From Streptomyces sp. B93 (GTDB taxonomy: Bacteria > Actinomycetota > Actinomycetes > Streptomycetales > Streptomycetaceae): a stretch of 64,000 nucleotides of DNA. This document shows, piece by piece, positions 1 through 64,000 of this stretch. The notes under the pieces are model-generated. The model made no database searches. It worked only from the letters and a program-made list of their open reading frames with translations, and was not told where the DNA came from. The DNA is taken from NCBI RefSeq assembly GCF_018070565.1, contig NZ_JAGPXL010000001.1, forward strand, positions 124,001 through 188,000, written 5' to 3'. Within the stretch, counting starts at the first letter, position 1, and each line of letters begins with the position of its first letter. Made by a program: the position numbers and the translations under genes.

Positions 1-821
1 GGCCAGTTGCGCAGGAAGAGCAGACGACCGCTCTGGAAGGCCTGCTTGGACTCCTCCTCCTTGTACGTCAGCGCCTCCTCGGGTATCCACCCCTCGCGCA
101 CCCCGCGCGCCAGGAAGCCGATGCCCTCGCGGGCCGCCGCGGAGTCCACGGTCACCCGCTCGCCCTCGCCGCCGAGGATGGTGCCGCCCGCCGAGTACAC
201 GGCCTCGGCCGCGTTCACGGTCAGGCCCTCGTAGGGCAGGAACTGGCCCGCGTACCCGTCGAGTCCGTACTTCGGGGCGACCGTGCCCGCCATCTCCTCC
301 AGCTCGGCCCAGGTGCGCGGCGGGTCCAGGCCCTCGCGCTCGAGGACGTCCGCGCGGTAGAGCAGCAGCCCGGCGTTGGTGACGTAGGGGACGGCGTAGA
401 GGCGTCCGTCGTAGGTGGCGGTGTCGACGACCGGCGGCAGGAAGGCGCCGAGCGGGAAACGGTCGCGCGGCAGCGGGCGTATCCATCCGGCGGCGGCGAA
501 CTCCGAGGTCCAGTTGACGTCGATGTTGAGGACGTCGAACCGGCCGCGCTGGTCGCCGCGCAGATCGATGGCCATCTGCGCGCGGGTCTCGTCGGCGGAG
601 TCCGGCAGTTCGACGAGCGTGACCCGCTCGTCGGGGTGGGTGCGGTTCCAGCCTTCCAGCAGGGGGCCGAGGTAGCCGGTGAGGTCCCCCGCGGTGGCCA
701 GGGTGAGCGGCCCGCGCCCGCCCGTGGCGGCGTCGTCGGCACGGGCGCCCGAGGCGACGTAACCGGTCAGGACCACCACGAGGACGAGGAGGCCCCTACC
801 CGCGGCACGGATCCACCGCAT
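1..821 (-). CDS. ABC transporter extracellular solute-binding protein (3' end outside window)
   Basis: The reading frame enters from the left edge of the window and starts at ATG 821-819, so about 273 N-terminal residues are visible. A basic N-terminus (MRWIRAAGRG) and a hydrophobic stretch LLVLVVVLTG form a secretion signal; I see no lipobox cysteine right after it. The mature part has the look of family 1 solute-binding proteins: LTLATAGDLTGYLGPLLEGW, then FDVLNIDVNWTSEFAAAGWI, YAVPYVTNAGLLLYR and a tryptophan-rich W-ELEEM segment, as in sugar- or trehalose-type binding proteins. It would capture a carbohydrate outside the membrane for an importer whose permeases probably lie to the left of the window. 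It is divergent from the PadR gene. The substrate cannot be read from the sequence. Confidence 0.85.
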   Translation of the reverse strand, partial: MRWIRAAGRGLLVLVVVLTGYVASGARADDAATGGRGPLTLATAGDLTGYLGPLLEGWNRTHPDERVTLVELPDSADETRAQMAIDLRGDQRGRFDVLNIDVNWTSEFAAAGWIRPLPRDRFPLGAFLPPVVDTATYDGRLYAVPYVTNAGLLLYRADVLEREGLDPPRTWAELEEMAGTVAPKYGLDGYAGQFLPYEGLTVNAAEAVYSAGGTILGGEGERVTVDSAAAREGIGFLARGVREGWIPEEALTYKEEESKQAFQSGRLLFLRNW

Positions 822-875
822 AGGTTCCTCCCTGTACCCGCAGCCGGGCGCCTTCGCCCGGGATCAGGGGCATGT

Positions 876-890
876 ATACCGGTTAGGTAT
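876..890. promoter_or_regulatory. Inverted repeat ATACC-N5-GGTAT between divergent genes (candidate PadR operator)
   Basis: Perfect 5-bp arms (876-880 and 886-890) lie in the 119-bp divergent region, about 50 bp before the PadR start. PadR proteins usually autoregulate from short palindromes next to their own gene. A -10-like GATACT lies just downstream at 895-900. Assignment to this regulator is inference. Confidence 0.4.
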
Positions 891-940
891 GGGCGATACT
901 AGGGCCTGGACCACAATACGAGGACAGGAGGACAGCACGA

Positions 941-1456
941 GTGCGTCTGCCCCTCCTGGCACTCCTCGCGCGCGGCCCGGCCCACGGCTACGAGCTGAAG
1001 CAGGACCTTGAGCAACTGCTGGGCTCCGCGTACCCTCAGCCGAACGTCGGCCAGATCTACGTCACCCTCGGTCGCCTGGAGAAGGCGGGCCTGATCGAGG
1101 GCGAGGACGTGGAGCAGTCCAGCCGGCCCAACAAGAAGGTCTACCACCTCACCGACGCCGGGCGGGAAGCGCTGGGCGTCTGGTACGAGGAGACCGCGGA
1201 CGAGCCACGGGTACGGGACGAGTTCTTCATGAAGCTGGCCCTCGCCCCGCAGACCGGTCTCGCCGACCAGATCGCCCTCATCAACAAGCAGCGGCGCCAG
1301 TACCTCAACACCATGCGGGACCTGTCGAGACTGGCCGCCGCCGAAGACCGGGACAACCGCATCGCCCAGCTGCTGATCGAGGGCGCCATGCTGCACCTCC
1401 AGGCCGACCTCGACTGGCTGGAGCGGTGCCAGGAAGAGCTGGAGGAGCTGGAGTGA
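941..1456 (+). CDS. PadR family transcriptional regulator
   Basis: This 171-residue protein has the PadR winged helix-turn-helix in the first ~75 residues: LLALLARGPAHGYELKQDL, then NVGQIYVTLGRLEKAGLIEG and a wing ending in KVYHLTDAGREAL. The remainder is the helical C-terminal dimerisation domain, ending in an acidic helix (CQEELEELE). The start is GTG 941, preceded by an AGGAGG-like site at about 925-932. Its stop overlaps the GTG of the ABC ATPase gene (GTGA), so it heads an operon with the ATPase and permease. PadR proteins commonly repress adjacent transporters and release DNA on binding a small molecule or after an envelope signal; here the likely target is the ABC export genes and itself. 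Confidence 0.93.
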   Translation: MRLPLLALLARGPAHGYELKQDLEQLLGSAYPQPNVGQIYVTLGRLEKAGLIEGEDVEQSSRPNKKVYHLTDAGREALGVWYEETADEPRVRDEFFMKLALAPQTGLADQIALINKQRRQYLNTMRDLSRLAAAEDRDNRIAQLLIEGAMLHLQADLDWLERCQEELEELE

Positions 1457-2208
1457 GCGAGGATTCCGCTCCCGTGCTGCTGCGCGCCGAGGGCCTGGTC
1501 AGGACGTACTACGGCGAGGGTGCGCCCGCGCATGCCGTGCGCGGCGTCGATCTTTCCGTGCGGCGCGGCGAGTTCGTCGCCGTCACCGGTCCGTCCGGGG
1601 CGGGCAAGTCGACGCTGCTGCACCTGCTGGGCGGGCTCCAGCGCCCCGACAGCGGCAGCATCCGGCTGGACGACGAGCCCACCGACGGCTGGAGCGAGGC
1701 GCGCTGGGCGGTGGAGCGCCGCAAGCGCATCGGCATCGTCTTCCAGTTCTTCAACCTGGTGTCCAACCTGTCGGTCGCCGACAACGTCGAACTGCCCGCC
1801 CTGCTCGCCGGGGCCACCCCGAAGCGGGCCCGCGCCGAACGCGAGGAGCTGCTGGCCGAGCTGGGCCTCGCGGGCCGGGAGCGCAGCATGCCCGGTGAGC
1901 TGTCCGGCGGCGAACAGCAGCGCGTCGCCCTCGCCCGTGCCCTGGTCAACCACCCGCCCCTGCTGCTCGCCGACGAACCCGCGGGCAGCCTGGACAGCAA
2001 GGGCACCCGCGAGGTGATGCGACTGCTGTCCCGCTTCCACCAGCGCGGCCAGACGATCGTCCTGGTCACCCATGACGCCCGCCTCGCGAGCGCCGCCGAC
2101 CGCGTGATCAGCTTCTACGACGGCCGCATAGCCGACGACGCGGATCTGACCGGCGGCCTCCCGCCCCGCAGGCCGGGCATATCGGGCGTGCTGGAGCTGA
2201 AGGACTGA
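1453..2208 (+). CDS. ABC transporter ATP-binding protein (MacB/LolD type)
   Basis: The 251-residue ATPase has Walker A GPSGAGKST at 46-54, a Q-loop glutamine at 98, the LSGGEQQ signature at 150-156, Walker B LLLADE at 170-175 and the H-loop histidine at 207. This is the LolD/MacB-type ATPase that pairs with FtsX-fold permeases working by mechanotransmission rather than classical import. I chose GTG 1453, which overlaps the PadR stop by 4 nt; an upstream in-frame ATG at 1426 would extend into PadR without its own ribosome binding site. The partner permease is at 2815. Such PadR-controlled ATPase-permease pairs in actinobacteria are often linked to antimicrobial peptide or envelope stress, but no substrate is evident. 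Confidence 0.93.
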   Translation: MSEDSAPVLLRAEGLVRTYYGEGAPAHAVRGVDLSVRRGEFVAVTGPSGAGKSTLLHLLGGLQRPDSGSIRLDDEPTDGWSEARWAVERRKRIGIVFQFFNLVSNLSVADNVELPALLAGATPKRARAEREELLAELGLAGRERSMPGELSGGEQQRVALARALVNHPPLLLADEPAGSLDSKGTREVMRLLSRFHQRGQTIVLVTHDARLASAADRVISFYDGRIADDADLTGGLPPRRPGISGVLELKD

Positions 2209-2209
2209 C

Positions 2210-2809
2210 ATGGCCCCGCACAACGACCCCACCACCGGCCTTCGAGTGACCTCGCCCCTCACACCGGGAACACCCGCACCAGCCCGACCCCACAAAGCCC
2301 TGACACCGGCGACACCTGCGCCAGCCCAACCCCACAAGGCCCCGACACCGGCGACACCCACGCCAGCCCGGGCACGGAGGTTCTCGACACCGGCGACACC
2401 TGCGCCAGCCCAACCCCACAAGGCCCCGACACCGGCGACACCCACGCCAGCCCGGCCACGGAGGGTCTCGACACGGGGAACGTCCGCACCAGCCCCGTCC
2501 CGCGGGACCTCAGCCCTCGCACCGGCCGCACCCGCGCCGGCCCAGCCCCAGGGCCACCGCCCGGTTCCCCGGCCAGGGAACCCGGCCCGCACTTCCCGCC
2601 GTATCCGCCCCCCAGAGGGCCCCGCGCCCGATCGGCCGCGCGCCCACGACCGAGGAGTCCCGCTCCTCGCGCACGGAGTGCCCGCACCAGCCCGGCCACA
2701 GGGCCACCGCCCCGCGCCACCGTGCCGCGCGCACGACCAGCGCGGCGTGCCGGAAGGCCCGGCGCGCCCCCGCCCCGGGCGGCGCGCCCGCCCCGGGACG
2801 AGGGGCTGA
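2210..2809 (+). CDS. Pro/Thr/Ala-rich repeat ORF between ABC ATPase and permease, possibly not a real protein
   Basis: An open frame of 199 codons starts 1 nt after the ATPase stop (TGACATG) and stops 5 nt before the permease GTG, so it fills the gap exactly. Residues 18-101 are six copies of a 14-residue unit of the type TPATPAPAQPHKAP, followed by Pro/Arg-rich sequence with a QGHRP motif seen twice. No fold, signal peptide or membrane segment is visible. Its codons use more third-position A and T (ACA, CCA, CCT) than neighbouring genes, and the opposite strand is open too. Translation would give a basic, disordered, PT-rich chain. It could be a real operon member, a spacer made by slipped-strand duplication, or a decayed N-terminal extension of the permease. 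I do not assign a function. Confidence 0.35.
   Translation: MAPHNDPTTGLRVTSPLTPGTPAPARPHKALTPATPAPAQPHKAPTPATPTPARARRFSTPATPAPAQPHKAPTPATPTPARPRRVSTRGTSAPAPSRGTSALAPAAPAPAQPQGHRPVPRPGNPARTSRRIRPPEGPAPDRPRAHDRGVPLLAHGVPAPARPQGHRPAPPCRAHDQRGVPEGPARPRPGRRARPGTRG
2261..2512 (+). repeat. 42-bp tandem repeat, six copies
   Basis: Six adjoining 42-bp units run from 2261 to 2512. Units 2-3 and 4-5 are nearly identical as 84-bp pairs, giving a higher-order repeat; unit 6 is diverged. The core reads GACACCGGCGACACC followed by GCGCCAGCCC. The period is a multiple of three, so copy-number change would keep the frame. There are no unique spacers between the units. Confidence 0.9.
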
Positions 2810-2814
2810 GGCCC

Positions 2815-5097
2815 GTGCGAGCCACCTTGCGCTGGGCGCACTCCGATCTGCGTACGCACCGCGGGGAAGCGCTGTTCCTGGTGCTGGCCACCGCGGGCAT
2901 CGTCGTGTCGCTGCTGCTGGCCTCGGCCCTGTTCGGGTACGCGACCAACCCCTGGCAGCGGGTGTTCGCGCAGGCCAACGGCGCACACGTATGGATCCAC
3001 ACCGGCGCGACGGCCGACGCGGGCAGACTGGCGCGGCTGGAGGGCACCGAGGCCGTCGCGGGCCCCTACCCCACCGAGTCCGTCACCGTCACCGCCCGCG
3101 GCAGCCGCGCCTTCGTCGAATTGCGCGGCACCCCGGGCCAGCTCCCCGTGGGCCGCCCGCTGGTCACCTCGGGCCGCTGGCTCGACCCGGCCACCCCGAA
3201 CGGGGTGGTGCTGGAGAGCACCCTGGCCTCGACCCTGCTCGCCGAGCCCGGCGACACGCTGACCCTGCCCGGCACCACCCGCACCCTGACCGTCGTCGGC
3301 GTCGCCGACAGCGCCGAGCCGCGCTACCGCCCCGGCGAGGGCCCCGGCCTGGTCTGGGCGCTGCCGTCCGCCGTACGCGCCCCCGACGGCCAGGTGACCG
3401 GACTGCGCCTGACCAACCCCGAGGACACCGACTACGCCGTCCAGCGCGCCGTCACCGCCCTGGGCGCCGGAGCGATCGGCGAGGTCTCCACCTGGCAGCA
3501 GGCCCGCGCCGACGCACAGGGCGGCAACCGGCTCCTCGGCCAGGTGCTGGGGCTGTTCGGCCTCGGCGCGCTGGTCGCCGCGGGCCTCGCCGTGCACGGC
3601 GCGATCGGCACCCGCATCCGCGGCCATCTGCGGGACATCTCGGTGCTGAAGGCGATCGGCTTCACCCCCGGCCAGGTCGTACGGGTCTTCCTGCTCCAGC
3701 ACCTCGCCTACGCGCTGCTCGGCGCGGTGGCCGCGGCGACGCTCACGCAGGCCCTGGGCAGCCGTACGCCGGGACGGCTGGGGGACGCGGTCGCGGTCTG
3801 GCAGGGGCTGCCCGGGCACAGCGTGACCCTGGTGGCGGTGCCCGTCGGCGCCGTGCTGTTCATCGGCGCCACCACGGGCCTCGCCGCCTGGCGTGCGGGC
3901 CGGGTGCCGCCGGTGCCGGTGCCGCGGCCCGCCGCGCCGCCCGGCGCCGGGATGTCGCGCTTGGCGCGCCGCGCCCTCGGCGTGCGGGTGCCGCCCGCGC
4001 TGGTGCTGGGCTGGCACAAGGCGTTCACGCGCCGCTCCCGCTCACTGGCCGCCGTCGGCCGTCTCACGCTGCCGCTGCTGCTGATCGTGGTGGCGATGAG
4101 CGCCTGGACCACCCTCGACCGCTTCCACAGCAGGCCCGAGCAGATCGGTCTGCCCGCCGCGCTCACCGTCCGCCCGGACACCGCCCTCGGCGATGGCGAG
4201 GCCCGCGCGCTGCTGGAGCGCGACCCCCAGGTCACGGCCGCCCACCCGGGCGTCGAGGTGGCCGCCCTGGTGCCCGGCCAGACCGGCACCATCGCCCTGC
4301 GCGGCCTCGGCACCCGCGAGGCCCCCTACCCGTACGCCGTCGCCGAGGGACGCCCCGCGCGCGGGCCCGACGAGGCCGTGGCCGGGCAGGGGCTGCTCGA
4401 CCTGCTGGAGGTCAGGGTCGGCGACTGGGTGCGGATGACCGTCGGGGACCAGCCGCAGATCCTGCACATCGTGGGCCGCAGCATCGAGCCGGAGAACGCG
4501 GGCCGCGTCATCTCGACGTCCCTGGACACCCTGCGCGCCAACGACCCGCGGCTCACGCCGACGCTCTTCCAGGTCCGTCTCGCCCCCGGCGCCGACCGGC
4601 ACGAGGTCGCGGACCGGCTGGCGGCGGCCGGACGCGGGCACCTGGACGTGCACGCCGTCACCAACCCCGCCGACGGGCTGTCGCCGCTGCGCGGGGTGGT
4701 CGTCGGCCTGATCGCCGTACTCGCGCTGATCGGGCTGATCGAGCTGCTGACCGCGATCGGCGGCACCGTCCGGGAGGGCGAGCGGGACCTGCTCGCCCTG
4801 AAGGCCATCGGCCTGTCCCCACGCCAGATCACCGCCGTCACGGTCACCGCCACGGGTTGTACGGCACTGGCGGCGGCCGTCCTCGGTACGGCCCTGGGGG
4901 TGCCGCTGGCACGCTGGCTGATCGACCTCCAGGGCCGCTCCAGCGGCGTCGGCGCGGGGATCGCGCAGGTCCCCTCCCCCGCGTTCCTGCTGCTGTTCGG
5001 CACGGCCGCCGTGCTGGGCGCGGCGGGACTGGCGGCCCTGCCTGCGGCACGCGCCGCGCGCCGCAGGCTGGCCGACGCCCTGAACTCGGTGGCCTGA
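2815..5097 (+). CDS. FtsX-like ABC transporter permease
   Basis: This 760-residue permease of the FtsX/MacB class has a first membrane helix soon after an N-terminal TLRWAHSDLRTHRGEAL segment, a long extracytoplasmic domain (~60-240), a block of helices around LGQVLGLFGLGALVAAGLAVHGAI, a second extracytoplasmic part, and a C-terminal helix block beginning LRGVVVGLIAVLALIGLIELL. The repeated RDISVLKAIGFTPGQV and RDLLALKAIGLSPRQI segments are the coupling motifs of duplicated FtsX domains. GTG 2815 is chosen because it gives the usual short N-terminus; the frame is open back to an ATG at 2722 but that adds only Pro/Arg-rich sequence. It works with the ATPase at 1453. It ends 10 nt before the convergent pgi stop. 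Confidence 0.9.
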   Translation: MRATLRWAHSDLRTHRGEALFLVLATAGIVVSLLLASALFGYATNPWQRVFAQANGAHVWIHTGATADAGRLARLEGTEAVAGPYPTESVTVTARGSRAFVELRGTPGQLPVGRPLVTSGRWLDPATPNGVVLESTLASTLLAEPGDTLTLPGTTRTLTVVGVADSAEPRYRPGEGPGLVWALPSAVRAPDGQVTGLRLTNPEDTDYAVQRAVTALGAGAIGEVSTWQQARADAQGGNRLLGQVLGLFGLGALVAAGLAVHGAIGTRIRGHLRDISVLKAIGFTPGQVVRVFLLQHLAYALLGAVAAATLTQALGSRTPGRLGDAVAVWQGLPGHSVTLVAVPVGAVLFIGATTGLAAWRAGRVPPVPVPRPAAPPGAGMSRLARRALGVRVPPALVLGWHKAFTRRSRSLAAVGRLTLPLLLIVVAMSAWTTLDRFHSRPEQIGLPAALTVRPDTALGDGEARALLERDPQVTAAHPGVEVAALVPGQTGTIALRGLGTREAPYPYAVAEGRPARGPDEAVAGQGLLDLLEVRVGDWVRMTVGDQPQILHIVGRSIEPENAGRVISTSLDTLRANDPRLTPTLFQVRLAPGADRHEVADRLAAAGRGHLDVHAVTNPADGLSPLRGVVVGLIAVLALIGLIELLTAIGGTVREGERDLLALKAIGLSPRQITAVTVTATGCTALAAAVLGTALGVPLARWLIDLQGRSSGVGAGIAQVPSPAFLLLFGTAAVLGAAGLAALPAARAARRRLADALNSVA

Positions 5098-5107
5098 CCG
5101 GGCCGGA

Positions 5108-6763
5108 CTACCGGCGTCCGCGCAGCTCCCGGTACTTGGCGACCAGGGTCCGCGTGGACGCGTCCAGACCCGGCACCTCGGCGCCTCCGGTCAGCGCGGG
5201 CTCGACGCGCTTGGCGAGCACCTTGCCCAGCTCCACGCCCCACTGGTCGAAGGAGTCGATGTCCCACACCGCGCCCTGCACGAACACCTTGTGCTCGTAG
5301 AGCGCGACGAGCTGCCCGAGGACCGACGGGGTCAGCGTACGGGCGAGGATGGTGGTCGTCGGGTGGTCGCCCAGAAACGTCTTGTGGGCGACCAGCTCCT
5401 CCGGCACGCCCTCGGCGCGCACCTCGTCCGGGGTCTTGCCGAAGGCCAGCGCCTGGGTCTGGGCGAAGAAGTTGGCCATCAGCAGGTCGTGCTGCGCCTT
5501 CAGCTCGTCGCTCAGCTCGGCGACCGGCTCGGCGAAGCCGATGAAGTCCGCCGGGATCAGCTTCGTGCCCTGGTGGATCAGCTGGTAGTAGGCGTGCTGC
5601 CCGTTGGTGCCCGGCGTGCCCCACACCACCGGCCCGGTCTGCCAGTCGACCTCGGTGCCGTCCCGGCCGACGTACTTGCCGTTGGACTCCATGTCGAGCT
5701 GCTGGAGGTAGGCCGTGAACTTCGACAGGTAGTGGCTGTACGGCAGCACCGCGTGCGACTGCGCGTCGTGGAAGTTGCCGTACCAGATGCCCAGCAGGCC
5801 CAGCAGCAGCGGGACGTTCTCCTCGGCGGGCGCGGTGCGGAAGTGCTCGTCGACGATCCGGAAACCGTCGAGCATCTCCCGGAACGCCGCCGGGCCGATC
5901 GCGATCATCAGGGCGAGGCCGATCGCGGAGTCGTAGGAGTAGCGACCGCCGACCCAGTCCCAGAACTCGAACATGTTGGCCGTGTCGATGCCGAACTCGG
6001 CGACCTTCTCGGCGTTCGTCGACAGGGCGACGAAGTGCTTGGCGACGGCGGCCTCGTCCCCGCCCAGCGCGTCCAGCAGCCAGCTGCGCGCCGAGGTGGC
6101 GTTGGTGACCGTCTCGATGGTGGTGAAGGTCTTGGAGGCGATGACGAACAGCGTCTCGGCCGGGTCCAGGTCGCGGACCGCCTCGTGCAGGTCCGCGCCG
6201 TCCACGTTGGAGACGAAACGGACCGTCAGGTCCCGGTCGGTGAAGGCGCGCAACACCTCGTACGCCATCGCCGGGCCCAGGTCGGAGCCGCCGATGCCGA
6301 CGTTGACGACATTGCGGATGCGCTTGCCGGTGTGGCCGGTCCACGCGCCCGAGCGGACCCGGTCGGCGAAGTCGGCCATCTTGTCGAGGACGGCGTGCAC
6401 ACCGGGGACGACGTTCGCGCCGTCGACCTCGATCACCGCGTCGCGCGGGGCGCGCAGGGCGGTGTGCAGCACGGCCCGGTTCTCGGTGGTGTTGATCTTC
6501 TCGCCGCGGAACATGGCGTCCCGCAGCCCGAAGACGTCCGTCGCGGCGGCCAGCTCGCGCAGCAGCCGCAGCGTCTCGTCGGTGACCAGGTGCTTGGAGT
6601 AGTCGACGTACAGGTCACCGACCTGGAGCGTGTACCCGCTGCCGCGCCCGGGATCGGCGGCGAACAGCTCGCGCAGTCCCGTCCCGTCGAGTTCCTCGCG
6701 GTGTTTGACCAGCGCGGTCCACTCGGGCGTCTGGTTGAGCCGGGTACGGCCGTCTGCGTTCAT
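5108..6763 (-). CDS. pgi: Glucose-6-phosphate isomerase
   Basis: The cytoplasmic enzyme interconverts glucose 6-phosphate and fructose 6-phosphate in glycolysis and gluconeogenesis. The 551-residue length is normal for the bacterial long form. Signature segments are GIGGSDLGP at 156-164, the SKTFTTIET phosphate loop near 210, the catalytic glutamate region DMESNGKYV (E359), GTNGQHA with the catalytic histidine at 390, and the C-terminal [12 protein letters not shown] block with the active-site lysine. I chose ATG 6763 ([15 protein letters not shown], the N-terminus I recall for Streptomyces Pgi) over an upstream in-frame start at 6796. It follows the RbpA-like gene after 155 bp, so it probably has its own promoter. 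It is the last gene of the glycolytic block. Confidence 0.96.
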
Positions 6764-6872
6764 CTGGGACTTCAGCCTTCTTTCCTGCCTGCGCACACGT
6801 GCGTTGCTTGCCCCGCTGCCACCCCCAACCTAATGGAGCCAACAGCACCCCGCCGCACAACAGACAGTCCCA

Positions 6873-6894
6873 GCCGGGCACTCACGCACCCGGC
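6873..6894 (-). terminator. Possible short hairpin after the RbpA-like gene
   Basis: GCCGGG (6873-6878) and CCCGGC (6889-6894) can pair around a 10-nt loop just downstream of the minus-strand stop at 6919. The stem is short and there is no T tract, so this is a weak call. Confidence 0.35.
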
Positions 6895-6918
6895 CGGTGT
6901 GAAGACCCGGGGCAGGCC

Positions 6919-7254
6919 CTAGATTTCGCCCCGCAGTTTGGCGAGCGCCTCGGCGAGGATCGCCTCGCCGTCCGCGTCGCTGCGGCGCTCGCGCACGTAC
7001 GCCAGATGCGTCTTGTAGGGCTCGGTGCGCGGCGGGTCCGGTGGGTTGTCCCGGTCCTGCCCGGCCGGGAAGCCGCAGCGCGGGCAGTCCCAGGTCTCGG
7101 GGACCTGCGCGTCGCTGGCGAAGCTCGGCTGTGTTTCGTGCCCGTTGGAGCACCAGAAGGAGACGCGCAGACGAGGCGCGGACTCGCCGCGCTCGGCCTC
7201 GCCCATCGGCCCCGCGCCGACCCGGCTTCCCCGGATCGCGTTGCCACTTGCCAC
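6919..7254 (-). CDS. RbpA-family RNA polymerase-binding protein (RbpA paralogue)
   Basis: The 111-residue protein resembles actinobacterial RbpA, which binds group 1/2 sigma factors and the RNA polymerase beta subunit and stabilises the open complex. The N-terminal tail AIRGSRVGAG matches RbpA's RGSRL/RGTRL tail. The core has a zinc-type ligand set: C35, H39, C57, C60 (CSNGH and CPRC). The C-terminal sigma-binding segment is RTEPYKTHLAYVRERR followed by a helix ending LAEALAKLRGEI, parallel to RbpA's PARTHWDMLMERR. The sequence is clearly distinct from classical RbpA (SCO1421 type), so I take it as the paralogue conserved next to secG in Streptomyces. The start is GTG 7254 with GGGAG 8 nt upstream. 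Confidence 0.85.
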   Translation of the reverse strand: MASGNAIRGSRVGAGPMGEAERGESAPRLRVSFWCSNGHETQPSFASDAQVPETWDCPRCGFPAGQDRDNPPDPPRTEPYKTHLAYVRERRSDADGEAILAEALAKLRGEI

Positions 7255-7383
7255 GGTCGTAACTCCCTGCGTGATGGTGCCGCAAAGCGAGTCGGCGTTT
7301 CGCTTCGCTGCGAGCGCCTCAGTCTACGTAAGGCCCAACGCGCGTCCAGTGATTGGAGTTACAGGCCCCACACCTAGACGCAA

Positions 7384-7428
7384 GCCCCATGATAGGCCGC
7401 GCTCAGGGGCGCGTACCGAACATGGGGC
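7384..7428 (-). terminator. Hairpin downstream of secG
   Basis: GCCCCATG (7384-7391) pairs perfectly with CATGGGGC (7421-7428); the 29-nt interval contains a smaller G+C hairpin. It lies 26 bp beyond the secG stop in the secG-rbp gap and is a plausible minus-strand terminator or processing site. Confidence 0.6.
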
Positions 7429-7453
7429 ATTACGTGCGGAATGTACGCGTCGG

Positions 7454-7690
7454 TCAGTTGTTGATCTTCATCAGCAGACCGAGCACGACGATGCAGGCGA
7501 ACCAGAGGAGACCGACGACGACGGTGATGCGGTCGAGGTTGCGCTCGGCGACCGAGGAGCCGCCGACGGACGACTGCATACCGCCACCGAACATGTCGGA
7601 GAGGCCGCCGCCCTTGCCCTTGTGCATCAGCACCAGCAGCATCATCAGCAGGCTGAAGACGATCAGGGCGATCGTGAACCCCATAACCAC
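7454..7690 (-). CDS. secG: Preprotein translocase subunit SecG
   Basis: This small membrane protein (78 residues) is a component of the SecYEG translocon, which helps SecA-driven export. Two hydrophobic helices are clear: FTIALIVFSLLMMLLVLM and ITVVVGLLWFACIVVLGLLM. They flank the conserved HKGKGGGLSDMFGGGMQSSVGGS loop typical of the family. I prefer GTG 7690 (V-V-M-G-F), which is ~11 nt from a GAGGAAG site; the ATG two codons later (7684) is possible but 17 nt from it. Any longer in-frame start would run into tpiA. Its place between tpiA and the RbpA-like gene is, as I recall, conserved in actinobacteria and suggests read-through from the glycolytic operon. Confidence 0.93.
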   Translation of the reverse strand: MVMGFTIALIVFSLLMMLLVLMHKGKGGGLSDMFGGGMQSSVGGSSVAERNLDRITVVVGLLWFACIVVLGLLMKINN

Positions 7691-7799
7691 GGCTGGACCA
7701 ACTTCCTCGGATTCGGATGGACGACAGGGGGCGCGGCCGTCGGGCCACGCCCCCGCAAGGGTACGACGGATCCCTGCTAGCGCATACTCACTGGTGGCG

Positions 7800-8576
7800 T
7801 CACTGGTCGCGGAAGCGGACGATCTTGACGAACTCGTCCGCGTCCAGCGAGGCACCGCCTACCAGCGCGCCGTCGATGTCGGCCTGCGCCATGATCTCGG
7901 CGACGTTGCCCGACTTCACGGAGCCGCCGTACTGGATGCGCACCTTGTCGGCCACGTCCTGCGAGTACAGCTCGGCGAGCTTGCCGCGGATGGCGGCGCA
8001 GACCTCCTGCGCGTCCTCGGCGCCGCAGACCTTGCCGGTGCCGATGGCCCACACGGGCTCGTAGGCGATCACGATGGTCTCGGCCTGCTCGGCCGGGAGG
8101 TCCTTCAGACCGCCCTCGACCTGGGCGAGGGTGTGGCTGACGTGGTTGCCCGCGTCACGGACCTCCAGCTCCTCGCCGACGCACATGATCGGGGTCAGCC
8201 CGTGCTTGAACGCGGCCTTGACCTTGGCGTTGACGATCTCGTCGGTCTCGGCGTGGTACTGACGGCGCTCGGAGTGGCCGACAGCCACGTACGTGCACTT
8301 CAGCTTGGCCAGCATCGGGCCGGAGATCTCTCCGGTGTAGGCGCCGGAGTCCTGGGCCGAGATGTCCTGGGCACCGTACTTGATCTTCAGCTTGTCGCCG
8401 TCGACCAGGGTCTGCACGGAGCGCAGGTCGGTGAAGGGCGGCAGGACGGCGACCTCCACGGCCTCGTAGTCCTTGTCGGCCAGGGCGAAGGCGAGCTTCT
8501 GGACGTGGGCGATGGCCTCGAGGTGGTTGAGGTTCATCTTCCAGTTGCCCGCCATCAGCGGCGTGCGCGTGCTCAT
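7800..8576 (-). CDS. tpiA: Triosephosphate isomerase
   Basis: The enzyme interconverts dihydroxyacetone phosphate and glyceraldehyde 3-phosphate. The TIM-barrel protein has 258 residues. Catalytic residues are visible: K13 in GNWKMN, H101 in VAVGHSERR, and E173 in [11 protein letters not shown] (the signature with its flexible loop). A C-terminal phosphate-binding YGGSV segment and GALVGGASL are present. ATG 8576 lies 6 nt after the pgk stop, so the two are co-transcribed and probably translationally coupled. All expected catalytic features are intact. Confidence 0.97.
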
Positions 8577-8582
8577 GCTTGG

Positions 8583-9794
8583 TCAGTCCTCCAGTGCGGC
8601 GAGGCCGGGGAGCGTCTTGCCCTCGAGGTATTCGAGGGAGGCGCCGCCGCCGGTCGAGATGTGGCCGAATGCCTTTTCGTCGAAGCCCAGGATGCGCACG
8701 GCCGCGGCGGAGTCGCCGCCGCCGACCACGGTGAAGCCCGGTGAGTCGAGGAGGGCCTGGGCGACCGCCTTGGTGCCCTCGGCGTAGTCGGGGTGCTCGA
8801 AGACGCCCATGGGGCCGTTCCAGAAGACGGTGGCGGCGTCGGCGAGCTTCGAGGCGTACAGCTTGCGGGTCTCGGGACCGATGTCCAGGCCCTGCTGGTC
8901 GGCGGGGACGGCGTCCGCGGCGACGGTGGTGGGGTTGGCGGGCGCCTTGGTCTTCAGGTCCGGGAACTCGGGCGCCACCAGCACGTCCACCGGCAGGACC
9001 AGCTCGACGCCGCTCTTCTCGGCGCGCTCCAGGTACTCCTGGACCGCGGGGACCTGGTCCTCCTGGAGGAGGGAGACGCCGACCTCGTAGCCCTTGGCCT
9101 TGAGGAAGGTGTACGCCATGCCGCCGCCGATGAGGATGCGGTCGGCCTTGCCGAGCAGCTCGTCGATGACGGCGAGCTTGTCGGAGACCTTGGCGCCGCC
9201 GAGGGCGACGACGTAGGGCCGCTTGACGTCCTCGGTGAGCTTCTTCAGGACGCCGACCTCGGTGGCGATGAGGTAGCCCGCGTAGTGCGGCAGCCGGGCC
9301 GGGAGGTCGAACACGGAGGCGTGCTTGCGGTGCACCGCGCCGAAGCCGTCGCCGACGTAGACGTCCGCGAGGGCGGCGAGCTGGTCGGCGAAGGCGGCGC
9401 GCTCGGCGTCGTCCTTGGACGTCTCGCCGGGGTTGAAACGCAGGTTCTCGATGACCGCGACATCGCCGTCGCCCAGGCCCGCGACCGTGGTCGTGGCGGA
9501 CTCGCCGACGGTGTCGGAGGCGAACGCCACCGCGCCGCCGAGCAGTTCACCGAGGCGGGAGGCGGCGGGCGCGAGCGAGAAGGCCGGGTCCGGGGCGCCC
9601 TTGGGGCGGCCCAGGTGGGAGGCGACGACGACCCGGGCGCCCGCGTCGGCGAGCGCCTTGACGGTGGGCAGCACGGCGCGGATGCGGCCGTCATCGGTGA
9701 TCATGGTGCCGTCCAGCGGCACGTTCAGGTCGGCACGGACGAAGACCCGCTTGCCCGCGACGCCTTCGGCGAGCAGGGCGTCGATCGTCTTCAT
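8583..9794 (-). CDS. pgk: Phosphoglycerate kinase
   Basis: The enzyme transfers phosphate from 1,3-bisphosphoglycerate to ADP. The 403-residue two-lobed protein is full length: the N-terminal RADLNVPLDGTMITDDGRIRA signature is at about 20-40, VVASHLGRPKG near 58-68, and the nucleotide-binding WNGPMGVFE and VVGGGDSAAAV segments are in the C-terminal lobe. ATG 9794 has a GGAG-type site just upstream. It sits between gap and tpiA; a strong hairpin separates it from gap, so pgk-tpiA may be expressed partly from their own promoter or by read-through. Confidence 0.97.
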   Translation of the reverse strand: MKTIDALLAEGVAGKRVFVRADLNVPLDGTMITDDGRIRAVLPTVKALADAGARVVVASHLGRPKGAPDPAFSLAPAASRLGELLGGAVAFASDTVGESATTTVAGLGDGDVAVIENLRFNPGETSKDDAERAAFADQLAALADVYVGDGFGAVHRKHASVFDLPARLPHYAGYLIATEVGVLKKLTEDVKRPYVVALGGAKVSDKLAVIDELLGKADRILIGGGMAYTFLKAKGYEVGVSLLQEDQVPAVQEYLERAEKSGVELVLPVDVLVAPEFPDLKTKAPANPTTVAADAVPADQQGLDIGPETRKLYASKLADAATVFWNGPMGVFEHPDYAEGTKAVAQALLDSPGFTVVGGGDSAAAVRILGFDEKAFGHISTGGGASLEYLEGKTLPGLAALED

Positions 9795-9859
9795 AGGGAA
9801 CTCCTGGACTCCTGAGGAGGGCTGTTGATCGTACGAGGCCGGTGGGGGCGGACGCGAGT

Positions 9860-9899
9860 CAGGGCTCGGACAGCGCGATCATGCACTGTCCGAGCCCTG
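9860..9899 (-). terminator. Strong hairpin between gap and pgk
   Basis: A perfect 14-bp stem, CAGGGCTCGGACAG (9860-9873) with CTGTCCGAGCCCTG (9886-9899), encloses a 12-nt loop and lies 30 bp after the gap stop. There is no long T tract, as usual in Streptomyces. It would end or attenuate gap transcripts before pgk. Confidence 0.85.
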
Positions 9900-9928
9900 C
9901 CCTCACATTCGGGTCCCCGCTCGGGGGA

Positions 9929-11005
<1,077 letters not shown>

Positions 11006-11064
11006 CTACGACCCTACCCTCCCGGGGCCTTCTCAGTGACATCGAGTTGGCCCATACACGGCAC

Positions 11065-11100
11065 GGCGGCCCGTACCCGCCAGTAGGGGTACGGACCGCC
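11065..11100 (-). terminator. Hairpin after the M14 carboxypeptidase gene
   Basis: GGCGGCCCGTACCC (11065-11078) pairs with GGGTACGGACCGCC (11087-11100), 13 of 14 positions, around an 8-nt loop, 67 bp past the carboxypeptidase stop on the minus strand and upstream of gap. Confidence 0.75.
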
Positions 11101-11166
11101 CGCCGGGAAACCCGGCTCACTCATATCGGCCACGGGGTGTGGCCCGCCGTTGACGTGCCGGTCGGA

Positions 11167-14118
11167 TCAGCTGCCGAGCGCCGCCAGCGCCTTGCCCAGC
11201 AGTGCGGTGCGGGCCGCCGGGACCGTCACGTGCTCAAGGCCGAAGCCCAGCAGCACGGTGTCGTCCGTGGCGACCGCGCCGAATGTCCGGAACAGTTCGC
11301 CCGTCAGCTCCCAGTCCCGCACCACAGCGGGGCTGCCCGCGGGCGGACCGGCGACGGTCCAGGGGCCGAAGGACGTCTCGAACCCCTCCGTGGCCGCCTC
11401 GCCGCCGATGACGACGGCGGTGTTGTCCAGGAGGACGCCGCGGCCACCGGAGCCGGGGTCGGTGACATAGCTGACGGAGAGTTCCACGGTCTTCCCGGCG
11501 TACGCCGACAGATCGAAGGACAGCGCCTGCCAGCCCGACGAGACCCCGGTGAGGCTGTTGAAGGAACCGGAGGTGCCGGTGGCCGTGCAGCCGCCGTCAC
11601 CCAGCGTCAGGTAGCGCTTGAGCGCGGGGTGGGCCTGGATGAAGTACCCGGCCTCGCACTCCTCGGGCACCGCGGTGCCCGTCGCGCCGCCGCTCTCCGG
11701 GAGCGTGGTCCAGTCGTCGCCCCCGGCGGTGCGGGCCTCGATCAGGACGTGGTCGTAGCCCTCCTCCGTGTCCCAGAACATCCGCGTGCTCAGCGCCGGG
11801 GCGTCGGAGGCGGTCACCGAGGTGAGGTCGACGGTGCGGGTGAGCCGGTTCCAGGCGTAGTCGGAGTGGCGTACGGCCGCCATGGACGCGCCCTCGTAGG
11901 GCCCGTACGGGTTGACCGTGCCCGGGTACTGGCCCGCACCCGCGCTGGCGAACTGCGGGAACGTGGAGACCGGCAGGGTGTCGGAGGTGACGCCGAAGGA
12001 GCCCGCCGTGTTCAGCGGGTTGCCCGGCGCGTCCCCGAGCGCCCCGGTGACCCCGGCGAGCGCGCCGGTGCCCTCGAAGGAGGTCACGGCCGGCAGCGTC
12101 GTACGGGTGTAGGCGCCCAGGTAGTACTGGCTGAAGTCGTTCGACGGGGTGCCGTCGCCGAGGTCGACGCTGCCGCCCGCGCGCTCGCCGGCCTCGATCA
12201 GCTTGCCGCCCTCGTTGAGGTAGGCCCGCAGTTCGAGCTGGGTGGCGATGCCCGGGAGGGCGGCGCCGGTGTAGTGCACGACCGCGTCGAAGTGGGCGAG
12301 GACGCCGAGCGCGTCGGGCGCGCCCTGGGTGGCGACGTCCCAGACGACCGCCTTGTGCCCGTTGGCCTTCAGCGCGTCGACGTAGGTCCCGGCCTGGGTG
12401 GCGGCGGTGCCCTCCTCGGCGACGACGAGGACGTCCGCGCGGGGCCGCTCGGCGACGGTGTAGGTGAAGTGCGCGCTGGAGGTGGGCTTGCCCTTGCGGG
12501 TCTCGCCGGTGAACCAGACCTCGACCTCGTCGCCGGGTCCGCCGTGCCGCACCTTGGCGCGGTACTCGTCGAACCAGAGGTTGTCGTCACCGCCGTAGGT
12601 CTCGCCGCCCCGCCAGGGCCGCAGCGCCACGGTGTGCACCCGGCCGCCGTCGACCCGGTACTTCAGCTCCTTGTCGCGCACCGACTTGCGCGCGACGACG
12701 GAGACCTCCTGGTCGGCGCCGCGGGAGTACGACGTGCCGAACGGGGCCGTGGTGAAGCCGGGCGCGTCGATGCCGACCGAGGACTTCGGCTGGTCGGGGG
12801 TGGCGGCGGACTCGGCGACGGAGAGCGCGAAGGGGATGTTCTTCTCGAACTCCTCCTGGATCAGCTTCTCGTCGTCGGGGAAGTTGAAGACCGACTGGCA
12901 GTCGGCCGCGTTCCAGGCGTCGTCGGGGTAGAGGTTCGAGACGGTCTGGCAGGTCGACATCTCGGGGGTGAACATCGCCGTGCCGTTGACGTTGGCCGCG
13001 TGGCCGTCCGCCTCGCCGTTGGTGGTGTACAGCTCCGAGGACACCTGCGGGCGGTAGCCCGGGATCGCGGAGTTCTCCGGGGTGCCCGCCAGCGACTTGT
13101 ACAGCACGTCGTCGGGGGTGTCGGTGGCGACCTGCCAGCCGACGCCGTAGAGGAGGAGTTCGGCGGCGGAGTGGTAGTTGATGCCGTACTCGAAGCCGAT
13201 CCGGCGTTCGAAGGCGTCCAGGGCCTTGGTCTCGGGCTCGGAGTTCGGGCCCGCGCCGCGGTAGGTCTGGCTGGTGGGGTTGGGGGACGAACCCTCGTCG
13301 TCGTAGCCCCACTTGTAGGCGAAGTTGCGGTTGAGGTCGACGCCGTCGCCGGTGGTGATGGCGCCGTCGCCGTTGACGTCCCGCAGGTTCTTGCGCCAGA
13401 GGCGGTTGTCCTCGTGCTGGAAGGTGTGGTCGTAGCCGTCGGGGTTGGCCGAGAGCACGAACCACAGCTCGGTGGTGTCGACGATCTTCTTGACGCGCTT
13501 GTCGGTCCTGTAGCTGTCCAGGTAGTGGTGGAGCAGTCGCCGGGTCATCTCCGGCGTGATCCATTCGCGCGCGTGCTGGTTGGACAGGTACAGCACGGAC
13601 GGCCGGGCGCCGTCCTTGGTCTTCTTGGCGTTCTTGGTGAGCTTGAGGGCGAGGATGTCCTGGCCGTTGATGGTCTTGCCGATGGAGACCACCTTGGTGA
13701 GGGACGGGTTCGCCTGTGCGGTGGCGAGGATCTCCTCCTTGAGGCCGCCCTCGCCGCCGTACGGGCGGAACACGCCCTCGGCGGCGGCCTCGACGCGGCT
13801 CTCGGCGCGGGCGGAGAGGGTGTGCTCGGTGAGGTCGACGCCCTTCTTCTCCAGTTGCTTGGCCTGCTGGTCGGTGAGGTAGACCTCGACGGTGGCGGTG
13901 CCCTTCGCGGGTACCGTCTCGCTGAGTTCGTGGCCGTCCTGGCCGGCCTCCAGCAGCAGGGGTACCTGCTGCTTGGTGACCTCGGCGCGGAAGACCTTGA
14001 CTTCGTCGGCGTCCCCGGTGGCCGGGGCGCCGGGCAGTGCCTGGGCGATGGGTGCGATGCCCGCTCCGGTGAACAGGAGCGCGCCGACAGCGAGGATCGA
14101 TCTCGCTCTGTGTCTCAT
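11167..14118 (-). CDS. Secreted M14-family zinc carboxypeptidase, multidomain
   Basis: The protein has 983 residues with a Sec signal peptide (MRHRARS, hydrophobic core, likely cleavage after AQA at ~27). A prodomain-like region (40-115) is followed by the M14 catalytic domain: zinc ligands H182 and E185 in NQHAREW, third ligand H316 in GINYHS, and the general-base glutamate E386 in AMFTPEMS. An Asp-rich insert DVNGDGAITTGDG (248-259) looks like an EF-hand/dockerin-type calcium loop. Beyond ~450, about 500 residues form extra domains with ThuA/GATase-like (DVLVVAEEGTAAT) and immune-inhibitor-A-like (WDTEEGYDHVLIEA) segments. It should release C-terminal residues from extracellular peptides. 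ATG 14118 has a G-rich ribosome binding site, and a small palindrome lies just upstream. It is a single-gene unit with its own terminator. Confidence 0.92.
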   Translation of the reverse strand: MRHRARSILAVGALLFTGAGIAPIAQALPGAPATGDADEVKVFRAEVTKQQVPLLLEAGQDGHELSETVPAKGTATVEVYLTDQQAKQLEKKGVDLTEHTLSARAESRVEAAAEGVFRPYGGEGGLKEEILATAQANPSLTKVVSIGKTINGQDILALKLTKNAKKTKDGARPSVLYLSNQHAREWITPEMTRRLLHHYLDSYRTDKRVKKIVDTTELWFVLSANPDGYDHTFQHEDNRLWRKNLRDVNGDGAITTGDGVDLNRNFAYKWGYDDEGSSPNPTSQTYRGAGPNSEPETKALDAFERRIGFEYGINYHSAAELLLYGVGWQVATDTPDDVLYKSLAGTPENSAIPGYRPQVSSELYTTNGEADGHAANVNGTAMFTPEMSTCQTVSNLYPDDAWNAADCQSVFNFPDDEKLIQEEFEKNIPFALSVAESAATPDQPKSSVGIDAPGFTTAPFGTSYSRGADQEVSVVARKSVRDKELKYRVDGGRVHTVALRPWRGGETYGGDDNLWFDEYRAKVRHGGPGDEVEVWFTGETRKGKPTSSAHFTYTVAERPRADVLVVAEEGTAATQAGTYVDALKANGHKAVVWDVATQGAPDALGVLAHFDAVVHYTGAALPGIATQLELRAYLNEGGKLIEAGERAGGSVDLGDGTPSNDFSQYYLGAYTRTTLPAVTSFEGTGALAGVTGALGDAPGNPLNTAGSFGVTSDTLPVSTFPQFASAGAGQYPGTVNPYGPYEGASMAAVRHSDYAWNRLTRTVDLTSVTASDAPALSTRMFWDTEEGYDHVLIEARTAGGDDWTTLPESGGATGTAVPEECEAGYFIQAHPALKRYLTLGDGGCTATGTSGSFNSLTGVSSGWQALSFDLSAYAGKTVELSVSYVTDPGSGGRGVLLDNTAVVIGGEAATEGFETSFGPWTVAGPPAGSPAVVRDWELTGELFRTFGAVATDDTVLLGFGLEHVTVPAARTALLGKALAALGS

Positions 14119-14135
14119 GAACCCCCCTACCTGTG

Positions 14136-14153
14136 ATTCGCCACGCGGCGAAT
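14136..14153. promoter_or_regulatory. Palindrome ATTCGCC-ACGC-GGCGAAT upstream of the M14 carboxypeptidase
   Basis: Perfect 7-bp arms with a 4-nt spacer lie ~17 bp before the start codon, immediately upstream of the ribosome binding site. It could be an operator or an mRNA hairpin affecting translation. A TTGACT hexamer lies farther upstream on the minus strand, without a clear -10. Confidence 0.4.
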
Positions 14154-14224
14154 GGATGCCAGGCTCATGTCAGTCCATGATCGAGTCAAGGGTCCGGCAG
14201 CGGTGTCGGCATTCTTGCGCGAAC

Positions 14225-14260
14225 GCCGGTGCCGGAGGCCAAGTGGACTCCGGCACCGGC
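14225..14260 (-). terminator. Strong hairpin after whiA
   Basis: A perfect 13-bp stem, GCCGGTGCCGGAG (14225-14237) with CTCCGGCACCGGC (14248-14260), has a 10-nt loop and lies 15 bp after the whiA stop. It ends the uvrC-rapZ-yvcK-whiA operon. Confidence 0.85.
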
Positions 14261-14274
14261 GGACTGATCATGTG

Positions 14275-15264
14275 TCAGCCCGCGAGGTTGTCCGCCAGTT
14301 CCTCGGAGAGGTTGGCCTCCGTACCGGGGATACCGAGATCGGCGGCGCGCTTGTCGGCCATCGCCAGCAGTCGGCGGATACGGCCCGCCACCGCGTCCTT
14401 GGTCAGCGGCGGGTCGGCGAGGGCGCCCAGCTCCTCCAGGGAGGCCTGCTTGTGCTCCATGCGCAGGCGTCCGGCGGCGGCCAGGTGCTCGGGGACGTCG
14501 TCGCCGAGGATCTCCAGGGCGCGGGCCACCCGGGCACCGGCGGCGACCGCCGCGCGGGCGGAACGGCGCAGGTTGGCGTCGTCGAAGTTGGCCAGGCGGT
14601 TGGCGGTGGCGCGGACCTCGCGGCGCATCCGGCGCTCCTCCCACGCCAGCACCGACTCATGGGCGCCGAGCCGGGTGAGCAGGGCGCCGATCGCGTCGCC
14701 GTCCCGGACGACCACGCGGTCCACGCCGCGCACCTCGCGCGCCTTCGCGGCGATGGAGAGTCTGCGGGCGGCGCCGACCAGGGCGAGCGCCGCCTCCGGA
14801 CCCGGGCAGGTCACCTCCAGGGAGGAGGAACGGCCGGGCTCGGTGAGCGAGCCGTGCGCCAGGAACGCGCCGCGCCACGCCGCCTCGGCGTCGCAGGTGG
14901 CGCCGGAGACGACCTGCGGGGGCAGACCGCGGATCGGGCGGCCCCGCCCGTCGACCAGACCGGTCTGCCGGGCCAGCTGATCACCGCCCGCGACGACCCG
15001 GACGACATAGCGGGAGCCGCGGCGCAGCCCGCCGGGCGCCATCACGATCAGCTCCGAGCTGTGCCCGAAGATCTCCAGGATGTCCCGCTTGAGGCGGCGG
15101 GCCGCCATCGCGGTGTCCAGCTCCGCCTCGATCACGATGCGCCCGCTGACCAGATGGAGGCCGCCGGCGAACCGCAGAATGGCGGAGACCTCCGCCTTCC
15201 GACAGCAGGTCCGGGTGACGGGGAGCCGGGCGATCTCATCCTTCACCGCTGCCGTCATCGCCAT
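14275..15264 (-). CDS. whiA: Sporulation regulator WhiA
   Basis: WhiA is a DNA-binding regulator that, together with WhiB, controls the switch from aerial growth to sporulation septation in Streptomyces. The 329-residue protein has the N-terminal LAGLIDADG-homing-endonuclease-like fold (~1-210, no nuclease function expected) with [16 protein letters not shown] and [19 protein letters not shown], then a C-terminal helix-turn-helix (~220-310) containing [16 protein letters not shown]. It starts 10 nt inside yvcK. The ATG used gives M-A-M-T-A-A-V-K; the internal ATG two codons later is the alternative. It is the last gene of the operon with uvrC, rapZ and yvcK; family members are also known to have their own developmental promoter inside the upstream gene, which I cannot verify here. 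Confidence 0.97.
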
Positions 15265-16346
15265 GGGCCGATCCTTCCATGCATCCGAAAAATACGGTCG
15301 TACGCGGCGGCCAGCAGCTCCGGGTCGTGCCGCGGAGTTCCGTCCGTCCGGGCCACCGGAGCCAGCTCGACCGCGGCCCCGAAACGCTTGGCGGCGTCCG
15401 TCAGCGAGTCGCGGTCGGGCACGGCGGCCTCGTCGGCCAGCACCACGTCCAGGGCGAGTTTAGGGGCGTGTCGTCCCAAAACCTCCAAATGACGCTGCGG
15501 GGAGAAGCCTTCGGTTTCTCCCGGCTGCGGGGCGAGGTTCAGGGAGAGTACCCGGCGCGCCTTGGTCTCCATGAGCGCCCCCACCAGGTCGGGCACGAGC
15601 AGATGCGGGATCACCGAGGAGAACCAGGAGCCGGGGCCGAGCACCACCCAGTCGGCGTCCAGCACCGCGGCCACCGCCTCGGGGACCGCGGGCGGGTCGT
15701 GGGGCACCAGGTGCACCGACTGCACCTCGCCCGTGGTGAGGGCGACGGTCGCCTGGCCGCGGACGGTGTCGATGTCCTCGGGGCGCTCGGGGTCATGGCC
15801 CTTCACCAGGGCCTGGAGCTCCAGCGGCACGGCCGACATGGGCAGCACGCGCCCGTGCGCGCCGAGCAGCTTGCCGACGAGGTCGAGCGCCTGCACGTGG
15901 TCGCCGAGCTGCTCCCACAGGGCGACGATCAGCAGGTTGCCGACCGCGTGGCCGTGCATCTCGCCGTGGGACTGGAAGCGGTGCTGGATGACCCGGGACC
16001 AGGTCTGGCCCCAGTCGTCGTCGCCGCAGAGCGCGGCCAGCGCCTTGCGCAGATCGCCGGGGGGCAGCACGCCCAGCTCGTCCCGCAGCCGGCCGCTGGA
16101 GCCGCCGTCGTCGGCGACGGTGACCACGGCGGTGAGGTCACCGGTGATCCGGCGCAGCGCGGCGAGCGAGGCGGACAGGCCCATGCCGCCGCCGAGGGCG
16201 ACCACCTTGGGCTGGGCGCCCCGGCGGCGCGGACGGCCGCCCCGTGCCTCGGCGGATCTGGCCCCGCGGCCTTCGGCTGACTTGCCGCCGCGTCCCTCGG
16301 GGGTGATCCGGCGCAGCCTGCTCAGCCGCAACGTACGTCCTGTCAT
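15255..16346 (-). CDS. yvcK: YvcK/CofD-like protein (UDP-GlcNAc-binding, carbon flux regulator)
   Basis: The 363-residue protein is of the YvcK/GlmR family, which binds UDP-N-acetylglucosamine and balances carbon flow into cell-wall precursors. A 45-residue Arg/Gly-rich N-terminus precedes the conserved core that begins [20 protein letters not shown] and continues [27 protein letters not shown] and the [14 protein letters not shown] segment. [15 protein letters not shown] segment lies toward the C-terminal third. It overlaps the rapZ stop by 4 nt at its start and whiA by 10 nt at its end, so translation is coupled. The rapZ-yvcK-whiA order is widely conserved in Gram-positive bacteria. Confidence 0.95.
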
Positions 16347-17359
16347 TCGCGTCCCATGTCCCGGTGCACGACCACCGTCTCCACGCCCTCGGCCGCCAGA
16401 CGGGCGGCGAGCTTCTCCGACATGGCGACCGAGCGGTGCTTGCCGCCGGTGCAGCCGACCGCGATGGTCACATAGCGCTTGCCCTCGCGGCGGTAGCCGG
16501 TGGCGATCAGCTGGAGCAGCTCGGCGTAGCGGTCGAGGAACTCCTTGGCGCCGGGCTGGTTGAAGACATAGCCCGATACCTCCTCGTTGAGGCCGGTGAA
16601 GGGGCGCAGCTCCGGCACCCAGTGCGGGTTGGGCAGGAAGCGGCAGTCGACCACGAGGTCGGCGTCGACCGGGAGGCCGTACTTGTAGCCGAACGACATC
16701 ACCGTGGCCCGCAGCTCGGGCTCCTCCTCGCCCGCGAACTGGGCGTCCATCTTGGCGCGCAGCTCGTGCACGTTGAGGCTGGAGGTGTCGATCACCAGGT
16801 CGGCGTCGCCGCGCAGCTCACGCAGCAGCTCGCGCTCTGCGGCGATCCCGTCGACGATACGGCCGTCGCCCTGGAGGGGGTGCGGGCGGCGCACCGACTC
16901 GAAGCGGCGCACCAGGGCGTCGTCGGAGGACTCCAGGAAGACGATGCGCCGGGTGACGTTCTTCGCCTCCAGGTCGGCGAGGGACTCCCGGAGGTTGTCG
17001 AAGAAGCGGCGTCCGCGTACGTCGACGACGACCGCGATCCGGGCCACATTGCCCTGGGAGCGGGCGCCCAGCTCCACCATGGTGGGGATCAGCGCGGGCG
17101 GGAGGTTGTCCACGACGAACCAGCCGAGGTCCTCCAGGCACTTCGCGGCGGTGGACCGGCCCGCCCCGGACATCCCGGAGATGATCACCAGCTCGGGGAT
17201 GGCGGCGTCGGGGAGGCCGCCGCCGGTGCCGGTGCCGGTCGCGGGGGGCGCCTGACCCGCCGTCGGTTCCGTCGGCTGGGCCGTCGCTCGGTCTGTGGCT
17301 CGGTCTGTCGTTTGTTCCGTCGTCTGTTCCGTCGTCTGTTCGGGCTCGTGCTCGGTCAT
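16343..17359 (-). CDS. rapZ: RapZ-like nucleotide-binding protein (YvcJ/RapZ family)
   Basis: This 338-residue P-loop protein has Walker A GMSGAGRS at 62-69 after a ~50-residue low-complexity N-terminus made of EQTT and DRAT repeats. Conserved segments follow: [79 protein letters not shown] and the C-terminal [21 protein letters not shown]. In E. coli RapZ is an adaptor for GlmZ small-RNA decay; in Gram-positives the role is less clear, with links to competence and cell-wall precursor control. It is joined to uvrC and yvcK by 4-nt overlaps at both ends. Confidence 0.95.
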
Positions 17360-19449
17360 GTCTCCTGCCCCCGTCGCTCGTCCGGGGATCCCGCGGTCAC
17401 GGGTTCCCCCGGGGCTCCCGCCGTCGTCTCGGGCGCCCCGTTGTCCCTGTCCTCGTCGTCTTCCATGATCTCTCCAGTCGCCGTGTTCACGGCGGGTACG
17501 GCCGGGGCCGACTGGGCGAGGGCCACGGCGATCGTCTCGGCCGTCTTGCGACCGATACCCGGAACCTCACAGATCTGGTCAATTGTCGCGGATCGGAGCT
17601 TCTTCACCGAACCGAAGTGCTTGATCAACGCCTGTTTGCGTGTGTCGCCGAGCCCCGGCACGTCGTCCAGCGGGCTCGACCGGAACCGCTTGGCCCGCTT
17701 GACGCGCTGGTAGGTGATGGCGAACCGGTGCGCCTCGTCCCGCACGCGTTGCAGCAGGTAGAGACCCTCGCTGCTGCGCGGCAGGATCACCGGGTCCTCC
17801 TCGCCGGGCAGCCAGACCTCTTCCAGCCGCTTGGCGAGGCCGCAGACGGCGATGTCGTCGATGCCCAGCTCGTCCAGCGCCCGCTGGGCCGCCGCGACCT
17901 GCGGCCTGCCGCCGTCCACGACGACGAGCTGCGGCGGGTAGGCGAAGCGCTTGGGGCGGCCGTCGTCCTCGACGACGCCGGGCGCGGCCGGGACCTCCCC
18001 GCTGCCGTTCATGACGTGGGGGTCGCCCTCGGCCCACTCCCCCGTGCGCTCCTTCTCCGCGAGGTAGCGCCGGAAGCGGCGGGTGATCACCTCGTGCATG
18101 GACCGTACGTCGTCCTGCCCCCCGAAGCCCTTGATCTGGAAGCGCCGGTACTCGCTCTTGCGCTGGAGCCCGTCCTCGAAGACCACCATGGAGGCCACCA
18201 CGTCGTCGCCCTGGAGGTGGGAGATGTCGTAGCACTCGATCCGCAGCGGCGCGCTGTCGAGGTCGAGCGCGTCGGCGATCTCCTCCAGCGCGCGCGAGCG
18301 GGTGGTCAGGTCGGAGGCGCGCTTGGTCTTGTGCAGCACCAGCGCCTGCTGGGCGTTGCGCTGCACCGTCTCCATCAGCGCCTTCTTGTCGCCGCGCTGC
18401 GGGATGCGCAGGGAGACGTTCGACCCGCGGCGGTCGGTGAGCCACTGCTGCACCGGCTCCACCGGCTCGGGCAGCGCCGGGACCAGCACCTCGCGCGGGA
18501 CGGCGTCGCCGGTCTCCTCGCCGTAGAGCTGCTGGAGGGCGTGCTCGACGAGGGCACCGGTGGTGATCTCCTCCACCTTGTCGGTGACCCAGCCGCGCTG
18601 GCCGCGCACGCGTCCGCCGCGGACGTGGAAGATCTGCACGGCCGCCTCCAGCTCGTCCTCGGCGACCGCGACCAGATCGGCGTCGGTCGCGTCGGCGAGC
18701 ACGACCGCGTTCTTCTCCATGGCCTTCTTCAGGGCCTCTATGTCGTCGCGCAGCCGGGCCGCGCGCTCGTACTCCAGTTCCTCCGCGGCCTCGGCCATCT
18801 GCTTCTCCAGGCGGCGCAGATAGGTGCCGGTGCGGCCCGCCATGAAGTCGCAGAACTCCTCGGCCAGGTCCTGGTGGTCCTCGGCGGAGATCCGCTCGAC
18901 ACAGGGCGCGGAGCACTTGCCGATGTAGCCGAGGAGGCAGGGGCGGCCGGTGCGCGCGGCGTTCTTGAAGACCCCGGCCGAGCAGGTGCGCACCGGGAAG
19001 ACGCGCAGCAGCAGGTCGACGGTGTCGCGGATCGCCCACGCGTGCGCGTACGGCCCGAAGTAGCGCACGCCCTTCTTCTTGTGGCCGCGCATCACCTGGA
19101 CGCGCGGGAACTCCTCGTTCATCGTCACCGCGAGGTAGGGGTAGCTCTTGTCGTCGCGGTACTTGACGTTGAACCGGGGGTCGAACTCCTTGATCCAGGA
19201 GTACTCCAGCTGGAGCGCCTCGACCTCCGTGGACACCACCGTCCACTCCACGGACGCGGCCGTGGTGACCATGGAGCGGGTGCGCGGGTGGAGGCCCGCG
19301 AGGTCCTGGAAGTAGTTGGCCAGGCGCTGGCGCAGGCTCTTCGCCTTTCCGACGTAGATCACCCGGCGGTGCTCGTCGCGGAACTTGTAGACCCCGGGGG
19401 AGTCCGGGATCTGTCCCGGCCGGGGGCGGTAGCTGGAGGGGTCGGCCAT
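17356..19449 (-). CDS. uvrC: UvrABC excinuclease subunit C
   Basis: UvrC makes both incisions flanking a DNA lesion in nucleotide excision repair. This 697-residue protein is complete: GIY-YIG nuclease ([20 protein letters not shown], ~17-37), a cysteine cluster including [13 protein letters not shown], the UVR motif that binds UvrB ([21 protein letters not shown], ~215-240), the RNase H-like second nuclease domain ([12 protein letters not shown] and H visible) and a tandem helix-hairpin-helix ([24 protein letters not shown]). A ~50-residue acidic tail follows. The ATG is at 19449. It is the first gene of the uvrC-rapZ-yvcK-whiA operon, with a 4-nt overlap into rapZ. I saw no clear LexA-type GAAC-N4-GTTC box upstream. 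Confidence 0.97.
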
Positions 19450-19862
19450 GTCTCACACCCTACTGGCGAGGGGTGACAGTCCGGCGAGCCTGTGGACAAC
19501 CCCCGCCAAACCTGTGTTACCGAGGGTAAACAGCCTGCCCGGAGGCAGTGAACAGGTCCGTCTCCTCTCGGCCAGCGGTACTCGGCGGTTGGGCGTCAGG
19601 TGTTGTCCGGACTTGGTCAACACGCTTCAATGCGGAGGAACTCGGGACCGGAGCGACGGCGTACGGATGTGCGTGCCGCGCGAGGTGCGCTCGCGCGAGC
19701 TGCACGGACACGCGAGACACACCGCCGTACGGGACGTACTACGTGTCGTACCACGTGTCGTACGCACGGATGTACGCGAGAGCCCGCCGCACCCGGGGTG
19801 GTCCCGAACCTCGCGTGAACGGTCTGACCAGCCGTTGTGAACCAGCAGAGAGAGGCCCCTGC
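19450..19862. other. 413-bp divergent intergenic region rich in GTAC-containing repeats
   Basis: This is the longest gene-free stretch in the window, between uvrC (minus) and the HTH-like gene (plus). The half near uvrC is unremarkable. The half near 19660-19790 is dense in GTAC, CGTAC and ACGTGT motifs, including two tandem 11-bp copies (separate entry). The frame of the downstream gene stays open through it, but the translation (Cys- and Tyr-rich with YVSYHVSY) looks non-coding. Confidence 0.7.
19741..19763. repeat. Tandem direct repeat ACGTGTCGTAC (two copies)
   Basis: Identical 11-mers at 19741-19751 and 19753-19763 are separated by one base and are flanked by further CGTAC elements, about 100 bp before the start of the gene at 19863. 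This looks like a pair of regulator-binding half sites on one face of the helix (12-bp spacing). Confidence 0.6.
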
Positions 19863-20810
19863 ATGCCGCACGCCACACAGCACGCGGACGTCGCCACCGC
19901 GGAACTGGACACGGCCCTGCGCGGCGGCCCGTTCCACGTCGCGCTGCGCGCCGCGATCGCCGCCCGCGGACTGCCCCTCCAGCGAGTGCAGCACCATCTG
20001 TCGCGCCATGGCGTCAAAGTCGGCGTCACGAGCCTCAGTTACTGGCAGCAGGGCGCCCGCCGCCCCCAGCGCCCCGAGTCGCTGCGGGCCGTGCGGGCCC
20101 TGGAGGAGATACTCCAACTGCCGGACGAGTCACTGATACGGCTCCTCGCCGACGGCGACGAACGCCCGGGCGGACGGCAGCCCGCCACCCGCACCTACCG
20201 CTCCCTCGTCGCGGCCTCCGGCGTCCTGGAGCGGCTGCTCGCCGACCTCGACTGCTCGCCCGACGCCGGGCTGCACATGCTCGGCCACCACGAGCGGGTC
20301 CGCATCGGCGCCCGCCGCGAGCTGCTGGGCCGCGAGTCCCACCACATCGTGCGCGCCCACCGCGACGGCGTCGACCGCTTCGTCGCCGTCCACCACGGCG
20401 ACCCCGGCTGCGCGCCCGACGAGATGACGGCGCGGGCCCTGGACAACTGCCGCACGGGGCGCGTGCTCCGGGACGACGAGACGGGCGTGCTCGTCGCCGA
20501 GCTGCTCTTCGACACCCGGCTGCGGGCCGGGGACACCTTCCTGTTCAGCTACGCCATCGAGGACGGCACCGCCGGGGTCTCGCGGGAGTACGTCCGCGGC
20601 TTCGGCCCCGCGGGCGGCCAGTACGCGCTCCAGGTGAGCTTCGACGAGAACGCCCTGCCGGTGCGCTGCCACCGGTTCACCCAGCACTCCGCCGCCGCGC
20701 CGCGCAGCGGCCGCCAGGAGCTGACCATGACCGGACGGCACCACTCGGTGCACCTCGTCGAGCCGCGGGTGCGGTCGGGGCTCGTGGGGATCGGCTGGGA
20801 CTGGGAGTGA
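19863..20810 (+). CDS. Conserved hypothetical protein with N-terminal HTH-like domain
   Basis: This 315-residue protein starts at ATG 19863 (GAGAGAGG site ~8 nt before). Residues ~18-90 resemble a Cro/C1-type helix-turn-helix: ALRAAIAARGLPLQRVQHHLSRHGVKVGVTSLSYWQQGARRPQRPESLRAVRALEEIL has the spacing of a lambda-repressor-like domain. The ~220-residue C-terminal part, with RTYRSLVAASGVLERLL and a beta-rich FSYAIEDGTAGVSREYVRGFGPAGGQY segment, resembles no ligand domain I recognise. No membrane segment or signal is seen. It stands alone, convergent with the Rieske gene. A DNA-binding regulator is my inference; the repeats upstream could be its own operator. Confidence 0.75.
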   Translation: MPHATQHADVATAELDTALRGGPFHVALRAAIAARGLPLQRVQHHLSRHGVKVGVTSLSYWQQGARRPQRPESLRAVRALEEILQLPDESLIRLLADGDERPGGRQPATRTYRSLVAASGVLERLLADLDCSPDAGLHMLGHHERVRIGARRELLGRESHHIVRAHRDGVDRFVAVHHGDPGCAPDEMTARALDNCRTGRVLRDDETGVLVAELLFDTRLRAGDTFLFSYAIEDGTAGVSREYVRGFGPAGGQYALQVSFDENALPVRCHRFTQHSAAAPRSGRQELTMTGRHHSVHLVEPRVRSGLVGIGWDWE

Positions 20811-20820
20811 CCGGCCCTGT

Positions 20821-20872
20821 CGGGCGCCGTCCGGCGCCCGGCTTCCGGCGCCCGATTTCCGGCGCCCGGTCA
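20821..20872. terminator. Shared terminator hairpin and GGCGCCCG direct repeats between convergent genes
   Basis: CGGGCGCC (20821-20828) and GGCGCCCG (20833-20840) form a perfect 8-bp stem with a 4-nt loop. Two further TTCCGGCGCCCG copies follow at about 15-bp intervals up to 20868, so alternative hairpins can form. It serves the plus-strand gene ending at 20810 and the Rieske gene ending at 20870. Confidence 0.65.
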
Positions 20873-21295
20873 GGCCACCGGCCCGGCGATGATCCGGCCG
20901 CCCTCGGCCTTGACCGGCAGTTCCTGAAGCGGCTGGGTGGCGGGGGGCACCACCGCCTCCCCGGTCACCACGTCGAACTCACTGCCGTGGCAGGGACAGA
21001 TCAGCCGCGTCCCCTCCAGCTTGTTGGCGGCGCACTGCGCGTGCGTGCAGATCGTGCTGTACGCCTTCAGCGTGCCGTCCTCGGCCCGGCCCACCACCAC
21101 GTTGTGCTCGGCGTACAGCTTGGCGCCGCCCTCCGCGACCTCGCCCTCCGTGCCCAGCTCGACCGGCGCGGTCGGCAGCGCCCGCGTCGCCCGGTCGGGC
21201 CCCGGGGAACACGCGGCGATCCCGAGCCCCGCCGCGGGCGTGAGCGCCACCCCTCGAAGAACGGTACGACGGCTGGGGGTGGGGCGGGCGGACAT
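20870..21295 (-). CDS. Tat-exported Rieske (2Fe-2S) lipoprotein
   Basis: The 141-residue protein has a twin-arginine signal (PSRRTVLRG) ending in GIAAC, so C29 is a likely lipidation site, anchoring it outside the membrane. The Rieske fold carries cluster ligands C83 and H85 (CTHAQC) and C100 and H103 (CPCHGSEF), with C88 and C102 placed for the structural disulfide found in high-potential Rieske proteins. It has no cytochrome bc partner nearby; such small stand-alone Rieske lipoproteins are common in Streptomyces, and their electron partner is unknown to me. ATG 21295 has a GGAGCACC site. It is divergent from the LacI-type gene. Confidence 0.92.
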   Translation of the reverse strand: MSARPTPSRRTVLRGVALTPAAGLGIAACSPGPDRATRALPTAPVELGTEGEVAEGGAKLYAEHNVVVGRAEDGTLKAYSTICTHAQCAANKLEGTRLICPCHGSEFDVVTGEAVVPPATQPLQELPVKAEGGRIIAGPVA

Positions 21296-21374
21296 GCGGT
21301 GCTCCTGTTCGGGTGGGCTGCCTGCCGACGATAGCCGGGAGCACCGGGCGGGAGCGGGGTGGGGTCCGCGCGTG

Positions 21375-21404
21375 GACGTAAACGTTTGCGCAAGCGTTTA
21401 CGTC
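21375..21404. promoter_or_regulatory. 30-bp LacI-family operator palindrome
   Basis: GACGTAAACGTTTGC and its near-perfect mirror GCAAGCGTTTACGTC form a 30-bp palindrome with a single mismatched pair. The central CG steps and AAACGTTT-like halves are typical of LacI/GalR operators. It lies ~190 bp upstream of the LacI-type gene and overlaps the -35 of the promoter described next. Confidence 0.85.
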
Positions 21405-21425
21405 GGGCACCGAATGGGATACGTT
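21397..21425 (+). promoter_or_regulatory. Candidate promoter for the LacI-kinase operon
   Basis: TTTACG (21397-21402), a 17-bp spacer and TACGTT (21420-21425) fit a vegetative promoter. The -35 lies inside the palindrome at 21375-21404, so regulator binding would block it: likely negative autoregulation. It predicts a ~160-nt leader. Confidence 0.55.
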
Positions 21426-21428
21426 CCA

Positions 21429-21510
21429 GCCGAGCGGTAGGCAGGTGGGCGAGCCCAGCGACTGCGCGCGGACGGGCCGAGCGGTGGGTTGCGGCGAGCC
21501 GAGCGGTGGG
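21429..21510 (+). repeat. Three copies of GCCGAGCGGTRGG in the leader of the LacI-type gene
   Basis: Copies are at 21429-21441, 21476-21488 and 21498-21510, all in the predicted 5' leader. GCGCGGAC is also repeated nearby. The function is unknown; this may be simple duplication. Confidence 0.55.
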
Positions 21511-21592
21511 GCGTGAGCGAGCGGAACCATTCCGCGCGGACGAGCCGGGCCGGGAACCCACCGCCCCGGAACAGCGGACCAGAGGGGAACCC

Positions 21593-22681
21593 ATGGCGAC
21601 CATGGCCGACGTCGCCCGGAGCGCCGGAGTCTCCGTGGCGACGGTCTCACACGTGCTCAACGGCACCCGCCCGGTCCTCCCCCACACCCGCCAGGCCGTC
21701 CTGGACGCCATCGACGCACTCGGCTACACACCCAACACGCTCGCCCGTTCCCTGGTGACCGCCCGCACCCACTCCATCGGGCTCGCGGTCTCCGCCATCA
21801 GCAACCCCTACTTCACGGAGATCCTCCAGGGCGTCGAGGCGGCGGCCCTTGACAGCGGCTACAGCCTGCTCATCGCCGATCCGCACGACGACCCCCGGCA
21901 CGAGCGCAAGGTCGTCCAGCTGCTGCACGAGCGACGGGTCGACGGCATGATCGTCGCGCCCTCCGCCGACCCCCGTGAACTCCTCGCCTACCTCGGCCGT
22001 CACAACGTCCCCACCGTCCTCCTCGACCGGCTGGTCGACCCCCCGGCCGGCTCCGCTCCCCGCTTCGACCAGGTCTGCGCCGAGAACGCCGAGCCGACCG
22101 CCGGGCTGGTCACCCATCTCACCGGGCTCGGCCACCGGCGCATCGGCCTGGTCGCCGGACTGCCCGGACTCAGCACCACCAGCGAACGCGTCTCCGGCTA
22201 CCGCCACGGCCTCGCGGCCGCCGGGCTCCCCCACGACGAGCGGCTGGTCGTGCACGGCGACTCCGACGCGGCCGGCGGCGAGCGGGCAACCGCCGCCCTG
22301 CTGTCCCTCGCCGCCCCGCCCACCGCGCTGGTCACCGCCAACAACGCCATGACCATCGGCGCCCTGCGCGCACTGCGCGACCGCGGGCTCTCCGTGCCCG
22401 ATGACATCGCCCTGTGCTGCTTCGACGACTTCGCCTGGGCCGACCTGTTCTCCCCCCGGCTGACCGCCGTCGCCCAGCCCAGCAAGGAACTCGGCGCCGA
22501 GGCGGTCCGCATCCTCCTGGAACGTCTCGCCGCACCGGACCGGCCCGCCAAGACCGTGCGCCTGCCGTGCGCCTTCGTCCACCGCACGTCCTGCGGCTGC
22601 CCCGAAGTCCCCGCCCCGGACGGGGAACGGCGGCGCGCGCAGAACCCGCCCCCGCAGCACCGGAAAGGAACCACCTCATGA
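21593..22681 (+). CDS. LacI family transcriptional regulator
   Basis: The 362-residue regulator has the N-terminal LacI helix-turn-helix (MADVARSAGVSVATVSHVLNG, ~4-24) with hinge helix SLVTARTHSIGL, then a periplasmic-binding-protein-like sugar domain: ISNPYFTEILQGVEAAA, VDGMIVAPSADPRE, PTVLLDRLVD, GHRRIGLVAG and LCCFDDFAWADLFSP. ATG 21593 (AGAGGGG 7 nt upstream) is preferred over the longer open frame. The kinase gene begins inside its stop codon (ATGA), so the pair forms one operon, and a 30-bp palindrome marks its promoter. It should sense a sugar or sugar phosphate handled by the kinase. Confidence 0.94.
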   Translation: MATMADVARSAGVSVATVSHVLNGTRPVLPHTRQAVLDAIDALGYTPNTLARSLVTARTHSIGLAVSAISNPYFTEILQGVEAAALDSGYSLLIADPHDDPRHERKVVQLLHERRVDGMIVAPSADPRELLAYLGRHNVPTVLLDRLVDPPAGSAPRFDQVCAENAEPTAGLVTHLTGLGHRRIGLVAGLPGLSTTSERVSGYRHGLAAAGLPHDERLVVHGDSDAAGGERATAALLSLAAPPTALVTANNAMTIGALRALRDRGLSVPDDIALCCFDDFAWADLFSPRLTAVAQPSKELGAEAVRILLERLAAPDRPAKTVRLPCAFVHRTSCGCPEVPAPDGERRRAQNPPPQHRKGTTS

Positions 22682-23589
22682 TCGTCGTCGCCGGTGAGGC
22701 CCTGATCGACCTGGTACCGCAGGGCACGGGCGCCCTGGCGAGCCTCAGACCGGCGCTCGGCGGCGGCCCGTACAACACCGCCGTGGCGCTGGGCAGGCTC
22801 GGCTCCCCCACCGCCTTCTGCTCCCGCACCTCCTCCGACGCCTTCGGCGAGGCCCTTCTCGACGGGCTGCGGGCCGCCGGGGTGGACGTGTCCGGTGTGC
22901 AGCGCGGGCCGGAGCCCACCACCCTCGCGGTCGCCACCGTGGACGGCGACGGTTCGGCCGCCTACTCCTTCTACGTCGACGGCACCGCCGACCGCCTCTT
23001 CACGGCCCCCGACCGGCTGCCCCCGACGACCCGCGCGGTGTCCTTCGGCACCTGCTCACTCGTCCTGGAACCCGGCGCGACCGCCTACGAGGAGCTGATG
23101 CGCACCGCCTCCGGGAACGGTGTGTTCACCGCGCTCGACCCGAACATCCGGCCAGGCCTCATCCCGGACCCGGACGCCTACCGGGCCCGCTTCCGGAGCT
23201 GGCTGCCGTCGATATCGCTGCTCAAGCTCTCCGAGGAGGACGCCCGCTGGCTCGGCGGCACCCCCCGCGAGTGGCTGGCCGCCGGACCCTCGGCCGTGGT
23301 GATCACCCGGGGCGGCGACGGGCTCACCGCCTTCACCCGGGACGGCGCGGAGCACTCCGTGCCCGGTGAGAAGGTCACGGTGGTGGACACCATCGGGGCG
23401 GGTGACACCGTGAACGCCGCCCTGCTGCACGGCCTGTCCGCCTGGGACGCCCTGACCGCGGACGCCGTGGCGGGCCTGGACGCCGAGCAGTGGACCCGCC
23501 TGCTGGGCTTCGCGGCCCGCGCGGCGGCGATCACCTGCTCACGCGCGGGCGCGGAGCCGCCCTACGCCGACGAGCTGGACGGCGTCTAG
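22678..23589 (+). CDS. PfkB-family carbohydrate kinase (fructokinase-like)
   Basis: The 303-residue ribokinase-fold enzyme has N-terminal GEALIDLVPQG and ALGGGPYNTAVALGRLG (PfkB signature 1 region), a DPNIRPGLIPD segment typical of fructokinases, and the C-terminal anion hole and catalytic base DTIGAGDTVNAALL (PfkB signature 2, D in GAGD). It should phosphorylate a free sugar with ATP; fructose is the best guess from the DPNIRP segment. A GGAAAGGA ribosome binding site lies 9 nt before ATG 22678. It is co-transcribed with and overlaps the LacI-type gene. No sugar transporter is adjacent. Confidence 0.92.
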   Translation: MIVVAGEALIDLVPQGTGALASLRPALGGGPYNTAVALGRLGSPTAFCSRTSSDAFGEALLDGLRAAGVDVSGVQRGPEPTTLAVATVDGDGSAAYSFYVDGTADRLFTAPDRLPPTTRAVSFGTCSLVLEPGATAYEELMRTASGNGVFTALDPNIRPGLIPDPDAYRARFRSWLPSISLLKLSEEDARWLGGTPREWLAAGPSAVVITRGGDGLTAFTRDGAEHSVPGEKVTVVDTIGAGDTVNAALLHGLSAWDALTADAVAGLDAEQWTRLLGFAARAAAITCSRAGAEPPYADELDGV

Positions 23590-23618
23590 ACCCGGCACGG
23601 CACCCGGCGGGCGGCCGG

Positions 23619-24473
23619 TCAGCCGCGCACCGCGCGCAACGCGCCCCGGGTGCGGCCGTTGAGCCGGTCCAGGGCGGTGGCCGTGGCCTCGTCGGCGGGG
23701 AGGTGGACGATGAGGCGCTGGCCGTCGTCGGGCAGGACCAGCGTCTCGAAGGAGAGGCGCAGCCGCCCCACCTCCGGGTGCTCCACGAGATCCGTGCCGG
23801 ACCGGGGAGGCAGGGCCGGAACGGCGGCGATCCGCTCGGTGAACTCCGCCCCGGCGGTCACCGTCAGCTCGTCGACGAGAGCGGCGACATGGGGGTCGTG
23901 CAGCGAGGCCTCGTGGCGCAGGTGGGCGATCTGCTCGCCGGCGAGCCGCTCCCAGCCGGGGTACACGGCGCGGGCCCGCTCGTCGGTGAACAGGTACCGC
24001 ATGACATTGGGCGGGTTGCCGTCGAGCAGGCCCAGCGGGCGGGCGAACCGCTCGTAGCCCGCAGTGCACGTCACGATGTCGCCGAGCCAGCTGAGCAGCA
24101 CCGCCGGGGTGGGCTCCAGACGGTCGAGCAGTGCCTGGACGGTGGCCCGGACGGTCAGGACCCGCGGGTGCACGGCCGAGCAGAGCGCCTTGTCCTCGCC
24201 GTGCTCCTTGGCCAGGCGGCGCATCAGGATGCGGTCCGGCACCGGCAGGCGCAGGGCGTCGCCGAGGGCGCCGAGGACCTGGGGTGAGGGGTTGCGGTCG
24301 CGTCCCTGTTCCAGGCGGGTGAGGTACTCGACGCTGATCCCGGCGAGGGTGGCCAGCTCGGAGCGGCGCAGGCCCGGGGTGCGGCGGCGCGGGCCGGTCG
24401 GCAGGCCCACCTCCGTCGGGGTGACGGCCTCCCGGCGGGTGCGGATGAAGATGCCCAGCTCGTTGTCGCTCAC
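23619..24473 (-). CDS. Helix-turn-helix regulator with MmyB-like ligand domain
   Basis: The 284-residue regulator has an Xre-type helix-turn-helix at ~25-85 (GLRRSELATLAGISVEYLTRLEQGRDRNPSPQVLGALGDALRL) followed by the MmyB-like C-terminal domain common in actinobacteria (LLSWLGDIVTCTAGYERFARPLG, then LTVTAGAEFTERI and LSFETLVLPDDGQRLIVHLP). I chose GTG 24473 (VSDNELGIFIRTRREAV); a TTG at 24488 is the alternative. It is divergent from the YceI gene, 101 bp away, with an inverted repeat in between, a layout typical for regulators that control their neighbour. Confidence 0.9.
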   Translation of the reverse strand: MSDNELGIFIRTRREAVTPTEVGLPTGPRRRTPGLRRSELATLAGISVEYLTRLEQGRDRNPSPQVLGALGDALRLPVPDRILMRRLAKEHGEDKALCSAVHPRVLTVRATVQALLDRLEPTPAVLLSWLGDIVTCTAGYERFARPLGLLDGNPPNVMRYLFTDERARAVYPGWERLAGEQIAHLRHEASLHDPHVAALVDELTVTAGAEFTERIAAVPALPPRSGTDLVEHPEVGRLRLSFETLVLPDDGQRLIVHLPADEATATALDRLNGRTRGALRAVRG

Positions 24474-24502
24474 CTGGCGAACGTACAACGCCCGCCGCGC
24501 GG

Positions 24503-24529
24503 GATGGTGGCCCTGTCACTACCACCATC
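24503..24529. promoter_or_regulatory. Inverted repeat GATGGTGG-N11-CCACCATC between HTH regulator and yceI
   Basis: Perfect 8-bp arms (24503-24510 and 24522-24529) span 27 bp in the 101-bp divergent gap, centred ~60 bp before yceI and ~45 bp before the regulator. It is a good candidate operator for the divergently encoded regulator. Confidence 0.6.
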
Positions 24530-24574
24530 GGCCCGGTCTCCCTACCAGCCGCCGTGGCCCGGAGGGTGGAGGGC

Positions 24575-25147
24575 ATGACTCAGGACGACCTTTCCAAGAC
24601 GCTGACCGCTTCCCCGCTCCCGCTGTCGTCCGGCGACTGGGAGCTGGACCCGCTGCACTCCGCCGTCAACTTCACCATCCGCCACCTCGGGATCGCCAAG
24701 GTGCGCGGACGCTTCGCCGATGTGCGGGCCGGGCTGTACGTCGGGGAGACGCTGGAGGAGGTGCGCGTGTCCGCCGAGATCGCGCTTGCCTCTATTGACA
24801 CCGGGAACGCCGACCGGGACGCGCACACCCGCGCGGCTGATCTGCTGGACGTGGAGAAGCGTCCGACGATGGCCTTCCGTTCGACGCGTGTCTTCGGGGA
24901 GGGCGAGGACTGGACGATGGAGGGGGACCTGACCATCGGGGACGTGTCCCGGCCGGTGGTGCTCGCCGTCGAGTTCGGCGGGGTGGTGGACTCTCCCGTG
25001 GACGGGAGGAGGCACGCCGGGTTCGAGGCGACGGGTGAGATCCGCCGCAGCGACTTCGGGCTGACCTTCGGGGCCGGGTTCCTCGGTGATGTTGTCAAGG
25101 TTCAGCTGGACATGCAGTTCGTCGAACCGCAGGGCCAGGGCGGCTGA
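24575..25147 (+). CDS. YceI family protein
   Basis: The 190-residue lipocalin-like beta-barrel of the YceI family binds isoprenoid-type lipids in characterised members. Visible features are WELDPLHSAVNFTIRHLGIAKVRGRF near the N-terminus, ASIDTGNADRDAHTRAADLLDVEKRPTMAFRS in the middle and RRSDFGLTFG near the end. There is no signal peptide, so it is probably cytoplasmic, unlike the periplasmic E. coli YceI. ATG 24575 is preceded by GGAGGGTGGAGG. A strong hairpin follows. The divergent regulator probably controls it. Confidence 0.93.
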   Translation: MTQDDLSKTLTASPLPLSSGDWELDPLHSAVNFTIRHLGIAKVRGRFADVRAGLYVGETLEEVRVSAEIALASIDTGNADRDAHTRAADLLDVEKRPTMAFRSTRVFGEGEDWTMEGDLTIGDVSRPVVLAVEFGGVVDSPVDGRRHAGFEATGEIRRSDFGLTFGAGFLGDVVKVQLDMQFVEPQGQGG

Positions 25148-25160
25148 CTGTGCAACGAGC

Positions 25161-25191
25161 GGCGCCCCGCGGGGAGTTCCCGCGGGGCGCC
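25161..25191 (+). terminator. Strong intrinsic terminator after yceI
   Basis: A 13-bp perfect stem, GGCGCCCCGCGGG with CCCGCGGGGCGCC, around a GAGTT loop, is followed by a pyrimidine-rich CCTTTTCTT. It lies 14 bp after the yceI stop and may also act on uvrA, which ends at 25263 on the other strand. Confidence 0.9.
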
Positions 25192-25200
25192 GATCCTTTT

Positions 25201-25257
25201 CTTGCTGTCCTTCTTCGCTGTCTTCCTGAGCTGTCTTCGCTGTCTTCCTTGGCTGTT
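25201..25257. repeat. Pyrimidine-rich direct repeats (CTTCGCTGTCTTCCT)
   Basis: Two copies of CTTCGCTGTCTTCCT and several GCTGT/TCTTC fragments fill the gap between the yceI terminator and the uvrA stop. This is low-complexity sequence with no evident function. Confidence 0.5.
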
Positions 25258-25262
25258 CGCCG

Positions 25263-28223
25263 TCAGGCCTTGCGGGCCCGTGCCGTCCGCTTGGCGGGCG
25301 CGGCCTTCTTCGCCACGGCACCGGCGGTCTTCTTCGTGGCCGTCCGGCGGGGCGCCTTCACGGGCTCGGCGTCGCTGATCCGGTCGGCGCCGAGGATCTC
25401 GCGGAGGAACTTGCCGGTGTGGCTGGCGGGCACCCCGGCCACCTGCTCCGGCGTGCCCTCCGCGACGACCAGGCCACCGCCCGCGCCGCCCTCGGGGCCC
25501 ATGTCGACGACCCAGTCCGCGGTCTTGATCACGTCGAGGTTGTGCTCGATGACGATGACCGTGTTGCCCTTGTCGACCAGCCCGGAGAGGACCTTGAGCA
25601 ACTTGCTGATGTCCTCGAAGTGCAGACCGGTGGTCGGCTCGTCGAGGACGTAGACCGTGCGTCCGGTGGAGCGCTTCTGCAACTCGCTGGCGAGCTTGAC
25701 GCGCTGCGCCTCACCGCCGGAGAGGGTCGTCGCCGCCTGGCCGAGCCGGACGTAGCCGAGGCCGACGTCCTTCAGCGTGTTGAGGTGGCGGGCGATCGCG
25801 GGGACCGCCTCGAAGAACTCCGTCGCCTCCTCGATCGGCATGTTCAGGACCTCGGCGATGGACTTGCCCTTGTAGTGGACCTCCAGGGTCTCCCGGTTGT
25901 ACCGGGCGCCGTGGCAGACCTCGCACGGGACGTACACGTCCGGGAGGAAGTTCATCTCGATCTTGATCGTGCCGTCGCCCGCGCAGTTCTCGCAGCGGCC
26001 GCCCTTGACGTTGAAGGAGAACCGGCCCGGCAGGTAGCCGCGGACCTTGGCCTCGGTCGTCTCGGCGAACAGCTTGCGGATGTGGTCGAACACGCCGGTG
26101 TAGGTCGCCGGGTTGGACCGCGGGGTGCGGCCGATGGGCGACTGGTCGACATGGACGACCTTGTCGACGAGGTCGTCGCCGTCCACGCGCGTGTGCCGCC
26201 CGGGCACACTGCGGGCGCCGTTCAGCTCGCGCGCCAGGTGGGTGTAGAGGATGTCGTTGACCAGGGTCGACTTGCCGGATCCGGAGACACCGGTGACCGC
26301 GGTGAAGACGCCCAGCGGGAAGGACACGTCGATGTCCTGGAGGTTGTTCTCGCGGGCGCCGTGCACGGTGAGCTGCCGGGACGGGTCGTGCGGGCGGCGG
26401 ATGTCCGGCAGCGGGATGGACTTCTTGCCGGCCAGGTACTGGCCGGTCTGCGACTCGGCGTTGGCGAGCAGCTCCTTCAGGGAGCCGCTGTGCACGACCT
26501 TGCCGCCGTGCTCGCCCGCGCCGGGGCCGATGTCCACGATCCAGTCGGCGACCTTGATGGTGTCCTCGTCGTGCTCGACCACGATCAGGGTGTTGCCCAT
26601 GTCGCGCAGCCGGACGAGGGTCTCGATCAGCCGGTGGTTGTCGCGCTGGTGCAGGCCGATGGACGGCTCGTCGAGGACGTAGAGGACACCGACGAGTCCG
26701 GAGCCGATCTGGGTGGCCAGCCGGATGCGCTGGGCCTCACCGCCGGAAAGGGTGCCCGCCGCGCGGTTCAGCGAGAGGTAGTCCAGGCCGACGTCGACCA
26801 GGAACCGCAGTCTCTCGTTGACCTCCTTCAGCACGCGCTCGGCGATCTTCTTGTCGCGCGCGGTGAGCTTCAGCTCGCCCAGGAAGTCCGCGCAGTCGCT
26901 GATGGACATCGCGGAGACCTCGGCGATCGACTTCCCCATGATCGTGACCGCGAGGACGATCGGCTTCAGGCGGGTGCCCTCACAGGTGGGGCAGGGCACC
27001 TCGCGCATATAGCCCTCGAAGCGCTCCCGGCTGGCGTCGGACTCGGCCTCGCTGTGCCGCCGCTTGACGAACGGGACGGCGCCCTCGAAGGGCGTGGTGT
27101 AGACCCGCTCCCTGCCGTACCGGTTTCGGTAGCGGACCTCGATCTGGGTCTTGTGGCCGTGCAGAAGGGCCTTCTTGGCGCGCTGGGGCAGACCGGCGAA
27201 GGGGATGTCCGTCCGGAACCCGAGGGCGTCCGCGAGGGCGCCGATCAGCCGGCCGAAGTAGTCCTTGGTGTGTCCGTGGGACCAGGGGTGGATGGCGCCC
27301 TCGTCGAGGGTCTTGTCCGGGTCCGGGACGATCAGCTCGGGGTCGACCTCCATGCGCGTACCGATACCGGTGCACTCGGGGCAGGCACCGAAGGGCGAGT
27401 TGAAGGAGAAGGAGCGGGGCTCCAGCTCCTCGAAGGAGAGGTCGTCGTACGGGCAGTACAGGTGCTCCGAGTACATGCGCTCGCGCTCGGGGTCGTCCTC
27501 GGGGAGGTCGACGAAGTCGAGCACGACCATGCCGCCGGAGAGGCCGAGGGCGGTCTCCACCGAGTCGGTGAGGCGGCGCTTGGCGGAGTCCTTCACCGTG
27601 AGCCGGTCGACGACCACCTCGATGGTGTGCTTCTCCTGCTTCTTCAGCGTGGGCGGCTCGGAGAGCTGGACGGTCTCGCCGTCCACACGCGCGCGGGAGT
27701 AGCCCTTGGTCTGGAGGTCGGCGAAGAGGTCGACGAACTCGCCCTTGCGCTCACGGACCAGCGGCGACAGCACCTGGAAGCGGCTGCCCTCGGGCAGCTC
27801 CAGGACCTTGTCGACGATGGCCTGCGGCGACTGGCGGGAGATCGGACGGCCGCACTGGGGACAGTGCGGCTTGCCGATGCGGGCGAAGAGCAGCCGCAGG
27901 TAGTCGTAGACCTCGGTGATGGTGCCGACCGTCGAGCGCGGGTTGCGCGAGGTCGACTTCTGGTCGATGGAGACCGCCGGGGACAGGCCCTCGATGAAGT
28001 CGACGTCCGGCTTGTCCATCTGGCCGAGGAACTGGCGGGCGTACGAGGAGAGCGATTCCACGTAGCGCCGCTGGCCCTCGGCGAAGATCGTGTCGAAGGC
28101 CAGGGAGGACTTGCCCGACCCGGACAGGCCCGTGAAGACGATGAGCGAGTCACGCGGCAGGTCGAGCGAGACGTTCTTCAGATTGTGCTCGCGCGCGCCA
28201 CGGACGATGAGACGGTCGGCCAC
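25263..28223 (-). CDS. uvrA: UvrABC excinuclease subunit A
   Basis: UvrA is the damage-recognition ATPase of nucleotide excision repair. This 986-residue protein has two ABC modules: Walker [10 protein letters not shown] near residue 35 and GVSGSGKST near 650, signatures [12 protein letters not shown] and [12 protein letters not shown], Walker [12 protein letters not shown] and [11 protein letters not shown]. Zinc modules are CPQC/CPEC in the first half and CENC...CEVC ([11 protein letters not shown]) in the second. An Ala/Lys/Arg-rich C-terminal tail (~30 residues, [13 protein letters not shown]-type) is an actinobacterial extra. I chose GTG 28223 ([15 protein letters not shown]) with AAAGG upstream; the frame is open to 28301 but lacks family similarity there. 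A TATAAG hexamer at 28375-28370 on the minus strand is a possible -10. Confidence 0.97.
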
Positions 28224-28408
28224 GCCGGTCCGCACCTTTCTTGAGAGAAGTGACAGGGGCGAGGCCCCCGTCTTCCTCAGACTAGGGGGACCCACTGACA
28301 ACGCCGGTCGGATTCCCCGGGTTGCACAACAATCCCCGGCCCTCCAGCATGCCCGACGCCATGAACGACCTTATAGCACGTGCATTCGATTTAAGGGCCG
28401 GGCTCCAG

Positions 28409-28440
28409 ACCTTCACCTGAAGGTGTGGCGCGGCTAGTGT
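28409..28440 (+). promoter_or_regulatory. Leaderless-type promoter with overlapping inverted repeat
   Basis: TTCACC (28412-28417), a 17-bp spacer and TAGTGT (28435-28440) place transcription start at or next to ATG 28448, and no ribosome binding site precedes the ATG. ACCTTC-ACCT-GAAGGT (28409-28424), a perfect 6-4-6 inverted repeat, covers the -35 and could be an operator. Confidence 0.6.
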
Positions 28441-28447
28441 CAGCACC

Positions 28448-29134
28448 ATGATTGATCACGCTCGTGACCTGGCATCTGTACAAGACGCGACCGATCGGCT
28501 GCTCACCGCAGCCGCCAAGCTGGACGACTCGGCAGTGACGCAACCGTCACGCCTGCCCGGCTGGACCAGGGGCCACGTCCTCGCCCACCTCGCGCGCAAC
28601 GCGGACGCCCTGGTGAACGTGTTGGAGGGGCGTCCCATGTACGCGTCGGCCGAGGCCCGGGACGCCGACATCGAGCGCGACGCGCCCCGCCCGCTCGACG
28701 TCCACCTCGCCGACGTGCGCGAGACCGCGGCCCGCTTCCAGGAGACCGGAGCCGCGCCCGCCGACTGGTCCCGCACGGTCGCGCTGCGCAACGGCGTCAC
28801 CGACGCCGCGGCCCGGGTGCCGTTCCGCCGCTGGGTGGAGGTGGAGCTGCACCACGTGGACCTCGGGACCGGCTACGAGCTGGAGGACGTCCCGGCGGAG
28901 TTCGCGGAGCGGGAGACCGCCTTCCTCGCCGAGCGCTTCACCGGCAACCCCGACGTCCCGGCGGCCCGTCTGACGGACGGCACGCGCGCGTGGACGACGG
29001 GCCGGGCGGCCGAGACCCCCGAGGTGACCGTCACCGGCACGCTCCCCGACCTCCTGGGCTGGCTGGCGGGCCGCCGCGACGGCTCGTCCCTGACGGTGAC
29101 CGACGGCCCGCTGCCGGTGCTGCCCCCGCTGTAG
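28448..29134 (+). CDS. Maleylpyruvate isomerase family mycothiol-dependent enzyme (DinB-like)
   Basis: The 228-residue protein has the N-terminal DinB/MDMPI four-helix domain: LTAAAKLDDSAVTQPSRLPGWTRGHVLAHLARNADAL, with histidines of the HVLAH motif and the later VELHHVDLG forming the probable metal site. A smaller C-terminal domain (VTGTLPDLLGWLAGRR) resembles SCP2/MDMPI C-terminal folds. Members are mycothiol-dependent transferases or isomerases; the substrate cannot be stated. The mRNA is probably leaderless. No aromatic-degradation genes are nearby, so a maleylpyruvate role is not supported by context. Confidence 0.9.
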   Translation: MIDHARDLASVQDATDRLLTAAAKLDDSAVTQPSRLPGWTRGHVLAHLARNADALVNVLEGRPMYASAEARDADIERDAPRPLDVHLADVRETAARFQETGAAPADWSRTVALRNGVTDAAARVPFRRWVEVELHHVDLGTGYELEDVPAEFAERETAFLAERFTGNPDVPAARLTDGTRAWTTGRAAETPEVTVTGTLPDLLGWLAGRRDGSSLTVTDGPLPVLPPL

Positions 29135-29151
29135 CCCCCCCGGGAGGGGGC
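29134..29151 (+). terminator. Short G+C hairpin after the MDMPI-like gene
   Basis: GCCCCC and GGGGGC pair around CCGGGA directly at the stop codon. The stem is short, so it is only a probable terminator. Confidence 0.45.
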
Positions 29152-29186
29152 GCGGGGAACCGCGCGCACGGCATAGGCTGACGGAC

Positions 29187-29843
29187 ATGACGTACAGCGG
29201 AGCGGTGAAGGTCGGCGGCCCGGCCGATGTGCACGAGCTGCGGGACCTGATGATCACGAAGATCGCGGTCGGCCCGATGGACAACAACGCCTATCTGCTG
29301 CGCTGCCGGGCCACGGACGAGCAGCTGCTGATCGACGCGGCGAACGACGCGGACGCGCTGCTGGGCATGATCGGTGACGACGGCATCGCGTCCGTCGTCA
29401 CCACCCACCAGCACGGCGACCACTGGCAGGCGCTCGCCGCCGTGGTCGCCGCCACCGGCGCCCGCACCTACGCGGGCCGTGACGACGCCGACGGCATCCC
29501 GGTGCCGACCGATGTCCCGGTCGACGACGGCGACACCATCCGGGTGGGTCATGTGGAGCTGACCGCGCGTCATCTGGTCGGCCACACCCCGGGCTCGATC
29601 GCCCTCGTCTACGACGACCCCCATGGCCACCCTCATGTGTTCACCGGGGACTGCCTCTTCCCGGGAGGTGTGGGCAACACCCGCAAGGACCCCAAGGCGT
29701 TCGCCAGTCTCATCCATGACGTCGAGACCAAGATCTTCGACGTGCTCCCGGACGAGACCTGGGTCTACCCCGGCCACGGGAACGACACCACGCTGGGCGC
29801 CGAGCGGCCACAGCTCCCCGCGTGGCACGCGCGCGGGTGGTGA
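29187..29843 (+). CDS. Metallo-beta-lactamase fold hydrolase
   Basis: The 218-residue protein has the MBL zinc motif THQHGDHWQ (HxHxDH form, ~72-80), preceded by NAYLLRC and an LLIDAAND strand, then HLVGHTPGSIALVY with a metal histidine, GDCLFPGGVGNT with the bridging aspartate and WVYPGHGNDTTLG with the last histidine. The layout resembles glyoxalase II-like hydrolases that cleave thioesters such as S-lactoyl-thiols. TAGGCT at 29174-29179, 7 nt before ATG, suggests a leaderless transcript. It is a single-gene unit, convergent with aroQ. Confidence 0.93.
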   Translation: MTYSGAVKVGGPADVHELRDLMITKIAVGPMDNNAYLLRCRATDEQLLIDAANDADALLGMIGDDGIASVVTTHQHGDHWQALAAVVAATGARTYAGRDDADGIPVPTDVPVDDGDTIRVGHVELTARHLVGHTPGSIALVYDDPHGHPHVFTGDCLFPGGVGNTRKDPKAFASLIHDVETKIFDVLPDETWVYPGHGNDTTLGAERPQLPAWHARGW

Positions 29844-29983
29844 ACGGAGGGCGCGCATCGCGCCACGCGCGCCCCGTGTGAAAGCAGTGCACAGACCGGC
29901 GCGCCACGCGCACTCCCCGACATAAGTCGTTGCGCGGTCAACTGGGATCAGCCCCGCGCGGGACGACGGCACCCGCGCGGTAC

Positions 29984-30024
29984 GGGCCGCCGGTCCCTCA
30001 TACCCCGCCCTCGACCGGCGGCCC
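29984..30024 (-). terminator. Hairpin after aroQ
   Basis: A perfect 12-bp stem, GGGCCGCCGGTC (29984-29995) with GACCGGCGGCCC (30013-30024), has a 17-nt loop and lies 21 bp past the aroQ stop on the minus strand, between the convergent MBL and aroQ genes. Confidence 0.75.
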
Positions 30025-30044
30025 CGGCGCCAGTCGCCGCCCTG

Positions 30045-30518
30045 CTACGCCTGCGCGCGGGCCGCTCCCACCAGCGCCGCGACGCGCTCCACCCCGAACA
30101 CATAGCCCTGCACGCCGCACCCCGCGATGACGCCGTCGGCGCGCAGCGAGACGTAGGAGTGGTGCCGGAACGACTCGCGCTGGTGGATGTTGGAGATGTG
30201 CACCTCCAGCACGGGCATGCCGTCACAGGTGTTCAGCGCGTCCAGGATGGCGACCGAGGTGTGCGAGTACGCACCCGGGTTGATCACGATGCCGCAGTGG
30301 CCCAGCCGTGCCTCGTGGATCCAGTCGACCAGTTCGCCCTCGTGGTTGGACTGCCGGAAGTCCACCGTGCCGCCGTGCGCCGCCGCGGCCTCGGCGCACA
30401 GCGCCTCCACGTCGGCGAGTGTGCCGGAGCCGTAGATCTCGGGCTGGCGCCGGCCGAGGAGGTTCAGGTTCGGCCCGTTGAGGATCATGATCGGGGCGCT
30501 GGCGAGGGTGCGGGGCAC
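30045..30518 (-). CDS. aroQ: 3-dehydroquinate dehydratase, type II
   Basis: The enzyme removes water from 3-dehydroquinate in the shikimate pathway. The 157-residue protein is the flavodoxin-like type II form: [19 protein letters not shown] at the N-terminus (with the catalytic arginine R24 and tyrosine Y29), [30 protein letters not shown] and the histidine-bearing [17 protein letters not shown]. It stands apart from other aro genes here. ATG 30518 is used; the ILNGPN core begins at residue 12, so a start closer to it is possible. Type II is the usual housekeeping form in Streptomyces. Confidence 0.96.
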
Positions 30519-30604
30519 GGTTCCTCCGGTCCGTCGGGTGGGCGGTCCGCGGGGACCGCTGCTGGCACCCGGTTTATCACGGTGCGCCGTCGCGGAGACC
30601 CTCG

Positions 30605-30610
30605 TATCCT
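30605..30610 (+). promoter_or_regulatory. -10-like TATCCT 6 nt before the S66 peptidase start
   Basis: TATCCT ends 6 nt before ATG 30617 and there is no purine-rich ribosome binding site in between, so a leaderless mRNA is likely. No convincing -35 is seen. Confidence 0.45.
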
Positions 30611-30616
30611 CGCGAA

Positions 30617-31663
30617 ATGATCACACCTGCCTATCCTCCGAAGCCCGCACCCGGTGACCGCATCGCCGTGATCTCGCCCTCCGGCGGCCTGCCCGGCCTC
30701 CTCCCCCTGCCCTACGAGTTGGGCCTGAGGCGGCTGCGCGAGGAGTACGGCCTGGAACCGGTCGAGTACCCGACGACGCGGAGGATGGAGGCCACTCCCC
30801 AGGAGCGGGCCGACGACATCCACGCCGCGTTCGCCGACCCCGAGGTGAAGTCGGTGATCGCGTCGATCGGCGGCTCGGACCAGATCACCGTGCTGCCGCT
30901 GCTCGACCGGGAGCTGATCCGCGCCCATCCGAAGCCGTTCATCGGCATGAGCGACAACACCAACCTGCTGGCGTACCTGTACAACACCGGTATCGTCGGC
31001 TACCACGGCGCGAGTGTGATGGCGGAGCTGGGCCGCCCCGTCGCCATGCACCCACAGACCGCCGACTCCCTGCGGGCGGCGCTGTTCACCTCCGGGGAGT
31101 ACGAGTTGCGGCCCGCCGAGCGCTGGCGCGACACCAGCCGGGACTGGGCCGACCCCGCCACCTTCGACGCGGAGCCAGAGACCCGGCCCGGCACCGGCTG
31201 GACCTGGATGAACGCCGACCAGGTCGTGGAGGGCCGTGGCTGGGGCGGCTGCCTGGAAATCATCGGCTGGCTGCTGATGGCCGACCGCGAAATCTCCCAC
31301 GACCTGTCCGACTACGACGGCCAGGTGCTGTTCCTGGAGACCTCCGAGGAGTTGCCGAGCGGCGAGGAGGTCTTCCGTACCCTGCGCGGCATGGGCGAGC
31401 GCGGACTGCTCCGGCGCTTCTCCGCGCTGCTGATGGGCCGCCCCAAGACCTGGGACTTCGCCCGGCCCAACAGCCCCGAGGAGGGGGCGCGTTACGCGGC
31501 CGAGCAGCGCGCCGCCGTACAACGCGCGCTCAAGGCGTACGCCCCCGATCTGCTGACCGTCTTCGACGTGGACCTCGGCCACACCGATCCCCAGCTCGTC
31601 ATCCCCTACGGCGGCACGATCCGCGTCGACGGCTTCGCACGGCGCATCACCGTCACCTACTGA
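30617..31663 (+). CDS. S66 family peptidase (LD-carboxypeptidase/MccF-like)
   Basis: The 348-residue protein is of the S66 family, which includes LD-carboxypeptidases that trim murein tetrapeptides and MccF-type self-immunity enzymes. The N-terminal [16 protein letters not shown] segment and nucleophile S112 in [12 protein letters not shown] are clear; a glutamate in [15 protein letters not shown] and a C-terminal histidine in [16 protein letters not shown] complete the Ser-Glu-His triad. The GMSDNT and GHTDPQ motifs are closer to the MccF-like branch than to LdcA. No signal peptide is present, so it is cytoplasmic. It may recycle peptidoglycan peptides or inactivate peptide-nucleotide antibiotics; context does not decide. 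Confidence 0.9.
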
Positions 31664-31723
31664 CGCGGACCGCACCCCTGTGCGCCCCCGTAACCCGTGG
31701 TCACTCTGGGTAGTTGACGCGGC

Positions 31724-33049
31724 ATGCACGACGTACAGACCGTGAAGACCCCGGGCATGCTGCGCATCGCCACCGCCGCGCTCGCCGGAACCGCCATCGA
31801 GTTCTACGACTTCTTCGTGTACGGGACCGCGGCGGCGCTGGTGCTGGGGCCGCTGTTCTTCCCGACGTTCTCACCGGTGGCCGGGACGCTGGCGGCCTTC
31901 GGCACGTTCGGCGTGGGTTTCTTCGCCCGGCCGCTGGGTTCGGTGCTGTTCGGTCACATCGGGGACCGGCACGGACGACGGCCGGTGCTGGTGATCTCGC
32001 TGCTGCTGACCGGCGCCTCGACGGTCGCGGTCGGCTGCGTACCGACGTTCGACACGATCGGGGTGGCCGCCCCGGTGCTCCTGCTCGTCCTGCGCTTCCT
32101 CCAGGGGCTGGGACTCGGCGGCGAGTGGGGCGGGGCCGTACTGCTGACCGCCGAGCACGCGCCCGCCCGGCACCGCGGACTGTGGTCGAGCTTCCCGCAG
32201 GTCGGCCCCGCGGTGGGCTTCCTGCTCGCCAACGGCGTGATGCTGGCCCTCTCGGCGACGCTCACCGAAGCGCAGTTCGACCAGTGGGGATGGCGGGTGC
32301 CGTTCTGGGTGGCCGGGGCGCTGGCCGTGCTGGGCCTCTGGCTGCGGTCCTCGCTCACCGAGAGTCCCCGCTTCCTGGAGATCGACGACCACGCGCGCGT
32401 GCCGCTCGTCGAGGTGGTCCGCGACCACTGGCGCCTGGTCCTGCTGACCGCCGGGGCCCTCTCCGTCGGCTACGCGATCTTCTACGCCGTGACCACCTGG
32501 TCCCTCGCCTACGCGACGGAACGGCTCGGGGTGAGCCGTACCGTCATGCTGTCCTGCGTCATGGCGGTCGTGGTGGTGAAGGGGGCGCTCACCCCGCTGA
32601 TGGCCGTCCTCGGCGACCGGTACGGGCGGCGGCCGCTCTGTCTGATCGGGTGCTCGGCCGCCGCCGTGTGGATGTTCCCGATGGTGGCGCTGCTCGCCAC
32701 CGGAGCGCCGCTGTTGATGTTCACCGGGTTCCTGGGCGCGATGCTCGCCTTCATCACGATGTTCGCCGTGATCGCCGCCTATCTGCCGGAGCTGTACGAG
32801 CCACGGGTGCGCTGCACGGGCGCCGCGGTCGGCTACAACCTCGGCGGGGTCCTCGGCGGCGCCCTCACCCCGATCGTGGCCACCGCGCTCGCGGACCAGG
32901 GCGGCCGGGTCCCCTGGGGCGTGGCCGCCTATCTGACCGGCATCGCGCTGCTCAGCCTGACCTGTTTCGCCCTGCTCCCGGACACCCGCCCGGCGCGGGT
33001 CCCGGCGACGGAGCCGGACAGGGCCGTGGAGGCGACGACCGGCCGGTGA
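31724..33049 (+). CDS. MFS transporter, metabolite:proton symporter (MHS) family
   Basis: The 441-residue protein has about 12 hydrophobic helices. The first helix region ALAGTAIEFYDFFVYGTAAALV and the loop GHIGDRHGRRPVL are hallmarks of the MHS branch (shikimate/proline-betaine/alpha-ketoglutarate symporters), as is GLGLGGEWGGAVLLTAEHAPARHRG; a second DRYGRRP loop lies between helices 8 and 9. It should import an organic acid or osmolyte with protons across the cytoplasmic membrane. It has its own short upstream gap and no enzyme partner; the substrate is unknown. Confidence 0.93.
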   Translation: MHDVQTVKTPGMLRIATAALAGTAIEFYDFFVYGTAAALVLGPLFFPTFSPVAGTLAAFGTFGVGFFARPLGSVLFGHIGDRHGRRPVLVISLLLTGASTVAVGCVPTFDTIGVAAPVLLLVLRFLQGLGLGGEWGGAVLLTAEHAPARHRGLWSSFPQVGPAVGFLLANGVMLALSATLTEAQFDQWGWRVPFWVAGALAVLGLWLRSSLTESPRFLEIDDHARVPLVEVVRDHWRLVLLTAGALSVGYAIFYAVTTWSLAYATERLGVSRTVMLSCVMAVVVVKGALTPLMAVLGDRYGRRPLCLIGCSAAAVWMFPMVALLATGAPLLMFTGFLGAMLAFITMFAVIAAYLPELYEPRVRCTGAAVGYNLGGVLGGALTPIVATALADQGGRVPWGVAAYLTGIALLSLTCFALLPDTRPARVPATEPDRAVEATTGR

Positions 33050-33097
33050 CCGTGCCGTGCGCCCGGGACAGGGGCGGCAGGGTCACCGGGCGCGAGG

Positions 33098-33400
33098 CTA
33101 CTTCAGCTCGCTCGCGTCGAGCAGGTCGCAGTCGGTGTAGCGGGGCTCCCGGCTGCACAGCGCGCCCAGGCGCTGGGCCAGCTTGCTCGTCTCGGGGTCG
33201 TCGCTGTTGCGCATCGCCTCGTCGTACGACTCGAACTCGATCAGCGCGACGTAGCGCCCCGGGGTGTCCCGGTCCTTCAGGAAGATGCGGTGGGTGGGCC
33301 CGCTCTGCTTGCCCGCCAGGCCCTGCCGGGCCTCCTCCAGCAACTGCTCCATCTCCTCGAGCCGCTCGGTCTCGAAGTCGATGATCTGCATGAACTTCAT
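33098..33400 (-). CDS. Small conserved protein, dimeric alpha/beta-barrel-like
   Basis: The 100-residue protein starts at ATG 33400 with a strong GGAGGCAACC site. The pattern MKFMQIIDFETERLEEMEQLLEEARQG, then THRIFLKDRDTPGRYVALIEFESYDEAMRNSDDPETSKLA, is that of small ferredoxin-like alpha/beta-barrel proteins (ABM/EthD-like): beta strand, helix, two strands, helix. No catalytic residues are evident. It lies downstream of the terC terminator and is transcribed alone. I cannot give a specific function. Confidence 0.85.
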   Translation of the reverse strand: MKFMQIIDFETERLEEMEQLLEEARQGLAGKQSGPTHRIFLKDRDTPGRYVALIEFESYDEAMRNSDDPETSKLAQRLGALCSREPRYTDCDLLDASELK

Positions 33401-33455
33401 GGTTGCCTCCGCCGGTCCCAGCGCCCCCGAGGTGGGAAAAGCGCTCGCAACCAAG

Positions 33456-33507
33456 CAAGCACCGGGAGTGGTTGTCGGCAATTCGCCGCGCACACTCCCG
33501 GTGCTTG
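33456..33507 (-). terminator. Strong hairpin after terC
   Basis: A perfect 15-bp stem, CAAGCACCGGGAGTG (33456-33470) with CACTCCCGGTGCTTG (33493-33507), has a 22-nt loop that itself contains CGGC/GCCG pairing. It lies 21 bp past the terC stop and insulates the small gene downstream. Confidence 0.88.
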
Positions 33508-33528
33508 TTGTGCCTACGCAGGACGTGG

Positions 33529-34530
33529 TCAGCCCTTGATGCTGTCCTTCGGAGCGCCTTCGGTCTCCTTGTGCGCCGCCTCGGCCGCGTCCTGCTTCCG
33601 GGAGGCCCACAGGCTGGTGATCGTGGTGACGATCAGGACGGTGCAGATCACGCCGAGCGAGACCGGGATGCTGATCTCGGGGACATGGACGCCCGACTCG
33701 TGCAGAGCGTGCAGGACGAGCTTGACGCCGATGAAGCCGAGGATGATCGACAGGCCGTAGCTCAGGTGGATCAGCTTCCTCAGCAGCCCGCCGATGAGGA
33801 AGTACAGCTGCCGCAGACCCATCAGCGCGAAGGCGTTGGCGGTGAAGACGATGTACGGGTCCTGGGTGAGGCCGAAGATCGCGGGGATCGAGTCGAGCGC
33901 GAACAGGACGTCCGTGGTCCCGATCGCCAGCATCACGACCAGCATCGGGGTCATGACCCGCTTGCCGTTCTGCTGGATCCACAGCTTGGTGCCGTGGTAG
34001 CGGTCGGCCACGCCGAAGCGGCGCTCGGCGGCCTTGAGGAGCCTGTTCTCCTCGTACTCCTCGTCGTGCTCCTCGGCGCGGGCCTCCTGGATGAGCTTCC
34101 AGGCGGTCCAGATGAGGAAGGCGCCGAACAGGTAGAAGACCCAGGAGAAGCTGGCGATGATCGCGGCACCGGCCGCGATGAAGATGGCGCGCAGCACCAG
34201 GGCGATCAGCACACCGACGAGCAGCACCCGCTGCTGGTACTGCGAGGGCACGGCGAACTTCGCCATGATCAGGACGAAGACGAAGAGGTTGTCGACGCTC
34301 AGCGACTTCTCGGTGATGAAGCCCGCGAAGAACTCTCCGGCCGGCTGGCCGCCACCGAAGACGAGCAGGCCGACCCCGAAGAGTCCGGCCAGGACGATCC
34401 AGACGACGGTCCAGATCCCGGCTTCCTTGATCGACACGTCATGGGGCTTGCGCCCGATGAAGAAGTCGACGGCGATCAGGGCGCTCAGGCCCACGATGGT
34501 CAGGACCCACAGGGTCAGGGAAACATCCAC
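33529..34530 (-). CDS. TerC family integral membrane protein
   Basis: This 333-residue protein has about nine hydrophobic helices and the TerC/Alx hallmarks: an acidic residue in helix 1 (VDFFIGRK), FFAGFITEKSLSVDNLFVFVLI in the middle and FALDSIPAIFGLTQDPYIVFTANAFALMGLRQLYF later. Characterised members (Alx, MeeF/MeeY) export manganese and help metalate secreted proteins; the family was first named for tellurite resistance. I chose GTG 34530 (VDVSLTLWVLTIVG), 5 nt from GGAGG; the longer open frame reads into an RNA leader. That leader is a probable manganese riboswitch. Two TerD-domain genes lie upstream. Confidence 0.94.
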   Translation of the reverse strand: MDVSLTLWVLTIVGLSALIAVDFFIGRKPHDVSIKEAGIWTVVWIVLAGLFGVGLLVFGGGQPAGEFFAGFITEKSLSVDNLFVFVLIMAKFAVPSQYQQRVLLVGVLIALVLRAIFIAAGAAIIASFSWVFYLFGAFLIWTAWKLIQEARAEEHDEEYEENRLLKAAERRFGVADRYHGTKLWIQQNGKRVMTPMLVVMLAIGTTDVLFALDSIPAIFGLTQDPYIVFTANAFALMGLRQLYFLIGGLLRKLIHLSYGLSIILGFIGVKLVLHALHESGVHVPEISIPVSLGVICTVLIVTTITSLWASRKQDAAEAAHKETEGAPKDSIKG

Positions 34531-34534
34531 TGCG

Positions 34535-34587
34535 CCTCCGGCAGTACGTAACGGCAAACAGTCAGTCAGCGTCGTCGCTGCCGGAGG
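34535..34587 (-). promoter_or_regulatory. Predicted expression-platform hairpin sequestering the terC ribosome binding site
   Basis: On the minus strand CCTCCGGCAG (34587-34578) is the exact complement of CTGCCGGAGG (34544-34535), which contains the terC ribosome binding site. The two can form a 10-bp helix with a 33-nt loop. The first segment is also the 3' strand of helix P1 of the upstream aptamer, so the two pairings are mutually exclusive. Confidence 0.75.
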
Positions 34588-34701
34588 TCTCTTCCACCCA
34601 GGGTGACCGGTGTGCCCGGCGCCCTTGGGCCGACGCCCCGGGATCTGGCCTGATCCGTATTGACGGGGACGCCGCAAACTGGCAGGGAGTACTCCCCTCC
34701 G
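34582..34701 (-). ncRNA. yybP-ykoY-like manganese riboswitch aptamer upstream of terC
   Basis: On the minus strand the leader begins CGGAGG-GGAGTA and ends AGAGA-CCTCCG, ~120 nt apart. The CGGAGG/CCTCCG pair is a perfect 6-bp P1; the GGGGAGTA and GGAAGAGACC strings beside it resemble the conserved core of the yybP-ykoY family as I remember it, which senses Mn2+ and often precedes TerC-type exporters. The inner part contains several G+C hairpins. I could not fold it or run a covariance model. Confidence 0.75.
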
Positions 34702-34709
34702 TGCCGTCT

Positions 34710-34739
34710 ACAGTAACCCAATCACCAAGGAACGGTAAA
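34710..34739 (-). promoter_or_regulatory. Candidate terC promoter
   Basis: On the minus strand TTTACC (34739-34734), an 18-bp spacer and TACTGT (34715-34710) place the transcript start a few nucleotides before the first P1 strand of the riboswitch, as expected. Confidence 0.55.
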
Positions 34740-34813
34740 GCGGTCGGCAAAAGACATGCCAAAGCCGGAGGTCAGAGCGTTTTACCTGGTCTTGATCCGG
34801 AGGGAGGGGCAGG

Positions 34814-36787
34814 TCAGCGCTTCCAGGCGCGGCGGGCCGCCGCCACCTGGGTGAGCACCTGCTGGACGACCTGGCTGCCGGACGGGACGAGCGGCGGCTC
34901 ATAGGTCCAGGCGTGGCCGACCCACGGGTCGGCGAGGTGGTCGTCGGGCACCGGAGTCAGTCGCAGCAGCGAACGCCACAGCGGATCGAGCAGCGGGCCG
35001 TACCCGGCGGCGTCCTCCCGGTCGGCGACCATCATGAGGTGGACACCGACGTCCGGGCCCTCGTCGGCGAGGTAGCGCAGCTGGGTCACGGCCCGGTCGT
35101 CGAAGCCGTGCGGGAAGTCGTTGACCACCAGCAGCTGCTGAGCCGTGTCGAGGTCCGGCGGGAGCGAGTCGGCGGCGCCGCCGCGCAGCGCCATCTGGAC
35201 CAGGTCCACCCGTTGGGTGAGCCGGGCGAGCACCTCGGTGACACCCGCCGCTCCGACGGCGGGCGGGGCGGCGAGCACACCGGTCTGCACCAGCGGTGCC
35301 AGCGCCTGCGCACCCGAACCGGCGGGGTCGATGACATGGACGGTGAACTCGCCCGCCGGGTGGACGGCCAGCAGCCGGGCGGCGTGCGCCACCGCCGCCT
35401 CCATCGCCAGGCGGCGCAGGTCGTGGGAGTCGGTGAAGGAGCCGTCGAGCGATCCGGCGCGCCCGCTGTCGATCCACAGCCCGCGCTCCAACGGCAGCCG
35501 GACCAGCATCGGTATGCGCAGCGGGGCGCACTCGGGGAGATGGAGGTCGCCCAGGCGTACGGCCATGGGGATCTCCATCGGGACCCGGTAGCCGTGCCAC
35601 ACGGGGTTGTCCCAGCTGGCGAACATCGGCGGCAGGGCCGGTTCCACGACGTCGGCCTCGGCGGTGAGGTGGGCGAGGTCGCGGTCGAGGGCCTGCCGGG
35701 CCTGGTCGACGAGCTGGGTGTGCCGGGCGCGGGCGGAAGCCCGGGCGGCGTCGGCCTGGCCGCCGATCCGGCTGCGCGGATCGGACAGGACCTGCTCCAG
35801 CTCCTTCTCCATCCGGGAGTCGGCGAAGTCGACGGCGCTGCGGTACGCGGCCGTGGTGCGGGCCAGGTCCTCGAACATGCCCCAGACCTGGTTGTAGAGC
35901 CGCTCGTCCATGGACCAGCCGGTCGCGTCGCCCGCCACCGGCTGCCGGGGCTGTCCGGGCTGGGCCGGGGGCGCGGTGGGCGGCGGGGGTGGGGGCGCGG
36001 AAGTGCCGCGGCCGGGGTGGGTGTAGTCGATGGGTCCGCCGGTGGTCTGCTGCGCGGCGGGGTCGGCCGGGGCGCCCGTCGACGGGTAGCCCGGATGGTG
36101 GCCGGTGGTGCCCTGGGGGCCCTGGTTGCCGTACGGGGCGTTGGTCTGGTCGCCGGTGCCGTAGGGCGCTGCGGCCTGCCGGGAGCGGTCGCCGTCCGCC
36201 GTACGGGGCGGAGGGGCCGCCACCGAGCGGGCCATGCCCTGGCCGACCGCGTCGAGAATGGTGCTCGCGAGCTGGTGGGAGTGGAGGAGTCCCTGGTCGG
36301 CGAGGAGTTCGGCGAGGCCGCCCGCGTAGCCCTGGCCGACGGCGCGCACCTTCCAGGAGCCCTGCCGCCGGTACAGCTCCAGCGCCACGACGGCGGACTC
36401 GACGTCCAGGCCGGTGAGGGTGAAGCTGGCGATCTCGGTGCCGTCCAGGCCGGTGACCGCGACGAAGGGGGCGGCGACGGCGCCGAAGCGGACCGGGCCG
36501 CCGCCCTGGCCGACGGGCAGCGCCAGCAGGATGTGGATGCGGTGCACGGCGTCCGGCATGGCGTCCAGGTCCACCGCGAGGCGATGATCGGCGGCTGCCT
36601 GCCGGGACACCTCGAGACCGGCCAGGGTGGGTGTGCCCGGATGGGCCACCCACTCGGCGCCGTGCACCTGGTGCTGCTCGTCGCTGAGCGTCGCGGCGGC
36701 CACGATCGGCGTGCCGGCCGAGACCCGGATCTCAAGACGGGTCTGGGAGAGCGGGTGGTTCTGTCCCCGCGCCAGCTCGGCCGTCAT
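34814..36787 (-). CDS. TerD-domain protein with long C-terminal extension
   Basis: The 657-residue protein begins with a TerD-like domain (~10-190): LAVDLDAMPDAVHRIHILLALP, FTLTGLDVESAVVALELYRRQGSWKVRAVGQGYAGGLAELL match the TerD calcium-binding stress-protein pattern. A Pro/Gly/Gln-rich linker (~195-295) follows, then ~360 residues with a coiled-coil-like Ala-rich helix (DFADSRMEKELEQVL to LTAEAD) and a C-terminal alpha/beta region containing IPMLVRLPLERGLWIDS and QLLVVNDFPHGFDDRAVTQLRYLAD. That last part resembles FtsK-type ATPase remnants in tellurium-gene neighbourhoods, but I see no Walker A. It is downstream of the TerD gene at 36852 (64-bp gap) and probably co-transcribed. Confidence 0.85.
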   Translation of the reverse strand: MTAELARGQNHPLSQTRLEIRVSAGTPIVAAATLSDEQHQVHGAEWVAHPGTPTLAGLEVSRQAAADHRLAVDLDAMPDAVHRIHILLALPVGQGGGPVRFGAVAAPFVAVTGLDGTEIASFTLTGLDVESAVVALELYRRQGSWKVRAVGQGYAGGLAELLADQGLLHSHQLASTILDAVGQGMARSVAAPPPRTADGDRSRQAAAPYGTGDQTNAPYGNQGPQGTTGHHPGYPSTGAPADPAAQQTTGGPIDYTHPGRGTSAPPPPPPTAPPAQPGQPRQPVAGDATGWSMDERLYNQVWGMFEDLARTTAAYRSAVDFADSRMEKELEQVLSDPRSRIGGQADAARASARARHTQLVDQARQALDRDLAHLTAEADVVEPALPPMFASWDNPVWHGYRVPMEIPMAVRLGDLHLPECAPLRIPMLVRLPLERGLWIDSGRAGSLDGSFTDSHDLRRLAMEAAVAHAARLLAVHPAGEFTVHVIDPAGSGAQALAPLVQTGVLAAPPAVGAAGVTEVLARLTQRVDLVQMALRGGAADSLPPDLDTAQQLLVVNDFPHGFDDRAVTQLRYLADEGPDVGVHLMMVADREDAAGYGPLLDPLWRSLLRLTPVPDDHLADPWVGHAWTYEPPLVPSGSQVVQQVLTQVAAARRAWKR

Positions 36788-36851
36788 CGCCTTCTGCCCC
36801 CTGTGTCGCTGTGTCGCTCGTCGCTGTCGGGTAACGCCTCGCCCTGCCGGG

Positions 36852-37430
36852 TCAGAGGACCGGCAGGATCGCCGGCATCAGGTCCTGGAACGTGCGACCG
36901 TTGGCGGGGGTGCCGATGGCGGTCATCGTCCATCCGGAGCCGCTGCGGTGCACCTTGGCCATGATCTGGGCGGTGTAGGCGCCGCCACCAGCGAGGGTGT
37001 AGCGGGCCAGCTCCTGGCCGTTGGTCTCGTCGACCAGGCGGCAGAAGGCGTTCTGCACCTCCTGGAAGGTCTGGCCCGTGAAGGAGTTCACGGTGAAGAC
37101 GATCTGGTCGATGTGGACCGGGATGCGCTGGAGGTCGACGAGGATCGCCTCGTCGTCGCCGCCCTGGCCCACGCCGCCGACGAGGTTGTCACCGGTGTGC
37201 CGGACGGAGCCGTCGTCGCTCACCAGGTGGCGGAAGAAGACGACGTCGACCGGCTGCTTGTCCGCGAACAGGACGGCGGAGGCGTCGAGGTCGATCTCCC
37301 GGGTGCGCGAGCCGAACAGGCCGCGCCGGGGAGCCGCCTGCCAGCCGAGACCCATGCGCACCGCGGTCAGGCTGCCGCCGTCGTTCTTCTGAAGACTGAT
37401 GGCCTGACCCTTGGTCATGTTGACGGTCAC
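36852..37430 (-). CDS. TerD family protein
   Basis: The 192-residue TerD-domain protein carries GQAISLQKNDGGSLTAVRMGLGW, REIDLDASAVLF, VDVVFFRHLVSDDGSVRHTGDN, GGDDEAILVDLQRIPVHIDQIVFTVNSF and FCRLVDETNGQELARYTLAGG. The acidic DDxxD-type loops are the calcium-binding sites known in TerD/KlaI proteins. It is cytoplasmic and linked to tellurite and general stress responses and, in Streptomyces, to differentiation. GTG 37430 is favoured (GAGAGGGG ~9 nt upstream); ATG 37418 is the alternative. It heads a two-gene unit with the TerD-fusion gene, upstream of terC. Confidence 0.95.
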   Translation of the reverse strand: MTVNMTKGQAISLQKNDGGSLTAVRMGLGWQAAPRRGLFGSRTREIDLDASAVLFADKQPVDVVFFRHLVSDDGSVRHTGDNLVGGVGQGGDDEAILVDLQRIPVHIDQIVFTVNSFTGQTFQEVQNAFCRLVDETNGQELARYTLAGGGAYTAQIMAKVHRSGSGWTMTAIGTPANGRTFQDLMPAILPVL

Positions 37431-37588
37431 GCGCTGATTCCCCTCTCGAACGTCCCCTGTTGACCGCGAAATCGCGGATGCGGAGAACACTACGCAGGGG
37501 CACTGACAGTGACGTACCCCGGTTCGGACTTTGTGTCGGTCTTGCAACACTGCGCGTTCCCGGCAGGTCCCGGGGGTGCGTTCGGGGA

Positions 37589-37614
37589 GCACCGGCCACA
37601 GAGGTGACCGGTGC
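37589..37614 (-). terminator. Hairpin after uvrB
   Basis: On the minus strand GCACCGGTCAC and GTGGCCGGTGC form an 11-bp stem with one G-U pair and a CTCT loop, 14 bp past the uvrB stop. Confidence 0.82.
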
Positions 37615-37627
37615 CCGCCCGGGCCCG

Positions 37628-39775
37628 TCAGGCCAGGCCCGCCTCCCGCATCTGGCGCAGTTCCTTCTTCATCTCGGAGACCTCGTCGCGCAGCCGGGCC
37701 GCGATCTCGAACTGGAGGTCGGCGGCGGCGGCCCGCATCCGCTCGGTCAGCTGCTCGATCTGCTCGGCGAGTTCGGCGGCGGGCCGGTCGGTGGGCACCG
37801 CCTCCTTGGTCCTGCCCTTGGCTCCCTTGGCTCCCTTCGCGCCCTTGGCCGCCTTGTCGCCCAGCGAGGGCACCGGGGCCTTGGTGCCACCGCCGTCCTT
37901 CTTGGCGCGGTACCCGGTGCCGAGCAGCTGCGCGGTGTCGACGTCCTCGCGCGCGATCTGGGCGACGATGTCGTTGATCTTCTTGCGCAGCGGCTGCGGG
38001 TCGATGCCGTTGGCCGTGTTGTACGCGATCTGCTTCTCCCGGCGGCGGTTGGTCTCGTCGATGGCCTTCTCCATCGCCGGGGTGATCTTGTCGGCGTACA
38101 TATGGACCTGGCCGGAGACATTGCGCGCGGCACGGCCGATGGTCTGGATCAGGGAGGTGCCCGAGCGCAGGAAGCCCTCCTTGTCGGCGTCGAGGATGGC
38201 CACCAGGGAGACCTCGGGCAGGTCGAGGCCCTCGCGCAGGAGGTTGATGCCGACCAGGACGTCGAACTCGCCGGACCGCAGCTCGCGCAGCAGCTCCACC
38301 CGGCGCAGGGTGTCGACGTCGCTGTGCAGGTAGCGCACCTGGATGCCCAGCTCCAGGAAGTAGTCGGTGAGGTCCTCGGCCATCTTCTTGGTGAGCGTGG
38401 TGACCAGGACGCGCTCGTCCTTCTCGGTGCGCTGACGGATCTCGTGCACCAGGTCGTCGATCTGGCCCTCGGTCGGCTTGACGACGACCTCCGGGTCGAC
38501 CAGGCCGGTGGGGCGGATGATCTGCTCGACGACGCCGTCCGAACGGGACAGCTCGTACGCGCCCGGGGTGGCCGACAGGTAGACGGTCTGCCCGATGCGT
38601 TCCTGGAACTCCTCCCACTTCAGCGGGCGGTTGTCCAGGGCTGAGGGCAGCCGGAAACCGTGGTCGACCAGGGTGCGCTTGCGGGAGGCGTCGCCCTCGT
38701 ACATGGCGCCGATCTGCGGGACGGTGACGTGCGACTCGTCGATGACGAGGAGGAAGTCGTCGGGGAAGTAGTCGAGCAGGGTGTTGGGCGGGGAGCCGGG
38801 CGAGCGGCCGTCGAAGTGCATCGAGTAGTTCTCGACGCCGGAGCAGGTGCCGATCTGGCGGAGCATCTCGATGTCGTACGTGGTGCGCATCCGCAGGCGC
38901 TGGGCCTCCAGCAGCTTGCCCTGCTTCTCGAGCTCGGCGAGGCGCTCGGCCAGCTCCTTCTCGATGTCGTTGACGGCCCGCTCCATGCGCTCGGGACCGG
39001 CGACGTAGTGGGAGGCCGGGAAGACGTACAGCTGCTGGTCGTCGCTGACGATCTCGCCGGTGAGCGGGTGGAGGGTGGAGAGCGCCTCGATCTCGTCGCC
39101 GAACATCTCGATACGGACGGCCAGCTCCTCGTAGACCGGGAAGATCTCGATGGTGTCGCCCCGGACGCGGAAGGTGCCGCGGGTGAAGGCCATGTCGTTG
39201 CGCGTGTACTGGATGTCCACGAAACGGCGCAGCAGCTCGTCCCGGTCGATCTCGTCGCCGACGCGCAGGGGGACCATGCGGTCCACGTACTCCTGGGGGG
39301 TGCCGAGGCCGTAGATGCAGGAGACCGAGGCGACCACGATGACGTCGCGGCGGGTGAGGAGCGAGTTCGTCGCGGAGTGCCGCAGCCGCTCGACCTCCTC
39401 GTTGATCGAGGAGTCCTTCTCGATGTAGGTGTCCGACTGCGGGACGTAGGCCTCGGGCTGGTAGTAGTCGTAGTACGAGACGAAGTACTCGACGGCGTTG
39501 TTCGGCAGCAGCTCGCGGAACTCGTTCGCCAGCTGGGCGGCCAGGGTCTTGTTCGGCGCCATCACCAGGGTGGGGCGCTGGAGCTTCTCGATCATCCACG
39601 CGGTGGTGGCGGACTTGCCGGTGCCGGTCGCGCCGAGCAGGACGACGTCCTTCTCGCCGCCTTCGATGCGCCGGGCGAGATCGGCGATGGCCGTCGGCTG
39701 GTCGCCGTTCGGCTGGTAGGGGCTGACGACCTCGAAGGGCGCCACCGTGCGTTCGATGTGGGAAACGGGCCGCAT
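37628..39775 (-). CDS. uvrB: UvrABC excinuclease subunit B
   Basis: UvrB is the helicase-like damage-verification subunit of nucleotide excision repair. The 715-residue protein has Walker [15 protein letters not shown] near residue 50, the beta-hairpin [25 protein letters not shown] that locks onto damaged DNA, Walker [14 protein letters not shown], helicase motifs [10 protein letters not shown] and [39 protein letters not shown], and the C-terminal UVR motif ([23 protein letters not shown]) that contacts UvrC. The linker before UVR contains AKG tripeptide repeats. I chose ATG 39775 ([14 protein letters not shown]); the frame is open to 39805. It lies 40 bp after the MHYT gene stop. Confidence 0.97.
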
Positions 39776-39815
39776 GCCATCCACCGTACGACCCACCACT
39801 GACAACGGGCTCGGA

Positions 39816-40694
39816 TCAGCGGTTCTGCGGGGTGCGCGAGCCCCGGTACCCGACCTGGCGGCGCGGACGGAGCGGGCGCAGGGGGCGGCGGCGCGCGGAG
39901 TGCGCGACCACGGCGTGCGCCGGGACGCCCGGCTTGTCCTCGATGGGGGGCCAGACGGGCTTCCCCATGACCATCAGCGGGTCGAACATCATGACGACGC
40001 CCGCCAGGCAGAGGAAGGCCAGCGGGCCGATCAGCATGGGTGCCAGCAGGGCCGCGGCCGAGTCGCCGGGGGTGGCGGCCGCGGAGGTGTCGTGGAGGTG
40101 CACGCTGAGGGCGGCCATGCCCGTGTAGTGCATCCCGGAGACGGCCAGTCCCATGACGAGGCTGGCGCCCACGCTCCACAGGAACCCCTTGACCTGCCCG
40201 GCCGCCCACAGGGCGGTGGTCGCCGCGGCCATGGCTATCACGACGGACAGGGCGACGGTGAGGGTGTTGTACTCGAAGGTCCCTTCGAAGCGCATGCCCG
40301 CCATGCCCAGGTAGTGCATGGTGGCGATGCCCAGGCCGGTGATGGTGCCCCCGGTGAACAGGGCCGCCCCGCGCGCGCCCTTGTAGCCGACGATGAAGAT
40401 CCCGACGCCCACCATGAGGATGGCGACGCCGAGGCTGGCGAACGTCATCGGTTTGTCGTAGCGGATGGGCGCCTCGTCGATGGTGAAGCCCATCATCGCG
40501 ACGAAGTGCATGGTCCAGATCCCGGAGCCGATCGCCGCCGAGCCGAGGGCGAGCCAGCCGGGGCGCCAGGAGTGGGTGACCAGCATGGATCTGGTGGTGC
40601 AGCGCAGCCCCAGGGCACCCCCGAGGCAGGCCATGAGAAAGCCCACCAGCGGGGTGACGAGGCCGTAGCTGAATCCGTCGACCGTGCCTTGCAT
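39816..40694 (-). CDS. MHYT-domain integral membrane sensor protein
   Basis: The 292-residue protein has about seven membrane helices and three MHYT repeats: [18 protein letters not shown] and GMHYTGMAA, the proposed copper-binding sensor for O2, CO or NO. A basic tail ([14 protein letters not shown]) follows the last helix. No GGDEF, EAL, kinase or other output domain is attached, so any signal must pass to another protein. ATG 40694 ([16 protein letters not shown]) is preferred over an upstream in-frame start. It may share a transcript with uvrB, which starts 40 bp after it. Confidence 0.93.
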
Positions 40695-40969
40695 GCGCGG
40701 CTGCCCTTCCGCCCTCTCGCGTCCCGAGATCTGTCGATGTCCGCCCCCTCCCAGGACCGCCCGCGCGGTCATGGTTGAGGCGAAGAGTATGACCCCGATC
40801 GGGGCGGTCGAACGATTTTCCGGCAAAGAAACACGGCCTTGCCCCACTTGTGCCGCTGAGGTGACCGCCGGCGTGGCCCACCGTCCCCCATGTGGCTTTC
40901 CGGTCGGTTTCCCGGCCCCTCGGCGGCACCGGAGCCGGCGACTCGGCGGGCGATGTCAGTGGCGGGTCG

Positions 40970-40975
40970 TACGGT
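40970..40975 (+). promoter_or_regulatory. -10-like TACGGT 7 nt before the ogt start
   Basis: TACGGT ends 7 nt before ATG 40983, the spacing of a leaderless transcript, though GTGAGG in between could also serve as a weak ribosome binding site. No clear -35 is visible. Confidence 0.35.
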
Positions 40976-40982
40976 GAGGCGC

Positions 40983-41549
40983 ATGGACAAGGATGGGCAG
41001 TACGAGCGGCAGGACGAGCAGCAGGTCGTGTGGACCGTCGTCGACACCGGCATCGGTCCCCTGCTGCTGGCCGCGACCGGGCAGGGCCTGGTCAACGTCG
41101 TGTTCCACGCCACGGACGCCGTGCGCGAGCGGGCCCTCGCCCGGCTCGCCTCCCGGCTGGGCACCGAGCCCGTCGAGGACCCCTCCGCCGCCCTGCTGAC
41201 GGAGGCGATACGCCAGGTCGAGGCGTATTTCGCCGGTGCCCGCAAGGACTTCGAGCTGCCCCTGGACTGGTCGCTGATCTCCGGCTTCAACCGGCAGGTG
41301 CTGCGCGCGCTGGCCGCCTCGGTGCCGTACGGCGCGGTCGTCGGGTACGGCGATCTGGCCGACCGGGTCGGTCAGCCCGGCGCGGCACAGGCGGTCGGGG
41401 CGGCGATGGGCGCCAACCCGCTGCCCGTCGTCGTGCCCTGCCACCGGGTCGTGGAGAGCGACGGCGGCATCGGCGGCTTCGGCGGCGGCCTGGAGACCAA
41501 GCGGACCCTGCTCGCCCTGGAGGGTGTGCTGCCGCAGCCGCTCTTCTGA
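40983..41549 (+). CDS. ogt: Methylated-DNA--protein-cysteine methyltransferase
   Basis: The suicide enzyme removes alkyl groups from O6-alkylguanine. The 188-residue protein has the acceptor cysteine C153 in VVPCHRVV, the upstream helix-turn-helix PYGAVVGYGDLADRVGQPGAAQAVGAAMGANP that inserts into the minor groove (arginine finger in DRVG), and the closing GIGGFGGGLETKRTLLALEG segment. The N-terminal ribonuclease-like part (TVVDTGIGPLLLAATGQGLVNVVF) is present. ATG 40983 is chosen; an in-frame ATG at 40953 would add 10 residues. It is divergent from the MHYT gene. With uvrA, uvrB and uvrC it adds to the DNA-repair load of the window. Confidence 0.95.
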   Translation: MDKDGQYERQDEQQVVWTVVDTGIGPLLLAATGQGLVNVVFHATDAVRERALARLASRLGTEPVEDPSAALLTEAIRQVEAYFAGARKDFELPLDWSLISGFNRQVLRALAASVPYGAVVGYGDLADRVGQPGAAQAVGAAMGANPLPVVVPCHRVVESDGGIGGFGGGLETKRTLLALEGVLPQPLF

Positions 41550-41569
41550 GACCGGCAGCGGCTCGTGCG

Positions 41570-41998
41570 CTACGTGTAGTGGCGGATCTCGAAGACGTTG
41601 CCGTCCGGGTCGCGGAAGTAGAAGCTGCGCCGGGCCGTGCCGCGGGCGCCCAGGAGGTCGGGGACGATCCCGGAGACGGGGACGGCGTGCTCCTCCAGGC
41701 GGGCGCGGAGGGTGTGGAAGTCCTGCTCGGGCAGGGCCAGGCAGACATGGTTCACGGGGTGCCCGGCGCTCTGTGCGGCTCCGGGCAGCATGTTCATGTG
41801 CTCCGCCATGGTCAGGGGCGCGAGGTCGAAGATCGTCTCCTCGTTGAGGCGCACCGAGGGGAAGGACACCTCTCCCGCGGCGAACTCGGTCACTCCCAGC
41901 GGCTCCAGGCCGACCGCCTTCTCGTAGAAGTGCGCGGCGGCGACCGGGTCGCGCACCCAGAGGACGACATGGTCGAGACGTGTCGTGTTGTCCGTCAT
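41570..41998 (-). CDS. VOC family (glyoxalase/bleomycin resistance fold) protein
   Basis: The 142-residue protein consists of two beta-alpha-beta-beta-beta modules: TTRLDHVVLWVRDPVAAAHFYEKAVGLEPL starts the first (metal-position histidine in LDHV) and HPVNHVCLALPEQDFHTLRARLEEHAVPVSGI the second (histidine in VNHV), ending RSFYFRDPDGNVFEIRHY with a glutamate at the usual metal position. Members act as lyases, dioxygenases or drug-binding resistance proteins; nothing here picks one. ATG 41998. It is divergent from psuG. Confidence 0.93.
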   Translation of the reverse strand: MTDNTTRLDHVVLWVRDPVAAAHFYEKAVGLEPLGVTEFAAGEVSFPSVRLNEETIFDLAPLTMAEHMNMLPGAAQSAGHPVNHVCLALPEQDFHTLRARLEEHAVPVSGIVPDLLGARGTARRSFYFRDPDGNVFEIRHYT

Positions 41999-42097
41999 GC
42001 ACCCAAGGCTGGTGGGGTCCGTCACGGACGGCAAGGGTTTGACCGGGCGCGCCGCCCGCCAGGGATGAGGGGAGACCGACAGACGGGAGGCACGCGC

Positions 42098-43006
42098 GTG
42101 TCGCTGGTGGTGTCCGAGGAAGTGCGGGAGGCGGTCGACGCGGGTCGGCCCGTGGTGGCGCTGGAGTCCACGATCATCGCGCACGGGCTGCCCCGCCCGC
42201 GCAACCTCCAGGTGGCCCTGGAGCTGGAGGATGCGGTACGGCGCGAGGGTGCCGTACCGGCGACGATCGCCGTCCTGGACGGGCAGCCGCGGGTGGGACT
42301 GGACAAGGAACAGCTGGAGCGGATCGCGAACGAGGACGGCATCCGCAAGCTGGGCCACCGTGATCTGTCGCTGGCCGTCGCGGGCGGGGCGAGCGGCGCG
42401 ACGACGGTGTCCGCCACGGCCCTGCTGGCGTCGCTGGCCGGGGTGCGGGTGTTCGCCACGGGCGGTCTGGGCGGTGTGCACCGGGAGTGGACGGTGACGC
42501 AGGACGAGTCCGCCGACCTGGGGCTGCTCGCGCGGACCCGGATCACGGTGGTGTGCGCGGGCGTGAAGTCGATCCTGGACGTACCGGCGACCTTGCAGCG
42601 ACTGGAGACGCTGGGCGTCTCGGTGGCCGGATACGGCACGGACCGCTTCCCCGGCTTCTATCTGTCCGACTCGGGGCATCCGGTGGACTGGACGCTGCGA
42701 ACGCCGGGGGAGGTCGCGGACGTCATGCGCGCGCAGGACACGCTCGGCGGGCCCGAGTCGGCGCTGATCGTGGCCAACCCGGTCCCCCAGGCGGAGCAAC
42801 TGGATCCCGAGTTGCACGCGCGCGTGCTCGACGAGGCGCTGCGGGCCTGCGAGGGGGAGGGGATCACCGGCCAGGCGGTCACACCGTTCCTGCTCGACCA
42901 CCTCGTGCGGCACACGGACGGCGCCTCGCTGAGCGCCAATCTGGCGGCGGTGCGGGGCAACGTACGGCTGGCGGGGAGGATCGCGGCGGCCTGGGCCGGG
43001 GTGTGA
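42098..43006 (+). CDS. psuG: Pseudouridine-5'-phosphate glycosidase
   Basis: PsuG cleaves the C-C bond of pseudouridine 5'-phosphate into uracil and ribose 5-phosphate. The 302-residue protein has the family segments VVALESTIIAHGLPRPRN, PATIAVLDGQPRVGL, KLGHRDLSLAVAGGASGATTVSATALLA, FATGGLGGVHR, and VVCAGVKSILDVPATLQRLETLGVSVAGYGTDRFPGFY, the last carrying the active-site lysine. GTG 42098 has GGGAGG 7 nt upstream. It overlaps the kinase gene by 4 nt (GTGA), giving the complete two-step pseudouridine breakdown pair. Confidence 0.95.
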   Translation: MSLVVSEEVREAVDAGRPVVALESTIIAHGLPRPRNLQVALELEDAVRREGAVPATIAVLDGQPRVGLDKEQLERIANEDGIRKLGHRDLSLAVAGGASGATTVSATALLASLAGVRVFATGGLGGVHREWTVTQDESADLGLLARTRITVVCAGVKSILDVPATLQRLETLGVSVAGYGTDRFPGFYLSDSGHPVDWTLRTPGEVADVMRAQDTLGGPESALIVANPVPQAEQLDPELHARVLDEALRACEGEGITGQAVTPFLLDHLVRHTDGASLSANLAAVRGNVRLAGRIAAAWAGV

Positions 43007-43983
43007 GCGGGGCGGGCGGCGAGGCCGTGGGGGCGGGTGGTTCGGGCGCGGGCGCGCTGCTGGTCGTGGGGGACGTCGTCACCGACGTCGTGGCCCGTCA
43101 CCGCGGCCCGCTGGCGTCCGGCACCGACACGGCGGCATCGGTGCGGACGCTGCCGGGCGGGGCGGGTGCCAACGTGGCCTGCTGGGCGGCGCACAGTGGC
43201 TGCGCGGACGTCCGGCTGCTGGGCCGGGTCGGGGCCGACGCGGCGGCGTGGCACGAACGGGAGCTGACCGCTTCCGGCGTGCGGGCCCGGCTCGTCGTCG
43301 ACCCCACGGCGCCGACCGGCACGGTGATCTGCCTGGTGGACACGGGCGCCGCGGCCGAGCGGACGTTCCTCACGGACAGCGGGGCATCGCTGCGGCTGGA
43401 TCCAGGCGACTGGTCGGAGGCGCTGCTGGACGGGGTCGCGCGCCTGCATCTGTCGGGCTATCTGCTGTTCTCCGAGCCGAGCCGGGCGCTGCTGACGTCG
43501 GCCCTGGCGTCGGCACGCGCGCGTGGGGTGCCGGTAAGCCTGGACCCCGCGTCGGCGGGGTTCCTCAGCGAGCTGGGCGTAGACCGCTTTTTGGACCTGG
43601 TCGCCGGTGTGGAGGTGCTGCTGCCCAGCCGTGACGAGGCCTGCCTGCTCACGGGGCTGCCCGACGCGGCGGACGCGGCGGCCAAACTGAGCCGCCACGT
43701 GCCACTGGTGGTCGTCAAGCTGGGGGCGCGGGGCGCACTGGTCGCCAGGTCCGGCGCGGTGTGCGCCCGGGTGCCCGCCGTACGGGCGACGCCTCGGGAC
43801 ACCACCGGCGCGGGCGACGCCTTCACGGGCGGCTTCCTCGCCGCACTGCTCGCCGGGGCCGCGCCGGAGGCGGCCTCCGTTGAGGGGTGCCGCGCGGGCG
43901 CCCTGGCCGTGGAGCGGGTGGGTGGGCGGCCGGGCGGAAGACCGCCGGGAGATGCTCAGCAGCGGATGCGACAGGGGATCTGA
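43003..43983 (+). CDS. psuK: PfkB-family kinase, probable pseudouridine kinase
   Basis: The 326-residue ribokinase-fold kinase starts at GTG 43003 inside the psuG stop. After a Gly/Ala-rich leader (~18 residues) come LLVVGDVVTDVV, the PfkB segment LPGGAGANVACWAAHSG and the catalytic DTTGAGDAFTGGFLAALLAG. Translational coupling to psuG argues that its substrate is pseudouridine, making pseudouridine 5'-phosphate for the glycosidase. From sequence alone it could be another PfkB nucleoside or sugar kinase, so the symbol rests on context. Confidence 0.85.
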   Translation: MSGAGGEAVGAGGSGAGALLVVGDVVTDVVARHRGPLASGTDTAASVRTLPGGAGANVACWAAHSGCADVRLLGRVGADAAAWHERELTASGVRARLVVDPTAPTGTVICLVDTGAAAERTFLTDSGASLRLDPGDWSEALLDGVARLHLSGYLLFSEPSRALLTSALASARARGVPVSLDPASAGFLSELGVDRFLDLVAGVEVLLPSRDEACLLTGLPDAADAAAKLSRHVPLVVVKLGARGALVARSGAVCARVPAVRATPRDTTGAGDAFTGGFLAALLAGAAPEAASVEGCRAGALAVERVGGRPGGRPPGDAQQRMRQGI

Positions 43984-44006
43984 CTGCCTTTCGAACTGCC
44001 GGGCAC

Positions 44007-44798
44007 CTACGCCCTGCGCCCCCACGCCGAGATCATCGGTGCGGTGGCCAGGTCCATGGAGCCGGAGGCGAGGTTCTCCAGGTGGCGGTCGATGTCCTGG
44101 CCGCTGCCGAAGCCCGCGGCGACGAGTTCGTCCCGGAACTGACGGATCGTCGCGGACTCCAGCGCGGCGCAGGCGGGCGAGGCGACCGGGAAGTAGGCGT
44201 CGGCACCCACCCGGCGCAGTCCGGCCGCACGGAGCTGGCGCGGGAGTTTGCGCCCGTGGGAGAGGTCCTCGCCCCGGCCGATGAGCAGCCGCAGAAGACC
44301 TTTGCGGAGCCGGTTCGCCAGTTGTTGTTCGGGGCCGTGCTCGTCGGGGCAGGCCAGGTGTTGCAGGGCGGGGTCGGTGTCCTCGACCAGGAGCCGTCCG
44401 CCGGGGCGCAGCGCCTCGGCCATGGACCGCAACGCCCTTTCGCGGTCGGGCACTCGGGCCAGCGCGAGCCGGGCGTGCACCAGGTCGAAGCCCTCTCCCG
44501 GCGGTCGCTCCACGCCCACCTCGTGGACGCGCACCTCCACCGGCGGTCGGGCCACCGAGGCGATCCACGAGATGTCCGTGGCGGTCGCGACGACCTTGCC
44601 GGTCGGGCCGACCTTCTTGGCCAGCCAGGACACGACGGAGGTACCGCGGGCGCCGACCTCCCAGCACCGCCAGCCGGGCCCGACCCCGAGGGTTTCGAGG
44701 TGCCGGAAGGTCGTGGGGTCGAAGAGGGCGGCGAGGGCGTCGGAGCGCGCTGCCGCCTCGGGCCGGTTGTCGAGGAGATGACCATCGGTTCGCATCAT
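44007..44798 (-). CDS. SAM-dependent class I methyltransferase
   Basis: The 263-residue protein has a Rossmann methyltransferase core: WRCWEVGARGTSVVSWLAKKVGPTGKVVATATDISW (motif I and the acidic residue of motif II), FDLVHARLALARVPDRERALRSMAEALRPGGRLLVEDTDP (motifs IV-VI). The methyl acceptor is unknown. Motif I has GARGTS rather than the usual GxGxG. ATG 44798 or the adjacent ATG 44795 starts it. It is convergent with psuK and divergent from corA. Confidence 0.88.
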   Translation of the reverse strand: MMRTDGHLLDNRPEAAARSDALAALFDPTTFRHLETLGVGPGWRCWEVGARGTSVVSWLAKKVGPTGKVVATATDISWIASVARPPVEVRVHEVGVERPPGEGFDLVHARLALARVPDRERALRSMAEALRPGGRLLVEDTDPALQHLACPDEHGPEQQLANRLRKGLLRLLIGRGEDLSHGRKLPRQLRAAGLRRVGADAYFPVASPACAALESATIRQFRDELVAAGFGSGQDIDRHLENLASGSMDLATAPMISAWGRRA

Positions 44799-45002
44799 GC
44801 CGAGATCATCCCAGTTGTCCGGCTTGTCGGGTGGGGGCGACGCTCCGGTACGACGAGATGTCCGGCGAAGTCCCGTTGTCCACAGGCGGGAACCAAGCGG
44901 AACGGAGCGTTTCCACAGGCTTCCCCGCGGGACTCGCACGGCTGGCAAACTGGCGCGGCAGGGCGTGGAAACGCGTCACGGGGGAGCAGCGAGGAGAACC
45001 GG

Positions 45003-46130
45003 ATGTCCATGGCAGGGAATCTGCGGAAGGTCAGGCGTCTCGGCACGGTCGGCGGCCTGCGCAAGGTGGCCGGACTGACCCGGCGACGGCGCCGCGTCGA
45101 CCTCAGCCATCCCGCACGCTCCCCGCTGGGCTCCTCGGTGGTCAACTGCGTGGCGTACGAGGACGGGGTGCGGGTCCCCGTCGAGGGCGAACTGGCCGAC
45201 GCGGTGGAAAGGGTGCGCAAGAGCGGCGACGGCTTCGTCTGGCTCGGGCTGCACGAACCGACGAACGACGAGTTCGCGGGTATCGCCGAACTGTTCGATC
45301 TGCACCCGCTGGCGGTCGAGGACACCATCGAAGCCCACCAGCGCCCTAAGCTCGAGCGGTACGGCGAGACGCTCTTCGCGGTGTTCAAGACGGTCTGCTA
45401 CGTAGAGCACGAGGAACTCACCGCGACCAGCGAGGTGGTGGACACCGGCGAGATCATGGTGTTCCTGGGCCATGACTTCGCCATCACCGTCCGGCACGGA
45501 CGGCACGGCTCGCTCGGACCGGTGCGCGAGGAACTGGAGTCGCACCCGCTCCAGCTGGCCAAGGGCCCGTCAGCCGTGCTGCACGGCATCGCGGACTACG
45601 TCGTCGACGAGTATCTCAGTGTCGTCGACGCCGTGCAGGCGGACATGGACCTGGTGGAGACGGACGTCTTCGCGGAGCACGGCGCACGGGTCGACCCCGG
45701 CCGGATCTACCAGCTCAAACGCGAACTGCTCGAGCTGAAGCGGGCCGTGGTCCCCCTCGGCCGTCCCCTCCTGGAACTCGCCGATCGGCCGATACGGGTG
45801 GTGGACCCGGAGATACAGGCCTACTTCCGCGATGTCGCCGACCATCAGCTCAGAGCGGCCGAGCAGATCGCCGCCTTCGACGAACTGCTCAACTCGATCC
45901 TCCAGGCGCACCTGGCCCAGGTCACGGTGGCGCAGAACGAGGACATGCGGAAGATCACGGCCTGGGCCGCGATCGTCGCCGTGCCCACCATGGTCTGCGG
46001 CGTCTACGGCATGAACTTCGAGCACATGCCGGAGCTGAGCTGGCGGTACGGCTACCCGCTGGTCCTCGGCGTCATATCCGCGGCCTGCCTGGTGCTGTAC
46101 CGCGGCTTCAGACGCAACGGCTGGCTCTGA
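45003..46130 (+). CDS. corA: CorA family magnesium/cobalt transporter
   Basis: The 375-residue protein has the CorA layout: a basic N-terminus (VRRLGTVGGLRKVAGLTRRRRR), a cytoplasmic alpha/beta domain (WLGLHEPTNDEFAGIAELFDLHPLAVEDTIEAHQRPKLERY), a long stalk helix (VVDEYLSVVDAVQADMDLVE to LLNSILQAHLAQVTVAQNEDMRKI), helix TM1 ending in the selectivity motif YGMNF (~337) and TM2 (YPLVLGVISAACLVLYRGF). It forms a pentameric Mg2+/Co2+ channel. ATG 45003 has GAGGAG 7 nt upstream. The very basic N-terminal extension is longer than in E. coli CorA. Confidence 0.95.
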   Translation: MSMAGNLRKVRRLGTVGGLRKVAGLTRRRRRVDLSHPARSPLGSSVVNCVAYEDGVRVPVEGELADAVERVRKSGDGFVWLGLHEPTNDEFAGIAELFDLHPLAVEDTIEAHQRPKLERYGETLFAVFKTVCYVEHEELTATSEVVDTGEIMVFLGHDFAITVRHGRHGSLGPVREELESHPLQLAKGPSAVLHGIADYVVDEYLSVVDAVQADMDLVETDVFAEHGARVDPGRIYQLKRELLELKRAVVPLGRPLLELADRPIRVVDPEIQAYFRDVADHQLRAAEQIAAFDELLNSILQAHLAQVTVAQNEDMRKITAWAAIVAVPTMVCGVYGMNFEHMPELSWRYGYPLVLGVISAACLVLYRGFRRNGWL

Positions 46131-46140
46131 GCGGAAGGCG

Positions 46141-46569
46141 TCAGCGGGCGCCGCTCTCGGCGTAGACGCGTCCGGCGAAGGAGGCGACCTGGTCCCCCGT
46201 CAGATGGCGGGCGATGTCGGCCTCGCTGATCATGCCGACGAGACGCTTGTTCTCGATGACGGGGAGCCGACGGATCTGGTGGGTCTGCATCTCGCGCAGC
46301 ACCTCGCCGACGTCGGCGCTCGCCTCGATCCAGCGGGGGGTGCCCTGGGCCATGTCGCCCGCGGTGACCTTGGCCGGGTCGTGCCCCATCGCCACACAGC
46401 CGACCACGATGTCGCGGTCGGTGAGGATGCCGCAGAGTCGCTCGTTCTCGTCGCTGATGGGCAGGGCCCCGACACCCAGCTCACGCATCAGCTGAGCCGC
46501 GCGGTCGAGGGTCTCGTGGACGGGGATCCACTGGGCGCCCCGGTGCATGATGTCTCCGGCTGTGGTCAT
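46141..46569 (-). CDS. Tandem CBS-domain protein
   Basis: The 142-residue protein consists of two CBS domains: DIMHRGAQWIPVHETLDRAAQLMRELGVGALPISDENERLCGILTDRDIV and MAQGTPRWIEASADVGEVLREMQTHQIRRLPVIENKRLVGMISEADIARHL. Such a Bateman pair binds adenine nucleotides and acts as an energy or redox sensor; stand-alone versions are many in Streptomyces. GGAGG lies 6 nt before ATG 46569. It is convergent with corA (10-bp gap). Confidence 0.94.
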   Translation of the reverse strand: MTTAGDIMHRGAQWIPVHETLDRAAQLMRELGVGALPISDENERLCGILTDRDIVVGCVAMGHDPAKVTAGDMAQGTPRWIEASADVGEVLREMQTHQIRRLPVIENKRLVGMISEADIARHLTGDQVASFAGRVYAESGAR

Positions 46570-46676
46570 GGAGTACCTCCCGGTGCCGGACGGCCGGCGC
46601 GGCACGGAGGGCACCGCTAGTCCCGGCGCCCTTCATTCTCGCCGCGCCTCCGGGTGGCCGCACCTGGAGCGTCCGG

Positions 46677-47309
46677 TCAGCCGCGCCACGCCGGGTGGCG
46701 CGGATCGTCGGCCCGCACGAGAACGTCGGCCGTGGCGGCGGGGTCGGTCTCCTGCTCGTAGCGTTCGAAGGCGGGGAGGGTCCAGTGGTCGGTCTCGGGG
46801 GTGCGGCGGCGCAGGGCTCCCCGGGAGAGGAGGAGATGAACGGACAGGTCGAAGGGGAACCAGTGGCGCAGCAACAGGGGGCCGTGGAGGAGGAGCAGAC
46901 CGCCCGGCGGGAGCTGAACATAAGGGCTGCGGGTGGCACGGTCGGTGACCGGGTCCCGCAGGTCGGGCAGGATCTGCCCATTGCCGCCGGGTTCGAGGGG
47001 GCCGAACACCTCGCGCCACAGCGCGCCGGTGTCGAACCAGCCGTCGTAGTAGGAGTCCACGTCCTGGCGGCCGTGTTCGAGACGGAGCGAGGCGGGGCGC
47101 AGAAAGCCCTCGGTGCTCACGACGAGCGAGGGACGGCCGCGTATCCGCAGCGCCTCGTGGACCCGCTCGGCGAGGTCACCCGGGCGCGCCGCCGGGGCGC
47201 CGTCGAAGGCGACACGGGTCCAGGGGCTGCCGTCCTCCGGCTTCAGGTCGAGCAGCCGCTCGGCGAGCCCTTCGCCGAGCCGTTCCCACGTGATCGCTTC
47301 GAGTCGCAC
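46677..47309 (-). CDS. Uridine-kinase-like protein with degenerate P-loop
   Basis: The 210-residue protein has the layout of uridine-kinase-family proteins: WTRVAFDGAPAARPGDLAERVHEAL at 30-54, VSTEGFLRPASLRLEHGRQDVDSYYDGWFD (substrate loop), PPGGLLLLHGPLLLRHWFPFDLSVHLLLS and ERYEQETDP. The Walker A position (~35-45) reads FDGAPAARPGDLA and lacks the GK[ST] needed for phosphate binding, so ATP-dependent activity is doubtful. GTG 47309 is the only reasonable start; it is divergent from the DUF1772 gene. Similar proteins annotated as uridine kinase occur across Streptomyces; I would not infer kinase activity. Confidence 0.8.
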   Translation of the reverse strand: MRLEAITWERLGEGLAERLLDLKPEDGSPWTRVAFDGAPAARPGDLAERVHEALRIRGRPSLVVSTEGFLRPASLRLEHGRQDVDSYYDGWFDTGALWREVFGPLEPGGNGQILPDLRDPVTDRATRSPYVQLPPGGLLLLHGPLLLRHWFPFDLSVHLLLSRGALRRRTPETDHWTLPAFERYEQETDPAATADVLVRADDPRHPAWRG

Positions 47310-47384
47310 ACGGCCATCATGCCTGTGGTGGCGGGAGAACAGCCGGGCGCGAGCCCGGACGCACGCTGACGGAGGGGAAACGAC

Positions 47385-47864
47385 ATGATCGACGGGCCGT
47401 TCCTGGTGCTGACGGTGCTGGGTGTGGTGGGGAACGGCCTGGTGGCCGGGGTGTTCTGTGCCTTCTCGACGTTCGTGATGCGAGGGCTCGCGGCGCTGCC
47501 GCCCGCGCAGGGCGTCGCGGCGATGAAGGCGATCAACGTGGCGGCGGTGCGTCCGGCGTTCATGGCGGTGTTCCTGGGGACGGCGTTGCTGTCCGCGGTG
47601 ATCGCGGTGGTGACGCTGGTGGTGTGGCCGGACGAGGGAGCGGTGGCGCTGCTGGTGGGGAGCGGGCTCCAGCTCGTGGGGTCCTTCGGGGTCACGGTCG
47701 GCGCCAACGTGCCCCGCAACGACCGGCTGCTCCGGCTGGAGGCGGGTACGGCGGAGGCGGACGCGTACTGGCCCATATATGTGCGCCAGTGGACGCTGTG
47801 GAACCACGTCCGGACGGTCGCCTCGGCCCTCGCGGCGGTCGCCTGCGTGCTGGCGCTCATCTGA
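47385..47864 (+). CDS. DUF1772 family integral membrane protein
   Basis: The 159-residue protein has four hydrophobic helices (FLVLTVLGVVGNGLVAGVF, AFMAVFLGTALLSAVIAVVTLVV, GAVALLVGSGLQLVGSFGVTV and a C-terminal TVASALAAVACVLAL). The NVPRNDRL loop and a tryptophan pair (W-TLWNHVRT) near the last helix are the DUF1772 marks. The function of the family is unknown. ATG 47385 has a GGAGGGG site. Confidence 0.92.
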   Translation: MIDGPFLVLTVLGVVGNGLVAGVFCAFSTFVMRGLAALPPAQGVAAMKAINVAAVRPAFMAVFLGTALLSAVIAVVTLVVWPDEGAVALLVGSGLQLVGSFGVTVGANVPRNDRLLRLEAGTAEADAYWPIYVRQWTLWNHVRTVASALAAVACVLALI

Positions 47865-48050
47865 ACCCGGCCCACCGGCAGGCGTCGGCGGCACCAGGCC
47901 CCGCACCTCGCAGAAAGCGCTGTCCGGCCCTCTGCGCACCAGGCGGAAGAGACGTATCGTGGCCGAAAGCGTGCCGCCCGACGACGCACGGCCGACGGTC
48001 CGCGTGCGCGGCGACAGGGGCGTACGCCCGGAAGACGTAGGGAGACGGCC

Positions 48051-49538
48051 ATGGCCGATCCCAAGGGTTTCATGACCACGCCTCGGCAGGACTGGCCCCG
48101 GCGGCCCGTCCAGGAGCGGGTCCGGGACTGGGACGAGGTGTACGTCCCCGGCGCCCTGCTGCCGATCGTCAGCAAGCAGGCCGACCGCTGCATGGACTGC
48201 GGGGTCCCGTTCTGCCACGAGGCGTGTCCGCTGGGCAATCTGATCCCCGAGTGGAACGACCTGGTCTCCCGGGAGGACTGGTGGCGGGCGAGCGACCGTC
48301 TGCACGCCACGAACAACTTTCCGGAGTTCACCGGGCGGCTGTGCCCCGCGCCGTGCGAGGCGGGGTGTGTGCTCGCCATCAACCAGCCCGCGGTCACCAT
48401 CAAGAACGTCGAGTGCGCGATCGCCGACCGGGCCTGGGAGGAGGGGTTCACTGAGGCGCGGCCACCGGACCGGCTGTCCGGGCGGACGGTGGCGGTGATC
48501 GGGTCGGGTCCCACCGGGCTCGCCGCCGCGCAACAGCTCACCCGGGCCGGGCACACGGTCGCCGTGTACGAGCGGGACGACCGGCTCGGCGGGCTGATGC
48601 GGTACGGCATCCCCGAGTTCAAGATGGAGAAGCACTATCTGGAGCGGCGCCTGGAACAGATGCGGGCGGAGGGGACCAAGTTCCGTACGTCCACGGCGGT
48701 CGGCCGGGACGTCGGGGCGGCGGAGCTGCGGGCGCGGTACGACGCCGTCGTGATCGCCACGGGGGCGACGGCGTGGCGTGAACTGGACGTGCCGGGGCGC
48801 GAGTTGACCGGAGTCCGGCAGGCGATGGAGTACCTGCCGCTGGCCAACCGGGTGTGTGAGGGCGATCTGCGGACCTCCCCGCTGTCGGCCGCGGGGAAGC
48901 ACGTGGTCATCGTCGGCGGCGGCGACACCGGCGCGGACTGTCTGGGCACGGCCGTACGGGAGGGTGCCGCGTCCGTCACCCAGCTGGACATCTACGCCCA
49001 GCCGGGCACGGAGCGCGACGAGGACACCGAGCCCTGGCCGACGTACCCCCGGATCTACCGGCTGTCGGCCGCCCACGAGGAGGCCCGCGCGCTGGGCACC
49101 GCACCGGCGGCGGACGCGGACGCGCGGCTGTTCGCGGCGTCGACGTTGCGGCTCACCGGTGACGCGGACGGTCATGTGCGGTCACTGCACCTGGTGGAGG
49201 TCGACGCACAGCGCCGCCCGCTGCCCGGCACCGGCCGGGCGCTCCCCGCCGACCTCGTCCTGCTCGCGCTGGGCTTCTCCGGCCCGGACCGGACGGACGG
49301 GCTGATCGACCAGCTGGGGCTGGAGCTGGACCCGCGCGGGACGATAGCCCGGGACGCGTCCTTCGCCACCAATGTGCCCGGGGTGTTCGCCGCGGGGGAC
49401 GCCGCGCGCGGGCAGTCGCTCATCGTGTGGGCGATCGCCGAGGGGCGGGCGGTGGCGGCGGCCGTCGACCGCCATCTGACGGGCAGCTCCCGGCTTCCGG
49501 CGCCGATCGGACCGTACGACCGTCCCATGGCCGTATGA
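48051..49538 (+). CDS. gltD: Glutamate synthase (NADPH) small subunit
   Basis: The 495-residue flavoprotein passes electrons from NADPH to the large subunit GltB for glutamate formation from glutamine and 2-oxoglutarate. N-terminal Fe-S cysteines are in CMDCGVPFCHEACPLGN and CPAPCEAGCVL; the FAD site is VAVIGSGPTGLAAAQQLTRAGHTVAVYE; the NADPH site is HVVIVGGGDTGADCLGTA; and the C-terminal FAD contact is GVFAAGDAARGQSLIVWAI. ATG 48051 is used. No gltB lies in the window, so the subunits are encoded apart, which I recall as the Streptomyces arrangement. Confidence 0.96.
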   Translation: MADPKGFMTTPRQDWPRRPVQERVRDWDEVYVPGALLPIVSKQADRCMDCGVPFCHEACPLGNLIPEWNDLVSREDWWRASDRLHATNNFPEFTGRLCPAPCEAGCVLAINQPAVTIKNVECAIADRAWEEGFTEARPPDRLSGRTVAVIGSGPTGLAAAQQLTRAGHTVAVYERDDRLGGLMRYGIPEFKMEKHYLERRLEQMRAEGTKFRTSTAVGRDVGAAELRARYDAVVIATGATAWRELDVPGRELTGVRQAMEYLPLANRVCEGDLRTSPLSAAGKHVVIVGGGDTGADCLGTAVREGAASVTQLDIYAQPGTERDEDTEPWPTYPRIYRLSAAHEEARALGTAPAADADARLFAASTLRLTGDADGHVRSLHLVEVDAQRRPLPGTGRALPADLVLLALGFSGPDRTDGLIDQLGLELDPRGTIARDASFATNVPGVFAAGDAARGQSLIVWAIAEGRAVAAAVDRHLTGSSRLPAPIGPYDRPMAV

Positions 49539-49599
49539 CGGACGGCCCCGCCCTGCGCAGGCAGAGGCACCGGCTACCGGCACCGGCACAAGCCCTAGG

Positions 49600-49700
49600 C
49601 ACAGCGCCAAGGGCCCACGCCCAGGACCGGAAACAGACCGAGGCCCAGGCCCGGAACCGACCGAGGCCCAAGCCCCGAAACGGACCCGGGCCCAGGCTCA
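49600..49700. repeat. Imperfect ~23-bp direct repeats downstream of gltD
   Basis: Three imperfect copies of a unit like CCGGAACCGACCGAGGCCCA follow one another in the gap between gltD and the methyltransferase gene. I see no hairpin of terminator strength and no ORF in it. Confidence 0.5.
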
Positions 49701-49714
49701 GCACCCCGCTCCGG

Positions 49715-50518
49715 TCAGGGCTTGCGCCCCACCGCGCCGTACCCGGGGATCACCCCGTCGTCCTGCCCCGGGACCGGCTCGCCCAGTTCCGGGTGCCAGT
49801 CGGGGACCACGACGACGCCGGGGTCGACGAGTTCGAGGCCGTCGAAGAAGTGGGCGAACTCGGTGCGGGAGCGCAGGGCGAGGGTGATGCCCGCCGCCTT
49901 GAGCTTCTCCGTCGCCGCCGCCGACTCCTCCGGCGTGAAGTCGCCGGTGGCGTGGGTCATCATCAGGTAGCTGCCGGAGGGCAGTTCGGCCAGCAGCCGG
50001 TTCACCAGCTCGTGCGCGCCGTCCGCGTCGGAGACGAAGTGCAGCAGCGCGATGAGGGAGAGGGCCACCGGTCGGTCCAGGTCGAGGACCTTCTTCGCCC
50101 CGTCGATGATGGCAGCCGGGTCCCGCACGTCGGCCTGGAGGTACTCGGTCATCCCCTGCGGCGTGCTGCGCAGCAGCGCCGCGGCGTGGGCCAGCACGAT
50201 GGGGTCGTTGTCGCAGTAGACCACGCGTGCGTCGGGGGCGACCTGCTGGGCGACCTGGTGCAGGTTCGGCTCGGTCGGGATGCCCGTGCCGATGTCCAGG
50301 AACTGCCGGACGCCCTGCCCGGCCAGCCAGCGGGTGGCGCGGTGCATGAACGCCCGGTTGACCCGCGCCATCACCGGCACGCGCGGGTCCAGCGCCAGCA
50401 TCTGACGCCCCATCTCCTCGTCGACGGGGTAGTTGTCCTTGCCGCCGAGGTACCAGTCGTACATCCGTGCGGGGTGCGGTTTGCTGGTGTCGATCTCGAT
50501 GTGGTGCTGCCCGGTCAT
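49715..50518 (-). CDS. SAM-dependent methyltransferase (DUF574 family, PF04672-like)
   Basis: The 267-residue protein has IDTSKPHPARMYDWYLGGKDNYPVD at the N-terminus, the signature of the actinobacterial methyltransferase-like family whose members are abundant near XRE/DUF397 genes. The Rossmann core is FLDIGTGIPTEPNLHQVAQ, VVYCDNDPIVLAHA, VALSLIALLHFV. Catalytic activity has not to my knowledge been shown for the family. ATG 50518 (MTGQHHIEIDTS) is chosen. It lies 94 bp downstream of the DUF397 gene on the same strand, so it may belong to the XRE-DUF397 unit. Confidence 0.92.
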   Translation of the reverse strand: MTGQHHIEIDTSKPHPARMYDWYLGGKDNYPVDEEMGRQMLALDPRVPVMARVNRAFMHRATRWLAGQGVRQFLDIGTGIPTEPNLHQVAQQVAPDARVVYCDNDPIVLAHAAALLRSTPQGMTEYLQADVRDPAAIIDGAKKVLDLDRPVALSLIALLHFVSDADGAHELVNRLLAELPSGSYLMMTHATGDFTPEESAAATEKLKAAGITLALRSRTEFAHFFDGLELVDPGVVVVPDWHPELGEPVPGQDDGVIPGYGAVGRKP

Positions 50519-50612
50519 GACGCACTCCATAAGGGTCTCAAGCAGTTAATGATCAACTCAGTGCCAACGTACGGGAATCGCGGTTCTTCTGAACAACAAG
50601 CAGGGGTGCGGT

Positions 50613-50867
50613 TCAGGACAGCAGGAAGTCCGCCTCCCCCGCCTTGGCGCCTTCTATGAAGGCCGTCATCTCGTCCGTCGTGTAGATCAGCGCCGGACCG
50701 TCCGGATCGGTGGACTGCCGGACGGCGATCCGGCCGTCGGCGAGCTTCATGGCCTCCAGGCAGTTCCCGCCGTTGCCGCCGCTCCACGGCTTGTGCCAGC
50801 CTTCGCTGCCCAGCTCACGCGCGGGCATGCCGTTGTAGACGCGAATGCGCGGCTTGATGCGATCCAT
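50613..50867 (-). CDS. DUF397 protein
   Basis: The 84-residue protein has the DUF397 marks: GWHKPWSGGNGGNCLEAMKLADGRIAVRQSTDPDGPALIYTTDEMTAFIEGAKAGEAD, i.e. WxKSxxSxxxGxCVE-type core and a F/Y-type PxL...W/F-xF-xGxK end. Its ATG directly follows the XRE stop (TGAATG), so it is co-translated with the regulator. DUF397 proteins pair with XRE regulators of the WhiJ type in Streptomyces and are thought to act as their antagonists or partners; loss affects sporulation or antibiotic production in studied cases. Confidence 0.93.
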   Translation of the reverse strand: MDRIKPRIRVYNGMPARELGSEGWHKPWSGGNGGNCLEAMKLADGRIAVRQSTDPDGPALIYTTDEMTAFIEGAKAGEADFLLS

Positions 50868-51728
50868 TCACAGCTCCTTGCGGAGATCCTTGAGGATCTC
50901 GGTCGTGCGATGTGCCGTAGCGGCCTGCGCCGCCATGCGGTCCATGACCTCGAGGTAGGTCGCCACCTCCGAGCGCGCGTCCAGGTAGACGGCGCCGGTC
51001 AGGTACTCGCTGTAGACCATGTCCGGGAGTTCCGGCATGGCGAATCGGAACAGCACGAAGGGCCCGTACGTGCCGGGGTGCGGTCCCGTGGCGAACGGGA
51101 TGACCTGCAACGTCACATTGGGCAGCTTCGTGATGTCGAGCAGCTTGTCGATCTGGGCGCGCATCACCTCCGGGCCGCCGACCTGGCGGCGCAGCACGGT
51201 CTCGTCCATCACGACCCACATCCGGGGGGCGTCCTCCCGGGTGAGGAGCGCCTGGCGCTGCATGCGCAGCGCGACGTGCCCGTCGATGTCCTCGGGACTC
51301 GCCTGACCGACGGCGCCCGAGGTCAAGACGCCACGGGCGTAGTCCTCGGTCTGGAGGAGTCCGGGCACGAAGTGGGGTTCGTAGCTGCGGATCAGGGCGG
51401 CGGCGCCCTCCAGGCTGACGTACATGGAGAACCAGCCGGGAAGGATGTCGTGGAAGCGCTGCCACCAACCGGGTTTGTTGGCCTCCTCGGCCAGATGGAC
51501 GAAGGCCTCGGCCTCGTCGTCGGGAACGCCGTAGGCCTTCAGGAGCAGTTGGAGGTACGGGATCTTGAGCGCGACCTCGGCCATCTCCATGCGGCGGACC
51601 GTGGCGGGGGCGACCCGCAGCACGCGGGCGGCCTCCTCACGTTTGAGGCCCGCGCGTTCTCGCAGGTCCAGCAGGCGTCGGCCGAGGACGACCTGGCCGA
51701 CCGTCGGCGCGGACCGTGGCTCACTCAC
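50868..51728 (-). CDS. WhiJ-type XRE transcriptional regulator with DUF5753 domain
   Basis: The 286-residue protein has an N-terminal helix-turn-helix (VLGRRLLDLRERAGLKREEAARVLRVAPATVRRMEMAEVAL, ~12-52) followed by the DUF5753 ligand domain: SYEPHFVPGLLQTEDYARGVL, ALRMQRQALLTREDAPRMWVVMDETVLRRQVGG, LPNVTLQVIPFATGPHPGTYGPFVLFRF and VYLDARSEVATYLEVMDRM. GTG 51728 has GGAGG 6 nt upstream; the open frame to 51920 adds no family sequence. It is transcribed with DUF397 and divergent from the ATPase gene, the constellation typical of the Streptomyces whiJ and abaA loci. Confidence 0.94.
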   Translation of the reverse strand: MSEPRSAPTVGQVVLGRRLLDLRERAGLKREEAARVLRVAPATVRRMEMAEVALKIPYLQLLLKAYGVPDDEAEAFVHLAEEANKPGWWQRFHDILPGWFSMYVSLEGAAALIRSYEPHFVPGLLQTEDYARGVLTSGAVGQASPEDIDGHVALRMQRQALLTREDAPRMWVVMDETVLRRQVGGPEVMRAQIDKLLDITKLPNVTLQVIPFATGPHPGTYGPFVLFRFAMPELPDMVYSEYLTGAVYLDARSEVATYLEVMDRMAAQAATAHRTTEILKDLRKEL

Positions 51729-51942
51729 GCTCCACCTCCAGCAGGGAATCGCGCACAGCCCGACGGCGCCATTCGAAGACCCTTTCGAAGAACTGACCTG
51801 ACACATGCCCTCAAATTGCGCGCCGATCCGCAGGAAAACGGACCGATCGGACACCTTCGGCCAGACCTTCGGCGGTCCCAAGTGGCGCCGTTCGACGTGC
51901 TGTTGCGAGCAGTGTGCCATGGGCTTCCACTACGTCACACAG

Positions 51943-51963
51943 CACTCTGCAATTTTCAGAGTG
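51943..51963. promoter_or_regulatory. Inverted repeat CACTCTG-N7-CAGAGTG in the XRE/ATPase divergent region
   Basis: Perfect 7-bp arms enclose an A+T-rich loop (CAATTTT), unusual in this G+C-rich DNA. It abuts the next palindrome, so the two may form one composite operator for the XRE regulator. Confidence 0.55.
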
Positions 51964-51982
51964 ACACTTGCCAAGTGTTCAC
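51961..51982. promoter_or_regulatory. Palindrome GTGACACTTG-CC-AAGTGTTCAC
   Basis: The core ACACTT-GCC-AAGTGT is a perfect 6-3-6 palindrome; outer GTGA/TCAC arms extend it with a 1-nt asymmetry. It lies ~13-34 bp before the ATPase start at 51995, inside its likely promoter or leader, and is a good candidate XRE operator. Confidence 0.6.
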
Positions 51983-51994
51983 GACGGGGAGATA

Positions 51995-53050
51995 GTGGCA
52001 AGCGTGATTCCGTCCGCGCCCTTAGGAACAGACGCCGCCATGGGCTCATCCGGCCTTGGCGCCACCACGGGAGCCGGCCCCGCCGGGGCCCCTTCCGAGC
52101 GCCGGTTCCGCTTCGAACTGGCCGCCCATCCGGGCTCTCCCGCCCAGGCGAGACGCCTGACGCGTGCCCGGCTGACCGGCTGGTCGGTGTGCGAGGACAC
52201 CTGCGACACGGCGGCGCTGGTCGTCTCCGAGCTGGTCACCAACGCGATCGTGCACACCGCGAGCGCGACGGTGGTGTGCGAGCTGCACGACAGCGACGAC
52301 CTGGTGCGGATAGCCGTGCGTGACGAGGGATGCGCGCCGGGCGAGCCCCACCCGTCTCCGAGTCGGCCCGAGGAGGAGCACGGGAGGGGATTGCTCCTCG
52401 TCGACGCCCTCTGCCGGGCCTGGGGCGCCCTGGAACACGGCCCCGGCCTGCTGGTCTGGGCGGAGCTGACACGCGGGACGGCCACTCAGGACGACGGCCT
52501 GACCGTGCCCGAGGACGACTCGGTCCCCGGCCAGGGCTCCGTACCTGGGCAGGGCGCGACTCCGGGGTACAGCTCGGCCTCGGGGCACGGCCCGACTCCG
52601 GGCCACAGCTCGGTTCCGGGGCACGGCACGGCCCCCGGCCACGGCTCGGCCCCGGCGCACGGTCCGACTCCGGCCCACAGCTCGGTTCCGGCGCACAGCT
52701 CGGTTCCGGGGCACGCCACGGCCCCCGCCCACGGCTCGGCCCCGGCGCACAGCACGATCCCCGGCCACGGCACGCCCCCGGATCACGCCCCCCGCCCGAC
52801 CCCACCACCCCCCGGCAACGCCCTCTCCCCCCGGGACGACCTCGGCTGGGGCGCGCGTCCGAAGCCGGGTGAGTCCGGTGGCTCGGGCGACGAGGACGAG
52901 GGGAACCCCGCCGCCTGTCAGCGGACCGGGCCCCAGTCCCCCGCCCGCCAGTGGACCGGGGCCCAGCCGATCACCCACCACCCGACCAGGCAGCCGCTGC
53001 TCCCGGGCATACCCCCGCACCGCCAGCGCCCGGAAGGGCACCGCCCATGA
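51995..53050 (+). CDS. RsbW/anti-sigma-type ATP-binding protein with hexapeptide-repeat tail
   Basis: The 351-residue protein has a GHKL ATPase domain (~30-160): N-box SELVTNAIVHT, G1 VRDEGCAPGE and G2 HGRGLLLVDAL, as in the many Streptomyces RsbW-like (AbaA-type) regulators. Residues 176-265 are 15 tandem hexapeptides of the form SVPGHG/TAPAHG, encoded at 52520-52789; the rest is a Pro/Arg-rich tail. The usual family member ends near residue 170. GTG 51995 (VASVIPSAPLG) with GGGGAG upstream is chosen; GTG 52004 is the alternative. It is divergent from XRE-DUF397 and overlaps the next gene by 4 nt. It likely binds and inhibits a sigma factor or regulator. Confidence 0.88.
   Translation: MASVIPSAPLGTDAAMGSSGLGATTGAGPAGAPSERRFRFELAAHPGSPAQARRLTRARLTGWSVCEDTCDTAALVVSELVTNAIVHTASATVVCELHDSDDLVRIAVRDEGCAPGEPHPSPSRPEEEHGRGLLLVDALCRAWGALEHGPGLLVWAELTRGTATQDDGLTVPEDDSVPGQGSVPGQGATPGYSSASGHGPTPGHSSVPGHGTAPGHGSAPAHGPTPAHSSVPAHSSVPGHATAPAHGSAPAHSTIPGHGTPPDHAPRPTPPPPGNALSPRDDLGWGARPKPGESGGSGDEDEGNPAACQRTGPQSPARQWTGAQPITHHPTRQPLLPGIPPHRQRPEGHRP
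52520..52789 (+). repeat. 18-bp tandem repeat, 15 copies, encoding [ST]xPGHG hexapeptides
   Basis: Fifteen in-frame 18-bp units encode variants of S/T-V/A-P-G/A-H/Q-G/S. Identity is highest between neighbouring units, as expected from slipped-strand expansion. The copy number probably varies between strains. Confidence 0.9.
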
Positions 53051-53481
53051 CGGCTGCCCCCGGCGGCGGCGCGGTGCTCAGCCTGGACACGCTGGTCCGC
53101 CTCGGTCGCGCCTCGCGCGTCCCGGCGAGGGATCCGCAGCTCCGGTTGTCCCTGCCCGACGGAATGACGGCCCCCCTGGGCTGCGACGCGGTGGCCGCGC
53201 CCGCACACCTGGGCCCCCTGATCACGCCCCGGCTGCCACGCGTCGGGTGCGTCTACGCCGACCAGTCACGCTGGTGGTGGCTCGTACCGTCCGACTCCGA
53301 CTACGCCATGGACTGGCCCGCCCCCGCGCAGTACGCGACCGGCGCCCTCGTCCCTGAGGTCACGCGTCTCATCCACCGACCGGACGGCACGGTTCCGTAC
53401 ACCCCGCCGATCCCGCTCTACCTGGCCCTGTGCCAGGCCATGGGCACCACACCCACCTGGTCCCGCCCGATCACCGCCTAG
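53047..53481 (+). CDS. Conserved hypothetical protein, partner of the ATPase gene
   Basis: The 144-residue protein starts at ATG 53047 within the ATPase stop (ATGA), so translation is coupled. The sequence is Pro-rich with LSLDTLVRLGRASRVPARDPQ, a VGCVYADQSRWWWLVPSDSDYAMDWPAPAQYATGALVP segment with several tryptophans, and PYTPPIPLYLALCQAMGTTPTW. No known domain, signal peptide or membrane helix is recognised. The operon position suggests it works with the anti-sigma-type ATPase, perhaps as its partner or target. Confidence 0.82.
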   Translation: MTAAPGGGAVLSLDTLVRLGRASRVPARDPQLRLSLPDGMTAPLGCDAVAAPAHLGPLITPRLPRVGCVYADQSRWWWLVPSDSDYAMDWPAPAQYATGALVPEVTRLIHRPDGTVPYTPPIPLYLALCQAMGTTPTWSRPITA

Positions 53482-53639
53482 CCGCACACCGCGCCCGCGC
53501 ATCCGACGGCGTACCCCCGCCCGGCTGGCGTACGCCCGCGCGCCCGCCTCCCCCCGTCGCGCGCCCTGCCCGGCGCCCGGTCCACGCCGCGATAGTGGCC
53601 GTTCACCCACGGCCGGTGCGGATGCGAGGGAGGTCCCCG

Positions 53640-55661
53640 GTGGCAGGAAAGGCACGGGCAGACGGCACACAGGGGGGCCGTCCGGACGAGCCCGGGGCGT
53701 CCGACGCCGACCACCCCGGCGTCTCCGATTCGGAACGTCTCCTCTTCGGCGGCCCCCTCCGCTACGACACCGGCTGGAACCAGCACTCGGACGCCTTCCT
53801 GGAGCTGAACTTCCGGGCGATGATCATCCGCCTCCCCGCCCTCCTCTCCGCCAGCTTCCGCCTCGCCCGCCAGGCCGACCGGCGGGCCACCCGGGCGGTC
53901 ATCGCCGCCGAGACCGGCCGGGGCGCGGCCCAGGCGGTCAGTCTCCTCGCGGTGAACAGCGTGCTGGGCCGACTGCTCGCGGGCGGCCCGATCGAGGACC
54001 GGCTGCGCGACGCGGCCCCCGCCCTGACCACGGTCGCCGCCGTGGCGCTGCTCTCGGCGCTGCTGCGCGCCGCGTCGACGTACGCCACCGGACGGCTGGA
54101 GCCGAAGGTGGAGCGGGTGGCGACCGAGCAGTACCTTCAGCGCGCGGCGTCGGTGGAGCTGACGGCGATCGAGGACCACGCCTTCCACAAGCTGCTGGAC
54201 ACCGCGCAGTACGGCGCCGCCTCGGCCCGCCGCATGATCTCGTACGCCACGCACGTGGTGAACGCGATGATCTCGCTGGTCGCGGCGGCGAGCGTGCTGA
54301 CCGTGCTGCATCCGGCGCTGCTGCCGCTGCTGGTGACGATGACGCTGCCGAGCGCGTGGAGCGCGCTGACCATAGCTCGGCGCCGGTACGAGTCGTTCCA
54401 CGCGTGGGTGCAGCACGAGCGCGCGGGACGGCTGCTCGCCTCGCTGCTGATCGAGCCGGAGGCGGCGCCGGAGATCCGGGTGCACGGGGTGGGCCCGTTC
54501 CTGCTGCGGCACTTCAGGTCGATGTCGGAGACGGCGGAGGCGGAGCAGGCCCGGCTGGCCCGGCTGGCGGCCCGCACCGGTCTCATCGCCGCGCTGTGGA
54601 CGGGCCTGGCGACGGTGGCGACGTACGCGACGCTGGGCGGCCTGCTGCTGACCGGCTCGATGGCACTGTCCGTCGCCGGTACGGCGGTGATCGCGATCCG
54701 TACCGGCTCCGCGAACCTGGACACCCTGGTCGTCGAGGTGAACGCGCTGCACGAGGAGGCCCTGTTCGTCGGCGACCTCCAGCGGCTGCACAGCGAGGCG
54801 GAGACCCGGCTGATCCCGGTCGGCGGGACGGCCCTGCCCGCGGCCCCGCGCGAGATCCGTTTCGAGGACGTCAGCTTCACCTACCCGGGTGAGCACCCGG
54901 ACTCCGGGGGCAAGCCGCGCCGCCCCGCCCTCGACGGTGTCACCCTCACCATCCCCCTGGGCAAGATCGTCGCGCTGGTCGGCGAGAACGGCTCGGGCAA
55001 GACGACCCTGGTCAAGCTACTGGCGGGGCTGTACACCCCGGACAAGGGCCGTGTGCTGTGGGACGACGTCGACACGGCGACCGCGGACCGGCACCGGCTG
55101 GCCGAGCGGATCGCGATGGTGGCACAGGACTTCAAGCGCTGGCCGTTCACCGCGCGGGTCAATGTCGCCGTGGGCCGCTCCTCGGCGCCGCTCACCGAGG
55201 ACCGGCTGGCCGAGGCGGTGCGGGAGGCGGGCGCGCGGGGCGTGGTGGCGGACCTGCCGCGCGGCCTGGACACCCTGCTGGCCCGCCACTTCAGCGGTGG
55301 GCACTCCCTGTCGGGTGGGCAGTGGCAGCGGCTCGGGATCGCCCGGGCGGCCTACCGCGGGGGCCGCGTCCTGATCGTGGACGAGCCGACGGCGGCCCTG
55401 GACGCCCGTGCCGAGCTGGAGGTCTTCGAGCGGATCCGGTCCCTGGCGGGGACCGGCCAGACGGTCGTACTGATCACGCACCGGCTGGCGTCCGTACGCC
55501 ACGCCGACCTGGTGCACGTGCTGGACCGGGGGCGGCTGGTGGAATCCGGGACTCCGGACGAACTGCTGGCGAGCGGCGGGGTCTACGCCGAGCTGTACGC
55601 GCTCCAGGCGGAGCAGTTCACCGCGGTCGCCGAGCGGCTGCCGACCTCGGAGTCCAGCTGA
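53640..55661 (+). CDS. ABC transporter, fused membrane and ATPase domains
   Basis: The 673-residue half-transporter has a ~50-residue hydrophilic N-terminus, then a membrane domain with ~6 helices (SLLAVNSVLGRLL, ALTTVAAVALLSALL, ISLVAAASVLTVLHPALLPLLV, LIAALWTGLATVATYATLGGLLL), then an ATPase: Walker A VGENGSGKTT, signature SLSGGQWQRLGIARA, Walker B VLIVDEPTAALD and H-loop THR. The residue after SGGQ is W, typical of lipid- or peptide-exporter types in actinobacteria. It functions as a dimer; the substrate is unknown. GTG 53640 with GGGAGG is chosen. It is separated from the preceding gene by 158 bp. Confidence 0.92.
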   Translation: MAGKARADGTQGGRPDEPGASDADHPGVSDSERLLFGGPLRYDTGWNQHSDAFLELNFRAMIIRLPALLSASFRLARQADRRATRAVIAAETGRGAAQAVSLLAVNSVLGRLLAGGPIEDRLRDAAPALTTVAAVALLSALLRAASTYATGRLEPKVERVATEQYLQRAASVELTAIEDHAFHKLLDTAQYGAASARRMISYATHVVNAMISLVAAASVLTVLHPALLPLLVTMTLPSAWSALTIARRRYESFHAWVQHERAGRLLASLLIEPEAAPEIRVHGVGPFLLRHFRSMSETAEAEQARLARLAARTGLIAALWTGLATVATYATLGGLLLTGSMALSVAGTAVIAIRTGSANLDTLVVEVNALHEEALFVGDLQRLHSEAETRLIPVGGTALPAAPREIRFEDVSFTYPGEHPDSGGKPRRPALDGVTLTIPLGKIVALVGENGSGKTTLVKLLAGLYTPDKGRVLWDDVDTATADRHRLAERIAMVAQDFKRWPFTARVNVAVGRSSAPLTEDRLAEAVREAGARGVVADLPRGLDTLLARHFSGGHSLSGGQWQRLGIARAAYRGGRVLIVDEPTAALDARAELEVFERIRSLAGTGQTVVLITHRLASVRHADLVHVLDRGRLVESGTPDELLASGGVYAELYALQAEQFTAVAERLPTSESS

Positions 55662-55669
55662 GCCGCGCG

Positions 55670-55846
55670 TCAGTCGGCGGCGTCACCGCCGCGCACGATC
55701 ACCAGGAACGTGTCCGTGGCGAGGTCCATGACGACCTCGGCGGGCAGCCCTTCCAGCCGCCGCGCGTGCGCGAACTCCTCCGCGGGCCATGATCCTCTCG
55801 GCCCGCCCGCGGGAAAGCGTTCGAGCACTGTTCGCCCGTTCACCAC
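55670..55846 (-). CDS. Small conserved Streptomyces protein (58 aa)
   Basis: The short frame starts at GTG 55846 or 55843 (VVNGRTVLERFPAGG) with CGGAGG 6 nt upstream. The sequence has PRGSWPAEEFAHARRLEGLPAEVVMDLATDTFLVIVRG, an amphipathic helix then a beta-strand. I recall similar small hypothetical proteins in Streptomyces but no function. It is convergent with the ABC exporter gene (8-bp gap). The inverted repeats upstream support a regulated, real gene. Confidence 0.65.
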   Translation of the reverse strand: MVNGRTVLERFPAGGPRGSWPAEEFAHARRLEGLPAEVVMDLATDTFLVIVRGGDAAD

Positions 55847-55873
55847 CCTGCACCTCCGGAAAACGTCGTACTC

Positions 55874-55887
55874 ACAGGAGTTCCTGT
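55874..55887. promoter_or_regulatory. Inverted repeat ACAGGA-GT-TCCTGT upstream of the 58-aa gene
   Basis: A perfect 6-2-6 palindrome, ~28 bp before the GTG start on the minus strand, followed by a related CCTGTAGGAGTT. It is a possible operator. Confidence 0.4.
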
Positions 55888-55944
55888 AGGAGTTAACGCC
55901 GTCCGGCTGGGAATCGCCTCGCGAAGTGACGCGACTGAGACGTA

Positions 55945-55961
55945 GTTGACACGTGTTCAAC
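55945..55961. promoter_or_regulatory. Near-palindrome GTTGACACGTGTTCAAC
   Basis: The core ACACGTGT is a perfect 8-bp palindrome with outer GTTG/CAAC arms offset by one base. The TGACAC...GTGTTCA outer part matches the palindrome at 51961-51982, hinting at recognition by related regulators. It lies between the 58-aa gene and the DUF899 gene, both on the minus strand. Confidence 0.4.
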
Positions 55962-56013
55962 ACGGAGTGTGAGGTTCCGGCGACGGTGCGCCCAGGGATC
56001 ACCACACTCCGCG

Positions 56014-56703
56014 TCACTCCTCGTACTCATCGTGATAACGGATGCGCTCACTGCCCGCGGGCGCCCCGAACGCCGACGCGCGCCCCTCGGGTTCCTCCCA
56101 CTCCTCCTGCCGCCCCAGGGCGGTCAGGTCGAGGAAGCTGGTGGTGGAGCCGAGCCCGTCCAGGCCGCGTCCGTACGTCGAGTAGGTGTGGAACACCCGG
56201 TCGAAGTCCCGCAGGAAGCAGCTGATCCCCGGCCGCTCGGCCGGCTCGCCGTCCTGCTCCAGGGTCACCCCGAAGTCACGGTCGAAGTCGTTGCCGTACG
56301 ACGAGTACCAGGGCACCGTCCAGCCCATCCGCGCCTTGAACGGCAGGATCCTCCTGTACGGCGCCCTGGACACCGCCGCGAACGACGTTCCCCGCGCGTG
56401 CAGATGGCCCAGATGGCCGACCTGGTCCAGGAACGCGGAACAGCAGCGGCAGCCCGCGTCCCGCTCCGGCGCGAACACGAAGTGGTGGACGACGAGTTGC
56501 TGCCGCCCCTCGAAGAGGTCGAGCAGGGTGGCCTTGCCGTCGCCGCCCTCGAAGACGTACTCCTCCTCGATCTCCACCATCGGCAGCCGCCGCCGTTCGG
56601 CGTTGAGCGCGTCCCGCGCGCGGGTGGCCGCCTTCTCCTTGACCAGCAGTTCCTCGCGCGCCCGGCGCCACTCGGCACGCGAGACGATGTCCGGCAGCGA
56701 CAT
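56014..56703 (-). CDS. DUF899 (thioredoxin-like) family protein
   Basis: The 229-residue protein has LPDIVSRAEWRRAREELLVKEKAATRARDALNAERRRLPMVEI at the N-terminus, then a thioredoxin-like fold with HHFVFAPERDAGCRCCSAFLDQVGHL (CxCC cysteine motif in the redox-site position) and GNDFDRDFG...FLRDFDRVFHTYSTYGRGLD. The activity of the family is not established. ATG 56703 with CACAGGAGG upstream is clear; the longer open frame is not used. It stands alone. Confidence 0.93.
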   Translation of the reverse strand: MSLPDIVSRAEWRRAREELLVKEKAATRARDALNAERRRLPMVEIEEEYVFEGGDGKATLLDLFEGRQQLVVHHFVFAPERDAGCRCCSAFLDQVGHLGHLHARGTSFAAVSRAPYRRILPFKARMGWTVPWYSSYGNDFDRDFGVTLEQDGEPAERPGISCFLRDFDRVFHTYSTYGRGLDGLGSTTSFLDLTALGRQEEWEEPEGRASAFGAPAGSERIRYHDEYEE

Positions 56704-56820
56704 GTATCCTCCTGTGTGACGAACCCGTCGCGTCTGGTGACCGCGGGGCGCGGCGGAACTCATCGCTGTCGCGCGAAGATTTTTCCGGGCCGGGTCGGAC
56801 TCCCCCATGGCCGGACTTCC

Positions 56821-58182
56821 TCAGTTGTCGTATTCCTGGATGCGCCGCCCATGGCTCCGGTCGAGGAGCGCGGGCAGCCGCTCGCCCAGTTCCGCCACGA
56901 TCGACGGCACGTCGAGGGTGCGCAGTTCCCGGTCGTGCATCAGGATCCGCCCGTCGACGATCGTGGTGCGTACGTCGGAGGCGCGGGCGCTGTGCACCAG
57001 CGTCGCGGCGAGGTCGTGCACGGGCTGGGTGTGCGGGCCGGTGAGGTCGACGAGGACGAGGTCGGCGCGGCGGCCCGGCGCGATCCGGCCGACGGTGTCG
57101 CCGAGGCCGACCGCGCGGGCGCTCTGCACGGTGGCGTGGTGGAGCGCCTGCCGTGCGGTCAGCCAGCGCGGGTCCCCCTCGGCCGACTTCTGCACCAGGG
57201 AGGTGAGCGCCATCGACTCCCACAGGTCGAGGGAGTTGTTGGAGGCCGCGCCGTCCGTGGCGAGACCGACGGGCACCCCGATGGCGGCCAGCGCCCGCAC
57301 GGGTGTCGTAGCGGGCCAGCCGAACTTCAGATAGCCGCGCGGCGCGCTCGCCACCGCGACCCGTCCGCTCGCCCGCTCCAGCACGGGCAGGTCCCGCTCG
57401 ACGATGCCGGTGCCGTGGGCGATGAGCGTGTCGGTGTCGAGCAGGCCGGTGTCCGCCAGCACCTCGATGGGGGTGCGGCCGTGGCGGGCGAGGCTGGCCT
57501 CGGTCTGGTCACGGTTCTCGGCGGCGTGGAGGTGCACCGGCAGCCCGTGCTCATGGGCGAGGGCGGCGGTGGCGGCGAGATCGGCGTCGTCCACCGTGTA
57601 GGGGGCGTGCGGGGCGAGCGTGGTGGTGATCCGCCCGTCGGCCGCGCCCCGCGCGCGCAGCGCGAAATCCAGTGACCGTTCGCGCCCTTCGGGCCCCTGC
57701 GAGGAGAAGAACGCCTCGCCCAGATGGGCCCGCATCCCGCACTCGGCGACGACGGCCGCGACCGCGTCCATGGCGAAGTAGTGGTCGGCGAAGCAGGTCA
57801 CGCCGCCACGGATCATCTCCGCGCAGGCCAGCCGCGCGCCCAACTCGACGTCCCTGGGGGTCAGATTGGACTCGATCGGCCAGACGACGTCGTTGAACCA
57901 CTCCTCGGTCGGCAGATCCTCCGCGACGCCGCGCAGCGCGACCATCGGGGCGTGGGTATGGCAGTTGACCAGCCCCGGCATGGCGACCTGCCCCCGCGCG
58001 TCGATCCGCTCCACGGCGGCCAGCCCGTCCGCGTCGGCGGCACCGACGACCGCCTCCACCGCCCCGTCCCGCACGACGATCGCGGCGTCCTCCCGGAACC
58101 CGGTCGTCTCGGGGTCGTCGGGGTCGTCGTGGAGGAGGACGGCGCATCCGCTGATGACGAGGTCGGCGCGAGAAGACGTCAT
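56821..58182 (-). CDS. Amidohydrolase family protein (deaminase-like)
   Basis: The 453-residue metal-dependent hydrolase has H75 and H77 in LVNCHTHAPM, HLHAAENRDQ (metal histidine near 220), LIAHGTG with a further histidine, and the aspartate of GLATDGAASNNSLD. The SNN-LD segment and the overall layout (MPGLVNCHTHAPM, GVTCFADHYF) are those of the SAH/5'-methylthioadenosine/guanine-type deaminases. A purine-like or modified adenosine substrate is probable, the exact one not determined. Its ATG overlaps the FUSC-gene stop (ATGA), so the FUSC gene is upstream in the same operon. Confidence 0.92.
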   Translation of the reverse strand: MTSSRADLVISGCAVLLHDDPDDPETTGFREDAAIVVRDGAVEAVVGAADADGLAAVERIDARGQVAMPGLVNCHTHAPMVALRGVAEDLPTEEWFNDVVWPIESNLTPRDVELGARLACAEMIRGGVTCFADHYFAMDAVAAVVAECGMRAHLGEAFFSSQGPEGRERSLDFALRARGAADGRITTTLAPHAPYTVDDADLAATAALAHEHGLPVHLHAAENRDQTEASLARHGRTPIEVLADTGLLDTDTLIAHGTGIVERDLPVLERASGRVAVASAPRGYLKFGWPATTPVRALAAIGVPVGLATDGAASNNSLDLWESMALTSLVQKSAEGDPRWLTARQALHHATVQSARAVGLGDTVGRIAPGRRADLVLVDLTGPHTQPVHDLAATLVHSARASDVRTTIVDGRILMHDRELRTLDVPSIVAELGERLPALLDRSHGRRIQEYDN

Positions 58183-60065
58183 GCGCTCAACGTACGACGG
58201 TCAGGGCCCCGCGGGTCGACGGTTTCCGGCATGTCCGCCAGCCCGGCCAACTCGTCCAGCAGCCCGGCGAGTCGCTCGGTGTGGCGGGGCGTGAGCCGTC
58301 CGGTGTCGTCGAGGTGCACGGCGCAGGCGGTGGTGGTGTCGACGAGCCGTTCGAGGAGCGCCGCCACCTTGTCCGCGCCCTCGGTGTGCCGTGCGAGGGC
58401 GGGCAGTTCGGCGGCGGCGACGGCGACGGCGGTGCGCGCCTCGGCGAGGGCACGGTAGGCCTCGCGGCGCAGCACCCAGCGGCGCGCCCGGTCCTCGGGG
58501 TGCTCCCTGACGTGCGCGAGGTAGGCGTACGCGGCGCCGCCCGCCGCCGCGAGCCGGGCGCGCACCGTCCCGCCCCGCTTCCCCGGCATCGGCAGATGCC
58601 CCACGATCAGCACGATCGCGCAGGCCAGCAGCGTCTCCGCGATCCGGCTGACGGACGCCTGCGGCTCCCCGCCGACCATGACCAGCGCGAGGACGAGGAC
58701 GGTCACCACGGCGGTCTGGGCGGCGAAGTGCCGGGTGGCGACCGGTATCAGCGCCCCGCTGACCGCCACGAGGGCGACGAGCCCGGCCGGGTCCGGCAGC
58801 ACCGCGGCGAGGACGGCGAACAGCAGCGCCCCGAGCACGGTCCCGGCGGCCCGGCACAGCACCCGCGAGGCCAGCGGCCCGAGGTCGGGCTTGACGAGGA
58901 ACACGGCGGTCGCGGGCAGCCAGTACCAGTGGGTGTGCTGCCCGTACCAGTGGGCGTGGTACAGCGCCAGCGCGACAGCGGCGCTGGCCCCGTAACTGAG
59001 GGCGACCCGGAGCCCGTACTCGCGCCCCGCGCCCCCGACCACGATCCGCGCCACCTCCCGCGCGCTCCTGCGCCGGGTGTGCAGATCGCCGCCGTCCGCC
59101 TGGTCGAACGCCTCGGCGGCGTGCAGCAGCGCGTCGTCGAGGGCGCGCAGCGCGGGCACCGACCGGCAGGGTGCGGGCAGCGGCCCGGTGTGCGTGCTGC
59201 CGCGCACGGCCGCCGCCAGCCGCCGCGGCCCCTCGGCGGCCCGCGCGGACACCCTCTCCCCCGCCCAGGCCAGCGCGGTCGCGGCCTCGGCGAGCGGCAA
59301 CGCGGCGGCGTACTGCGCGTGCAGCCGCCGCTCGGCCGCCGAACTGGCGTACCGCCGCAGCCGGGGCCCCGCGAGGACGTCCTGCGCCTGGTCGAGCGCC
59401 GCGGTCAGCGCGGCCCGCCGCCCACGCGCCCGCTCGGTTCCTACGGCGTCCAGCAGCGCGGCGACGGCGTCGTACACGTCGGCGACGGCGGCCCGCTCCC
59501 CGTCGAACCGATAGTCACCGGCCCCCGCCCCGAACGAACCCGGCGTCGGCAGCACCACCCGCAACGCCAGCAGCCACCCGGCCCCGGCGAGGAACGCCAC
59601 CGCCCGCGCCCACCCCGGCTCCGGCAACGGCATCCCCGCCCCGACCGCCGACGCGACCAGCAACTGCGTCCCGGCCGCCGACGCCACGGGCCCCACGGCA
59701 CTCACCCCACCGGCCAGCAACCCGAGCCCGGCGAACACCGCCACCAGCCCGAGGGCCCCGAGATGCGCCCCGGCGGCAGTCCCCGCCGCCATCCCCACGG
59801 CACCGGCGACCGCGGGCCCTCCGATCCGCCGTACCGACACCCGGCGCCCGCCGGGCCGGTCATTGATCCCGGCCAGCATCGCGGCGATCGCCGCCACGAC
59901 CCCGGCCGAGGCCCGCCCGGCCACCACGGCCACCGCCAGCAACGGCCCGGCGGCCAACACGCCCCGCAGCACCGCGCTCCACGGCACGGGCCCCCGCTGG
60001 GCACGGAGCGCATGGGCGAGCCAGAGAGGCAGCGGAGGCAGTACGGACTTCACACGGCGCGGCAA
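58179..60065 (-). CDS. FUSC-family membrane protein
   Basis: The 628-residue protein has two blocks of hydrophobic helices (~20-150: VLRGVLAAGPLLAVAVVAGRASAGVVAAIAAML, VGMAAGTAAGAHLGALGLVAVFAGLGLLAGG; and ~350-480: LRVALSYGASAAVALALYHAHWYGQHTHWYWLPATAVFLVKPDLG, ALLFAVLAAVLPDPAGLVALVAV), each followed by an Ala/Arg-rich helical cytoplasmic part. This is the FUSC/aromatic-acid-exporter-like layout. I chose TTG 60065, 5 nt from GGAG; GTG 60053 is the alternative and no ATG fits. It overlaps the amidohydrolase start, so they probably act together, e.g. in efflux plus turnover of an aromatic or purine-like compound. Confidence 0.88.
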   Translation of the reverse strand: MPRRVKSVLPPLPLWLAHALRAQRGPVPWSAVLRGVLAAGPLLAVAVVAGRASAGVVAAIAAMLAGINDRPGGRRVSVRRIGGPAVAGAVGMAAGTAAGAHLGALGLVAVFAGLGLLAGGVSAVGPVASAAGTQLLVASAVGAGMPLPEPGWARAVAFLAGAGWLLALRVVLPTPGSFGAGAGDYRFDGERAAVADVYDAVAALLDAVGTERARGRRAALTAALDQAQDVLAGPRLRRYASSAAERRLHAQYAAALPLAEAATALAWAGERVSARAAEGPRRLAAAVRGSTHTGPLPAPCRSVPALRALDDALLHAAEAFDQADGGDLHTRRRSAREVARIVVGGAGREYGLRVALSYGASAAVALALYHAHWYGQHTHWYWLPATAVFLVKPDLGPLASRVLCRAAGTVLGALLFAVLAAVLPDPAGLVALVAVSGALIPVATRHFAAQTAVVTVLVLALVMVGGEPQASVSRIAETLLACAIVLIVGHLPMPGKRGGTVRARLAAAGGAAYAYLAHVREHPEDRARRWVLRREAYRALAEARTAVAVAAAELPALARHTEGADKVAALLERLVDTTTACAVHLDDTGRLTPRHTERLAGLLDELAGLADMPETVDPRGPDRRTLSA

Positions 60066-60202
60066 CAAGACTCCTGTCGTCGAGGCGGGACGCCTTCGGA
60101 CGACGGTGGCCGGGCTGGGGATCGTGGGAACCAGGGTAGGCCGACTTCTTGGAGGAGAGGGAACGGGCGTATTGCGGGGGTGTGACGTCGAGCGCGGAGC
60201 GC

Positions 60203-60964
60203 TCAGCCTTGGTACGCCCGCGCCAACAGCGCCTCGGCCGCGTCGACGGCGTCGGCCAACGCCCGCGGGTCCGCCGTCAGCGTCCCCACCAACCCGTCCA
60301 CGGCACCCAGCCCGGCCCGCGCGATCAACCCCTTCTCGTTGGTGACCCACTCCCCACGCCCCGCCAGCACCGCGTGCGCCGTCTGTGTCGCGGCGAGGGC
60401 GATCGCACCGGCGACCTGGGTGACGGCGCCCTTGGGGGCGTGGCCCGCCCTGGCGTAGGCGAGGGTCGCGGTCGCCGTGCCGTACCAGCGTCCGGGGGCC
60501 GTTGCGCGCAGGGCCGCCGGGTAGCCGACGGGGCGCGGGAGTTCGCCGTACAGCACCTGGTTGATGGCGAGTTCGGCCATCAGCAGGTACGTCGGGATCC
60601 CCGCGAGATGGAACATCAGCGGCTCGACCCGGAACCGTCCTACCTCCGCCTCCGCCATCACCCGCTCGACGACGTCGAGGTCCCGGTAGTGGACGTCCAG
60701 CCGTCGGCCCTCGACGGTCAGCCAGGCCCCGCCGTTGAAGACACCGCCGCCCCAGCCGCCGATCTCGGACACCTCACCGTCCCAGCCGAGGGCGCGCAGA
60801 TCGTCCGGATCGAAGGCGCCGCGGTAGTAGACCGCCATGTCCCAGTCGCTGTCGGGCCGGTGCGTGCCCTGGGCGCGCGAGCCGCCGAGGGTGACGCCCC
60901 GGACGCCGGGGAGGCCGGCGAGGCGGGCGGTGACGGTGGTGAGGAAGTCGGCTTCGTCGCTCAT
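60203..60964 (-). CDS. Nucleotidyltransferase-fold protein (aminoglycoside adenylyltransferase-like)
   Basis: The 253-residue protein has the DNA polymerase beta-type minimal nucleotidyltransferase core: GGS at 27-29, RAQGTHRPDSDWDMAVYYRG with the two metal aspartates D40 and D42, and a third acidic position in RRLDVHYRDLD. The C-terminal helical part (AELAINQVLYGELP, TATATLAYARAGHAPKGA) resembles ANT/KNTase C-domains. The target is unknown; antibiotic modification is possible but not shown. ATG 60964 is chosen over ATG 60973. The gene is divergent from ridA. Confidence 0.9.
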   Translation of the reverse strand: MSDEADFLTTVTARLAGLPGVRGVTLGGSRAQGTHRPDSDWDMAVYYRGAFDPDDLRALGWDGEVSEIGGWGGGVFNGGAWLTVEGRRLDVHYRDLDVVERVMAEAEVGRFRVEPLMFHLAGIPTYLLMAELAINQVLYGELPRPVGYPAALRATAPGRWYGTATATLAYARAGHAPKGAVTQVAGAIALAATQTAHAVLAGRGEWVTNEKGLIARAGLGAVDGLVGTLTADPRALADAVDAAEALLARAYQG

Positions 60965-61048
60965 GGGGGCCATCAAAATACGGATGCGCGACCAGCCGCC
61001 AGCACGGATGATCGGCGAGCTGTCCCCTTCGTGAGCTGGAGCCGCCGG

Positions 61049-61456
61049 ATGATCCGCCGTGTCACCGTTCCCACCCTCTTCCCTCCGCCTACCTACTCCC
61101 ACGCCTCCGTCGTCGAAGCCGGTACCAAGCTGGCCTTCCTCGCCGGGGCGGTACCGCTGGACGCCGACGGCAAGCTGATCGGCGAGGGCGACGCCGTGCG
61201 CCAGGCCCAGCAGGTGGTCGCCAATCTCGAGGAGCAGCTGCGCGCCGTGGGAAGCGACCTGGCCCACGTCGTGGCGACCGACGTGTACGTCGTGAGCACG
61301 GACCCCGCGGCACTCTCCGCCGTCTGGGACGTCGTCGAGGCGTCGGGACTCAGCACCGGACCGCACTCATCCACCCTGCTCGGCGTGGCCTGCCTCGGCT
61401 ACACCGGACAACTGGTGGAAATCACAGCCACAGCCGTCGTCCCCGAGCCCTCATGA
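61049..61456 (+). CDS. RidA/YjgF family protein
   Basis: The 135-residue protein of the RidA superfamily deaminates reactive enamines and imines in characterised members. It has PTLFPPPTYSHASVVEAGTKLAFLAGAVPLDADGKLIGEGDAVRQAQQVVANLEEQLRAVGSDLAHVVATDVYVV in the usual order. The key arginine of true RidA (in a C-terminal R-E/A segment) is not evident; the end reads GVACLGYTGQLVEITATAVV, closer to the Rid2-7-like branches. ATG 61049. It overlaps the GNAT gene by 4 nt. Confidence 0.9.
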   Translation: MIRRVTVPTLFPPPTYSHASVVEAGTKLAFLAGAVPLDADGKLIGEGDAVRQAQQVVANLEEQLRAVGSDLAHVVATDVYVVSTDPAALSAVWDVVEASGLSTGPHSSTLLGVACLGYTGQLVEITATAVVPEPS

Positions 61457-61920
61457 CCTCGGCCCCCGCACCCGTCCACCTGCGCCGCGCCACCGCCGCC
61501 GACGCCACCGCCGCCGCCGACGTCTGGCTGCGTTCCTTCGCGGCCGCGCTGCCGACCGTCGTCAGACCGCGCACCGACGACGAGGTACGCGCCTACTTCC
61601 GGGATGTGGTGGTGCCGCTGCGTGAGACATGGGTGGCGGAGGCCGGCGCGGGGCTCGTCGGGGTGATGGTGCTCGACGGGGAGCTGCTGTCACAGCTCTA
61701 CCTCGACCCCGGCTGGCGTGGGTGTGGCATCGGTGACCGATTCGTCGCCCTCGCCAAGGAACGCCGGCCGGACGGCCTCACCCTGTGGACCTTCCAGGTC
61801 AACGAGCCGGCCCACCGCTTCTACGAGCGTCATGGCTTCCTCGCCGTGGAGCGCACCGACGGCAGCGGCAACGAGGAGCGCGAACCGGACGTGCGCTATG
61901 TGTGGCGACCGGGCCGGTGA
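61453..61920 (+). CDS. GNAT family N-acetyltransferase
   Basis: The 155-residue GNAT protein has the beta4-loop-alpha3 acetyl-CoA site: LLSQLYLDPGWRGCGIGDRFVALAKERRPDGLTLWTFQVNEPAHRFYERHGFLAVERT (WRGCGIGDRF stands in the R/Q-x-x-G-x-G/A position). Substrate unknown. Translational coupling to the RidA-family gene (ATGA overlap) suggests a shared role in amine or imine metabolism. Confidence 0.93.
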   Translation: MTSAPAPVHLRRATAADATAAADVWLRSFAAALPTVVRPRTDDEVRAYFRDVVVPLRETWVAEAGAGLVGVMVLDGELLSQLYLDPGWRGCGIGDRFVALAKERRPDGLTLWTFQVNEPAHRFYERHGFLAVERTDGSGNEEREPDVRYVWRPGR

Positions 61921-61927
61921 GCAGGCC

Positions 61928-62893
61928 TCAGCGGCGGGCGGTGTACTTGTCCGTCGCCGCCACCAGGGCCTCCGCCATCCCCGGCGCGCCGGCGTTGTGT
62001 CCCACCTCGTCCACCGTCACCAGCTCGCTGCCGGGCCAGGCGTGGTGGAGGCGCCAGACGATGCCGAGGAGGTTGCCGAAGTCCAGGCCGCCCTGGACGA
62101 GGGTGCCCGGGATGCCCTTCAGCAGATGCGCGTCCCGCAGCACCACGCCGTCGTCGTTGTCCTCGCCGAGGAAGTGGTCGTTGCCCCAGTAGTGCGTGAC
62201 CGTACGGGCGAAGCCCATCCGGAACACCGGGTCCTCGTAACGCGGCTCCGAACGCGGCGGCTGCCCCGCCGCCGCCGTCTCCCAGTCGGTCCAGTCCCGT
62301 GCCGCCCGCTCCCGCACCTCGGCGTCGGGTGATTCGAGCAGCCGGTTGTAGGCGGCGGAGAGATTCCCCTCCCGCTCGCCCTCCGGAAGGCCGGCGAGGA
62401 ACTTCTCGAAGGCCTCGGGGTAGATCCTGCCCAGCCCTCTCGTCATCAGGGCGACCTCGGCATGGGAACCGGTCGCCACTCCGGTCAGCACCAGCTCCGA
62501 CACCGCGCCGGGATGCGTCTGCGCGTACCGCAGCCCGAGCACCGACCCCCACGACACCCCCCACACCAGCCACCGCTCGATCCCCAGGTGCCGTCGCAGC
62601 GACTCCAGATCGGCGATGAGATGAGCCGTCGTGTTGACGCTCATGTCGGTGCCGTACACGCTCGCCGACGGTGTCGAACGCCCGCACCCCCGCTGATCCA
62701 GCACCACGATCCGGTACGCCTCGGGGTCGAACAGCCGCGGGAAGTAGGCGTTGCCGCTGGACCCCGGCCCGCCGTGCAGGGTCACCGCGGGCTTGCCGTC
62801 CGGGTTCCCGTACGTCTCCCAGTACAGGCGGTTGCCGTCGCCGACGTCGAGCATCCCGTGCGCGTACGGTTCGATCTCAGGGTAGAGGGGCAT
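61928..62893 (-). CDS. pip: Proline iminopeptidase
   Basis: The 321-residue alpha/beta hydrolase has the oxyanion motif HGGPG at 40-44, DQRGCGRSTPS at ~66-76, and the nucleophile elbow GVSWGS with S114, all S33-family marks. The C-terminal histidine is in VGHNAGAP, and a catalytic aspartate in the GTLVQGGLDFGN segment. It removes N-terminal proline from peptides. ATG 62893 lies 9 nt downstream of the UDG stop on the minus strand, so the two form an operon; a functional link is not obvious. Confidence 0.95.
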   Translation of the reverse strand: MPLYPEIEPYAHGMLDVGDGNRLYWETYGNPDGKPAVTLHGGPGSSGNAYFPRLFDPEAYRIVVLDQRGCGRSTPSASVYGTDMSVNTTAHLIADLESLRRHLGIERWLVWGVSWGSVLGLRYAQTHPGAVSELVLTGVATGSHAEVALMTRGLGRIYPEAFEKFLAGLPEGEREGNLSAAYNRLLESPDAEVRERAARDWTDWETAAAGQPPRSEPRYEDPVFRMGFARTVTHYWGNDHFLGEDNDDGVVLRDAHLLKGIPGTLVQGGLDFGNLLGIVWRLHHAWPGSELVTVDEVGHNAGAPGMAEALVAATDKYTARR

Positions 62894-62902
62894 CCGGCGA
62901 CC

Positions 62903-63685
62903 CTAGCCCGCTCCTCCCGGCGCCCGCAGCCCCGTTTCGCCCGCCGCACCGGCCGCCGTGCGCAGCACCTCCCGCAGCATCTCCGGGGTGAGCCGCCCCG
63001 TGAAGGTGTTGCGCTGGCTGACGTGGAAACAGCCGAAGACGTCCAGACCGCCGCCTCCTTCCTCCTTCCCCTCCGCCGGCCGCAGCGCGTCGTCGAGCCG
63101 CACCCGTGCACCGTGCCCGAACACCGGACGCGGCCTCGGCACCGTCCACCCCGCCTCCGCGAACGCGGGCAGCGCCGCCTGCCAGCCGAAGGCCCCGAGG
63201 ACGACCACCGCCCGCAGCGTCGGCCGCAGCAGCCGCAGCTCCTGCACCAGCCAGGGACGGCAGGTGTCGCGTTCCTCGGGCGTCGGCTTGTTGGCGGGCG
63301 GCGCGCAGTGCACGGGCGCGGTGACACGGACGCCGTACAGCTCCAGCCCGTCCCCGGCGCTCACGGCGGTGGGCCGGGAGGCCAGGCCGACGTCGTACAG
63401 CGCCTGGTACAGCACGTCCCCGGACCGGTCCCCGGTGAACATCCGTCCCGTCCGGTTCCCACCGTGGGCCGCCGGTGCCAGCCCGACGATCAGCAGCCGG
63501 GCGTCCGCCGGACCGAACCCGGGAACAGGGCGCCCCCAGTACGTCCAGTCCGCGAAGGCCGCCCGCTTGGTGCGGGCCACCTCCTCACGCCAGTCGACCA
63601 GCCGAGGACAGGCCCGGCACCCGGCGACCCGCTGGTCCAGGTCCGCGAGGCCGCCGCCCGTTTCGCTGCCGGTGCCTGTTTCCAT
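62903..63685 (-). CDS. Uracil-DNA glycosylase, family 5 (UDGb)
   Basis: The 260-residue Fe-S uracil-DNA glycosylase has the N-terminal GCRACPRLV cysteines, motif A GLAPAAHGGNRTGRMFTGDRSG (family 5 type, without the catalytic polar residue of family 1), a CAPPANKPTPEERDTC cysteine pair that completes the cluster, and motif B in FHVSQRNTFTGRLT. It removes uracil, and in this family also hypoxanthine-type bases, from DNA. ATG 63685 has GGTGGAGG. It heads an operon with pip. Confidence 0.94.
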   Translation of the reverse strand: METGTGSETGGGLADLDQRVAGCRACPRLVDWREEVARTKRAAFADWTYWGRPVPGFGPADARLLIVGLAPAAHGGNRTGRMFTGDRSGDVLYQALYDVGLASRPTAVSAGDGLELYGVRVTAPVHCAPPANKPTPEERDTCRPWLVQELRLLRPTLRAVVVLGAFGWQAALPAFAEAGWTVPRPRPVFGHGARVRLDDALRPAEGKEEGGGGLDVFGCFHVSQRNTFTGRLTPEMLREVLRTAAGAAGETGLRAPGGAG

Positions 63686-63745
63686 GCCTCCACCGTAGAG
63701 CCGTGGGCCAGGGAAAACGCCGTCGTCCCAGCTCCTCCGGGCAGC

Positions 63746-63751
63746 TAAGGT
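63746..63751 (+). promoter_or_regulatory. -10-like TAAGGT 7 nt before the S4-domain gene
   Basis: TAAGGT ends 7 nt before ATG 63759; GAGGG in between could still be a ribosome binding site. A leaderless start is possible. Confidence 0.35.
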
Positions 63752-63758
63752 CGAGGGC

Positions 63759-64000
63759 ATGGTTTCCGAAGGCGCGGACCACCAGGATCCGCATGACGAG
63801 CGGGACGAGCAGCACGTGCGGGCAGTGGGGGACGTCCGGGACGAGCGACGAGCGGTGGACAAGGACGGGGGCGGGGACGGCGCCGGGACGGGCACCGACC
63901 CGAAGGTCGCCGCCGCGGTGGCCGCCGCCGAGGCCGCCGGTCCGCAGAGCGGCGAGAGCGTACGCATCGACAGCTGGATCTGGTCCGTGCGCCTGGTGAA
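63759..64000 (+). CDS. S4-domain RNA-binding protein, 5' part only
   Basis: The frame runs off the right edge after ~80 residues. The first ~65 residues are acidic and low-complexity (many D, E, R, G, A); the last visible residues VRIDSWIWSVRLVK match the start of the Hsp15-like S4 RNA-binding domain (R-x-D-x-W-I/L-W). Such proteins bind 50S subunits or structured RNA, especially after heat shock. ATG 63759 is the likely start. Confidence 0.82.
   Translation, partial: MVSEGADHQDPHDERDEQHVRAVGDVRDERRAVDKDGGGDGAGTGTDPKVAAAVAAAEAAGPQSGESVRIDSWIWSVRLV

Follow-up and report, generated by a model that had tools for sequence, protein, structure and literature searches.

The terC locus and its leader

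The window, by which we mean the whole 64,000-nt stretch of the Streptomyces sp. B93 genome that was analysed, carries on its minus strand a gene for a terC/alx-type membrane metal exporter (Table 1). The protein, scanned from position 34527 and so without its start codon, matches Pfam TerC (5.7e-53) and NCBIfam TIGR03718 R_switched_Alx (386 bits, cut-off 246), and shares 37% identity with E. coli Alx. A 120-nt element (34582-34701) closed by the helix CGGAGG/CCTCCG precedes the gene. On the minus strand a -10-like TACTGT comes first, followed by the element and by a short platform with CTGCCGGAGG and the start codon at its end. Directly upstream of the element lies a 657-aa ORF with a TerD domain (34814-36787).

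A sequence-only reading of this DNA had described a 6-bp helix closing a leader of about 120 nt, with strings at its two ends. Both strands of this helix, P1.1, are where it had placed them, and so are the minus-strand strings GGGGAGTA (34690-34697) and GGAAGAGACC (34586-34595). The latter is now read more finely, as the P1.2 strand GGAA, the canonical L1 strand GAGA and the CC of P1.1; its interpretation as an L1 strand lengthened by one base was rejected, since other genera show P1.2 GGAA together with a canonical GAGACC.

The folding energy of the leader has a z-score of -2.45 against dinucleotide shuffles. A TANNNT box was found within a single 6-position window in all 78 homologous streptomycete leaders (the highest of 500 shuffles reached 20) and in 38 of 64 other leaders (shuffle maximum 10). 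A scan with the consensus sigma-70 promoter reported no match at TTTACC/TACTGT. Because the TANNNT box sits in a narrow window before P1.1, terC transcription probably begins where that helix does, at its 5' edge.

Table 1. Features of the terC leader region in the window, in order of transcription
Feature	Position	Strand	Remark
Possible -35 TTTACC	34734-34739	-	18 nt before the -10
-10-like TACTGT	34710-34715	-	TANNNT box within one 6-position window in most leaders
P1.1 5' strand CGGAGG, switch helix	34696-34701	-	
L1 5' strand GGAGTA, metal-site loop	34690-34695	-	GGGAGTA string; role as reported in PMC6754395
P1.2 5' strand CTCC	34686-34689	-	class-wide covariation
11-nt linker	34675-34685	-	crystallised family members have helix P2 here
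P3.1 5' strand CGGCG(TC)CCC	34665-34674	-	
L3 core GTCAATACG	34656-34664	-	A 34661, putative counterpart of the invariant Mn2+-binding A41 of L. lactis
P3.2 5' strand GATC	34652-34655	-	
P3.2 3' strand GATC	34642-34645	-	
P3.1 3' strand GGG(G)CGTCG	34631-34639	-	
P4 5' strand GCCC	34627-34630	-	covariation
P4 3' strand GGGT	34596-34599	-	covariation
P1.2 3' strand GGAA	34592-34595	-	C.A mismatch at L1 end
L1 3' strand GAGA (of GAGACC)	34588-34591	-	same GAGACC in the X. oryzae riboswitch
P1.1 3' strand CCTCCG	34582-34587	-	
Anti-Shine-Dalgarno strand CCTCCGGCAG	34578-34587	-	overlaps the P1.1 3' strand
Ribosome-binding region CTGCCGGAGG	34535-34544	-	
terC/alx-type membrane metal-exporter gene	33529-34530	-	GTG start 34528-34530; Pfam TerC, TIGR03718

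Conservation of the helices

Protein similarity was used to fetch 80 terC loci, 79 from Streptomyces and one from an Actinobacteria bacterium. The element is present in 78 of them; in the other two (L042 and L053) the leader is absent from the 220 nt before terC. Alignment A1 comprises 39 sequences, the window and 38 of 42 chosen from the 78 at 93% identity. Alignment A2 (53 rows) holds class-wide leaders and seven other loci, and A3 holds 20 leaders from other classes.

Within the streptomycetes 15 of the 26 pairs are invariant. In A2, two-sided changes occur in 24 of the 26; such cells number 297, where shuffled controls give 90 and slid controls no more than 40, and 96.0% of the cells are paired. 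In A3 the corresponding figures are 18 pairs and 69 cells, against 17 in the controls. Both alignments were fitted to the model and therefore lean toward its structure, although the slid controls still score far lower. Helices P1, P3 and P4, by which the yybP-ykoY family is recognised, all covary.

No P2 hairpin was found in the leader or in its relatives. In the window and the 44 class loci, all 45 leaders have a linker of 4-11 nt at the P2 site, linkers shorter than 7 nt being counted as unfolded without folding. Across the 78 homologous leaders it spans 4-17 nt and does not fold stably, and in 20 leaders from outside the class it is 3-8 nt, judged by length only. P2 is described as a component of the four-way junction of the family (PMC11087558), and a review presents the S. 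pneumoniae mgtA member as having a three-way junction (PMC9495176). The absence of P2 was dropped as a new feature, given this three-way member and alx, which lacks P2 by our reading of the alignment. At the L1 end of P1.2 a C.A mismatch (window positions 34689 and 34592) occurs in 76 of the 78 homologous streptomycete leaders; the same position holds mostly standard pairs in other genera.

Membership of the yybP-ykoY family

Two covariance models were built, R1 from the 39 streptomycete terC leaders of A1 and R2 from 53 sequences of the phylum, seven of them loci found with the Rfam model RF00080. R1 matches the E. coli alx leader (L218:10375-10503) with 33.9 bits (E 8.7e-6 in 30 kb) and gives no match to E. 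coli mntP at E<=10. R2 finds both, alx with 52.6 bits (E 1.7e-9) and mntP with 29.4 bits (E 1.4e-4); both matches stand upstream of the respective gene. Of 14 actinobacterial loci that RF00080 had found, R1 searched alone also picks up 11 at E<=1, including seven at E<0.01; one among the 11 matches only in part, over 27 nt. The R1 match to alx serves as the independent evidence; the R2 match to mntP was partly aided by the RF00080-found training loci. These reciprocal matches support the assignment to the yybP-ykoY family that had been made from the sequence.

The check that the earlier reading proposed for this assignment, a search with RF00080, returned no match to the leader. Nothing was found at the gathering score in the window or at E<=10 in a 501-base stretch containing the leader, and the whole genome yielded only three weak matches, all elsewhere (E 1.6 to 8.3). 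In control searches RF00080 gave no match at E<=10 to the same E. coli alx leader, and it scored that of mntP at 41.6 bits, with a cut-off of 45. Its negative result is thus uninformative for alx-like members, since alx is missed too and mntP falls below the cut-off. A match to the Rfam model is a database criterion and not a defining feature of the family. The RF00080 consensus and the leader have the landmarks GGGGAGUAG and GUCA..UAC in common; the consensus differs in that the GGGGAGUA region and the bases preceding it are unpaired, in a P2-like hairpin and in a longer L3.

The likeness to alx extends over the whole element. Full alignments with R1 and R2 cover P1.1, L1, P1.2, P3.1, L3 (CGUCA..ACG), P3.2 and P4, only about 5 nt stand at the P2 site of alx by reading of the alignment and the sequence, and the regulated proteins are of the same family. 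Unlike alx, the window leader is GC-rich and has a short platform and an anti-SD strand that overlaps P1.1, the platform of alx lying outside this comparison. The mntP leader is matched by R2 and not by R1; it carries, by reading, a P2 hairpin and a longer L3 (GUCAACAUACUCG) and precedes a different exporter gene. In print there is also the leader of Corynebacterium glutamicum cg2157 (terC), a 5' UTR from RNA-seq annotated as yybP-ykoY (PMC3890552) and compared here by annotation only. A yybP-ykoY leader before terC was therefore already known in C. glutamicum. Among the listed titles and abstract beginnings of the open-licence literature, no paper on the Streptomyces terC leader was found.

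The probable metal site and its ligand

In the crystal structures of the X. oryzae and L. lactis riboswitches, Mn2+ is reported to be held by phosphates and by the N7 of an invariant L3 adenosine; L3, UCA41AUUC in L. lactis, docks onto L1, and the 3' strand of L1 and P1.1 in X. oryzae begins GAGACC (PMC6754395). The window L3, UCAAUAC, is one base off the L. lactis UCAAUUC. Its L1 is GGAGUA/GAGA followed by CC, so that GAGACC on the 3' side is identical to that of X. oryzae, and the family landmark of L1 GGGGAGUA with a 3'-side GAGACC is present. The columns of the L1/L3 core are invariant or nearly so in A1. GGGAGTA occurs in 39/39, 53/53 and 19/20 rows of A1, A2 and A3, and GTCA, counted as presence of the string and not by position, in 39/39, 49/53 and 19/20; every one of the 112 rows has RAGACY close to the 3' end. 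The L3 adenosine column, matched by eye to L. lactis UCA41AUUC, is invariant in the 39 rows of A1, which suggests A 34661 as a putative Mn2+ ligand, the counterpart of the adenosine that contacts the metal.

That this aptamer fold responds in vivo to pH or to another divalent ion, alone or with Mn2+, seems unlikely to us, as the adenosine supplying the soft ligand for Mn2+ is retained and the downstream genes encode Alx-type TerC, P-type ATPases and GDT1. The idea draws on alx, which is the closest characterised relative by layout, and on the near-invariant streptomycete C.A mismatch beside L1, a kind of mismatch that can be protonated. It draws further on reports that alx responds to alkaline pH besides Mn2+ (PMC9603457), that signals of this kind also act on the mntP leader, and that S. 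pneumoniae mgtA binds Ca2+ and Mn2+ (PMC9495176). An extended form of it, in which the leaders form a phylum-wide P2-less branch of Mn2+ riboswitches and the streptomycete C.A beside L1 is a protonated A+.C sensing pH and Mn2+, we consider quite doubtful. Mn2+ is the ligand that we infer for the leader.

Two mutually exclusive pairings

The sequence-only reading had also proposed a directly readable switch, and its pairings stand. All 10 nt of CCTCCGGCAG are complementary to CTGCCGGAGG, the stretch shortly ahead of the GTG start codon. P1.1 and the anti-SD pairing exclude each other, because CCTCCG is common to both. The longest perfect complement between the 3' region of P1.1 and the SD region is at least 7 nt in 76 of the 78 leaders, against a background of 1.0% among 6,585 other 12-mers from the same leaders. 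Since the element is kept in 78 of 80 loci and the complement reaches this length in 76 of 78 leaders, the anti-SD pairing is not due to chance.

The covariation of P1 and the anti-SD helix that the reading expected in relatives was found by permutations, by the covariation counts and by counts of perfect complements. The permutation test used 39 of 52 leaders; non-TerC loci, four RF00080-type TerC loci, the distant TerC locus L165 and L171, whose start was not found, were excluded. L195 was kept as parsed at its second GAGACC, and L175 and L185 were kept with uncertain starts. The mean duplex energy of P1.1 was -8.5 kcal/mol with the leader's own strand and -7.0 with swapped strands, and for the anti-SD duplex these means were -15.7 and -11.9. 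For neither helix did any of the 10,000 permutations, which ignore relatedness, reach a mean as low as the own one. Among the 39 candidates the own partner ranked first in only 9 leaders for P1.1 and 10 for the anti-SD helix, with median ranks of 2 and 5. A perfect anti-SD complement of at least 6 nt is present in 30 of the 39 own pairs (77%) and in 29% of swaps; nine of the class leaders have a shorter one.

The shared strand varies by genus (CCTCCGG, CCTTCGG, CCTCGAA, CCTTGAC and others), and its partners can change along with it, as in L186 with CCGAAGG, CCTTCGGCAGC and GCTGCCGAAGG. The ligand helix and the anti-SD helix have one strand in common and both covary, as in an SD-sequestering riboswitch. 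Since the covariation involves three strands, the P1.1 5' strand, the shared strand and the SD, the switching mechanism is directly testable.

In an energy model that omits tertiary and metal contributions, the window leader, folded without constraint, adopts the SD-blocked state at -89.6 kcal/mol, and forcing P1.1 gives -77.6, a gap of 12 kcal/mol. The predicted metal-free fold has the SD paired with a probability near 1. Transcription would complete the element 37 nt ahead of the first base of the SD-side strand. Because the SD-blocked fold lies 12 kcal/mol below the P1.1-closed fold, the switch probably acts kinetically during transcription and not as a simple equilibrium, and Mn2+ binding alone may fail to shift a full-length transcript.

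A further pairing, GGGA-GTAC-TCCC (window 34685-34696), could form a local hairpin that breaks P1.1, L1 and P1.2 and possibly belongs to the off state. Among 45 leaders, 39 have a similar predicted hairpin between GGGGA and the P1.2 5' strand, with an energy of -2 kcal/mol or lower. This hairpin was set aside, as base composition may explain it.

Regulated step and proposed mechanism

The leader is very probably a yybP-ykoY Mn2+ riboswitch of the alx type, and it probably controls terC at translation. This rests on the likeness of sequence and structure to alx, and to mntP through R2, on the conserved core, on the covariation of both exclusive helices and on the exporter genes downstream. Transcription would start just before P1.1. 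At high Mn2+, L1 and L3 would dock around the metal and stabilise P1.1; CCTCCG would be held in this helix, the SD CCGGAGG would be free and the TerC/Alx exporter would be translated. At low Mn2+, P1.1 would give way and CCTCCGGCAG would pair with CTGCCGGAGG, blocking the ribosome. The metal would thus turn the gene on. The mntP leader is reported to switch on translation with Mn2+ (PMC9603457).

The switch had been called purely translational. This is plausible, since a scan for an intrinsic terminator found no terminator-like site in the leader, and falls short of proof. Regulation mainly at the level of transcription, for example by Rho-dependent termination with the anti-SD pairing as trigger, appears improbable, because the competitor of P1.1 is a pairing whose end is the SD itself and which tracks the SD across genera, and because of the same lack of a terminator-like site. 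It would have a ready route, as blocked translation often leaves RNA exposed to Rho. Other members of the family are reported to regulate transcription (PMC6754395). That the leader is an upstream coding extension or a leader peptide, conserved at the protein level, is almost certainly wrong and was rejected, for although the terC frame of the window extends without a stop as far upstream as a TTG at 34677, it is open across the leader in only 29 of the 78 homologous leaders, leader lengths modulo 3 are spread 34/29/15, and the compensatory base changes favour RNA pairing.

Distribution and downstream genes

By DNA similarity alone, the leader region of the Mn2+ riboswitch candidate is matched in 96 of 150 genomes of the family and in 11 of its 17 genera. 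The model searches reach further, with counts that are lower bounds at class, phylum and genus level owing to stricter filters: R1 finds at least 161 of 296 class genomes and 60 of 114 genera. Among 296 genomes of the phylum, at E<=0.01, R1 matches at least 39 and RF00080 at least 13, one of these above its cut-off, and no genome is common to the two lists. R2 matches at least 81 of the same genomes, 15 of which had supplied training sequences, and recovers nine of the 13 RF00080-found genomes, seven through its own training loci. A plasmid search added one further terC leader, in Streptomyces clavuligerus.

Forty class loci (L158-L197) were chosen for spread among the R1 class matches listed, and L154-L157 were also included. 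TerC follows the leader in 41 of these 44. In L159, L161 and L174, which belong to one family, a protein of about 280-300 aa replaces it; the two of the three that were scanned had no Pfam or NCBIfam match, and this protein is a candidate for an unknown Mn2+-regulated protein. Outside the class, 20 of the 21 listed R1 places were used, one at a contig end being omitted. Their leaders stand before TerC (9), a P-type cation ATPase (8), a Na/Ca exchanger (1) and an M50 protease (1), and one is cut by a contig end. The downstream genes are of the metal-export kind that the family controls. The M50 peptidase, which has a CBS domain (L202:230-1426), is an unusual target for a Mn2+ switch.

R2 has a second match in the B93 genome (G000:C104:14687-14792, equivalent to L220:101-206; 47.7 bits), before a gene for a GDT1 divalent-cation/proton antiporter. 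This second element resembles a Mn2+ riboswitch, with an L3 of GUCGACAUACUG and a long platform. In the genus, at least 40 of 41 genomes have an R2 match and at least 29 have two or more. Seven second matches were fetched, and GDT1 lies downstream in all five that were scanned. Of the ten further places fetched, the proteins of eight were scanned, L222 and L226 being left out.

Significance for manganese regulation

The kind of riboswitch described here is already known; what is new is its wide distribution, mostly missed by RF00080. A negative Rfam result is not to be trusted for the yybP-ykoY family, in which a studied member, alx, is itself missed. If the C.A mismatch were a protonated A+.C, the streptomycete leaders would be combined sensors of pH and Mn2+, with a tuning unlike that of alx. 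As the RF00080 and R2 counts given above for the phylum show, the element fills a gap in the manganese regulation of Streptomyces and its relatives, and R2 directs attention to genes, so far unstudied, that Mn2+ may control.
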